Assembly (NCBI GenBank): GCA_012516665.1
Contig: JAAYWN010000150.1
Span: 1-34,515, forward strand
Reading direction: 5' to 3'
Source: Erysipelotrichaceae bacterium
Lineage (GTDB): Bacteria; Bacillota_I; Bacilli_A; Erysipelotrichales; Erysipelotrichaceae
DNA length: 34,515 bases
Positions 1 through 34,515 of this stretch are shown here, piece by piece. Below the pieces are notes generated by a model that did not search any database, had not been told where the DNA came from, and worked only from the letters and a program-made list of their open reading frames with translations. Within the stretch, counting starts at the first letter, position 1; every line of letters begins with the position of its first letter. The position numbers and the translations under genes were made by a program.

Positions 1-1
1 C

Positions 2-133
2 AAGCTCATTATCAGAGCAGCTTTTGGATTCCGTAACATAAAGAACATGATCGACATGATCATGCTCAAGTGCTCTGATATAGATGTGCAGCTTCCCTAC
101 AAAGCTATGAAATTAACCCATTCTTCCTGATGA
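2..133 (+). CDS. ISL3-family transposase, C-terminal fragment (cut by window edge)
   Basis: The open frame enters from the left edge and ends with TGA at 131-133, giving about 43 residues. It contains the run AFGFRNIKNMIDMIMLKCS, which resembles the typical C-terminal end of ISL3-type DDE transposases (an AFGFRN-like motif followed by a helix). Only the tail is visible, so catalytic residues cannot be checked. A plausible right-hand terminal inverted repeat lies just past the stop: near 139-151 the reverse strand reads GTTCTTTTTATTG, similar in style to ISL3-family ends, which often begin GGxTCTTT. The element probably ends near base 151, inside the reading frame of the following surface protein gene. 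Confidence 0.7.
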
Positions 134-151
134 AGCCTCAATAAAAAGAAC

Positions 152-1048
152 ATTTCTTATGATCTTACTTACACAAATGGAACATTCTCTATCATTTGGT
201 CATATACCAGCAGTGATCCTTCATTAAAAGTCACAAATGGAACAGTTAAAGTAGTTGCTATTAATAATGCTGCGCAGACGGAAGTAAAACCTGATGAAAA
301 CGGCGTCTATATGATCCGTGCTAAAGCAGATGATGAGATCGTCATTCAGATGATACCGAACTATGGCTATCAATACCTTGGCGGCGGTTTCAATGACGAT
401 GACAATCTGAAGAGCGATACAGCTGTCAGCACCTTCACCTTCAAGATGCCATCGCGCAATCTTCATTTGCATGCATTATTCCAGAAGGTAGACAATACCG
501 TCACGAATACTTCTAAGAAAGTAGCTTCGGGCAATATTGCCATTGCGGATACTGAGATCAATTCAGGAAATGTCGATCTGTCGGTTGCAGATATCTCACT
601 TGATGCGACGCAGATCAGCAACTTCGAAACAGCAGCCAGCAGCTATGATATTTCTTCCTATCTGAACATCAGTCTGGATCAGGTCATCAATAAGGGCACA
701 GCGGATGCGGCCTGGACAAATCAGCTGAAAGAGTTGAAGAATCCGGCTACTGTTACGCTGAAGCTTGATGAAGGCGTCAATGGCAATGAGATCGTGATCG
801 TGCATGAAAAACATGACGGTATCTTCGAGATCATCCCAACGACATATGATGCAGCTACACAGACGATCACCTTCACAACAACAAGCTTCTCCAACTACGC
901 CATTGCTTCAAGAACTGTTGATAATACATACAAGGCTCCGGATACCGCAGTTCGTGATCATACAGGCACATGGATGCTTGCTTTGCTGGCATCTGCCAGT
1001 TTAGCTGGACTGATGTTCGGTCTTCGCAAAAAGCTCAGCACCAGATAA
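152..1048 (+). pseudogene. 5'-truncated cell-wall-anchored surface protein
   Basis: The first ATG of the open part is at 311, but protein-like sequence continues in the same frame upstream to about 152 (for example YDLTYTNGTFSIIWSYTSSD) and then meets the transposase stop at 131. The original start and N-terminus are therefore missing, apparently because an insertion element landed in the gene. The surviving part is rich in Thr, Ser, Asp and Asn, as in beta-sandwich adhesin repeats. It ends with a sorting-signal architecture: PDTA (bases 938-949), a hydrophobic stretch and RKKLSTR. PDTA in place of LPxTG is unusual, but the tripartite layout supports sortase anchoring. A 13-bp direct repeat (cacaaatggaaca, 172-184 and 232-244) lies in the remnant. 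No function can be assigned. Whether the remnant is expressed is unknown. Confidence 0.7.
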
Positions 1049-1055
1049 ACAAACA

Positions 1056-1096
1056 AAGCGATGACTTCAGGAGCTTATCCTGAGATCACCGCTTTT
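1056..1096. terminator. bidirectional intrinsic terminator
   Basis: A long interrupted hairpin, AAGCG..TGA..TCAGGA - GCTTA - TCCTGA..TCA..CGCTT, lies between two convergent genes. It is followed by TTTT on the + strand and preceded by AAA, so it can serve both the surface-protein remnant and the ABC exporter operon. Confidence 0.75.
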
Positions 1097-1097
1097 C

Positions 1098-2882
1098 TTA
1101 TTGCTCAGCAAACTGACTGCTGTAAAGCTTTGCATAGAATCCATTGGCTGCTAAGAGCTGCTCGTGATTGCCGCGCTCAATGATCCTGCCATCCTTCATG
1201 ACTAAGATGAGATCGGCATTGCGTATGGTAGACAGGCGATGGGCAACAATGAAACTTGTTCTTCCTTCCATCAGCTGATCAAATGCTTTCTGGATCTGGA
1301 TCTCTGTACGGGTGTCAATAGAAGAAGTCGCTTCATCCAGGATCAGGATCGGCGGATGGCACAGCATGACCCTGGTAATGCACAGTAGCTGCTTCTGTCC
1401 CTGACTGAGACTGTCTTCCTGCAGCACTGTATCCAGTTTCTGCGGCAGTCTTCTGATGAATTCCCAGCTGTGCGCTGCTTTGGCAGCCTGGATGATCTCA
1501 TCGTCCTCAGCTTCTGGTTTTCCAATGCTGATATTGTCACGAACGGTACCGTTCTTCAGCCAAGTATCCTGCAGTACCATGCCGAAATTCTTTCTGAGAG
1601 CGTGCCTGTCCATCTGATAGATACTTGTGCCATCGAGCTGGATATCGCCGTGATCTGCATCATAGAAACGCATCAGAAGATTGATCAGTGTCGTTTTGCC
1701 GCATCCCGTCGGCCCGACGATTGCAATATGCATGCCTGGCTCGGCCTGCAGAGAAATATCTTCAATCAGTTTCTGATCTTTGCGATAACTGAAGGAAACA
1801 TGGTCGATGCTCACAGTTTCTTTTGGCAATGTCGCGATGAGCGATGGATCCTGCTGCAGATCGATGGCATCTTTTTCCGGTCTTTCTTCAATCAGATCAA
1901 AGATCCGCCCAGCGCATGCCAAGGCATTCTGCAATTCGGTAATGACGGAACTGATATCGTTGAAAGGCTTCATATACTGATTGGCATAGCTCAGCATCGC
2001 CGAGAGCCCGCCGACCGTCAGGCCCTGGGCAAAGATCTGAAAAGAACCGATCAGTGCAACAAGACCATAGATGACACTGTTGACAAATCTTGTGGAGGGA
2101 TTGGTCAAAGAAGAATAGAAAGTCGCTTTCTGATAGGCATCTTTCAGCTGCCCATTGACTGCGCGGAATTGTTCCGATGCTTTCTGTTCATGACCAAAGG
2201 CCTTTACCACTTTGGCATTTCCAACCATTTCTTCGATCAGAGATGTCTCATCTCCGCGGATCTTTGTCTGCAGACGGAACATGGCATACGAATGTGAAGC
2301 AATAAATTTTGCGATCCAGAAACTGACTGGTGTAGCCACTATGACAAGCAGAGTGATCAGAATATTCTTTGAGAACATAAAGGCAATGGTGGCAATGATC
2401 GTGACAATGCCCGTAAACAGCTGAGCAAAGCCAAGCAGTAGTCCATCGGACAGCTGATCTGTATCTGCGATCATCCGACTGACAATATCACCGGAAGAGT
2501 GCCCATCTAAATAGGAAAGAGGCAATACCTGGATCTGCCGTATCGCTTTGGCACGGATATCTCTGATGGCCTCATACGTCATGCGATTGTTGATGCGGTT
2601 CATCAGATAAACTGCAAATGAAGAGAGCAGCACTAAGAGAATGATCCTGCTCAACGTATGTATAACAAGACCAAAATCGACATTTCCCTGAGCAATGATC
2701 GCATCGATCGCATTGCCGAATAAGATCGGCACATAGAGCTGCAGGATCACAGAAGTTCCGGCCAGCAGAATAGATAGGATCAGCAAGTACCGTCTGCGGC
2801 CAATGACATGCAGTACTTTTTTCAATGTATCCCAGGAATTCACTTCATCCTGTTTTATATCATCTATTGTCTGATGCTTCAT
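1098..2882 (-). CDS. Heterodimeric ABC exporter subunit, consensus-Walker half (permease-ATPase)
   Basis: 594 residues with one exporter-type membrane domain (about 30-320, six helices) fused to a nucleotide-binding domain. Walker A is GPTGCGKTT (390-398). Walker B is ILILDEATSSID with catalytic Glu517, and the switch His is 548 (IVAHRLST). The signature motif is LSQGQ (492-496) instead of LSGGQ. This deviation complements the partner encoded just upstream, which has a normal signature but a degraded Walker B and H-loop. Together they would form one active and one degenerate ATP site, as in TM287/288- and BmrCD-type multidrug exporters. Start codon and partner stop overlap as ATGA, with AAAGGAGG upstream. 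The likely role is export of drugs, lipids or peptides; the substrate is unknown. Confidence 0.9.
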   Translation of the reverse strand: MKHQTIDDIKQDEVNSWDTLKKVLHVIGRRRYLLILSILLAGTSVILQLYVPILFGNAIDAIIAQGNVDFGLVIHTLSRIILLVLLSSFAVYLMNRINNRMTYEAIRDIRAKAIRQIQVLPLSYLDGHSSGDIVSRMIADTDQLSDGLLLGFAQLFTGIVTIIATIAFMFSKNILITLLVIVATPVSFWIAKFIASHSYAMFRLQTKIRGDETSLIEEMVGNAKVVKAFGHEQKASEQFRAVNGQLKDAYQKATFYSSLTNPSTRFVNSVIYGLVALIGSFQIFAQGLTVGGLSAMLSYANQYMKPFNDISSVITELQNALACAGRIFDLIEERPEKDAIDLQQDPSLIATLPKETVSIDHVSFSYRKDQKLIEDISLQAEPGMHIAIVGPTGCGKTTLINLLMRFYDADHGDIQLDGTSIYQMDRHALRKNFGMVLQDTWLKNGTVRDNISIGKPEAEDDEIIQAAKAAHSWEFIRRLPQKLDTVLQEDSLSQGQKQLLCITRVMLCHPPILILDEATSSIDTRTEIQIQKAFDQLMEGRTSFIVAHRLSTIRNADLILVMKDGRIIERGNHEQLLAANGFYAKLYSSQFAEQ

Positions 2883-4618
2883 GCCAGCACCTCCTTTGCG
2901 GATGTGCTCTTTTCAGGATACTGCGATGCATTGATCTCCTGATAGACAGAACAGTTCTCCAGCAGCTGTTCATGCGTTCCAATGCCAGCTAAGCATCCAT
3001 CATTCAGCACCAGTACCTTGTCGAGGCCCATCATCGAAGACACGCGCTGAGATACAATGAGGATCGTCGTATCTTTGGCAATGCCATGCAGAGACCTGCG
3101 CAGAGCAGCGTCTGTCGCAAAGTCCAATGCACTGGCACTGTCATCTAAGATCAAGATCTCCGGTCTTTTTACCAGTGCCCGAGCAATCGTCAGTCTCTGC
3201 TTCTGTCCGCCGGAAAGATCGGCGCCATGCTGCTCAAGAACATGATCCAGGCCGCCCTTTTCAGCCACGACTTCTTGCGCTTGGGCTGTGATCAAAGCCT
3301 GTTCGATCTCATCATCGCTCGCCTCTTCTCTGCCCCATTTCATATTGTCCCGGATCGTCCCATGGAAAAGCACAGCTTTCTGCGGGACAATGCCGATTAG
3401 ATTGTTCAGCTGATGGGCACCATAGTCTTTGACATTGATGCCATCTACTTTCACTTCTCCTTGACTGACATCATAAAAACGCGGAATAAGATTGATCAGC
3501 GTTGATTTGCCGCTGCCAGTGCCGCCGATAATACCGATCGTTTCACCTGCATGAATGGCAAAGCTCAGATCAGTCAGCGCATCTTCCGAAGCATCTTTAT
3601 ATCTCATGGAAACATGTTCAAAGACAATCGTACCGTGCTGTACAGCCGATACATTCTTAGCAGGATACTGCATGCCGGGATCGATCGCCAGGATAGAGAA
3701 AACACGGTTCCCGCAGGCAATGGATCGGTTGATCGTAATGATCAGAGAAGCCAGTTTGATCAATTCAACGATCATCTGCGCCATATAGCTGTACATTGCG
3801 ACCGTATCCCCCTGCAACATTTCTCCTTGATCTACCTGCAGTGCTCCGACATAGATCAATACAGCCGCCGCAATATTGATCAATGCATAAGTAAGCGGAT
3901 TCAGCAGGGCAGATATTTTTCCCACGAGTTCATTGACCTTTGTCAGATCTTCATTCTTCTGATCAAAGTCCTTCACTTCCTCCCGTTCTTTGCCAAAAGC
4001 CCGGATCACTCTTGCACCATTCAGATTTTCTCTGGTCAGCTTCATGACCTCATCCAGTTTTGCCTGCACTTTGCGGAACAAAGGAATACTGACAAGCATG
4101 ATGCCAAATACAGCCGCTGCCAATATAGGAATAGCCACTGCAAATACCAGAGCTGCTTTGACATTGATCGTAAAGGCCAGGATCATCGAGCCAAAGACAA
4201 TAAATGGGCTTCTAAGAAGCAGGCGCAGGCCCATATTGATGCCTGTCTGGATCTGATTGATATCGCTGGTCAGCCGTGTGATCAGGGTACTGCTTCCCAA
4301 GGTGTCCAATGTACTGAAGGACATTGCTTCAATATGATCAAAGAGATCCTGCCGCAGATCTGTGCCGACTTCAGCACTGACCTCAGCCGCATAATACTGG
4401 GCGATCACACTGAAGAATAACCCAAGGACTGCTAAAAGAGCAATGAACAGAAAGCAATAAAATATATACTTTGTATCATGATCAGCAATGCCTTGATTGA
4501 TCAATGAGGCGACCGCTAAAGGCACCAATAGATCCATGCATGCTTCAAGCAGTTTGAATAAAGGAGCCAGGATCGTCTCCTTTTCATGTCCTTTCAGATA
4601 CTTCTTCAGTTCTTTCAT
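2879..4618 (-). CDS. Heterodimeric ABC exporter subunit, degenerate-site half (permease-ATPase)
   Basis: 579 residues, first gene of the pair. The membrane domain spans about 15-310, followed by a nucleotide-binding domain with Walker A GGTGSGKST (365-373) and a canonical LSGGQ signature (468-472). Walker B reads ILILDDSASALD, so the catalytic Glu is Asp493. The switch histidine is replaced by Gln524 (IVSQRVSS). Loss of both residues marks the non-hydrolysing site of heterodimeric exporters. The start has GAGG followed by an A-run. The gene is divergent from a LysR-type regulator across 85 bp, which suggests, but does not prove, that the regulator controls the exporter. Confidence 0.9.
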   Translation of the reverse strand: MKELKKYLKGHEKETILAPLFKLLEACMDLLVPLAVASLINQGIADHDTKYIFYCFLFIALLAVLGLFFSVIAQYYAAEVSAEVGTDLRQDLFDHIEAMSFSTLDTLGSSTLITRLTSDINQIQTGINMGLRLLLRSPFIVFGSMILAFTINVKAALVFAVAIPILAAAVFGIMLVSIPLFRKVQAKLDEVMKLTRENLNGARVIRAFGKEREEVKDFDQKNEDLTKVNELVGKISALLNPLTYALINIAAAVLIYVGALQVDQGEMLQGDTVAMYSYMAQMIVELIKLASLIITINRSIACGNRVFSILAIDPGMQYPAKNVSAVQHGTIVFEHVSMRYKDASEDALTDLSFAIHAGETIGIIGGTGSGKSTLINLIPRFYDVSQGEVKVDGINVKDYGAHQLNNLIGIVPQKAVLFHGTIRDNMKWGREEASDDEIEQALITAQAQEVVAEKGGLDHVLEQHGADLSGGQKQRLTIARALVKRPEILILDDSASALDFATDAALRRSLHGIAKDTTILIVSQRVSSMMGLDKVLVLNDGCLAGIGTHEQLLENCSVYQEINASQYPEKSTSAKEVLA

Positions 4619-4637
4619 TTTTTTACCTCAGAAGAAT

Positions 4638-4669
4638 CGTATCACGTATCATAATATACATATAATATT
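4638..4669. promoter_or_regulatory. candidate LysR operator region in the divergent promoter
   Basis: A tandem 7-bp direct repeat CGTATCA CGTATCA (4638-4651) is followed by the inverted repeat AATAT-N7-ATATT (4653-4669). The inverted repeat has the shape of a LysR-type box and overlaps the proposed -35 of the lysR-type gene. This assignment comes from pattern and position only. Confidence 0.4.
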
Positions 4670-4695
4670 GTTTTTATTCATTTGCTATATATAAT
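4668..4695 (+). promoter_or_regulatory. promoter of LysR-type gene, leaderless candidate
   Basis: TTGTTT (4668-4673), a 16-bp spacer and TATAAT (4690-4695). The ATG at 4704 is only 8 bp past the -10 box and no Shine-Dalgarno sequence is visible, so the transcript probably starts at or next to the start codon. Confidence 0.55.
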
Positions 4696-4703
4696 TTATA
4701 TAT

Positions 4704-5540
4704 ATGGAACTAAGACAGCTTGTTTATTTTACTTCAATTGCTGAACATGGCAGTATCAGTGCAGCAGCCAGGGCACTGCATATGTCACAGCCTCCTTTAA
4801 GCTATGCTATCGATCAATTGGAAGCAGAGATCGGCGTAAAGCTTTTTGTACGCTCTGTCAAAGGCATTGTGCTGACGCCCGCTGGACAGCTTTTCTATCA
4901 GCGTGCCAATGATATTCTGCTGCGGTCAGATTCTGCGATGCGCGAAGTCAGTCACATTGCCGACCGCAGGACCTTCCGCATTGGTCTGACGCCAACCGTC
5001 ATTCCTGTGCTTGCCCGCTCCTTATGCCAATTGGAAAAGAAAGATCACTCTCTGCAGCTGGAGATCCATGAAGGAAATACATATGCTTTAAAAGAACAGC
5101 TGGATGATGGTTCGATCGATGCGGCTGTGATCCGTACGCCGGTCAATCTGCAGGGATGCCAATATTTGAAGATCATGGATGAGCCAATGGCCGCTGTATT
5201 TCGACCGAGCAGAAAAAAGAAAACAATCGCACCGAAAGAGCTCAGCGGGATTCCTCTGATCGTCTACCGCCGCTATGAGCCATTGATCACAGAGACCTTT
5301 CAGAAACATGCATTAGAGCTCAATATCATCTGTGAATGCGATGATGCCCGCACTGCTCTGCAGTTCGCTGCTGACGGCCTTGGCACTGCTATTGTTCCGA
5401 TGACGATCGCCGCAAAAGAAAAAGACCTATGCATCGCTGAGATCCAAGCCAAAGAGCTTCATACCTCCATTCTCCTTGCATGGCATCATGCAAAGCCGAT
5501 CATTGATGAACTGATCAAGATCCTAAATAAAAACCACTGA
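4704..5540 (+). CDS. LysR-family transcriptional regulator
   Basis: 278 residues. The N-terminal winged helix-turn-helix (about 1-60) is textbook LysR: MELRQLVYFTSIAEHGSISAAARALHMSQPPLSYAIDQLE (given here only as the family pattern: MELRQL..F..., SISAAAR.LH.SQP.LS). A periplasmic-binding-like effector domain follows (about 90-275). It is divergent from the heterodimeric ABC exporter, the usual arrangement for a LysR regulator and its target. No Shine-Dalgarno sequence precedes the ATG (see the promoter entry). The effector is unknown; regulation of the exporter is inferred from position. Confidence 0.88.
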   Translation: MELRQLVYFTSIAEHGSISAAARALHMSQPPLSYAIDQLEAEIGVKLFVRSVKGIVLTPAGQLFYQRANDILLRSDSAMREVSHIADRRTFRIGLTPTVIPVLARSLCQLEKKDHSLQLEIHEGNTYALKEQLDDGSIDAAVIRTPVNLQGCQYLKIMDEPMAAVFRPSRKKKTIAPKELSGIPLIVYRRYEPLITETFQKHALELNIICECDDARTALQFAADGLGTAIVPMTIAAKEKDLCIAEIQAKELHTSILLAWHHAKPIIDELIKILNKNH

Positions 5541-5551
5541 ATGCTCAGTGG
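5525..5551 (-). terminator. intrinsic terminator of the kinase/DUF4190 unit
   Basis: A perfect 7-bp hairpin, CCACTGA-loop-TCAGTGG (arms 5534-5540 and 5545-5551), is followed on the minus strand by TTTTTATTT. The stem includes the stop codon of the convergent LysR gene. Confidence 0.7.
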
Positions 5552-5565
5552 CGCCCCCAAACTGT

Positions 5566-6165
5566 TTAATGCATGGATACCGTAACGATCTTAAATGTCG
5601 CTGCTTTGACAGCTTCCAGCTGATCCGATGATATATAAGCAAATGCATCGAATTCCTGTTTCTGTCCCGCGCCAAGATCATTGGCATATACATAGTCATC
5701 CTTAATGCGGCTGCCATCACTGGCATCTGCTTCCAGCTGAATAGCAAACGACTTTGTTTCGTTCGTTAAGTTAGCAACGGTTACCGGAAGCGAAGTCTTT
5801 GTCAGTCCATACTTATCTTCACTGAAGGTAAATGTACCTAGATCGACCGTAACATCTTTTCCTAAGATCTCTTCGGTATTTTTGCCTGATGCATCTGATA
5901 ATTTATTCTGTGCTGTATCCAGAGTTTTTTTATACGATGCCTGCAAAGCAAGCGTAATGACCATCGCCAATATACATAAGATCAGACCGACAATTGTGAT
6001 GCCTTTCTTATTCTTCTTGATCAAACCGATAATGCCTAAGATCAAGCCAATGATACCAAGTATAAACGCTGCATTGTTAATGATCGGAATAAAGGCAAAT
6101 GCGGTACCGATGATGCCAAGTATCAATGAAGCAATGCCCAAGCCTGATTTTTTTGTCTGATCCAT
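5566..6165 (-). CDS. DUF4190-like membrane protein with extracellular beta domain
   Basis: 199 residues from the ATG at 6165, chosen because GGGGGAGG lies just upstream; a longer in-frame start at 6228 lacks this. Residues 8-45 form two Gly/Ile/Leu-rich membrane segments (GLGIASLILGIIG and FILGIIGLILGIIGL), a third spans about 57-75, and KKNKK lies between. This is the DUF4190 layout. The rest (about 100-199) looks like an extracytoplasmic beta-sandwich of the FxLYD or DUF4352 kind. It follows the kinase gene on the same strand after 75 bp and is probably co-transcribed, so it is a candidate kinase partner or substrate. Function unknown. Confidence 0.65.
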   Translation of the reverse strand: MDQTKKSGLGIASLILGIIGTAFAFIPIINNAAFILGIIGLILGIIGLIKKNKKGITIVGLILCILAMVITLALQASYKKTLDTAQNKLSDASGKNTEEILGKDVTVDLGTFTFSEDKYGLTKTSLPVTVANLTNETKSFAIQLEADASDGSRIKDDYVYANDLGAGQKQEFDAFAYISSDQLEAVKAATFKIVTVSMH

Positions 6166-6240
6166 ATTTTTCCTCCCCCGATAAAGTACTGTCATCATAA
6201 AACAGAGAAAAAATAATTGGTGTCCCATCAGGACACAGAT

Positions 6241-7233
6241 CTACTTTAGCTGAAACATCGATGCGATCGTCGTACTGACGATTGCCCATAGGAACATCAG
6301 AACGATCATAGCCAGCACATATCCAAGAAAGCGGATCAGATAATTCCGATGCTGAAGCAGCGGCCATGCATCATAGATCCCGGTAAAATGTGCAAGCAGG
6401 TCAAGCCAGCTGAAGATCATTCCCGTTTGACTGATCGCATTGACGATCTCTTTAGCGGAAGTAAAATCGCATTTATGCATGATATATGACAGCCAAGAGA
6501 TGCCAAAAAGAACAGCCGTCAATTTTACCAATGAAAATGTCAGCTTCGGCCGATGCGAAGATATCGCATCAATGACCTCCTGCACAGACTGATATCTGTC
6601 TTCCGGAGAGAAACGGGAAGCTTTCTCACCGATCTTCAGCATCTTCGCATTTTGGGGAAACATCTTTTTTATCAGGATGCCCAGTGCATAAATATCTGTT
6701 CTTTCATCGCTTGGCTTAAAACCATACTGCTCCGGTGCCGCATTACCTTCGGTGCCGATCAGCACAGTATCCTTTTCTTCCTGCGGCGAATAGATCTTAG
6801 CCGCATCATAATCAATGATCTTTACAATATGATCATTTGTGACCATGATATTGGATGCTTTGAGATCGCGATGAATGATCTTCGGTCGTGCCTGATGCAG
6901 AAATGAAAGACCGTCACAGATCTGTTTGATGATACGCATTTTATCTTCTTCTTTCAGAAGATCATTTGCCAATAGATATTCCAATGTACTGCCAGAGATC
7001 AATTCTTCTATGACGATCAGCTTTGCACCATCCTGCCAATAGCTTTCAATCCGGGAAATATGCTCAGAAGGATGATCCTTCAGATAGGCAAAGACAGGAA
7101 TACTGTATACATCAAGTGTTTTCTTCAGAAATACCTGCTGCGATATACTGTCCCTTACAAGGATCTGTCCATTATCTTCCGAAGCAATTTCGGTATATCT
7201 GCTTTTTTCAAATTCTGTCTGATTGGCTGTCAT
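6241..7233 (-). CDS. Membrane-anchored Ser/Thr protein kinase
   Basis: 330 residues. The kinase domain covers about 10-225: Lys37 or Lys38 in VFLKK, catalytic loop HRDLKASN (His121, Asp123, Lys125, Asn128), metal-binding motif DYD instead of DFG (Asp141), APE at 166-168 and the DxYALG helix at 180. A clear glycine-rich loop is not visible. No PASTA domains are present. Instead there are about three hydrophobic segments after residue 230 (around 233-252, 270-287 and 303-325), so the catalytic domain should face the cytoplasm. The ATG has no obvious Shine-Dalgarno sequence and lies 9 bp after a TATAAT. It is divergent from an XRE-like gene across only 34 bp, and this pairing suggests a signalling module. 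Its substrates are unknown. Confidence 0.85.
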   Translation of the reverse strand: MTANQTEFEKSRYTEIASEDNGQILVRDSISQQVFLKKTLDVYSIPVFAYLKDHPSEHISRIESYWQDGAKLIVIEELISGSTLEYLLANDLLKEEDKMRIIKQICDGLSFLHQARPKIIHRDLKASNIMVTNDHIVKIIDYDAAKIYSPQEEKDTVLIGTEGNAAPEQYGFKPSDERTDIYALGILIKKMFPQNAKMLKIGEKASRFSPEDRYQSVQEVIDAISSHRPKLTFSLVKLTAVLFGISWLSYIMHKCDFTSAKEIVNAISQTGMIFSWLDLLAHFTGIYDAWPLLQHRNYLIRFLGYVLAMIVLMFLWAIVSTTIASMFQLK

Positions 7234-7267
7234 CGTTTTATAATTATACTATTATGGAAGGAATCCT

Positions 7268-7702
7268 ATGAAAGAAAGCACAACAAAAAAACTGGAAGAG
7301 ATCCTGCTGAATATCGATAATGAAAATGCGCTGGATCAGTTTTTGAAGAACACACCGCACAAGCATCCATTAATGAGCTTTGCGGAATATCTGCAGTCTT
7401 TTCTCAATGATGATGAACAGGCAAGAAGCAGCCTCTGCCATAGCAGCGGGATCGAGCGTACTTATTTTTATCATATTCTTGCTGGTACAAAGCAGCCTGG
7501 CCGCGATAAGATCCTGCGCATCTGCATAGCTTTGAAAATGAGCACTGATGAAACACAGCAGGCACTGCGGTGCGGAAATCAGGCCGTCCTGTATGCCAAG
7601 AATATGCATGATGCCGTGATCCTCTTTGCACTGCAGCATCAGCTGTCGGTCGCGGATGCCAATGATCTTCTGGACACATATCAGCTGGCTGTTCTGGAAT
7701 AG
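7268..7702 (+). CDS. XRE-like helix-turn-helix protein paired with the kinase
   Basis: 144 residues with GGAAGGA just upstream. The central part (about 40-95) has an XRE-like helix-turn-helix pattern: FAEYL..FL...E..RSSLCHSSGIERTYFY.ILAGTKQPGRDKILRIC. The C-terminal third continues with a helical LSTDE-type segment and a run around YAKNMHDAVILFAL. I recognise this overall pattern from a family of small regulators that in Firmicutes often sits beside protein kinases; that recall was not checked. It may control the kinase promoter, or be its phosphorylation target. DNA binding is inferred from the fold only. Confidence 0.65.
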   Translation: MKESTTKKLEEILLNIDNENALDQFLKNTPHKHPLMSFAEYLQSFLNDDEQARSSLCHSSGIERTYFYHILAGTKQPGRDKILRICIALKMSTDETQQALRCGNQAVLYAKNMHDAVILFALQHQLSVADANDLLDTYQLAVLE

Positions 7703-7789
7703 TATCTGGTCTTATTTTATTTTATCAATCTGGATGTTTTCATAGACTCACTTTTCCTTTATCATAGTTCACAAAAGAGAGGTCATTCT

Positions 7790-8383
7790 ATGAATCAGCA
7801 CAGTTCTGTATTAAGGCTCTGCACAACAGCGCTCTTCGCTGCCTTAGCATATATCGCATTTACCTTCTTAAAGATCAGCATTCCTACGCCAGCTGGCTAT
7901 ACAGCCTTTCACTTAGGAAATACTTTCTGCATCCTGGCAGCATTGTTGCTGGGCGGTGTTCCCGGCGGCATTGCGGGTGCCATTGGCATGGGCATCGGCG
8001 ATATCCTGGATCCTTTCTATATTACCGTCGCTCCTAAGACGATCATTCTGAAGCTGGGCATCGGCATCATTACCGGTCTAGCGGCCCACAAGTTCTTCCA
8101 TATCAATCAGCTTGAGGGAAAGAAGCTGACAAAGGCCGTCATCCTTTCCACATCTGCAGGCATGGCCTTCAACTGCATTGCAGAACCTCTGTTCGGATAT
8201 TTCTATACTGCTTATATCCTCGGTGCACAGCAGAAAGCAGCTGCCGCCTTGGCCGCATGGAATGCGGTAACGACCCTGACGAATGCCATTCTGGCTGTCA
8301 TCATCAGCACGCTCCTCTATCTTGCCATCCGCCCGCGCCTTAAGAATAACGGTACGCTTCAGAAGCTCAGCCCAAAAGAATAA
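7790..8383 (+). CDS. ECF transporter S component (substrate-binding membrane subunit)
   Basis: 197 residues, about five or six hydrophobic helices, with AGAGAGGT upstream. The conserved stretch FHLGNTFCILAALLLGG, GIAGAIGMGIGDIL and PKTIILKLGIGIITGL is typical of the small-molecule S components related to the riboflavin-type ECF family. Such proteins bind a vitamin or similar nutrient and work with a shared EcfA-EcfA'-EcfT module, which is not in this window and would be encoded elsewhere. The substrate cannot be told from sequence. No riboswitch was recognised in the 87-bp upstream gap. Confidence 0.8.
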   Translation: MNQHSSVLRLCTTALFAALAYIAFTFLKISIPTPAGYTAFHLGNTFCILAALLLGGVPGGIAGAIGMGIGDILDPFYITVAPKTIILKLGIGIITGLAAHKFFHINQLEGKKLTKAVILSTSAGMAFNCIAEPLFGYFYTAYILGAQQKAAAALAAWNAVTTLTNAILAVIISTLLYLAIRPRLKNNGTLQKLSPKE

Positions 8384-8399
8384 TTCTGCAAATACTTAG

Positions 8400-8470
8400 T
8401 TGAAATATGCAATATACATTTCAATAAAATAGGTTATACTTTTCTCATATTCATTCAGTATGCATGAATG
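8400..8470 (+). promoter_or_regulatory. promoter with two inverted repeats upstream of the small RHH-like gene
   Basis: Two inverted repeats precede the gene: TTGAAAT-N11-ATTTCAA (8400-8424) and CATTCA-N7-TGAATG (8452-8470). They flank a -10-like TATACT (8435-8440); the -35 is weak. This looks like an operator arrangement for autoregulation by the encoded ribbon-helix-helix-like protein. Confidence 0.45.
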
Positions 8471-8484
8471 TATAAGGAGAATAT

Positions 8485-8787
8485 ATGGTCAGAACAAAGA
8501 AAGAAACAGCTGCTAAAAAAGCGGGAAGAAAGAACACTACCGGTGTGACATTTCCAAACTCAAGCCGTGCATATAAGTCATTGAATCATCAGGAAAAGAA
8601 AAAGTTCCTGACCTATCAGAAAGAATATGTCAAGAATCACTACCGTACCTATCTGATCCGCATGAACGCGGAAGAAGATGCGGATATCATTGCCTGGCTG
8701 GAGGGCCATGACAATATGAGCGACTGTATCCGTGAATGCGTTGCGGCTGCAAGGAATCGTGAGCTCAAGAAATCAGCTAAAAAATGA
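8485..8787 (+). CDS. Small basic ribbon-helix-helix-like protein
   Basis: 100 residues with AAGGAG upstream. The N-terminal half is very basic (KKETAAKKAGRKN and QEKKKFLTYQKEYVKNHY). The C-terminal half (about 55-90) fits a ribbon-helix-helix pattern: a short strand RTYLIRMN, then DADIIAWLEGHDNMSDCIRECV, then a helical end. Similar short proteins are DNA-binding regulators on plasmids and chromosomes. The inverted repeats just upstream are consistent with autoregulation. The target beyond its own promoter is unknown. Confidence 0.55.
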   Translation: MVRTKKETAAKKAGRKNTTGVTFPNSSRAYKSLNHQEKKKFLTYQKEYVKNHYRTYLIRMNAEEDADIIAWLEGHDNMSDCIRECVAAARNRELKKSAKK

Positions 8788-8838
8788 TACTTTTTAGTTA
8801 AACGGTTTACACTGCCGAAAACAAAGGATTTCTGACAC

Positions 8839-8864
8839 AGGTCTTTCATTGAAAGGCCTTTTTT
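8839..8864 (+). terminator. intrinsic terminator after the RHH-like gene
   Basis: A 9-bp stem AGGTCTTTC / GAAAGGCCT with one G-T pair and an ATT loop is followed by TTTTTT. Confidence 0.75.
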
Positions 8865-8877
8865 ATACAGATATTGA

Positions 8878-8906
8878 TTGAAAAATCCGGCAATTGTTGC
8901 TAGTGT
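8878..8906 (+). promoter_or_regulatory. promoter of serine hydrolase, leaderless candidate
   Basis: TTGAAA (8878-8883), a 17-bp spacer and TAGTGT (8901-8906) preceded by TGC, an extended -10. The ATG at 8913 starts 6 bp later and no Shine-Dalgarno sequence is present, which suggests a transcript beginning at the start codon. The -10 box is a weak match. Confidence 0.4.
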
Positions 8907-8912
8907 ATTCTG

Positions 8913-9956
8913 ATGAAAAAGGTCCGCTTAACAAAGACAGGAAAGATCATATTGCTATGTACCGCATTGACGATTGCCGGTGTCCTGGGATATTTTCTGC
9001 TGCCGATCCATTCTTCTTCAAAAGAGCCGGAGCCTTCCCCTTCGCCATCCGCTTCACCTTCGTATTCGCCTTCTCCTACTGTCTCTGCCTCACCATCTCC
9101 TGCCATCGCTTCAAAACAGAAGATCACTTCTGATCTGCAGGAAAAGATCACAGCCTATCTCACAGAGAATAACATCGATACAGAGAATGTCGGTGTCTAT
9201 GTCCATGACTTTACTTCAGATGCGGAATACTCATTGAACGCAGATACCTATTTCATTGCGGCCAGTACTTATAAGCTTCCTTTGGCCCTCTATTATTACG
9301 AAAAGATCAACGCTGGAGAATACTCTTTGGACGATACCGTTACTTTTGTTTCCTACAGCAGCAGCGATGAGGAAGAAGAAGCTGGTATCCATGTATGGAA
9401 AACAGATGCCACTGCTTCGCCCGTTCCTTCCGCAGAGCCTACGGCAGCCCCATCTGCCACACCAGAGCCTACGGAAGAGCCTTCTGACTCCCCAACACCT
9501 GAGCCTGTTGTTTACAGTGAGACGGTAGGCGATCTGCTTCATTCCATGATCCTGTATTCTGACAATACTGCAGCCGAAGGCCTCTATGAGCATATGGGAG
9601 GCTGGGAAACATTCAAGATCGAAACATCAAAGTACAGCGATGGCACCTATTCAGATGATAATACATTTACGCCAGCCTATATGAATGATGTACTGCAGTA
9701 CGTCTATAACCATAAAGATACATTGAAAACACTGCTGAGCGATATGCTTGCCTCCCAGCCGGATGATTATCTGAACATGAATATCGGCGATATCATGGAA
9801 CAGAAGTACGGCGACTTCGGCGGCGCTCTGAATGCCGTCGGTCTCTCCTCCCAAGGAAAGCCTTACAGCATTGCGGTATACACCTATGGCTGCGATAACG
9901 GCACTCAGATCATCGGCGATCTCAATGAGATCTGCTACACCTATCTGAATCAATAA
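8913..9956 (+). CDS. Secreted or membrane-anchored class A beta-lactamase-like serine hydrolase
   Basis: 347 residues. A basic N-terminus and one hydrophobic helix (about 10-30) are followed by a Ser/Pro-rich linker (34-66), as in a cell-surface protein. The hydrolase fold carries SxxK as S118-T-Y-K121 and SDN at 216-218. The third motif position appears as KYG (298-300) instead of KTG. Between SxxK and SDN lies a large, low-complexity Pro/Thr/Ala/Glu insert (about 155-200), unusual inside the catalytic domain. The family includes beta-lactamases and cell-wall-acting relatives. With an altered KTG and an insert, antibiotic hydrolysis cannot be assumed; a peptidoglycan or ester-cleaving role is equally possible. 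The 3' end overlaps the convergent next gene by 7 bp. Confidence 0.8.
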   Translation: MKKVRLTKTGKIILLCTALTIAGVLGYFLLPIHSSSKEPEPSPSPSASPSYSPSPTVSASPSPAIASKQKITSDLQEKITAYLTENNIDTENVGVYVHDFTSDAEYSLNADTYFIAASTYKLPLALYYYEKINAGEYSLDDTVTFVSYSSSDEEEEAGIHVWKTDATASPVPSAEPTAAPSATPEPTEEPSDSPTPEPVVYSETVGDLLHSMILYSDNTAAEGLYEHMGGWETFKIETSKYSDGTYSDDNTFTPAYMNDVLQYVYNHKDTLKTLLSDMLASQPDDYLNMNIGDIMEQKYGDFGGALNAVGLSSQGKPYSIAVYTYGCDNGTQIIGDLNEICYTYLNQ

Positions 9957-10459
9957 GTGTATGTACCTGTTTCCAGCAGTTCTCCCTTGGGATCATAGAT
10001 CCAATATGTTTTATTTCTGATTACTTTCAAGGGCTGTTTTCCTCTGAAAAGTGCATTTTCGTATGCATAATACTCCATGCCGAAATCTAAATATGAAGTA
10101 TCACGGGCAGCCATTTTGGTGCCATTTTCGATCACTGTGCTCTCGGCATGATATGCATTCGCACTGTACAATACGGCCAGCGTCAGGGATATTAAAACAC
10201 CTATGCCATAAAGAATATTTAAAATGATCTTTACAATATATAAAGACTGGCAGTGCTTTGCAGCACACCAGGAGATAATTTTTATGATGATATAAATGAC
10301 CAGCAGAAGAACAGATACTATGAAAAACCAAAACAGGATACTGGCTGGCAGATCTCTTAAAACTAAATTCATTTGTTTTTCAATGATCATCAAAATAATC
10401 CTGATAACCAAATAAATACTGATGAGGATCAGGCCCCAGAATTTCTTGATCATTTTCAC
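9950..10459 (-). CDS. Unknown membrane protein
   Basis: About 169 residues from the GTG at 10459, preferred because GGGAGAAG lies 8 bp upstream. An ATG at 10474 is also in frame but has a poorer ribosome site. The N-terminal two thirds contain about three hydrophobic helices (IKKFWGLILISIYLVIRIILMI, then SILFWFFIVSVLLLVIYIIIKII, then ILYGIGVLISLTLAVLYSA). The C-terminal 60 residues are polar and Tyr-rich, probably extracytoplasmic. I do not recognise the family and assign no function. Confidence 0.55.
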   Translation of the reverse strand: MKMIKKFWGLILISIYLVIRIILMIIEKQMNLVLRDLPASILFWFFIVSVLLLVIYIIIKIISWCAAKHCQSLYIVKIILNILYGIGVLISLTLAVLYSANAYHAESTVIENGTKMAARDTSYLDFGMEYYAYENALFRGKQPLKVIRNKTYWIYDPKGELLETGTYTY

Positions 10460-10553
10460 GCAGACTTCTCCCATGAGCTTCTGTAAGCTGCCTTGCTGCA
10501 GAAAAATACAGAATAATCCTATACCATATCATTCATGATAATGTTCTCATCAT

Positions 10554-10600
10554 AAAATTCCTCCCAGCTGATCGTGTATCTTCACCAGCTTGAGAGGAAT
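10554..10600 (-). terminator. intrinsic terminator after ktrA
   Basis: The minus strand shows ATTCCTC (arm 10594-10600) pairing with GAGGAAT (arm 10557-10563), plus an inner AAGCTG/CAGCT helix, followed by TTTTA. Confidence 0.6.
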
Positions 10601-10620
10601 CTTATCAATATATATACTTT

Positions 10621-11274
10621 TTACTTATTGCTCTTTAACAGCTTGTTGATATCTGCACTGTGCCCTAAGACAAGCAGCTTTTCATTCTCAGCTAATGTAT
10701 AATCGGCACCAGGCGTTGAAGTCACCGCTGTACCATGCTTGATGGCAATGACATTGATATTGTACTTATGACGGACACCGATCTCACCGATCGTTTTTCC
10801 GATCCATCCCTTTGGAATCTCCAATTCATAGATGGCAAAGTCATCGCCCAGCTGAATATAGTCTGAGATAGAATCAGAAGAACAGCGGATCGCCGTCCAA
10901 TTGCCGATGATCTTTTCCGGATAGACAACCTCATCTGCACCATTTCTCAGCAGGAACTTTTCCTGGGTATCTCTGGCTGCTCTGGAAATGACCTTCTTCG
11001 CACCGAGCTCCTTCAGATATGCTGTGACTTCCAGAGAAGCTAAGAAATCATCGCCGATAGCTACGATGCAGTCATCAAAGTTCGTAACGCCAAGCGATCT
11101 CAGATACTCTTTATCAGTTGCATCTCCTACTTCGCTGTTCGTGACATAAGGAACGACACTGGCTACTTTATCTTCGTCCTTGTCGACCGCCATGACCTGC
11201 ATGTCCAATTCATTCATTTTTCTGGCAATGTGCCTGCCGAATCTGCCTAAACCAATCAACAGTATTGTTTTCAT
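10621..11274 (-). CDS. ktrA: KtrA-type potassium channel gating subunit
   Basis: 217 residues from the ATG at 11274. A GTG at 11283 overlaps the ktrB stop as GTGA but lacks a ribosome site, so the ATG is preferred. The RCK-N domain has the Rossmann motif GLGRFG (near residue 8) and an acidic end of strand two (VDKDEDK). An RCK-C ligand-binding domain follows (about 135-215). The octameric ring binds ATP/ADP, and in many Firmicutes c-di-AMP binds RCK-C of KtrA-type proteins. It gates the KtrB pore encoded directly upstream, so the pair forms a high-affinity K+ uptake system at the membrane. Confidence 0.93.
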   Translation of the reverse strand: MKTILLIGLGRFGRHIARKMNELDMQVMAVDKDEDKVASVVPYVTNSEVGDATDKEYLRSLGVTNFDDCIVAIGDDFLASLEVTAYLKELGAKKVISRAARDTQEKFLLRNGADEVVYPEKIIGNWTAIRCSSDSISDYIQLGDDFAIYELEIPKGWIGKTIGEIGVRHKYNINVIAIKHGTAVTSTPGADYTLAENEKLLVLGHSADINKLLKSNK

Positions 11275-11279
11275 TTTCC

Positions 11280-12611
11280 TCACCCTATCATTACATTCTC
11301 TTCAATATATCTTCCCTTGCGCTCTGAAGCATGCGGGAATACTGCATAGATCAACGTCAGTCCGCCGACACGTCCTGTATACATCAGGATGATCAGGACT
11401 CTCAAAGAAGCTGCGCTCAGATGAGAAGTGATGCCCTGGGTCAGACCGACCGTGCCGATGGCACTGGATGTTTCATAGAAACAGCTTAGCAGGTCAATGC
11501 CATCAAAGCAATTCAGCAGGCATCCTCCGACAATGCAAAGCGTAACATACATCATGAACACCGTGCTGGCATTTCTTACCGTCTGATTGGAGATCGTACG
11601 GTTGAAGCACTCTGCTTTATTCGAATGATGGAAGATGGCAAAGGAGCTGACCATCATGACCATAAATGTTGTGACTTTCATACCGCCGGCAGTAGAACCT
11701 GGGGCACCGCCGATCAGCATCAATACGATCTGGATGAACTTTCCTGTATCGCTCAGCTTGGTCAGATCCACCGAATTGAAGCCCGCCGTTCTTGGTGAAA
11801 CAGCCTGGAAGAAGGAAGCTAAGATCCGTGACAGCATCGGCATATCACTGAATTCAAAAAAGAAGAAATACAGGGTCGGCAGCATGATCAGGAACGCTGT
11901 CGCAATCAGGATCATTTTTGACTGCACAGAATACCTGTGGATGTGAAAATGATTTACCGCAATATCATGCCATGTCATGAATGACAGACCGCCGACAATG
12001 ATCAGCAGCATGATCGTGACCGAAATAATTGGATTGCCAACATACGATGTGACCGATGAGAACGGTTCAACAACGCCCATCAGATCAAAGCCAGCATTGC
12101 AGAAAGCTGAGATACTGTGGAAGATGCTGTACCAGATCCCCTGGATCCAGCCGAACTGCGGTATAAAGACAAAGGACATTACGAAGGCCCCGATAGCTTC
12201 AATAATGAAGGTCGTGCGGAAGATGAACTTGGCCAGCTTGATGATGCCGCCAAGATGCGGTGCACTGATCGAGTCAGCTAAGGTACTGCGCTGCATCAGA
12301 CCGATCTTTCTTCCCGAAAGGATAATGATCGCATTGGCCACCATGACAATACCTAAGCCGCCGATCTGGATCAGGACGATAATGACGACCTGTCCGAAGA
12401 AGGACCAATAAGTCGCCGTATCCTGAACGACCAAGCCCGTCACGCAGGTCGCGCTCGTTGCTGTGAAAAGCGCCTGCAGGAACGATGTCCTGACACCGCC
12501 GATCGTCGAGATTGGCAAGGTCAGCAGAATAGCTCCGGTAAGGATCAATAACGCAAAGCCATAGATAATGACCTGCGTAGAAGATATTTTTTTTGCTGAA
12601 AATAATTGCAT
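11280..12611 (-). CDS. ktrB: KtrB-type potassium/sodium symport channel subunit
   Basis: 443 residues with AAGGGGA upstream. Four membrane-pore-membrane repeats each carry the filter glycine: TCVTGL (Gly59), CNAGFD (Gly174), RTAGFN (Gly277) and GTVGLT (Gly389). Their even spacing is that of an intact TrkH/KtrB pore. It is followed by ktrA in one transcription unit and is the K+-translocating dimer in the cytoplasmic membrane. The leader is short (under 160 bp). I did not recognise a ydaO-type c-di-AMP riboswitch, although such elements occur upstream of ktrAB elsewhere. Confidence 0.94.
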   Translation of the reverse strand: MQLFSAKKISSTQVIIYGFALLILTGAILLTLPISTIGGVRTSFLQALFTATSATCVTGLVVQDTATYWSFFGQVVIIVLIQIGGLGIVMVANAIIILSGRKIGLMQRSTLADSISAPHLGGIIKLAKFIFRTTFIIEAIGAFVMSFVFIPQFGWIQGIWYSIFHSISAFCNAGFDLMGVVEPFSSVTSYVGNPIISVTIMLLIIVGGLSFMTWHDIAVNHFHIHRYSVQSKMILIATAFLIMLPTLYFFFFEFSDMPMLSRILASFFQAVSPRTAGFNSVDLTKLSDTGKFIQIVLMLIGGAPGSTAGGMKVTTFMVMMVSSFAIFHHSNKAECFNRTISNQTVRNASTVFMMYVTLCIVGGCLLNCFDGIDLLSCFYETSSAIGTVGLTQGITSHLSAASLRVLIILMYTGRVGGLTLIYAVFPHASERKGRYIEENVMIG

Positions 12612-12699
12612 TTCATTCCCCTTCAGCTCTGGTGAAACGCCAAGGCATGCTGAGATATGATAGCACCAAATATTGAAAATTGAAAGCTGTATAAAATTT

Positions 12700-12729
12700 A
12701 AAAAAATCCTTTAAAATAAAGGACTTTTT
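12700..12729. terminator. intrinsic terminator between the small Cys protein gene and ktrB
   Basis: A hairpin of TCCTTT (12707-12712) and AAAGGA (12718-12723) is flanked by A-runs on one side and T-runs on the other, so it can act in both directions. It ends the minus-strand gene upstream of ktrB. Confidence 0.65.
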
Positions 12730-12769
12730 ATTCTTTCTGTCTGCCTCAGCAAAGACCTGCGGAACCGCT

Positions 12770-12997
12770 TTATTTATGCTCTGCCTGCAGCCAATTTTCA
12801 ATTCTTTCAGCCGAAGTCCACGGACATTCTACTTCGCCCTCTGCATTAAAATGCGTACAGTAGCCATTTGCATCTGCAAACTGACATACGCCGCGGCAGA
12901 AAAATTCCGGGCGTGCTGTATTCTGAAAGATCCACTGATCCAATAGCTTTGCTAAATCCTTTTCTGATAGTTCTGCCAAATATTCTTTATTTGTCAT
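12770..12997 (-). CDS. Small Cys-containing protein, phage-type conserved hypothetical
   Basis: 75 residues from the ATG at 12997, which has GGGGGA five bases upstream; a longer in-frame start at 13030 does not. The N-terminus MTNKEYLAELSEKDLAKLLDQ is the pattern of a widespread family of small Firmicute and phage proteins (MTNxEyLxxLsxeeLA) that end in a Cys cluster and a W-L segment. Here there are four Cys (CRGVC, then YC, then VEC) and the end is IENWLQAEHK. The Cys set could bind a metal. Function unknown. Confidence 0.6.
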   Translation of the reverse strand: MTNKEYLAELSEKDLAKLLDQWIFQNTARPEFFCRGVCQFADANGYCTHFNAEGEVECPWTSAERIENWLQAEHK

Positions 12998-13094
12998 TGC
13001 GTCCCCCATTTCCAATATTACCGTATTCAATAATATATTCCATTTATGCTGTATCCATTATATGACAAACCTATCATAAAATGCTACAAATCAT

Positions 13095-13340
13095 TTATGG
13101 CCGCACAGATTCAATGAACCAACGGTCCTTTTCAAAGAACAGATACCGATACTGACCATGGATCTTCACTTCATAGCGGATCCCGCATCCCCCGACTTGT
13201 GAAGCCCTTTTCTCGGCCCTGCCGACCTTGTCGATCTCATACTTCCTGCCATCATCCCACACCAAGCGCAGCGGGACCATTGTGCGATCCTTCTGCATCC
13301 GCACTTCTACATCTACATAGCGCTTATACAGTTCGCTCAT
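13095..13340 (-). CDS. Small protein coupled to Y-family polymerase (DUF6504-like)
   Basis: 81 residues. Its start overlaps the polymerase stop as ATGA, so the two are translationally coupled. The pattern RYVDVEVRM....VPLRLVWDDGRKYEIDKV.......GIRYEVKI.GQYRYLFFEKDRWFIE resembles the DUF6504-type small domain that accompanies Y-family polymerases in other phyla. The resemblance is from memory and would need a profile search. A role as a DNA- or polymerase-binding accessory factor in lesion bypass is inferred from coupling only. Confidence 0.6.
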   Translation of the reverse strand: MSELYKRYVDVEVRMQKDRTMVPLRLVWDDGRKYEIDKVGRAEKRASQVGGCGIRYEVKIHGQYRYLFFEKDRWFIESVRP

Positions 13341-14602
13341 ACGGTCATCTTACGTCCTTGGAAGTAGCCGACCGGATGGATCGTATGATCTTCTTTTACA
13401 TTGAATTCACTCAGCGGGCGATCCACTAAAGTACAGGCACGGCGCACGGCATAGAAACCATATCTGTCTCTGATCTCATCCATGGCAATATCTGCCCGGC
13501 ATGCCCTTTCTCTTTTGTTTTCGTCAAGGAACAGATCAAGCTGCCGTGCTTTCCCCTTTTCATGCAGATGGCTGATAGAAACACCGATAGCCCGCAGAGG
13601 GATCTGAAAATCGTAGGAAGAAGAAACAAGCTCTATGGCTGCCTGAAAGATCTCTGTGCTTAGATCCGTCGGCTGCCGCAGTTTCTTTTCACAGCCATAC
13701 CAATCCAAGCCTACCGACCGCAGAGAAATACTGACTGTCTGTCCTTCCAATCCCTGCTGGCGCAGACGAGAGGCAACCGCTTCGCATAGGACATAGTATA
13801 CCGGGCGCAGTTCCGGCAAAGAAGTCACATCATGGATCATGGTCATCGAATTTCCTATCGATTTTGGCCGCGAGAACGCATTTGTTTCCGCTACGGGACT
13901 GGTATCTTCTCCCCAGGCAAAGGCATGGATCATCGTCCCTGCTGCCCCCATAGCATTCTGCAGATGGTGCACAGGATAGTGTGCCAGATCGCCGATCGTA
14001 CGGATGGCCCGGCGATGCAGCTTTTCATAGGTCGCCGGTCCGACATACATCAGATCCTGCACGGGCAGCGGCCATACCGCCGTTTGATAATTTTCCCAGC
14101 TGATCACAAAGGGACCGTCCTGCTTCTTCTGATCTGATCCCAATTTGGCAAAGATCTTATTCCAAGAAACTCCTGCTGATACCTTCAGCCCCACCTCTCT
14201 CTCAACTCTATTTACAATCTCGCGGCAGACTTTCTCCGGTTCGCCGAAAAGTTTCTGTGAAGAAGTATAATCGATCCACGCTTCATCCAAGCCAAAAGAC
14301 TCCACCTGATCGCTGTATTGGCGATAGATCTCTTTTACTTTCTCCGTATAATACATATATTCTTCATAATGCGGCGGAATGATCAAAAGCTCTGGGTCTT
14401 TTTCATAAGCTTCCCGCAGAGATTCTCCCGTGCGGACTCCTTTAGCTTTGGCCAGATCATTCTTGGTCAGAATAATGCCATGTCTTGTCTCTTCATGCCC
14501 GCCGACCGCCATAGAGACTTTTCGCAGAGCAGGATACATCATTTCTTCGATCTGCGCATAGCAGTGATTGATATCAATATGAAAAATGATCCGATCTTTC
14601 AT
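13337..14602 (-). CDS. Y-family (lesion-bypass) DNA polymerase
   Basis: 421 residues with AGGAGG before the ATG. Catalytic carboxylates are visible: Asp10 in FHIDIN and Asp106-Glu107 in ESFGLDEAWID. The steric-gate position is Tyr15 (NHCYAQIE). The finger/palm region (about 1-165), helix-hairpin-helix thumb (VGPATYEKLHRRAIRTIGDLA, about 190) and little-finger domain (about 240-350) are in order. Its motifs depart from DinB/Pol IV consensus (HIDMNAFYASVE, SIDEAYLD), placing it in the divergent UvrX/ImpB-type group common in Firmicutes. No YolD-like gene is nearby. It would extend primers past damaged bases. No LexA box was identified upstream. Confidence 0.9.
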   Translation of the reverse strand: MKDRIIFHIDINHCYAQIEEMMYPALRKVSMAVGGHEETRHGIILTKNDLAKAKGVRTGESLREAYEKDPELLIIPPHYEEYMYYTEKVKEIYRQYSDQVESFGLDEAWIDYTSSQKLFGEPEKVCREIVNRVEREVGLKVSAGVSWNKIFAKLGSDQKKQDGPFVISWENYQTAVWPLPVQDLMYVGPATYEKLHRRAIRTIGDLAHYPVHHLQNAMGAAGTMIHAFAWGEDTSPVAETNAFSRPKSIGNSMTMIHDVTSLPELRPVYYVLCEAVASRLRQQGLEGQTVSISLRSVGLDWYGCEKKLRQPTDLSTEIFQAAIELVSSSYDFQIPLRAIGVSISHLHEKGKARQLDLFLDENKRERACRADIAMDEIRDRYGFYAVRRACTLVDRPLSEFNVKEDHTIHPVGYFQGRKMTV

Positions 14603-14668
14603 ACAGCACCTCCTGCTTTCATCCTAGTTCATTTCTTTTTCTGTGCTGTACACATTCCTGTACTGCGC

Positions 14669-14707
14669 AAAAAAAAGCCTGTGTATTCTGATACAGAACG
14701 CATAGGC
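14669..14707 (-). terminator. intrinsic terminator downstream of treC
   Basis: On the minus strand an outer GCCT/AGGC and inner TTCTG/CAGAA hairpin is followed by eight T. It lies about 125 bp past the treC stop, before the divergently placed polymerase promoter. The rest of the gap (14603-14832) shows no gene. Confidence 0.6.
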
Positions 14708-14832
14708 ATTGTTACAATCCGCAGCAGATTCATATATACTGCAGGATCGTATTCCCTTTCCCCAGAAGGATCCTCCCCCGAGATATTTATATTATAAAAG
14801 GTTATTTACAGACCGCTGATATGCATACCATA

Positions 14833-16488
14833 TTACTCAACAATGCTCTCAGCATAGAAAACAATAGATTCATATGGCCGCAGCGGCAGCTCATCCTCTG
14901 CTCTGCTGTCCTTATAATTCGACAGAAGGATCTGATACTGATGCAGATGCGGAATCTCAATCTCTGTTATTTTTCCATAGAAGTTGTTGATCACGATCAG
15001 CGATTCCCGTCCGAGTCTTCTTTCATAGGCAAAGACAGACTGATTTTCTGCCAGCAGCGGAACATAGATCCCATCCTGAATGATCTTCATCCTTTTCCGC
15101 AGGGCGATCAATTTCTGATAATGCGCGAAAACGGAATCAGGATCTTTCAGCACCTTCTTTACATTGATCTCTTCATAATTATCCGCCAAAGAAAGCCATG
15201 GTGTTCCTGACGTAAATCCCCCGTTCTTCTGATCATTCCAAGGCATCGGCGTTCTGCTGTTATCTCTGCTTCTTTCCTGAAGAATATGCAGGATCTCTTC
15301 CTTAGATCTGCCCTGTGACAGCAGAATATGATATATATTTCTGCTCTCTACATCCTTATATTGATCAATGCTACTGAAGTATGCATTCGTCATGCCGATT
15401 TCTTCCCCTTGATATACATATGGCGTCCCCCGCATCATATGGATCAAAGTTGCCAGCATCTTCGCTGATTCCTTCGGATACTTCTGGTCATCGCCAAAGC
15501 GCGACAGCGCCCGCGGCTGATCATGATTATTCAGGAACAATGCATTCCATGCATCTTTTTCCTGCATGCCGATCTGCCATTCATTCAGGATCTTTTTCAG
15601 TTCCATAAAATCAAATGGCATCAGTTCCCATTTTTTTTGGTCCTTATAATCTACTTTCAGATGATGAAAGCTGAATACCATATCCAGTTCATTGCTTGCA
15701 TGTCCAGCATATTCTGTACAGTTCTCAATAGAAGTACTGCTCATCTCACCAACGGTAAGATGCTGCGGATCTCGGCCAAAGGATTTCTTATTCAATTCCT
15801 GCAGATATTCATGAACATGCGGTCCATCTGTGTAAAACTGTCTGCCGTCAAAATGATGGGAATCATCTTCATAGGATCCTTTTGAGATCAGATTTACGAC
15901 ATCAAAGCGAAAGCCATGAACGCCCTTTTCTGACCAATAGCGAATGATATCTGCCATTTCATTTCTGACATCAGGGTTCTCCCAATTCAGATCAGCCTGC
16001 GTTACATCGAATAGATGCAGATACCACTCATCATACTTTGCCTCATATTCCCATGCCGATCCGCCAAATTTTGACTGCCAATTATTCGGCGGCTGATGAT
16101 CTGCCTTTCCTTTTTTCCAAATATAATAATTCTTATACTTCAGATCGCCAGCCAATGCCTTCTTGAACCATATATGCTCTGTAGATGTATGGTTGAACAC
16201 CATGTCCAGCATGATATCAATGCCTCTCGCTTTCGCCTGTGAACACAGCCGAAGGAAATCGTCCATTGTGCCATAACGCGGATCTATGCTGCGGTAATCC
16301 TGAACATCATACCCATTGTCTCGCTGCGGTGAAGGGAAAAAAGCATTCAGCCAAATGTAATCAATGCCAAGCTTTTTTAAATAATCCAGCTTAGAAATGA
16401 TGCCCGGAAGATCGCCCCAGCCATCTCCATTGGTATCACAAAATGATTTTGGATAGATCTGATATATTGTTTTCCCTTTAAAATCCAT
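14833..16488 (-). CDS. treC: Trehalose-6-phosphate hydrolase
   Basis: 551 residues from the ATG at 16488. A GTG nine bases upstream lies inside the GAGGTG ribosome site, so the ATG is preferred. GH13 family: the catalytic Asp is in GFRFDVVNLI (Asp196), the acid-base Glu in TVGEMSS (Glu248), and NNHDQPR carries His322/Asp323. HHLKVDY and the VGEMSSTSIENC region resemble TreC more than oligo-1,6-glucosidase. It splits imported trehalose-6-phosphate into glucose and glucose-6-phosphate in the cytoplasm. It follows treP after about 15 bp. An oligo-1,6-glucosidase role is a weaker alternative. Confidence 0.92.
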   Translation of the reverse strand: MDFKGKTIYQIYPKSFCDTNGDGWGDLPGIISKLDYLKKLGIDYIWLNAFFPSPQRDNGYDVQDYRSIDPRYGTMDDFLRLCSQAKARGIDIMLDMVFNHTSTEHIWFKKALAGDLKYKNYYIWKKGKADHQPPNNWQSKFGGSAWEYEAKYDEWYLHLFDVTQADLNWENPDVRNEMADIIRYWSEKGVHGFRFDVVNLISKGSYEDDSHHFDGRQFYTDGPHVHEYLQELNKKSFGRDPQHLTVGEMSSTSIENCTEYAGHASNELDMVFSFHHLKVDYKDQKKWELMPFDFMELKKILNEWQIGMQEKDAWNALFLNNHDQPRALSRFGDDQKYPKESAKMLATLIHMMRGTPYVYQGEEIGMTNAYFSSIDQYKDVESRNIYHILLSQGRSKEEILHILQERSRDNSRTPMPWNDQKNGGFTSGTPWLSLADNYEEINVKKVLKDPDSVFAHYQKLIALRKRMKIIQDGIYVPLLAENQSVFAYERRLGRESLIVINNFYGKITEIEIPHLHQYQILLSNYKDSRAEDELPLRPYESIVFYAESIVE

Positions 16489-16503
16489 CTTCTTCACCTC
16501 TGT

Positions 16504-18426
16504 TTATAAGACTTCAATCAATCCTGTTTCTTTTGCGGCTGTCTGCTGACCATCTCTCAATGAACGGATCTGTGTACCATCTGTAAAAATGATGGGAATG
16601 ACTGTTGATTTTCCTTTGCTTCGGATCAGTTTCAGATCAGCTTCTGCTAAAAGATCTCCCTGCTTAACATGATCTCCTTGTTTTACATGCATCTGAAAAC
16701 CTTCTCCATTTAATTCTACAGTATCAATACCTACATGGATCAGGACTTCTTTGCCGGAGGCTGTGCGTATTCCATAGGCATGCCCTGTCGGGAAAGCAAC
16801 AATGATCTCGCCCGTATAAGGTGCATAGATCTTTCCATCTGAAGGTTCAATGGCGATGCCATCGCCCATGGATCTGCTGGAAAAAGCCTTATCTGCAACT
16901 TCTGTTATAGGGATGATCTTTCCGCTGACTGGGCTGGCAAATTCTTCCTGTTTTTCAGCATCCGTATAAGCGATGCTTTTTTCTTTCGTTTCCACTGTCT
17001 CTGCTTCAAAGACATCACCTGTAGCAGCATTGATCTTTTTTCTGCCGATGATATATGTCAGGACAAATGGGACTGCCATAGCAATCACCATGGCCAGAGC
17101 AAATATCAGCATATACTGCGGAAAGATGGAAATGATGCCAGGAAGTCCGCCAACGCCGATAGAAGCCGCCTGAACGCCAAATCCTGTTGAAATAATACCA
17201 GCAATGCTTGAACCGATCATGGCACAGTAGAATGGGAAATGATATTTCAGGTTGACACCGAACATTGCTGGTTCTGTCACACCTAAATAGCAGGAGATCA
17301 TGGAAGGAATATTTACTTCCTGTGCTTTCGCATTCTTTTTCTGAAGGACGCTCATTGCCGCAACAGAAGACCCCTGGGCAATATTGGATAAAGCAATCAT
17401 CGGCCACAGCATGGTGCCGCCGGTCGAGTTGATCAGCTGCAGATCGATCGCATTTGACATATGATGCAGACCAGTAATGACCAAAGGAGCATACAGTAGG
17501 CCGAAGACAGCACCGAAGACAACTCTGAGATTTCCGGAAATGCCTGCCATAACAAAGGCAGATACCCATTCGCCAAGCTTCCAGCCAATTGGGCCTAGGA
17601 TAAAGTGAGCTGCAATCACTGCCAGCGTCAAGGAACAGAATGGAACAAGGATCATCTGCAGAACATTCGGTACGATCTTCTTAAAGAACCGTTCCAGATA
17701 TGCAAGTGAGAATGCCGCCAAAATAGCCGGAATGACCTGTGCCTGATAGCCGATCATTCGGAATGACGCAAAGCCAAAGTCCCATACATATTTTGGTGCC
17801 CATGCATCTGCTGCCATACCGGCAACACCATATGCATTGACCAACTGACCAGATACCAATGTCAAGCCAAGGACAATGCCAAGCATCTGTGTGCCGCCCA
17901 TCTTCTTCTGCACGCTCCAGCAAATACCGACAGGTATTCCTGTATGGAAGACCGCTTCTCCGATCAGCCACAGGAACTTATCCAGACCGAATAAGAAAGT
18001 ACCTTCCTGCAAGGCGACCGATGCTTCAAGAATATTGCGGAAACCTAAGATCAAGCCGCCGCATACGATAGCTGGGATCAATGGAGCAAATATCTCAGCA
18101 ATATTCGTCATTGCTTTTTCAAGCCACTTCTGATTGCTTTTGGCGGATTGCTTGGCTGCCTCTTTCGAGACCCCTTCGATCCCTGATACAGCCGTGAACT
18201 CATTGTAAAAAGCATCAACTTCATTGCCAATGATCACCTGGAACTGGCCAGCCTGCGTAAATGTTCCCTTGACACTTGCCAGATCTTCAATCTTTTTTAT
18301 ATCCGCTTTGGCTGGATCCACTAATACAAATCTCATTCTGGTAACGCAGTGCGAAACTGCGCTGATGTTTTGTTTACCGCCCACATAGGACAATAAGGAT
18401 GCCGCATCTTCTTTAAACTTTCCCAT
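16504..18426 (-). CDS. treP: PTS trehalose transporter, fused EIIB-EIIC-EIIA
   Basis: 640 residues. EIIB comes first (1-85) with phospho-Cys27 in SAVSHCVTRMRF. EIIC (about 105-460, ten or so helices) carries the sugar path. A glucose-type EIIA follows (about 490-625) with GHAYGIRTASG and the active-site His in VLIHVGIDTVEL. It imports trehalose as trehalose-6-phosphate, using phosphate relayed from HPr through the built-in EIIA. First gene of the tre operon with GGGGAGAG upstream and a strong promoter carrying two operators. Fused EIIA is common in Firmicute TreP but absent in enterobacterial TreB. Confidence 0.94.
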   Translation of the reverse strand: MGKFKEDAASLLSYVGGKQNISAVSHCVTRMRFVLVDPAKADIKKIEDLASVKGTFTQAGQFQVIIGNEVDAFYNEFTAVSGIEGVSKEAAKQSAKSNQKWLEKAMTNIAEIFAPLIPAIVCGGLILGFRNILEASVALQEGTFLFGLDKFLWLIGEAVFHTGIPVGICWSVQKKMGGTQMLGIVLGLTLVSGQLVNAYGVAGMAADAWAPKYVWDFGFASFRMIGYQAQVIPAILAAFSLAYLERFFKKIVPNVLQMILVPFCSLTLAVIAAHFILGPIGWKLGEWVSAFVMAGISGNLRVVFGAVFGLLYAPLVITGLHHMSNAIDLQLINSTGGTMLWPMIALSNIAQGSSVAAMSVLQKKNAKAQEVNIPSMISCYLGVTEPAMFGVNLKYHFPFYCAMIGSSIAGIISTGFGVQAASIGVGGLPGIISIFPQYMLIFALAMVIAMAVPFVLTYIIGRKKINAATGDVFEAETVETKEKSIAYTDAEKQEEFASPVSGKIIPITEVADKAFSSRSMGDGIAIEPSDGKIYAPYTGEIIVAFPTGHAYGIRTASGKEVLIHVGIDTVELNGEGFQMHVKQGDHVKQGDLLAEADLKLIRSKGKSTVIPIIFTDGTQIRSLRDGQQTAAKETGLIEVL

Positions 18427-18441
18427 ATACTCTCCCCTGTA

Positions 18442-18456
18442 CTTGTACGTACATGT
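18442..18456. promoter_or_regulatory. TreR operator, downstream copy
   Basis: Sequence CTTGTACGTACATGT, containing the palindrome TGTACGTACA. It sits downstream of the treP -10 and is identical to the copy at 18475-18489, 33 bp (about three helical turns) away. Assignment to TreR rests on position beside treR and treP. Confidence 0.75.
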
Positions 18457-18467
18457 ATAACAAATGC

Positions 18468-18496
18468 AGTATAGCTTGTACGTACATGTTTGTCAA
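18468..18496 (-). promoter_or_regulatory. treP promoter
   Basis: TTGACA (18491-18496), a 17-bp spacer and TATACT (18468-18473) form a near-consensus housekeeping promoter on the minus strand. The upstream operator (18475-18489) lies wholly inside the spacer, so a bound repressor would block polymerase. Confidence 0.85.
18475..18489. promoter_or_regulatory. TreR operator, promoter-spacer copy
   Basis: Second identical CTTGTACGTACATGT, placed between the -35 and -10 boxes of treP. Paired operators with helical phasing suggest cooperative binding by TreR. Confidence 0.78.
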
Positions 18497-18508
18497 CACC
18501 GCTTTTTC

Positions 18509-18539
18509 CAAAAAAAGTCCGCCGAAAACAGTGCGGGCC
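18509..18539 (-). terminator. weak terminator between treR and treP
   Basis: The minus strand shows GCCCGCA and GGCGGAC, an imperfect stem with two mismatches, followed by seven T. It could separate treR transcription from the strong treP promoter, allowing readthrough. Confidence 0.45.
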
Positions 18540-18544
18540 TCTGA

Positions 18545-19261
18545 TCATATACGATGGATTCTTCTGGCAAAGTCTTTAAATATGAACTTGTCTGGACGAT
18601 GTCTGGATGAAGTGAACTGAAAGATACGGGAATCATCTAAATATGTATATGATTCAACATTCACGACCATATCAAAGTTCTTCATATCCAGCAGCATGCG
18701 ATCTTCATTGGTCGCCATGGCACAGGTGATCTCTTTTTCAGCATAGGAGATCGGCAGATGCAGTTCATCTTCCAAATATGCATAAAGAGATTTTTTCATT
18801 TCTTTGGCCGGCAGATGAGGAATGATCTGTGCATTCAGAAAATCTGTATCTAAGATCACTGCTTCCCCATCAACAATACGCACTCTCTGCAGGACCCACA
18901 TATACTCATCAGCCGACAGGTGCAGGTTTTCCTGCATACGCGGATCTGGATGCATTTTTTCAAGCATGACTACCTGCGTTTTTACATTCTTTCCTAAGGA
19001 CGGCGCCAATTCATGAAAACTGACGACCCCGCTGAGCGGGAATTCAAACTGATTGATATCCAGCACAACAGATCCCTTTCCCTGTGCTTTCTGAATATAG
19101 CCATTCTGAGCTAACAGTGACAGTGATTTCCGCACCGTATCTCTGGATGCATCGTAGACCTGCATCAATTCATGTTCACCCGGAAGCATCTCTCCAGGGC
19201 GATATGTTTTATCTTCAATCTGACTGAGCAGTGTATTGTAAATATCCTGATATTTCGCCAT
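18545..19261 (-). CDS. treR: GntR-family trehalose operon repressor
   Basis: 238 residues with AAGGTG upstream. An N-terminal GntR winged helix (about 5-70) has the pattern YRPGEMLPGEHELMQVYDASRDTVRKSLSLLAQNG (family hallmark: PGE.LP.E.EL......SR.TVR..L..L...G). A UTRA effector domain follows (about 90-235). TreR proteins bind trehalose-6-phosphate and release their operators. Location upstream of treP on the same strand and the paired palindromes at the treP promoter support the name. Confidence 0.9.
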   Translation of the reverse strand: MAKYQDIYNTLLSQIEDKTYRPGEMLPGEHELMQVYDASRDTVRKSLSLLAQNGYIQKAQGKGSVVLDINQFEFPLSGVVSFHELAPSLGKNVKTQVVMLEKMHPDPRMQENLHLSADEYMWVLQRVRIVDGEAVILDTDFLNAQIIPHLPAKEMKKSLYAYLEDELHLPISYAEKEITCAMATNEDRMLLDMKNFDMVVNVESYTYLDDSRIFQFTSSRHRPDKFIFKDFARRIHRI

Positions 19262-19280
19262 TTTTTCACCTTATATGTCC

Positions 19281-19309
19281 ATTTTAGTGAGAATCATTCA
19301 TGAATGCAA
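19281..19309 (-). promoter_or_regulatory. treR promoter
   Basis: TTGCAT (19304-19309), a 17-bp spacer and TAAAAT (19281-19286). The spacer contains the palindrome ATTCATGAAT. No copy of the TreR operator is seen here, so treR may not be autoregulated by the same site. Confidence 0.6.
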
Positions 19310-19329
19310 TTCACTATATTTAACTAACT

Positions 19330-19910
19330 CTATTGAGAATTCTCCCACCTCTGCCGGCGGCGAGATGAATCAGCATATCTTTTTTCTTATCATATGAATA
19401 CTCACAGGGCTTATCGTTTTTTCTTCTAGAATCAATTGAACGCCACTGTTTTTTCCTGCATATTATATTCAGCAGTAAAACATATTTGTGGAGCATATAT
19501 GTTAGATCTGGACAATAATAATCATTCAGTGTCCTCGATGAATCATCACCTTATTTTGGTCGTCAAGTATCGTCGGTAAGTCAGCGATGATACTATTTCT
19601 CTCCGCTTGCGGGAAATCTTTGAATACATTGGGCATACATATAATATACACGTCGCTGAGTGGAACCATGATCAAGATCATATCCATGTGCTGTTCAAAG
19701 CTGAACCAAACAGTCAATTGTCGAAGTTCCTCAATGCATACAAATCAGCTGGCAGCCGTTTGATCAAGAAGGAGTTTCCTTGTAGGACAGGGACTGTCCG
19801 AACCTAAAGATTATGGACATCACGTAAGACGGAATAGTACAGAAATGTATTTATTCTGTGATGATGGCTGAAGCAAGAAGCTCCCACTTCTTAAGTGGCG
19901 GGCAATTCAC
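19330..19910 (+). mobile_element. Decayed IS200/IS605-type element
   Basis: The right end has the characteristic subterminal hairpin CCACTT-CTT-AAGTGG (19884-19898), preceded by GAAGCT and followed by GGGCAATTCAC; the element ends near 19910. A degenerate left-end structure (CTCCCACCTCTGCCGGCGGCG, given in part) lies near 19336-19356. Inside is a broken tnpA. No tnpB is present. The left boundary is approximate. The rest of the 19262-19498 gap is the treR promoter and this left end. Confidence 0.7.
19499..19807 (+). pseudogene. tnpA: Broken TnpA (Y1 transposase, IS200/IS605 family)
   Basis: Reading from the ATG at 19499 gives NNNHSVSSMNHHLILVVKYRR, then an in-frame TAA at 19577-19579. The same frame continues as VSDDTISLRLREIFEYIGH, HVAEWNHDQDHIHVLFKAEP and LNAYKSAGSRLIKKEFP. 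The HxH metal motif (DHIHVLF) is intact. After KKEFP the sequence diverges and stops at 19807, so the C-terminal catalytic tyrosine region appears lost. The protein is thus broken by a nonsense codon and by a 3' deletion or decay. Confidence 0.8.
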
Positions 19911-19911
19911 A

Positions 19912-19941
19912 TTGCCATCCTGCTGCATTCATTGATATAAT
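19912..19941 (+). promoter_or_regulatory. ABC-F gene promoter abutting the IS end
   Basis: TTGCCA (19912-19917), an 18-bp spacer and an extended -10, TGATATAAT (TATAAT at 19936-19941). The -35 starts within two bases of the inferred right end of the IS remnant. Confidence 0.6.
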
Positions 19942-19964
19942 GCCTCACGGAAACGAGAGAAAAC

Positions 19965-21518
19965 ATGAGCATATTGACCGTAGAGAACCTGCAGCAGAGC
20001 TTTGGCGATCGAGAGATCTTAAAGGATGTCTCCTTTCGCATGAATAAAGGAGAGCACATCGGCCTTGTTGGGGCCAATGGCGAAGGCAAATCGACTTTTC
20101 TGTCGATCGTTACCGGAAAACTGATCCCCGATGAAGGAACTATTGAATGGGCAAAGAATGTCAGATCTGGGTATCTTGACCAGCATGCCGTCCTGGCAAA
20201 AGGAAATACGATCAAAGATATACTGAACACTGCCTATGCACCTCTCTATGAAGCAGAGAAGCATATGAATGAACTGTATGCCGCATTGGCCGACGCTGAC
20301 AATGATATGGATGCACTGATGAATGAAGCCGGTGTGATCCAGGATCAGCTGAGCGCCCATGATTTCTATATGATCGATGCTAAGGAAGAAGAAGTGGCCA
20401 GAGCACTTGGCATTTATGATCTTGGCATGGACCGTGATGTCAGCGAACTGTCCGGCGGACAGCGGACAAAAGTCCTATTAGCCAAGCTTTTATTGGAAAA
20501 ACCGGATATTCTTTTATTAGATGAACCTACCAATTACTTAGACCAGGAACATATCTCCTGGCTCCAGCACTATCTGCAGGAATATGAAAACGCCTTTATC
20601 CTGATCTCTCATGACATTCCTTTTTTAAGCAGTGTGGTCAATGTCATCTATCATATGAATCAGGCAGAATTGACAAGATATGCCGGCACCTATGATCATT
20701 ATCTGGAAGTCTATGCTGTACAGAAAGCACAGAAAGAAGCTGCTTATGAAAGACAGCAGAAAGAAATTGCCGGTCTGAAAGATTTTGTCGCAAGAAATAA
20801 AGCAAGAGTTGCGACCAGGAACATGGCCATGTCCAGACAGAAGAAACTGGATAAGATGGATATCATTGAGCTCGAACAGGAAAAGCCAAGACCAGAGTTC
20901 CGTTTTTTGACCGCCCGTACCCCAGGAAGAGTTCTCTTTGAAGCCAATGATCTGGTGATCGGCTATGAAGAACCGCTTTCCAAGCCAATTCATTTTCTCA
21001 TGGAGAGAAAACAGCGGATCATTCTGAAAGGTGCCAACGGCATTGGCAAGACAACGCTTCTCAAATCCTTATTGGGATTGATCGAGCCGCTTTCAGGGAC
21101 CGTCGAACGCGATGAGTATTTAAATATCGGCTACTATGAGCAGGAAGTCTCACCCAAGAACGATCATACATGCCTGCAGGAGATCTGGGATGCCTTTCCT
21201 TCCTGGAGCCAGTATGAATGCCGCTGTGCATTAGCTAAGTGCGGTCTGACCGCTAAGCATATTGAAAGCTCTGTCAAAGTATTATCCGGCGGTGAGCAGG
21301 CAAAAGTACACCTATGCAAACTGATGAATGTACCTTCCAATATCTTAGTATTAGATGAACCTACCAATCACTTGGATATTGATGCCAAAGAAGAATTGAA
21401 GAAAGCCTTATCAGAATATACTGGCAGTATCTTGATGGTATGCCATGAACCAGAGTTCTATGAAGGCTTGGCAGATATCGTCATCGACTGTACAGAATGG
21501 ACAACAAAGATCATCTGA
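19965..21518 (+). CDS. ABC-F family ATPase (ribosome-associated type)
   Basis: 517 residues, two ATP-binding domains and no membrane segment. Domain 1: Walker A GANGEGKST (36-44), LSGGQ (162-166), Walker B LLLDEPTNYLD (Glu187). Domain 2: GANGIGKTT (356-364), LSGGE (440-444), LVLDEPTNHLD (Glu465). A charged, helical linker lies between (about 240-305), the ribosomal P-site-tRNA-interacting region in ABC-F proteins. The overall layout fits the YbiT/YkpA group. It probably acts on stalled ribosomes. Antibiotic protection is possible for ABC-F proteins but nothing here shows it. GAGAG lies upstream of the ATG. Confidence 0.88.
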   Translation: MSILTVENLQQSFGDREILKDVSFRMNKGEHIGLVGANGEGKSTFLSIVTGKLIPDEGTIEWAKNVRSGYLDQHAVLAKGNTIKDILNTAYAPLYEAEKHMNELYAALADADNDMDALMNEAGVIQDQLSAHDFYMIDAKEEEVARALGIYDLGMDRDVSELSGGQRTKVLLAKLLLEKPDILLLDEPTNYLDQEHISWLQHYLQEYENAFILISHDIPFLSSVVNVIYHMNQAELTRYAGTYDHYLEVYAVQKAQKEAAYERQQKEIAGLKDFVARNKARVATRNMAMSRQKKLDKMDIIELEQEKPRPEFRFLTARTPGRVLFEANDLVIGYEEPLSKPIHFLMERKQRIILKGANGIGKTTLLKSLLGLIEPLSGTVERDEYLNIGYYEQEVSPKNDHTCLQEIWDAFPSWSQYECRCALAKCGLTAKHIESSVKVLSGGEQAKVHLCKLMNVPSNILVLDEPTNHLDIDAKEELKKALSEYTGSILMVCHEPEFYEGLADIVIDCTEWTTKII

Positions 21519-21521
21519 AAA

Positions 21522-21551
21522 GCAAAAGACGAAAGATCTTTTGCCTTTTTT
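21522..21551 (+). terminator. intrinsic terminator after the ABC-F gene
   Basis: A perfect 8-bp stem, GCAAAAGA (21522-21529) with TCTTTTGC (21537-21544), followed by CTTTTTT. Confidence 0.88.
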
Positions 21552-21591
21552 CAGTATCTTCTATGGCAGCTCACATCCTGCTGTAAGAGAA

Positions 21592-22410
21592 TCAGATATT
21601 TCCTGGATATACATGCATTAGGTATTTCTCAGCAGTCATGCACAATGATCGTATCGTATCAGGATCTGTTGCTTTGATCTGATAGTGATATCTTGGGAAA
21701 TAGCGTGATATGTGCAGGACAATGCTTGGGTCTAAGGATGCCAGCCATTTTGCCTCTGCTTCTATAAATGCAATGGAATCATTCTTGCCAGGGATGATCA
21801 GTGATGTTACTTCAACATGGCATTGATCATAACAATAAGCAATCGTATCTTTAACAGTCTGATACTCTCCTTTCAGTTCATGATAGAATTCTGCATTGCC
21901 TTTCAGATCAATATTCATCGCATCTGTATAAGGCATCAGTTCCTTCAGTACGTTTTGTGATACACAGCCGTTGGTAACGAGAACGACTTTTTTATCCGTT
22001 CCCTTTAAGAGCTGGGCAGTATCTCGGATATACTCCCAAGAGATCATTGGCTCATTGTATGTAAAAGCGATGCCTAGATTTTCTCTCTGCGAAAGGATGA
22101 TCTTTGCCAGCTGGTCGGGGGATATTTCCCGATAATCCGCTGTTTCTTCATCGGCCATGGATATCATGGCATTCTGACAGAAGGGACAGGCAAGATTGCA
22201 GCCATAGCTTCCGACCGAAAGGATCATGGATCCCGAATAGAAATCCGCAAAAGGCTTCTTCTCTATTGGGTCCATTGCCAAGGAAGTGATCCTGCCATAG
22301 TTGGCACATGCATTGATGCCATGCCGATTCATTCTGGCTCTGCACATACCTGTCTTTCCTTCTTGGATATGACAATGATGCGGACAGATATCACAGATGA
22401 TCTCAGACAT
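21592..22410 (-). CDS. amrS: AmmeMemoRadiSam system radical SAM enzyme
   Basis: 272 residues with GAGG before the ATG. The radical SAM cluster motif is CNLACPFC (Cys71, Cys75, Cys78). An extra N-terminal Cys set (CDICPHHC plus CRARM: Cys6, 9, 13, 23) resembles the N-terminal domain of AmrS and pyruvate-formate-lyase-activase-like enzymes. GSYGCN and TNGCVSQNVL fit the fold. It overlaps the Memo-AMMECR1 gene by 8 bp, so the pair is co-translated. The family occurs across bacteria and archaea with AMMECR1 and Memo proteins; the reaction is not established to my knowledge. Confidence 0.9.
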   Translation of the reverse strand: MSEIICDICPHHCHIQEGKTGMCRARMNRHGINACANYGRITSLAMDPIEKKPFADFYSGSMILSVGSYGCNLACPFCQNAMISMADEETADYREISPDQLAKIILSQRENLGIAFTYNEPMISWEYIRDTAQLLKGTDKKVVLVTNGCVSQNVLKELMPYTDAMNIDLKGNAEFYHELKGEYQTVKDTIAYCYDQCHVEVTSLIIPGKNDSIAFIEAEAKWLASLDPSIVLHISRYFPRYHYQIKATDPDTIRSLCMTAEKYLMHVYPGNI

Positions 22411-23797
22411 GTCTTACAACCTCAAATCTCTGCATCTGAATGCCCTCTTCTTCTGGATCAATGTCTCCTTTATGACAGGCGATCCTGATCTGTTCTTCCA
22501 CAGTATCGACGCCCTCAAGGTTAGGCAGCAGCAGCCCTCTTCTGTCTCCTTTCGAGCAGATGACGCCATATCTTCTGACATCCAGCTCTTTTGGACTGGA
22601 GATATTTTCAATCTCTCCTAAGACATCTGCACTGATATGCAGATATGGCAGTTCTTTTTCTTCAATCGGTGTGAACCGAGGATCTCTTGTACTGGCGCTG
22701 ATCGCATTGGCAATGATCTCTGCAGCAATATTCATCTGTGTTGGGCAGATCGTACCGATGCATCCTCGCAGTTCTCCGTTTTCATGGATCGATACGAATA
22801 CGCCTGCTTTCTGCTGCAGCATTTCCGCCGGCAGATCCTCTGGAACATGGATCCTATGATGTTCTCGGATATAAGTTTCTAAAGATCTTCTGGCCAATTG
22901 GACATAGGGATCTTCCTTCTTCTTCTGTGCTTCGATCTTCTGTTCTTCTTTTTCTCTGAACTGATCCAGAAAGTTCCTGCTGTCATCTTTGCCATTTGCC
23001 GTATATTCGACAAAGCCATAGCCAACGCCAAGAGTTGCTTCATGCGAAAGTACTTTTGAAGTTACAGCTGTACGATCCAGTGCTCCTGCAAGGATGCAGA
23101 AAGAACGATGCCCGCACTCCATTGCCTTTTCCAAAAAGGCAGGATCATATGCAAGCAGGTTCATAAATTCCGCCTTGCCCATATCTTTCATGATTCTTTG
23201 ATCATACTGCGGCCCTTCCGGATGATATCCATAAGGACCATCTTCTTTTTCACAATGTGCCAGATCGCCGGAAGCGATCCAGGCAATTCTGCGGCCAAGC
23301 TTTTCTGCGACTGCCGCAATATGCATGCCCAATTCATAGTGCTTTGTCAAAGGAAGTCCGGAGATACCGATCCTGACGATCCTGACATGCGGCATTTCCT
23401 GCAATAGGAAATACAGCGGCACCATCGTGCCTTGATCCAGCATCCTGTCTCTGTCATATTCTGTGCCGCCGGGAAAATTGATCCTCTTCAGATATGCATT
23501 CAGTTCACATGTAAGCTCTTCATCATACGGGATATCAAAGGATACCTGCGGGGCATGATAGTTTGCAAAATCTCCATAAGCCCTTTTTCCTGAAGATATC
23601 ATGAAATAATCGGAATACATTGTGGCGTGCGGTGAAGTAATGATCACGGTATCCGGATGACATGCGGCAATGAACTTCGATGCTTCATGATAAGAAGCCA
23701 ATGTCTTTTCAATCTTTTTTTCCTCTCCTCTTCCAATCTCTTTGACCGCTACAGGAGGATGCGGTTCCATTACAGCACGAACGATCATCTCCAGCAC
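22403..23797 (-). CDS. Memo-AMMECR1 fusion protein (AmmeMemoRadiSam proteins B and A)
   Basis: 464 residues from a GTG at 23797 with AGGAG seven bases upstream; an ATG at 23788 is an alternative. The N-terminal half (about 1-265) is a Memo / class III extradiol-dioxygenase-like fold with candidate metal ligands His57 (SPHATMYSDYF) and His181 (SGDLAHC). A charged linker (EKEEQKIEAQKKKED, about 282-296) joins an AMMECR1 domain (297-464) with its hallmark LRGCIG (343-348). In many genomes the two parts are separate genes. It is the upstream partner of the radical SAM enzyme. No promoter was identified confidently in the 124-bp gap to hypA. Substrate unknown. Confidence 0.88.
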   Translation of the reverse strand: MLEMIVRAVMEPHPPVAVKEIGRGEEKKIEKTLASYHEASKFIAACHPDTVIITSPHATMYSDYFMISSGKRAYGDFANYHAPQVSFDIPYDEELTCELNAYLKRINFPGGTEYDRDRMLDQGTMVPLYFLLQEMPHVRIVRIGISGLPLTKHYELGMHIAAVAEKLGRRIAWIASGDLAHCEKEDGPYGYHPEGPQYDQRIMKDMGKAEFMNLLAYDPAFLEKAMECGHRSFCILAGALDRTAVTSKVLSHEATLGVGYGFVEYTANGKDDSRNFLDQFREKEEQKIEAQKKKEDPYVQLARRSLETYIREHHRIHVPEDLPAEMLQQKAGVFVSIHENGELRGCIGTICPTQMNIAAEIIANAISASTRDPRFTPIEEKELPYLHISADVLGEIENISSPKELDVRRYGVICSKGDRRGLLLPNLEGVDTVEEQIRIACHKGDIDPEEEGIQMQRFEVVRHV

Positions 23798-23858
23798 CTT
23801 CTTTCTCCTATCATTATAGCTTCATGGAACCGAAAGAAGGTCATGCAGAGACCAAATA

Positions 23859-23893
23859 TAAAAAGCAGAGCTCTATCAATGACAGAGCCCTGC
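23859..23893 (-). terminator. intrinsic terminator after hypA
   Basis: A 10-bp stem on the minus strand (GCAGGGCTCT with AGAGCTCTGC, one G-T pair) is followed by TTTTT. It separates the hyp operon from the AmmeMemoRadiSam genes. Confidence 0.8.
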
Positions 23894-23921
23894 ATAGATC
23901 TTTGATAACAAATTGTATCCG

Positions 23922-24290
23922 CTATGGTTCCTGTTCTGTTTCTTCGGTTTCTGCTTCGACTTCTTTAATAATGCATTCATTGCCCGCGACCAGCCATGTA
24001 TTTCCGCCATGGCAGTAAGGACATTCTTTGCCATACTTGATCGTCGGATATGTCTTATTGCAGTCGCCGCAGATCGTCACTGCCGGGGTAGATTCCAATT
24101 TCAATTCACACTCTTTGAGCAGAGGATGCTTCACTCTGAAATAGTTCCAGCAGTCCACAAAGAGATCGGTAATGATACCGGATACTTCACCGACCTGAAG
24201 CGTGACTGAGCCATACTTAGCGATATGCTTTTCTTCGGCAAGTTCATCCAATGTTTTTGCCAGATGCGTTACAATGCCCATTTCATGCAT
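23922..24290 (-). CDS. hypA: HypA-like nickel metallochaperone
   Basis: 122 residues. It begins MHEMGI, so the N-terminal Met-His-Glu nickel site (His2) is intact and fixes the start. The zinc site is CGDC...CPYC (Cys74, Cys77, Cys90, Cys93). The C-terminus is acidic (EVEAETEETEQEP), a small deviation from short HypA proteins. HypA hands nickel to hydrogenase or urease with HypB. It is the last gene of a unit with two hypB-like genes and lies 3 bp after the oxidoreductase. No nickel enzyme is encoded in the window, so its client is unknown. Confidence 0.9.
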   Translation of the reverse strand: MHEMGIVTHLAKTLDELAEEKHIAKYGSVTLQVGEVSGIITDLFVDCWNYFRVKHPLLKECELKLESTPAVTICGDCNKTYPTIKYGKECPYCHGGNTWLVAGNECIIKEVEAETEETEQEP

Positions 24291-24293
24291 AGG

Positions 24294-27074
24294 CTATTTC
24301 TGCTTCCGCTTGAACAGGATCTTCATTTCTCTCCGTGCCGCATACGGCAGTACAGCCTTCATCTTATCTTCAGATCTGAGCATACGGCTGGCATCTGGAA
24401 GATCTCTCTCCAAATGGATCGCATCGAATTCACACCTTGTTGTACATAGACCGCAGCCAATGCATCGGTTCAGATCAACCGTCGTTGCTCCGCAGCTCAG
24501 GCATCTCTTTGCCTCAATGCGCACCTGTTCTTCGGTAAGCGGCACAGAATCATCCTTAAATGGATCTGCTGTTTTCTTTCGGCCAGGGATCTGTCTCTTG
24601 GCATTGTCATATCCTTCGATATCGAGATTGTCTTTATCCAGTTCACTGAACTGTCTGAGATCTCGACCGATCGTCAGCGACTGTCCATGATGGACAAAGC
24701 GATGCATCGATTCGGAAGCCAGCTTGCCTTCTGCAATCGCATCAATCGCAAACTTCGCACCATGATAGATATCGCCGCCGGTGAAGATATCATCCTGCGA
24801 TGTCTGGAACGTTATTGGATCTGCTTTGATATATCCATTCTTATAGAGCTCGACATTTTCATCTTTCAGGAGATCCTTCCAGACAGCGGACTGTCCGATT
24901 GCTTCCAGAACATGTGCCCCCTGAATGGTCAGTGTTTCATTCTCGTCATACTGCGGATTGAATCTGCCATCCGCATCTTTGACCTGCGTGCACTTTTTAA
25001 AGAGGACACCGACAGCTTTGCCATTTTCGGTGAGGATCTCTTTCGGTCCCCAACCGTTTTTTATCACCACGCCATCTGCTTCGGCGGCTGTCACTTCTGC
25101 TTCACTGGCAGGCATTTCATGTTCGCCTTCCAAACAGAGCATTGTGACTTTGCCATCTGTCAGACGGGAAGCGGTCCTTGCTACATCGACCGCAACATTT
25201 CCGCCGCCGATGACTATGACATCGCCCTTCATGCTTTCATGAACATCCTGACTGGTACGATTCAGGAAAGATACTGCTGATTCTACGCCTTCACTGTCTT
25301 CCCCAGCAACATTGGTCTTTCTGCCGCCGCAGAGCCCAATTGCCAGATAGAAAGCTTTATAGCCTTCTGCCCGCAGCTGCTTGATCGTAATGTCTTTGCC
25401 TACTTCTGTGCCGCATTTGATCTCAACGCCCATCTGTTTCAGAACATCGATCTCTGCTTCGAGAACATTCTTTTCCAAGACAAAGTTCGGGATGCCGTTC
25501 ATCAGCATGCCGCCCGGTCTCTTTTCTTTTTCAAAGACCGTTACGTCATATCCTTTTTCTCTTAAGTAATACGCACAGCTCAGTCCGGCAGGCCCGGCTC
25601 CGATGATCGCCATCTTGTAATCCGCTCCCCACATGCCGCCATGATCCGTCTCACAGACCGGAATATATCTCTTATCCGCATCCAGTTCCTGCTGGGCAAT
25701 AAAGCGCTTGATATCATCAATGGCAACCGGTGCATCGATCATGCCTCTGGTGCATTCCTGTTCACAGCGCTTATTGCATACTGCACCGCATACATATGGG
25801 AAAGGGTTGTCTTCCTTGATCAGCTTCAATGCTTCCAAGTACTTGCCTTCACCAGCTAATTTTATATAGCCCTGCGAAGCTAAGTGAGCTGGACAGCTTG
25901 CTTTGCATGGCGCTGTCCCCGTCTCATAGCAGTTGATCTTCGCATCTTCACGATAGTGAGGATTCCAATTGTCAGCTGTCCACTTTGTTTCATCCGGCAG
26001 CAGCGTCAATGGATACTTGATCTCGCCCTGCTTTGTGCAGAGCTTCTGACCAAGCTTAGCGGCGCCGACAGGACATACTTCCACACACTTTCCGCATGCC
26101 ACGCAGTTCTCTTTATCAACATGTGCGCGATAGGCTGAGCGGGACATATTCGGCGTGTTGTACAGTTGGGAAGTACGGATCGCATTGCATACGCCAGGCG
26201 CACAGTTGCACAATCCAACGATCTTATCTTCACCGTCAATATTGGTCGTCTGATGTACAAAGCCATGACGCTCCCCACGCTCGCATACTTCAAGCGCTTC
26301 TTCTTTTGTTATGTAATGACCGCGTCCCGTATTGACGCACCACTCTGCCAAGTCGCCCAGACCAATGCAGCATTCCTGCTCCACCGATCCATCGCCTTCC
26401 CCACGCAGTGTCTGCTGTCTGCGGCAGGTGCATACACCGATGCTGAGCTTGCCTTCATATTTATCCAGCCAATGCGAAATATGTTCCATCGATACAGAAT
26501 CATTGGTTGATTCAATGGCCTTTTCTACCGGAATGACATGCATGCCAATACCGGCACCGCCTAACGGTACCATCGGTGTGATACCTTCCAATGGCATCTG
26601 TGTCATCAGATTGAAGAATGTTGCAATATTCGGGTGCTGCTTCATCAGTTCATCATTCATTACCATGAACTCTGCAATGCCCGGTACAAAGATCGGTACA
26701 TCATACTGAATGTGAGCATCCGCATTTTCACGATTTGTCTCCACACAGCCTGTCCAGCACAGATGATCCAATACTTTCTGGGCTTCTTCTTCGGTCAGAC
26801 CGTTGCGCTGAGCAATCTCTGCCAACTGCAGTGAGACTCTAGGCTTTTTAAAGCTGAGCATCATCTTCGCTTCCTGTTTGGTCAGCACTTCATCCAGGCA
26901 CCATACTTCCGGATCATCCGGTCCGATCGTATGTGTCAGTTTCGCTGCCATACGATCTGTGATCATGCCGGCAAGCTGAATAATGATCTTCTCCTTTTCA
27001 GGATCCGGAGCTACATAATTTGGGTCTAAGCGAAAATCCCAATCATTGGTCATGCGGTTCTTCTGATCTTTCAT
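24294..27074 (-). CDS. Large multi-Fe-S FAD oxidoreductase (GltD-like core, extra N-terminal domain)
   Basis: 926 residues. Residues 1-310 form an uncommon N-terminal domain: a helix-turn-helix-like segment (near 79-110) and Cys-rich CTCRRQ...ECC...CNCAPGVC (Cys215, 217, 235, 236, 289, 291, 296). Next come a ferredoxin motif CVACGKCVEVC (324-334), then a DPYD/GltD-type four-Cys Fe-S domain (about 382-450), a GltD-like FAD/NAD(P)H domain (GAGPAG 492-497 and GGGNVA 623-628), and a C-terminal ferredoxin (CLSC 858-861, then CIGCGLCTTRC 871-881). This suggests an NAD(P)H-linked flavoprotein moving electrons through several clusters. It lies between hypB and hypA with almost no spacing. Its partner subunit or acceptor is unknown. 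Confidence 0.82.
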   Translation of the reverse strand: MKDQKNRMTNDWDFRLDPNYVAPDPEKEKIIIQLAGMITDRMAAKLTHTIGPDDPEVWCLDEVLTKQEAKMMLSFKKPRVSLQLAEIAQRNGLTEEEAQKVLDHLCWTGCVETNRENADAHIQYDVPIFVPGIAEFMVMNDELMKQHPNIATFFNLMTQMPLEGITPMVPLGGAGIGMHVIPVEKAIESTNDSVSMEHISHWLDKYEGKLSIGVCTCRRQQTLRGEGDGSVEQECCIGLGDLAEWCVNTGRGHYITKEEALEVCERGERHGFVHQTTNIDGEDKIVGLCNCAPGVCNAIRTSQLYNTPNMSRSAYRAHVDKENCVACGKCVEVCPVGAAKLGQKLCTKQGEIKYPLTLLPDETKWTADNWNPHYREDAKINCYETGTAPCKASCPAHLASQGYIKLAGEGKYLEALKLIKEDNPFPYVCGAVCNKRCEQECTRGMIDAPVAIDDIKRFIAQQELDADKRYIPVCETDHGGMWGADYKMAIIGAGPAGLSCAYYLREKGYDVTVFEKEKRPGGMLMNGIPNFVLEKNVLEAEIDVLKQMGVEIKCGTEVGKDITIKQLRAEGYKAFYLAIGLCGGRKTNVAGEDSEGVESAVSFLNRTSQDVHESMKGDVIVIGGGNVAVDVARTASRLTDGKVTMLCLEGEHEMPASEAEVTAAEADGVVIKNGWGPKEILTENGKAVGVLFKKCTQVKDADGRFNPQYDENETLTIQGAHVLEAIGQSAVWKDLLKDENVELYKNGYIKADPITFQTSQDDIFTGGDIYHGAKFAIDAIAEGKLASESMHRFVHHGQSLTIGRDLRQFSELDKDNLDIEGYDNAKRQIPGRKKTADPFKDDSVPLTEEQVRIEAKRCLSCGATTVDLNRCIGCGLCTTRCEFDAIHLERDLPDASRMLRSEDKMKAVLPYAARREMKILFKRKQK

Positions 27075-27075
27075 C

Positions 27076-27738
27076 TTACTTGTCCTCTTTCCATTTCTGC
27101 ACTTCTTTTTTTAACCATGCGATCCATGCGTCCATGCCCTCTCCTGTCTTAGCCGACAATGGATAGATCTCGATCCTCGGATTCAGCATCTTCGCTCTTT
27201 TCCGGCAATCCTCCAAAGAGAAATTGAAATATGGCATCGCATCGATCTTTGATATGACCAGCACATCGCTCTTTTGGAACATCAGCGGATACTTCAGCGG
27301 TTTGTCATCCCCTTCGGGAACACTGAGGATCATGACATTCTTTCCTGCACCTGTATCAAATTCCGCCGGGCAGATCAGATTTCCTACATTCTCTAAGAAG
27401 ATCAGATCATTTTCCTTTTTCATTGATGCAAGTCCCTGTGCGCTCATGCCTGCATCCATATGGCACATGCCATCTGTATGGACCTGAATGCTTTCGGCCC
27501 CGGCCGCTTCCATTCTTTCGGCATCTACCGAAGAATCAATATCTGCTTCCATGACCCCGATCTTCATTTCATCTTTCAATGCTTTGATCGATGCCCCAAG
27601 CAGAGTCGTCTTGCCAGATCCCGGTGAGCTCATCAGATTGATCAGCAGCGATCCCTGTTCTTTCATTCTTATCCGCAATGCCTGCGCATCCGCATCATTG
27701 GATGCCGTGACGCTTTCATGGAGTTCAATGACTTTCAT
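27076..27738 (-). CDS. hypB: HypB-like GTPase, second tandem copy
   Basis: 220 residues with GGAGG upstream. It has P-loop SSPGSGKTT (Lys43), the switch segment MEADIDSSVDAERM, the metal-binding CH pair in MCHMDA (Cys92-His93) and ENVGNLICPAEFD (Cys123). The base-specificity motif NKxD is SKID here (163-166), a change that could weaken guanine recognition. The N-terminal His-rich or CxxCGC nickel store of other HypB proteins is absent. It overlaps the other hypB copy by 14 bp and is followed by the oxidoreductase after 1 bp. It probably dimerises, perhaps with the paralog, for GTP-dependent metal delivery. The client enzyme is not in this window. Confidence 0.88.
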   Translation of the reverse strand: MKVIELHESVTASNDADAQALRIRMKEQGSLLINLMSSPGSGKTTLLGASIKALKDEMKIGVMEADIDSSVDAERMEAAGAESIQVHTDGMCHMDAGMSAQGLASMKKENDLIFLENVGNLICPAEFDTGAGKNVMILSVPEGDDKPLKYPLMFQKSDVLVISKIDAMPYFNFSLEDCRKRAKMLNPRIEIYPLSAKTGEGMDAWIAWLKKEVQKWKEDK

Positions 27739-28408
27739 TGTGCATCCTCCATTCTTCTATTTCTTTCTGCAGCCAGCCGATCCATGCATCAAAACCATCT
27801 CCTGTCAAAGCGGATACACGGAAACATTGGATCTCTGGGTTCAGTGCCTCTGCCCGCTGTTCTGCTTTGGCAAAATCATAATCGAACACTTCTGCCACAT
27901 CGATCTTGTTCTCGATCATGACATCGCTGACACGGAACATCAGCGGATACTTCAATGGTTTATCGTCTCCCTCCGGAACACTGAGGATCATGACCTTCTT
28001 ATTGGCACCGACGTCGAATTCGGCCGGGCATACGAGATTCCCAACATTCTCCAAGAAAATGACATCCAGATCTTCGAGGCCCATTTCTTCTAAGCCCCGC
28101 CTGGTCATATCTGCATCCATATGACAGCTTCCGCCGGTATGGAGCTGTATCGCTCTGGCCCCTGCCGCTGCTATTGTCTTAGCATCCACATCAGAGTCAA
28201 CATCTGCTTCCATGACGCCGATCCGATACTGTTTCTGCAATGCGTGTATGGTCCGTACCAGACATGTTGTTTTGCCAGCCCCAGGAGAAGACATCAGGTT
28301 GACAAGAAAGATCTTCTTTTCCGCTAGGAGCTTTCTGACTTCTGCTGCCTCACGGTCATTATCTGCTTCAATTCTTTCTTTTGTTTCAAAGATCTCAAAT
28401 TGATCCAT
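27725..28408 (-). CDS. hypB: HypB-like GTPase, first tandem copy
   Basis: 227 residues with AAAGGAGG upstream. First gene of the unit hypB-hypB-oxidoreductase-hypA. P-loop SSPGAGKTT, MEADVDSDVDAKTI, metal pair SCHMDA (Cys95-His96), ENVGNLVCPAEFD (Cys127) and an intact NKID (167-170). It has the same deviations from classical HypB (EAD instead of EGD, no N-terminal metal tail) as its neighbour, so the two are close paralogs or a recent duplication. A Rex-like site lies just upstream of its promoter -10. Confidence 0.88.
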   Translation of the reverse strand: MDQFEIFETKERIEADNDREAAEVRKLLAEKKIFLVNLMSSPGAGKTTCLVRTIHALQKQYRIGVMEADVDSDVDAKTIAAAGARAIQLHTGGSCHMDADMTRRGLEEMGLEDLDVIFLENVGNLVCPAEFDVGANKKVMILSVPEGDDKPLKYPLMFRVSDVMIENKIDVAEVFDYDFAKAEQRAEALNPEIQCFRVSALTGDGFDAWIGWLQKEIEEWRMHNESH

Positions 28409-28455
28409 GGGACCTCCTTTCTGTATTATTTGTTGTAAATGCTTTCAGCATCTCT

Positions 28456-28484
28456 ATTTTATAAGATAGTGAATGTTTGCACAA
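28456..28484 (-). promoter_or_regulatory. hypB promoter with Rex-like operator
   Basis: The minus strand reads TTGTGCAAACATTCACTA (28467-28484). Against the Rex consensus TTGTGAA-N4-TTCACAA it matches 12 of 14 fixed positions. Its left end doubles as a -35 (TTGTGC), followed after 17 bp by TAAAAT (28456-28461). An overlap of -35 and operator would allow repression at low NADH. This is inference from consensus match and position. Confidence 0.5.
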
Positions 28485-28600
28485 TGCATTTCAGATACAG
28501 TTCTCTGCTACAAATCTATCCCTTTGTTTAAAGAATTCTGTAATTTAACAATACCCTTCCTAATTCCTTTCATTGCTTTTCATGATCTATTATGCATATG

Positions 28601-28640
28601 AAAAATCCCACTTCCGCAGATGCCTGCTTCCATGGGACTG
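28601..28640 (-). terminator. intrinsic terminator after adhE
   Basis: On the minus strand an outer TCCCAT/GTGGGA and inner GCAG/CTGC helix with a symmetric GGAA/GGAA internal loop is followed by TTTTT. The gap 28409-28650 otherwise holds only the hypB promoter. Confidence 0.75.
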
Positions 28641-28650
28641 CAATACTTCA

Positions 28651-31359
28651 TTAATGCTGCTTATACGTGATGATCTCACCTGTATAGGACTTGCGGAGGA
28701 TCTCCTCCATATCCTTGACCATTGGAACGCGAGGATTGGCTGGTGAGCACTGATCTTCATAGGCAAGATAAGCGATCTTTTCAGCCGCATCATTCCAAGT
28801 CTTCTGATCAACTCCCTGACCGCTGAATTTCATATCAATGCCGACATCTTCACCGAGCTGACGGACAGCTTCGGCAAATGCTGCAACGCCTTTTTGCGTT
28901 GAAGTGAATTTCAAGCCTACAGCTGCTGCCAATTCACAGTATCTTTCATCTGCGTCATAGCACTGATACTTCGGCCATACGCCTGGCTTCTCTGGCTTTG
29001 TGCCATTATAGCGAATGACATACGGAAGCAGGATCGCACAGCACCTGCCGTGGACCAAATGGAATTCGGCGCCGATCTTATGTGCCATGGAGTGATCCAT
29101 GCCGAGATATGCATTGGCAAATGCCATGCCTGCCATGGTTGCAGCGTTATGCATCTTTTCTTTTGCTTCTTCATCCGAAGCACCATTATGCACTGCTCTA
29201 GGCAGATACTCAAAGACCATCTTTACTGCCTTCAGAGCCAAGGCATCGGTAAAGTCAGATGCCATAACAGATACATATGCTTCGACCGCATGCGTCAGTA
29301 CATCCATGCCAGAATCTGCAGCGACCTTCGCCGGCAGCGACATGACCAATGCCGGATCAATAATTGCCACGGTCGGCGTCAGAGAATAATCTGTCAATGG
29401 ATACTTGCGATGTGTTTCTTTATCTGTAATGACGGCGAATGGAGATACTTCTGAACCAGTGCCGGATGTTGTCGGAATGCAGACAAGATGAGATTTCTTG
29501 CCAAGCTCTGGATATTGGAAAGCACGCTTGCGGATATCCATGAACTTCTGCTTCAGGTCATCGAAATTAACTTCCGGATGTTCATAATACAGCCACATGC
29601 CCTTGGCCGCATCCATGACAGATCCGCCGCCCAAGGCAATGATCGTATCCGGTTTGAAGGCTTCCATCAGGGCCCATCCCTTTTTGACCGTCTGGATCGA
29701 TGGATCCGGTTCTACATCAGAGAACAGCTGATAGATGACTTTGTTATTTCTCTTTTCAAGCTGATCGGTAATACGGCTGAGATATCCCAGCTGTACCATG
29801 GACTGATCGGTAACAATGAATGCACGCTTGATCTCCCGCATATCGCGAAGATAAGTGATAGAGTTCTGTTCGATATAGATCTTGCTTGGAATTTTGAACC
29901 ACTGCATAGTATTTCTCCTCTTTCCGATCTTCTTGATATTGAGCAGGTTGATCGCACTGACATTGCCGGCGACTGAGTTATGACCATAGGATCCGCATCC
30001 CAGTGTCAGAGAAGGAATGAAACTGTTATAGATATTTCCGATGCCGCCGAAAGTCGTTGGTGAGTTCCAGATGAGACGGCATGCTTTCATGCGCTTGCCG
30101 TATTCCTTGACCAAGCTTTCATTTCTCGTATGGATCGCAGCTGTATGTCCAACGCCATTGAGCATCAAAGTAGCTTCTGCTTTATTGAAGCCATCCGCAA
30201 CATCTTCTGCTTTTTCAAAAGCAAGGACAGGAGACAGCTTTTCTCTGGATAATGGTTCATCGATGCCAGGTTCCCCAACTTCCGCCATTAAGATCGAAGT
30301 ATCCGGATCTACCGTGAAGCCTGCCTGAGCCGCGATCCAAGCTGCCGGCTTGCCTGCTACCGCCCCATTCAGTCTTGCGTTCTTCGCTTCCGGAGTATGG
30401 GCATTTGCCCCGAACATATACGTCTCTAATAATTTCTTTTCTTTCGGTGTGCAGAAGTGGACATTGTAATGCAGGAATTCTTCTTTCACATCATCATAGA
30501 TCTCTTTATCAACGATCACCGTCTGTTCGGAAGCACAGATCATGCCATTGTCGAATGCTTTGGACATTGCGATATCATTGACTGCCTGCTTGATATCTGC
30601 GGTTGTTTCAATATAAGCAGGGGCATTTCCCGCCCCGACGCCCAAGGCCGGCTTGCCGCAGGAATAAGCAGCTTTGACCATGGCATTGCCGCCGGTCGCA
30701 AGAATAGTAGATACTCCATCTGCGTGCATCAGTGCAGAAGTAGCTTCCATGGAAGGTTCATCGATCCACTGAATGCAGTTCTCCGGTGCACCGGCAGCCA
30801 GCGCTGCATCATATACGATCTTTGCGGCTGCAGCTGAGCACTTCTGTGCCAAAGGGTGGAATGCGAAGATAATTGGATTTCTTGTCTTCAGGCAGATCAA
30901 TGACTTAAAGATCGCTGTTGATGTCGGATTGGTCACCGGTGTAATACCGGCAATCACACCGACCGGTTCAGCTACTTCCTGGATCCCGGTCACCGGATCT
31001 TCACTGATGATGCCGACGGTCTTCATCGTACGTATATTGTTGACCATATATTCGCAAGCAAATAGATTCTTTGTCGCTTTGTCTTCAAAGACACCGCGTC
31101 CTGTCTCATCTACTGCCATCTTTGCCAATACGCCATGCTGATCCAGCGCAGCGACCGTGCACTTGGCTACAATGTAATCGATCTTTTCCTGATCGAAGGA
31201 TGCATAGTCATCCAGTGCTTTTAATGCCTTCGCTACTTTCTCATCTACTTCAGCAATTCTAGGTTCCTCATTTTTTACGGGAGATGCTTTGATCGGTGCG
31301 GCCTTTTTAGGAGCTGCTTTTTTCGTTGGAGCGGCTGTGCTTTTCTTACGCTGTACCAT
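28651..31359 (-). CDS. adhE: Bifunctional aldehyde/alcohol dehydrogenase
   Basis: 902 residues with AGGAGG upstream. The N-terminal acetaldehyde dehydrogenase (about 40-480) has the catalytic Cys275 in NGMICASEQ. The C-terminal iron alcohol dehydrogenase (about 490-900) has NAD motif GGGS (577-580) and metal ligands Asp686, His690, His756 and His770, equivalent to E. coli positions shifted by 33. It converts acetyl-CoA to ethanol with two NADH and usually forms spirosome filaments. Residues 1-34 are an extra Lys/Ala/Pro-rich tail (KKAAPKKAAPIKASP) not found in E. coli AdhE. A Rex-type operator and a CcpA-type site precede it. Confidence 0.95.
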   Translation of the reverse strand: MVQRKKSTAAPTKKAAPKKAAPIKASPVKNEEPRIAEVDEKVAKALKALDDYASFDQEKIDYIVAKCTVAALDQHGVLAKMAVDETGRGVFEDKATKNLFACEYMVNNIRTMKTVGIISEDPVTGIQEVAEPVGVIAGITPVTNPTSTAIFKSLICLKTRNPIIFAFHPLAQKCSAAAAKIVYDAALAAGAPENCIQWIDEPSMEATSALMHADGVSTILATGGNAMVKAAYSCGKPALGVGAGNAPAYIETTADIKQAVNDIAMSKAFDNGMICASEQTVIVDKEIYDDVKEEFLHYNVHFCTPKEKKLLETYMFGANAHTPEAKNARLNGAVAGKPAAWIAAQAGFTVDPDTSILMAEVGEPGIDEPLSREKLSPVLAFEKAEDVADGFNKAEATLMLNGVGHTAAIHTRNESLVKEYGKRMKACRLIWNSPTTFGGIGNIYNSFIPSLTLGCGSYGHNSVAGNVSAINLLNIKKIGKRRNTMQWFKIPSKIYIEQNSITYLRDMREIKRAFIVTDQSMVQLGYLSRITDQLEKRNNKVIYQLFSDVEPDPSIQTVKKGWALMEAFKPDTIIALGGGSVMDAAKGMWLYYEHPEVNFDDLKQKFMDIRKRAFQYPELGKKSHLVCIPTTSGTGSEVSPFAVITDKETHRKYPLTDYSLTPTVAIIDPALVMSLPAKVAADSGMDVLTHAVEAYVSVMASDFTDALALKAVKMVFEYLPRAVHNGASDEEAKEKMHNAATMAGMAFANAYLGMDHSMAHKIGAEFHLVHGRCCAILLPYVIRYNGTKPEKPGVWPKYQCYDADERYCELAAAVGLKFTSTQKGVAAFAEAVRQLGEDVGIDMKFSGQGVDQKTWNDAAEKIAYLAYEDQCSPANPRVPMVKDMEEILRKSYTGEIITYKQH

Positions 31360-31371
31360 ATTCTGTCCTCC

Positions 31372-31387
31372 TGTGAATCATTTCACA
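31372..31387. promoter_or_regulatory. Rex operator in the adhE leader
   Basis: Perfect inverted repeat TGTGAA-N4-TTCACA (minus strand spacer ATGA), matching the Rex core consensus TTGTGAANNNNTTCACAA except at the outermost base on each side. It lies between the adhE -10 and the ribosome site, where a bound repressor would block initiation. Rex releases at high NADH. Confidence 0.75.
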
Positions 31388-31392
31388 TGAGT

Positions 31393-31421
31393 AGAGTAGC
31401 ATGCCGTTTTCTCTCTTGCAA
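31393..31421 (-). promoter_or_regulatory. adhE promoter
   Basis: TTGCAA (31416-31421), a 17-bp spacer and TACTCT (31393-31398). The Rex site begins six bases downstream of the -10. Confidence 0.55.
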
Positions 31422-31444
31422 GACATTTTGTTAAGAAAATCACA

Positions 31445-31459
31445 AGTAAACGCTTACAA
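31445..31459. promoter_or_regulatory. CcpA catabolite response element upstream of adhE
   Basis: Minus strand TTGTAAGCGTTTACT matches WTGNAANCGNWNNCW at every position. It is centred about 66 bp upstream of the likely adhE start, a location more typical of activation than of roadblock repression, as expected for carbon overflow. Confidence 0.65.
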
Positions 31460-31482
31460 CCGAAGCTTTCTTATTTTCCAGC

Positions 31483-31508
31483 AAAAAAGGCACACCTTCC
31501 GGCATGCC
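31483..31508 (-). terminator. intrinsic terminator after copA
   Basis: The minus strand shows GGCAT...GTGCC with a loop around GCCGGAAGGT, followed by TTTTTT. The stem is short. Confidence 0.5.
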
Positions 31509-31530
31509 CTTCGGCAGATATTGTGCTTTT

Positions 31531-34128
31531 TTACTTCTCAATGCCAACAAATTTGTAGCCTGCATCTTCTACTGCTTTCTTGATCTCTGCTTCCGGAACA
31601 TCTCGGTCAGCAGTGATGACAGCCGTACCTGCATCATGCGATGCTTCCGCCGACACAATGCCCTTTACTCCTTCCAATCCTTCCTTGACATGTTTCTCAC
31701 ACATCATGCACATCATGCCTTCGATCTTTACTGTTTCTTTCACTTTGTTTTCCTCTTCTTTCTTATTGTCCAAAGTAACTGCACATTCTGTTTCTATGGT
31801 ACTGAACGATCTGCATATCTCATCAATTCTATCTGCATCTGCTTTATGTTTCATCGCATGGTCTGAGGATGCATCATGGATCTTTGCAAGATTCAGGCGC
31901 AGTGCATTCATGCATACGGTAAAGCTGGAAAGCGACATGGCGGCAGCGCCCCACATTGGGTTCATCTGGATACCAGGATACAGACCGGCTGCCATTGGGA
32001 TGAGAATGATGTTATAGGCAAAGGCCCAGAATAGATTCTCATGAATATTGCGGATCGCCGCACGGCTCAGACGGATCGCAGCCGCAGCATCGCTCAGTTG
32101 GGAATTCATCAGTACAGCATCCGCTGCATCGATAGCAACATCTGTACCGGCGCCGATAGCCATGCCGATATCTGCCCTGCTCAAAGCTGGAGCATCATTG
32201 ATGCCATCGCCGATCATGAGAACTTTGCCGTATTTCTGCAGTTCTGCCACTGCTTTTTCTTTGCCATCCGGACGTACGCCGGCAATAATATGATCCACCC
32301 CAGCCTGCGTGCCGATAGCTTCAGCAGTACGTGCATTGTCTCCTGTCAGCATCACCGTTTCAATGCCCATAGCTTTGATCTCAGCAATGGCCTTTGCTGA
32401 ATCTGGCTTGATGGCATCCGCAATGCCGATCATACCGAGCAGCTGATCTTCTTTGGCAAAGAAGACCGGCGTCATACCTTGTTCTGCTAAATGTTCACTT
32501 TTTAATATATATTCCTGCGGGACACGGATCTTTGTCTGCAGATAAGCTAACGAGCCAGCATACACTTTCTGCCCCTGCAGTTTTCCTTCCAGGCCATTGC
32601 CTGCATGCACAGCAAATTCATCGATCTCTTCTGCATGCATGTTCCTATCTGCCGCATATTTTATGATGGCTTTTGCCAATGGATGTTCACTATGCTCTTC
32701 CAATGCAGCTGCCGTTAACAGCAGTGTTTCTTCCGTGATGCCTTCGACCGGTATGATCTTGGCGGCTTCTGGCCTGCCGGCTGTTATGGTCCCTGTTTTA
32801 TCTAATACCGCAATCTGGATACGGCCGGTATTTTCCAGTGCTTCTGAGGTCTTGAACAAGATCCCTTGTTTTGCGCCGGCGCCATTGGCCACCATGATGG
32901 CTGTCGGTGTAGCCAATCCCAGCGCACAAGGGCATGAGATCACTAAGACAGATATCGCTCTTTCCAAAGCATAAGATACAGATTGGCCCATCAGGAGCCA
33001 TGCCATCAATACGATCACAGCAATCAGTATGACTGCCGGCACAAATACACCGGATACTTTATCCGCGATCTTTGCTATCGGCGCTTTTGTTGCAGACGCG
33101 TCGCTTACCATCTGAATGATCTGAGCAAATGCGGTATCTTCTCCGATGCGCACTGCTCTGGCTTGAAAATAGCCGGATCGATTCATGGTCGCTGCATTGA
33201 CTTGGTCATTCACTTCTTTATCTACCGGCAGAGATTCTCCGCTCAGGGCAGATTCATCGACGGCTGAGGATCCGGATATCACGACACCATCCACCGGGAT
33301 CGCTTCTCCTGGCTTTACAGCAAAGATATCCCCGATCTGCATTTCTTCGATACCGACCTTCACTTCTCTGCCATCGCGGATCAGCACTGCACTTTTCGGT
33401 GCCATCTTCAGAAGGTTCTTCAATGCATCTGTCGTTCTGCCTTTCGAAACAGCTTCCAATGTTTTTCCGATCGTGATCAGACAGGGAATCATAGCAGCCG
33501 ATTCAAAATACAGCTGATCATGATACAGTGCCATCAGATCCATGTTGCCTGCACCGCTCGTGATCATGACCGTCATCTGATAAAGAACATATACCGACCA
33601 TCCAAACGATACACTGCTTCCAAGTGCGACCAGCGTATCCATATTTGGTGCACCATGGAACAGACTGCGAAAGCCGGAAATAAAGAACTGTTTATTGATG
33701 ATCATGACGACCGCTGCTAACAGCATCTGTGTCAGTCCCAGGCCAAGATGATTATGTTCAAGAAATGATGGAAGCGGCCAATTCAGCATATTATGGCCCA
33801 TTGAAATATACATCAGCAGGATCAGGAATCCTGCCGACCAGATCAGTCTTTTCTTGAGCTTCGGTGTCTCATGATCAGCAAGAGCATCCTTCTGCTCAGT
33901 TATACTATTATGGCAATCGGCTGAATAGGCATCTTTTCTCTGTGCCCCATAGCCAGCACTTTCTACCGCTTTGATCACTGCCTGATCGCTCACATCTCCT
34001 TCCACAAGCAATGTATTGGTCAGAAGAGATACCGAGGCATTCTTCACACCGGGAATTTTAGCTGCCGCTTTTTCAACATGTGACTGGCAAGAGGCACATG
34101 TCATGCCTGTGATTCTATACTGCTTCAT
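31531..34128 (-). CDS. copA: Copper-exporting P1B-type ATPase with N- and C-terminal HMA domains
   Basis: 865 residues. An N-terminal heavy-metal-associated domain (GMTCASC, Cys11/Cys14) is followed by membrane helices with the transport motif [12 protein letters not shown] (Cys399/Cys401), phosphorylation site DKTGT (Asp443), the SEHP nucleotide-binding motif (His482) and GDGINDAPA (640-648). A second, CopZ-like HMA domain is fused at the C-terminus (about 798-865) with CMMC (807-810), after a charged linker. Most CopA proteins carry HMA domains only at the N-terminus. It pumps Cu(I) out of the cytoplasm. It follows csoR after 12 bp with AAGGAGGAG, so the two form one operon. Confidence 0.93.
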
Positions 34129-34140
34129 ATCTCCTCCTTT

Positions 34141-34449
34141 CTATTTCATTACCTTCTGCAGAACGGTACATAGTTCATCGATTGCTTCATCGTTGCCGCT
34201 GCGGATATCTTGGGCAACACAGCTGTGAATATGCGATGCCAGCAGGACTTTATTAAAGCTGTTCAAAGCATTGGTCACAGCCGATACCTGGATCAGAATG
34301 TCTGGGCAGTAGCGGTCATCCTCCACCATATTTTCAATGCCCCGGATCTGTCCTTCGATCCTCTTCAGTCTCATCAGCATTGTCTTTTTTTCTTCTGCTG
34401 TTCTTTTCTTATGTCTCCCGCTGCATTGCGGGCATGATCCTTCCTTCAT
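34141..34449 (-). CDS. csoR: CsoR-family copper-sensing repressor
   Basis: 102 residues from the ATG at 34449, preferred over an adjacent GTG because GAGGTG is correctly spaced. The Cu(I) ligand set Cys48, His73, Cys77 has the Cys-x24-His-x3-Cys spacing of CsoR. The helical core MLMRLKRIEGQIRGIENMV fits the family. A short N-terminal CPQC motif is an extra. It represses itself and copA, and releases DNA when Cu(I) binds. The operator lies in its own promoter. Confidence 0.93.
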   Translation of the reverse strand: MKEGSCPQCSGRHKKRTAEEKKTMLMRLKRIEGQIRGIENMVEDDRYCPDILIQVSAVTNALNSFNKVLLASHIHSCVAQDIRSGNDEAIDELCTVLQKVMK

Positions 34450-34476
34450 CACTGCACCTCTTTTCTATGCATCATC

Positions 34477-34506
34477 GTTATATACCCCCATAGGGTATTT
34501 GTACAA
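34477..34506 (-). promoter_or_regulatory. csoR-copA promoter with CsoR operator
   Basis: The inverted repeat ATACCC-N5-GGGTAT (34482-34498) is of the type bound by CsoR (ATACCC...GGGTAT). It occupies the spacer of a promoter with -35 TTGTAC (34501-34506) and -10 TATAAC or TATATA (around 34477-34484). Binding would block the operon until copper is present. Confidence 0.82.
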
Positions 34507-34515
34507 GCAGGATGC

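Follow-up and report, generated by a model that had tools for sequence, protein, structure and literature searches.

Gene neighbourhoods suggest that a flavoenzyme with its own nickel-insertion genes may hydrogenate unsaturated fatty acids in a gut bacterium

The window considered here, a stretch of 34,515 nucleotides from a gut bacterium of the Erysipelotrichaceae family, carries genes for the nickel-insertion proteins HypA and HypB around a large flavoprotein with several iron-sulfur motifs. No known nickel enzyme was found among the ten window proteins scanned. This raises the question of which protein receives the nickel, and of the reaction that this protein performs. As the first-pass annotation had it, the operon (23922..28408, limits unchanged) is a nearly gapless series in the order hypB-hypB-(926-aa Fe-S/FAD protein)-hypA. 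The four genes lie on the minus strand, hypB2 and hypB1 overlap by 14 bp, and gaps of 1 bp and 3 bp separate the oxidoreductase from hypB2 and from hypA, respectively. The features are the following.

27725..28408, minus strand: hypB1, HypB-type nickel GTPase, 227 aa (TIGR00073, 243.9 bits, cut-off 121.2; P-loop and CH...CP)
27076..27738, minus strand: hypB2, second HypB-type nickel GTPase, 220 aa (TIGR00073, 239.4 bits, cut-off 121.2; P-loop and CH...CP)
24294..27074, minus strand: IsrA-like multi-Fe-S/FAD oxidoreductase, 926 aa, proposed nickel client (domain and PDB matches)
26187..26432, minus strand: six-cysteine (Cys6) site of the oxidoreductase, C215, C217, C236, C289, C291 and C296 (codons 215-296), proposed Ni/Fe-S active site (alignment)
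26073..26105, minus strand: N-terminal 4Fe-4S motif, codons 324-334 (Fer4 318-338; cysteines in 50-51 of 51 rows)
24690..25934, minus strand: Fer4_20 and GltD/NfnB-like FAD and NAD(P)H core, codons 381-795 (PF14691, PF07992; PDB matches to NfnABC, Nfn and GltD chains)
24432..24503, minus strand: C-terminal 4Fe-4S cysteines, codons 858-881 (Fer4-type matches; cysteines in 51/51 rows)
23922..24290, minus strand: hypA, HypA-domain nickel chaperone, 122 aa (PF01155, 4.1e-26; MHE start, two CxxC)
23865..23893, minus strand: terminator-like hairpin 3' of hypA, before the AmmeMemo gene (13-pair stem with 7 G-C, loop of 3, T-rich tail; from a consensus scan only, which gave 8 such sites for the region, where shuffled sequence averaged 5.6)

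The arrangement recurs in relatives. The best 80 of the 375 loci found hold 82 oxidoreductase copies aligned over more than 700 residues, and 57 of them have hypA or hypB no more than 3 kb away, which argues that the operon arrangement is not due to chance. The count is 31 of 47 for the copies flanked on each side by 3 kb of sequence or more; the 25 of 82 copies with neither gene inside 3 kb include some at contig ends. One relative (L001, from G115, 2.1 Mb) encodes an oxidoreductase 97% identical to that of the window. That the oxidoreductase could itself be the client of HypA and HypB, as the first-pass annotation supposed, is a sound idea but one already in print. The isr operon of Acetobacterium wieringae encodes IsrA, a putative isoprene reductase (PMC10134865, PMC9765523), and the authors who described it made this proposal in 2023 (PMC10134865). 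In that study, hypA and hypB were found within five genes of 73% and 56% of 988 IsrA homologues, and an oleate hydratase near two Acetobacterium copies (PMC10134865). In the literature passages available, IsrA is the only family member found with expression data, being induced by isoprene, and these passages report neither nickel nor activity nor substrate for a purified IsrA-type protein.

What is new here is that a homologue of PAI, the fatty-acid isomerase of Propionibacterium acnes, accompanies the oxidoreductase, both by linkage and by co-occurrence; the main text of PMC10134865 does not mention this link (it is free of the string 'linole'). In the host genome the PAI homologue is encoded on contig C217, separate from the operon contig. 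The two contigs have the same GC content (0.458 and 0.458) and their tetranucleotides correlate with r 0.972. The host protein matches PDB 2b9w with E 8.9e-136 in two stretches (query residues 4-137 and 163-450), and the PAI query from L049 does so with E 6.6e-143. With a presence threshold of E 1e-60, PAI was found in 10 of 115 genomes of the family, host included, and all 10 have the oxidoreductase (p 4e-8 by genome). Counted by genus, the 7 genera with PAI are all among the 15 of 59 that have the oxidoreductase (p 2e-5). In the class of G126 (391 genomes; searches scored 4 and 2 first-look candidates per genome), the oxidoreductase was found in 33 genomes and PAI in 2, both with the oxidoreductase, one of the two being G126 itself, the search centre, for which both genes were known beforehand. 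Both genes are also present in a named isolate, Lactimicrobium massiliense (oxidoreductase and hyp genes, L002; PAI, G116).

Linkage takes several forms. Contiguous same-strand sets have the order PAI-hypB-hypA-enzyme in L093, hypB-hypA-PAI-enzyme in L017, PAI-enzyme-hypA in L033 and L095, and PAI-enzyme in the near-identical L021 and L023. In L049, L054, L056 and L057, PAI and the enzyme form divergent pairs 198-257 bp apart. On a tree of 86 rows (88 copies minus 3 end-truncated ones and L094, which is at the same place as L033, plus 2 partial paralogues), 7 changes are needed to account for PAI linkage. Among the minority of PAI neighbours scanned for domains, an AMP-binding enzyme and an acyl-ACP thioesterase were found in the host and in L097, the latter having also a PP-binding (acyl-carrier-type) protein, and an AMP-binding enzyme was found in L104. 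Two other scanned neighbours, in L100 and L093, are an MFS transporter of the sugar type and a protein that matches no Pfam family. A link with a fatty-acid isomerase had not been foreseen in the first-pass annotation.

These gene neighbourhoods suggest that the enzyme may hydrogenate unsaturated fatty acids. The likely substrate would be a conjugated long-chain fatty acid, made by the PAI-type isomerase from a polyunsaturated one; isomerase and reductase would jointly perform biohydrogenation, the benefit being an electron sink or detoxification. In the form of a HypAB-loaded, nickel-dependent reductase of conjugated fatty acids that takes the second biohydrogenation step and is fed by PAI, we give this reading an even chance. 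Reduction of a C=C bond is suggested by analogy, from the published expression data on IsrA, and a fatty-acid substrate by the gene neighbours.

A less probable alternative, which nevertheless deserves serious consideration, is that the same nickel-loaded enzyme acts on other substrates (isoprene-like compounds, terpenoids or small conjugated alkenes) and that the association with PAI belongs to paralogues or to other members. The induction of IsrA by isoprene is in line with it, whereas other Acetobacterium carrying homologues do not reduce isoprene (PMC10134865). PAI at E 1e-60 is absent from 29 of the 50 oxidoreductase-bearing genomes drawn from the best 80 loci, including G115 (L001), all eight Butyrivibrio and both Roseburia, so that other members may use other substrates or isomerases. 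As G022 is G137 and G023 is G136 (PAI at identical coordinates), the PAI counts of these 50 genomes and of the family are not additive. In L008 and L015, the partner of PAI in the cluster is a second paralogue, the hyp-linked copy lying a few kb off. In G126, PAI and a second oxidoreductase copy share one contig, and RGIG5808 holds a PAI-linked copy (L056) in addition to a hyp-linked one (L003). However, PAI is confined to enzyme-bearing genomes in the family sample (10 of 10), and L017, L033, L093 and L095 each combine it with hyp genes and the enzyme in a single set. Of these loci, L017 shares with the window copy a starred set of 26 rows on the tree. Moreover, the host has PAI and one oxidoreductase copy that reached E 1e-120 (7 of its 20 candidates scored, the family search having scored 7 first-look candidates per genome).

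In the preferred reading, where conjugated fatty acids are reduced by a nickel-dependent enzyme, the chemistry takes place in the N-terminal part of the protein. Its domains follow in the order Fer4 (318-338), PF14691 (Fer4_20, 381-464), PF07992 (Pyr_redox_2, 486-783) and then Fer4 again; no PDB match at E 0.001 was obtained with a model of residues 1-348. In alignment A1 (51 of the 88 copies; A2 comprises 41 of those 51), C215, C217 and C236 are conserved in 51 of 51 rows and C289, C291 and C296 in 50, the remaining row being gapped there. The spacing from the first CxC (C215/C217) to the second (C289/C291) is 74. H179 is conserved along with the Cys6 cysteines, in hyp-linked and unlinked copies alike. 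It can be proposed that the operon supplies both an IsrA-type flavoenzyme with multiple clusters and the nickel-insertion proteins dedicated to it, HypA and two HypB GTPases. NAD(P)H would donate its electrons to the FAD in the GltD/NfnB-like core, from where the 4Fe-4S chain would carry them to the Cys6 site. There, nickel would probably be placed by HypA and HypB, and an unfunctionalised conjugated C=C bond would be hydrogenated. Stated as a class of nickel enzymes that hydrogenate conjugated C=C bonds via a nickel-containing Cys6 cluster and provide the reductase half of gut and rumen biohydrogenation after PAI, the proposal is more tentative and falls somewhat short of even.

It appears rather improbable that HypA and HypB load a non-catalytic cluster or another metal, and that the enzyme, as an NAD(P)H-ferredoxin module like NfnB/GltD, supplies another reductase with electrons. 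The core does match NfnABC and Nfn structures titled electron-bifurcating, and other flavoproteins occur near PAI in some genomes (c7; an FAD/Fer2 reductase in L097 and L104). Nevertheless, the retention of the Cys6 cysteines and H179 whatever the linkage argues against such a role, as does the scarcity of other recurrent partners: beyond hypA and hypB, no neighbour cluster exceeds 10 of the 80 loci at 30% identity. The nickel-insertion proteins themselves are also well preserved. In the related loci (duplicates kept), scored with HypA/HypB nickel motif patterns, 55 of 57 HypA ORFs have the motifs intact, and the exceptions are two with a different start codon. Likewise, the P-loop and CH...CP are intact in all 64 HypB ORFs, of which 47 have the NKxD-type pattern.

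Service in trans to another nickel enzyme, either the LarA homologue of the host (G000:C196:488-1078, minus strand) or one missing from the draft genome (94.8% complete), is very improbable. The whole genome gave no match to PF00374 (NiFe large subunit), PF00449 (urease alpha) or PF01924 (HypD); neither of the two marks of NiFe hydrogenase maturation, HypD and the large subunit, was found. Searches with PF00374 and PF01924 gave matches in control genomes; PF00374 matches span only the first 70 of 508 positions, so that a divergent hydrogenase could escape detection. The single PF03063 (prismane) match of the host, a fragment at a contig end, was considered as a carbon monoxide dehydrogenase and ruled out. 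It is a hybrid-cluster protein, above the cut-offs of the hydroxylamine reductase models TIGR01703 (586.8 bits, cut-off 360.8) and NF003658. Across the 115 family genomes, HypA above cut-off is found in 24 of 25 with the oxidoreductase, in 7 of 7 with NiFe hydrogenase (HypD too; one genome has both enzymes) and in 1 of 84 with neither (HypA versus oxidoreductase, Fisher 1.7e-17); five further genomes have weak HypA matches under the cut-off. The oxidoreductase genome devoid of HypA, G004, is 87% complete and has one stop inside the oxidoreductase match. Where the oxidoreductase occurs without NiFe hydrogenase, HypA is present in 23 of 24 genomes and HypD in 1 of 24, which argues that this is not a hydrogenase maturation set. 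LarA does not account for HypA either, since HypA is present in 18 of 18 LarA-less genomes with the oxidoreductase and in 0 of 4 with LarA but neither oxidoreductase nor NiFe hydrogenase (the LarA matches of G004 and G038 are partial). The maturation proteins of LarA are LarB, LarC and LarE.

These data support the dedicated metal-loading module for a redox protein put forward in the first-pass annotation: neither of the observations named there as adverse to it, a NiFe hydrogenase or urease operon elsewhere in the genome and a lack of conserved linkage, was made. That part of its interpretation holds, but it is hardly credible that the AmmeMemoRadiSam genes belong to the system, one of their products being the client as was also suggested: they adjoin the operon in the window and in L001, but among the 80 loci, many of which offer short flanks, such adjacency is seen once; in L054 the genes are about 6 kb distant and on the opposite strand, and in the window the terminator-like hairpin sets them apart.

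Biohydrogenation of polyunsaturated fatty acids by bacteria of the gut and rumen contributes to setting the amounts of conjugated linoleic acid, trans-monoenes and saturated fat that end up in milk, meat and the host. Its genetics looks thin in the portions of the literature available. According to the excerpts of one study, a linoleate isomerase gene was found neither in a B. fibrisolvens strain nor in the other Butyrivibrio species compared (PMC6249431), and the enzymes named in those of a 2026 review are isomerases and the enone reductase of L. plantarum (PMC13365329). The isolate Lactimicrobium massiliense provides a concrete isomerase-reductase gene pair, with which the reductase step becomes testable. 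Nickel-dependent C=C hydrogenation, if true, would to our knowledge be new nickel chemistry in biology.

Comparison with known systems places each part of the proposal. The host homologue of P. acnes PAI (PDB 2b9w) is matched over nearly its full length and is predicted to be an isomerase; it would be a partner encoded on another contig, outside the window operon. As in hydrogenase and urease maturation, the window HypA has MHE and two CxxC and the HypB proteins have a P-loop and CH...CP. Unlike in those systems, HypD, the NiFe large subunit and urease alpha were not detected in the host genome, and CxxCGC was not found within the first 40 residues of any of the 64 HypB ORFs scanned. Since the window HypA scores 67.4 bits on the NCBI equivalog model TIGR00100, under its cut-off of 88.1, it is described as a HypA-domain protein and not filed as a hydrogenase HypA. 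Residues ~380-795 of the oxidoreductase have sequence and fold in common with NfnB, GltD and the N-terminal module of dihydropyrimidine dehydrogenase, to which the oxidoreductase adds a winged-helix-like and Cys6 region at the N-terminus and the C-terminal 4Fe-4S cysteines. By description only, the proposed reaction, conjugated diene to monoene, is that of the conjugated linoleic acid reductase of Butyrivibrio fibrisolvens (Hughes 1982; Fukuda 2007, as presented in the available parts of PMC4478896 and PMC2654759). The closest parallel is drawn with IsrA (VUZ27132.1) and clade 9, the likeness being one of published description, not of sequence identity. Both proteins have about 900 residues (926 in the window), PF14691, PF07992 and two further 4Fe-4S motifs, and in both a CxC...CxC spacing of 74 (C180/C182 and C254/C256 in IsrA; PMC10134865) lies inside a putative six-cysteine site, C236 and C296 being conserved in the window family. 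In both cases hypA and hypB are neighbours (directly adjacent in the window), the genome is without NiFe hydrogenase and HypD, and DUF5692 occurs nearby in some cases (10 of the 82 copies here). The isr operon, however, has two hypA, one hypB and a ferredoxin, where that of the window has two hypB and one hypA, and the window family is distinguished from IsrA by its linkage, in several genomes, with a PAI-type isomerase.

The hypB-hypB-oxidoreductase-hypA operon claimed in the first-pass annotation was confirmed in position, with all four genes on the minus strand:

27725-28408, minus strand, hypB1, confirmed as HypB by Pfam and NCBIfam
27076-27738, minus strand, hypB2, confirmed as HypB by Pfam and NCBIfam
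24294-27074, minus strand, IsrA-like Fe-S/FAD oxidoreductase of 926 residues
23922-24290, minus strand, hypA, with a clear PF01155 domain

In this order, the hypB genes overlap by 14 bp and the following intervals are 1 bp and 3 bp. Despite its PF01155 domain, HypA falls below the NCBI hydrogenase-HypA equivalog cut-off. Because a terminator-like hairpin lies 3' of hypA, the downstream AmmeMemo genes probably form a separate unit, which argues against an AmmeMemoRadiSam product as nickel client, as had also been suggested. These genes encode a 464-residue fusion of AmmeMemoRadiSam proteins B and A (22403-23797; LigB-like domain, then AMMECR1) and its radical SAM partner (21592-22410). A heavy-metal P-type ATPase of 865 residues (31531-34128) carries an HMA domain at its N-terminus and, close to its C-terminus, another match to a metal-binding domain.

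The genome-wide search for NiFe hydrogenase, urease and CODH proposed earlier found none: NiFe large subunit, urease alpha subunit and HypD gave no match, and a prismane match, considered as CODH, was rejected as a hybrid-cluster protein. A LarA homologue is present. The same 115 genomes of the family were used in every search (oxidoreductase, HypA, NiFe, HypD, LarA, PAI). The oxidoreductase (E 1e-120) was found in 25 and HypA above its cut-off in 31 (with weak matches below it in 5 more). HypD occurs in 9 and LarA, above its cut-off, in 11. The NiFe large subunit is in 7, with matches confined to model positions 1-70. HypA occurs in 24 of the 25 oxidoreductase-bearing genomes, the exception (G004) being 87% complete, in 7/7 genomes with NiFe hydrogenase, and in 1/84 with neither (G010, a partial match); these counts are a correlation among related, non-independent genomes, not a nickel measurement. 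One genome, G051, has both enzymes and two strong HypA matches. HypD accompanies NiFe hydrogenase in 7/7 genomes, versus 1/24 having the oxidoreductase without it; in G011 and G058, HypD is present although no NiFe large subunit was detected. Across the 115 genomes, the distribution of LarA does not follow that of HypA. The nickel motifs of HypA and HypB are retained across related loci, and the oxidoreductase is probably the HypA/HypB client.

At several of the best 80 of 375 related loci, the oxidoreductase adjoins a homologue of the polyunsaturated fatty-acid isomerase (PAI) of Propionibacterium acnes. The homologue matches PDB 2b9w (E 6.6e-143; molecule name, putative aminooxidase), which we take to be P. 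acnes PAI. For the PAI structure, PMC13365329 cites Liavonchanka 2006. The arrangements, by locus, are:

L093, PAI-hypB-hypA-oxidoreductase
L017, hypB-hypA-PAI-oxidoreductase
L033 and L095, PAI-oxidoreductase-hypA
L021 and L023, PAI-oxidoreductase
L049, L054, L056 and L057, divergent PAI/oxidoreductase pairs
L035, convergent PAI/oxidoreductase with hypA between
L008 and L015, PAI in a same-strand cluster with a second oxidoreductase paralogue

Of the 82 oxidoreductase copies in these 80 loci, 10 have PAI no more than 3 kb away. Its linkage requires 7 changes on the tree (86 rows; quick method, SH-aLRT only) and is therefore not one inherited event, though some changes may be losses. Some genomes hold two paralogues, as in the Solobacterium MAG RGIG5808 (L003 hyp-linked, L056 PAI-linked); L028 has two copies, and at L030 two flank one hypA. 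Other hyp-linked copies, mostly from Butyrivibrio, are flanked by DUF5692 (PF18948), not PAI (L065, L066, L068, L069, L070, L073 and L074, together with L067, L072 and L076), and the substrate of this subset may differ.

With a presence threshold of E 1e-60, 10 of the 115 genomes, including that of the window, carry PAI, and all 10 have the oxidoreductase (Fisher 4e-8; by genus, 7/7 against 15/59, 2e-5). G126 is an Oscillospiraceae MAG, probably of Clostridia; across 391 genomes of its class, the oxidoreductase occurs in 33 and PAI in 2. Both PAI genomes have the oxidoreductase, one being G126 itself, the sample's centre, known beforehand to carry both. PAI was found in 21 of 50 genomes chosen for the oxidoreductase. 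Thus, PAI comes with the oxidoreductase in the sampled genomes (10/10 and 2/2), and the converse does not hold. At the same threshold PAI is absent from the L001 genome, which has the closest oxidoreductase copy (97%), and from every Butyrivibrio (eight) and Roseburia (two) genome among the 50. The three sampled genus mates (G031, G075, G102) gave no match to oxidoreductase, HypA or PAI, as if the set had been gained or lost together in this genus.

In the window's genome, where scoring 7 of 20 candidates turned up one oxidoreductase copy, PAI lies on another contig (6758 bp) that agrees with the window in GC and tetranucleotide profile. There, genes for an AMP-binding enzyme and an acyl-ACP thioesterase run divergently from PAI. 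L097 has PAI with both of these, together with an FAD/2Fe-2S reductase, a flavoprotein resembling phytoene desaturase (c7) and a protein of acyl-carrier type; at L104, the AMP-binding enzyme, c7 and the reductase accompany PAI. A lipid context is thus seen at the three PAI loci examined for one. Among the other PAI loci, Pfam identified neither of the two neighbours scanned (L100 and L093) as a lipid gene. The c7 protein (about 520 residues; weak PDB match to gamma-carotene desaturase) recurs near PAI, on the minus strand, at L056 (5781-7361), L008 (2958-4499), L097 (1847-3400) and L104 (2329-3867), and perhaps performs a further step on fatty acids.

Given PAI, the substrate in this organism would most likely be a conjugated C18 fatty acid. 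Electrons would enter from NAD(P)H at FAD, travel along a chain of 4Fe-4S clusters and arrive at a Ni/Fe-S centre in the six-cysteine site (Cys6), where a conjugated C=C bond would be reduced. HypB and HypA would supply the nickel with GTP hydrolysis, as established for hydrogenase and restated in PMC10134865, and the two HypB copies may pair as a heterodimer. That the oxidoreductase reduces a C=C bond is reasonably likely; the whole statement, a nickel-loaded enzyme with a Ni/Fe-S Cys6 site acting on a conjugated C18 fatty acid, seems to us evenly balanced.

The PAI-oxidoreductase link did not appear in the literature searches made, mostly of listings. Fukuda et al. reportedly claimed, in 2007, a reductase gene for CLA reduction in Butyrivibrio. 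That work is cited, with comment on the purified enzyme, in passages of PMC2654759 and PMC4478896. The string 'linole' is absent from the main text of PMC10134865. The present operon belongs to a kind already published; the PAI link adds a testable function to it.

The oxidoreductase comprises:

N-terminus, winged-helix-like, N-terminal to the core
residues 215, 217, 236, 289, 291 and 296, six conserved cysteines, N-terminal to the core
residues 324-334, 4Fe-4S motif, N-terminal to the core
residues 381-795, core that matches Nfn, GltD and dihydropyrimidine dehydrogenase in both sequence and fold
residues 858-881, additional 4Fe-4S cysteines, C-terminal to the core

Shared features, rather than a tree, place it in the IsrA family. 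According to Kronen et al. (2023; PMC10134865), hypA lies within five genes of 73% of 988 homologues, and hypB of 56%; IsrA is proposed there as the nickel target, with Cys6 as a possible nickel site. The earlier idea of the oxidoreductase as nickel client thus gains from the tracking of HypA, but was already in print as a hypothesis. IsrA was abundant on isoprene according to Jin et al. (2022; PMC9765523). As far as PMC10134865 describes them, IsrA, the putative isoprene reductase of Acetobacterium wieringae, and its clade 9 relatives share the features, length and hyp neighbours of the present oxidoreductase.
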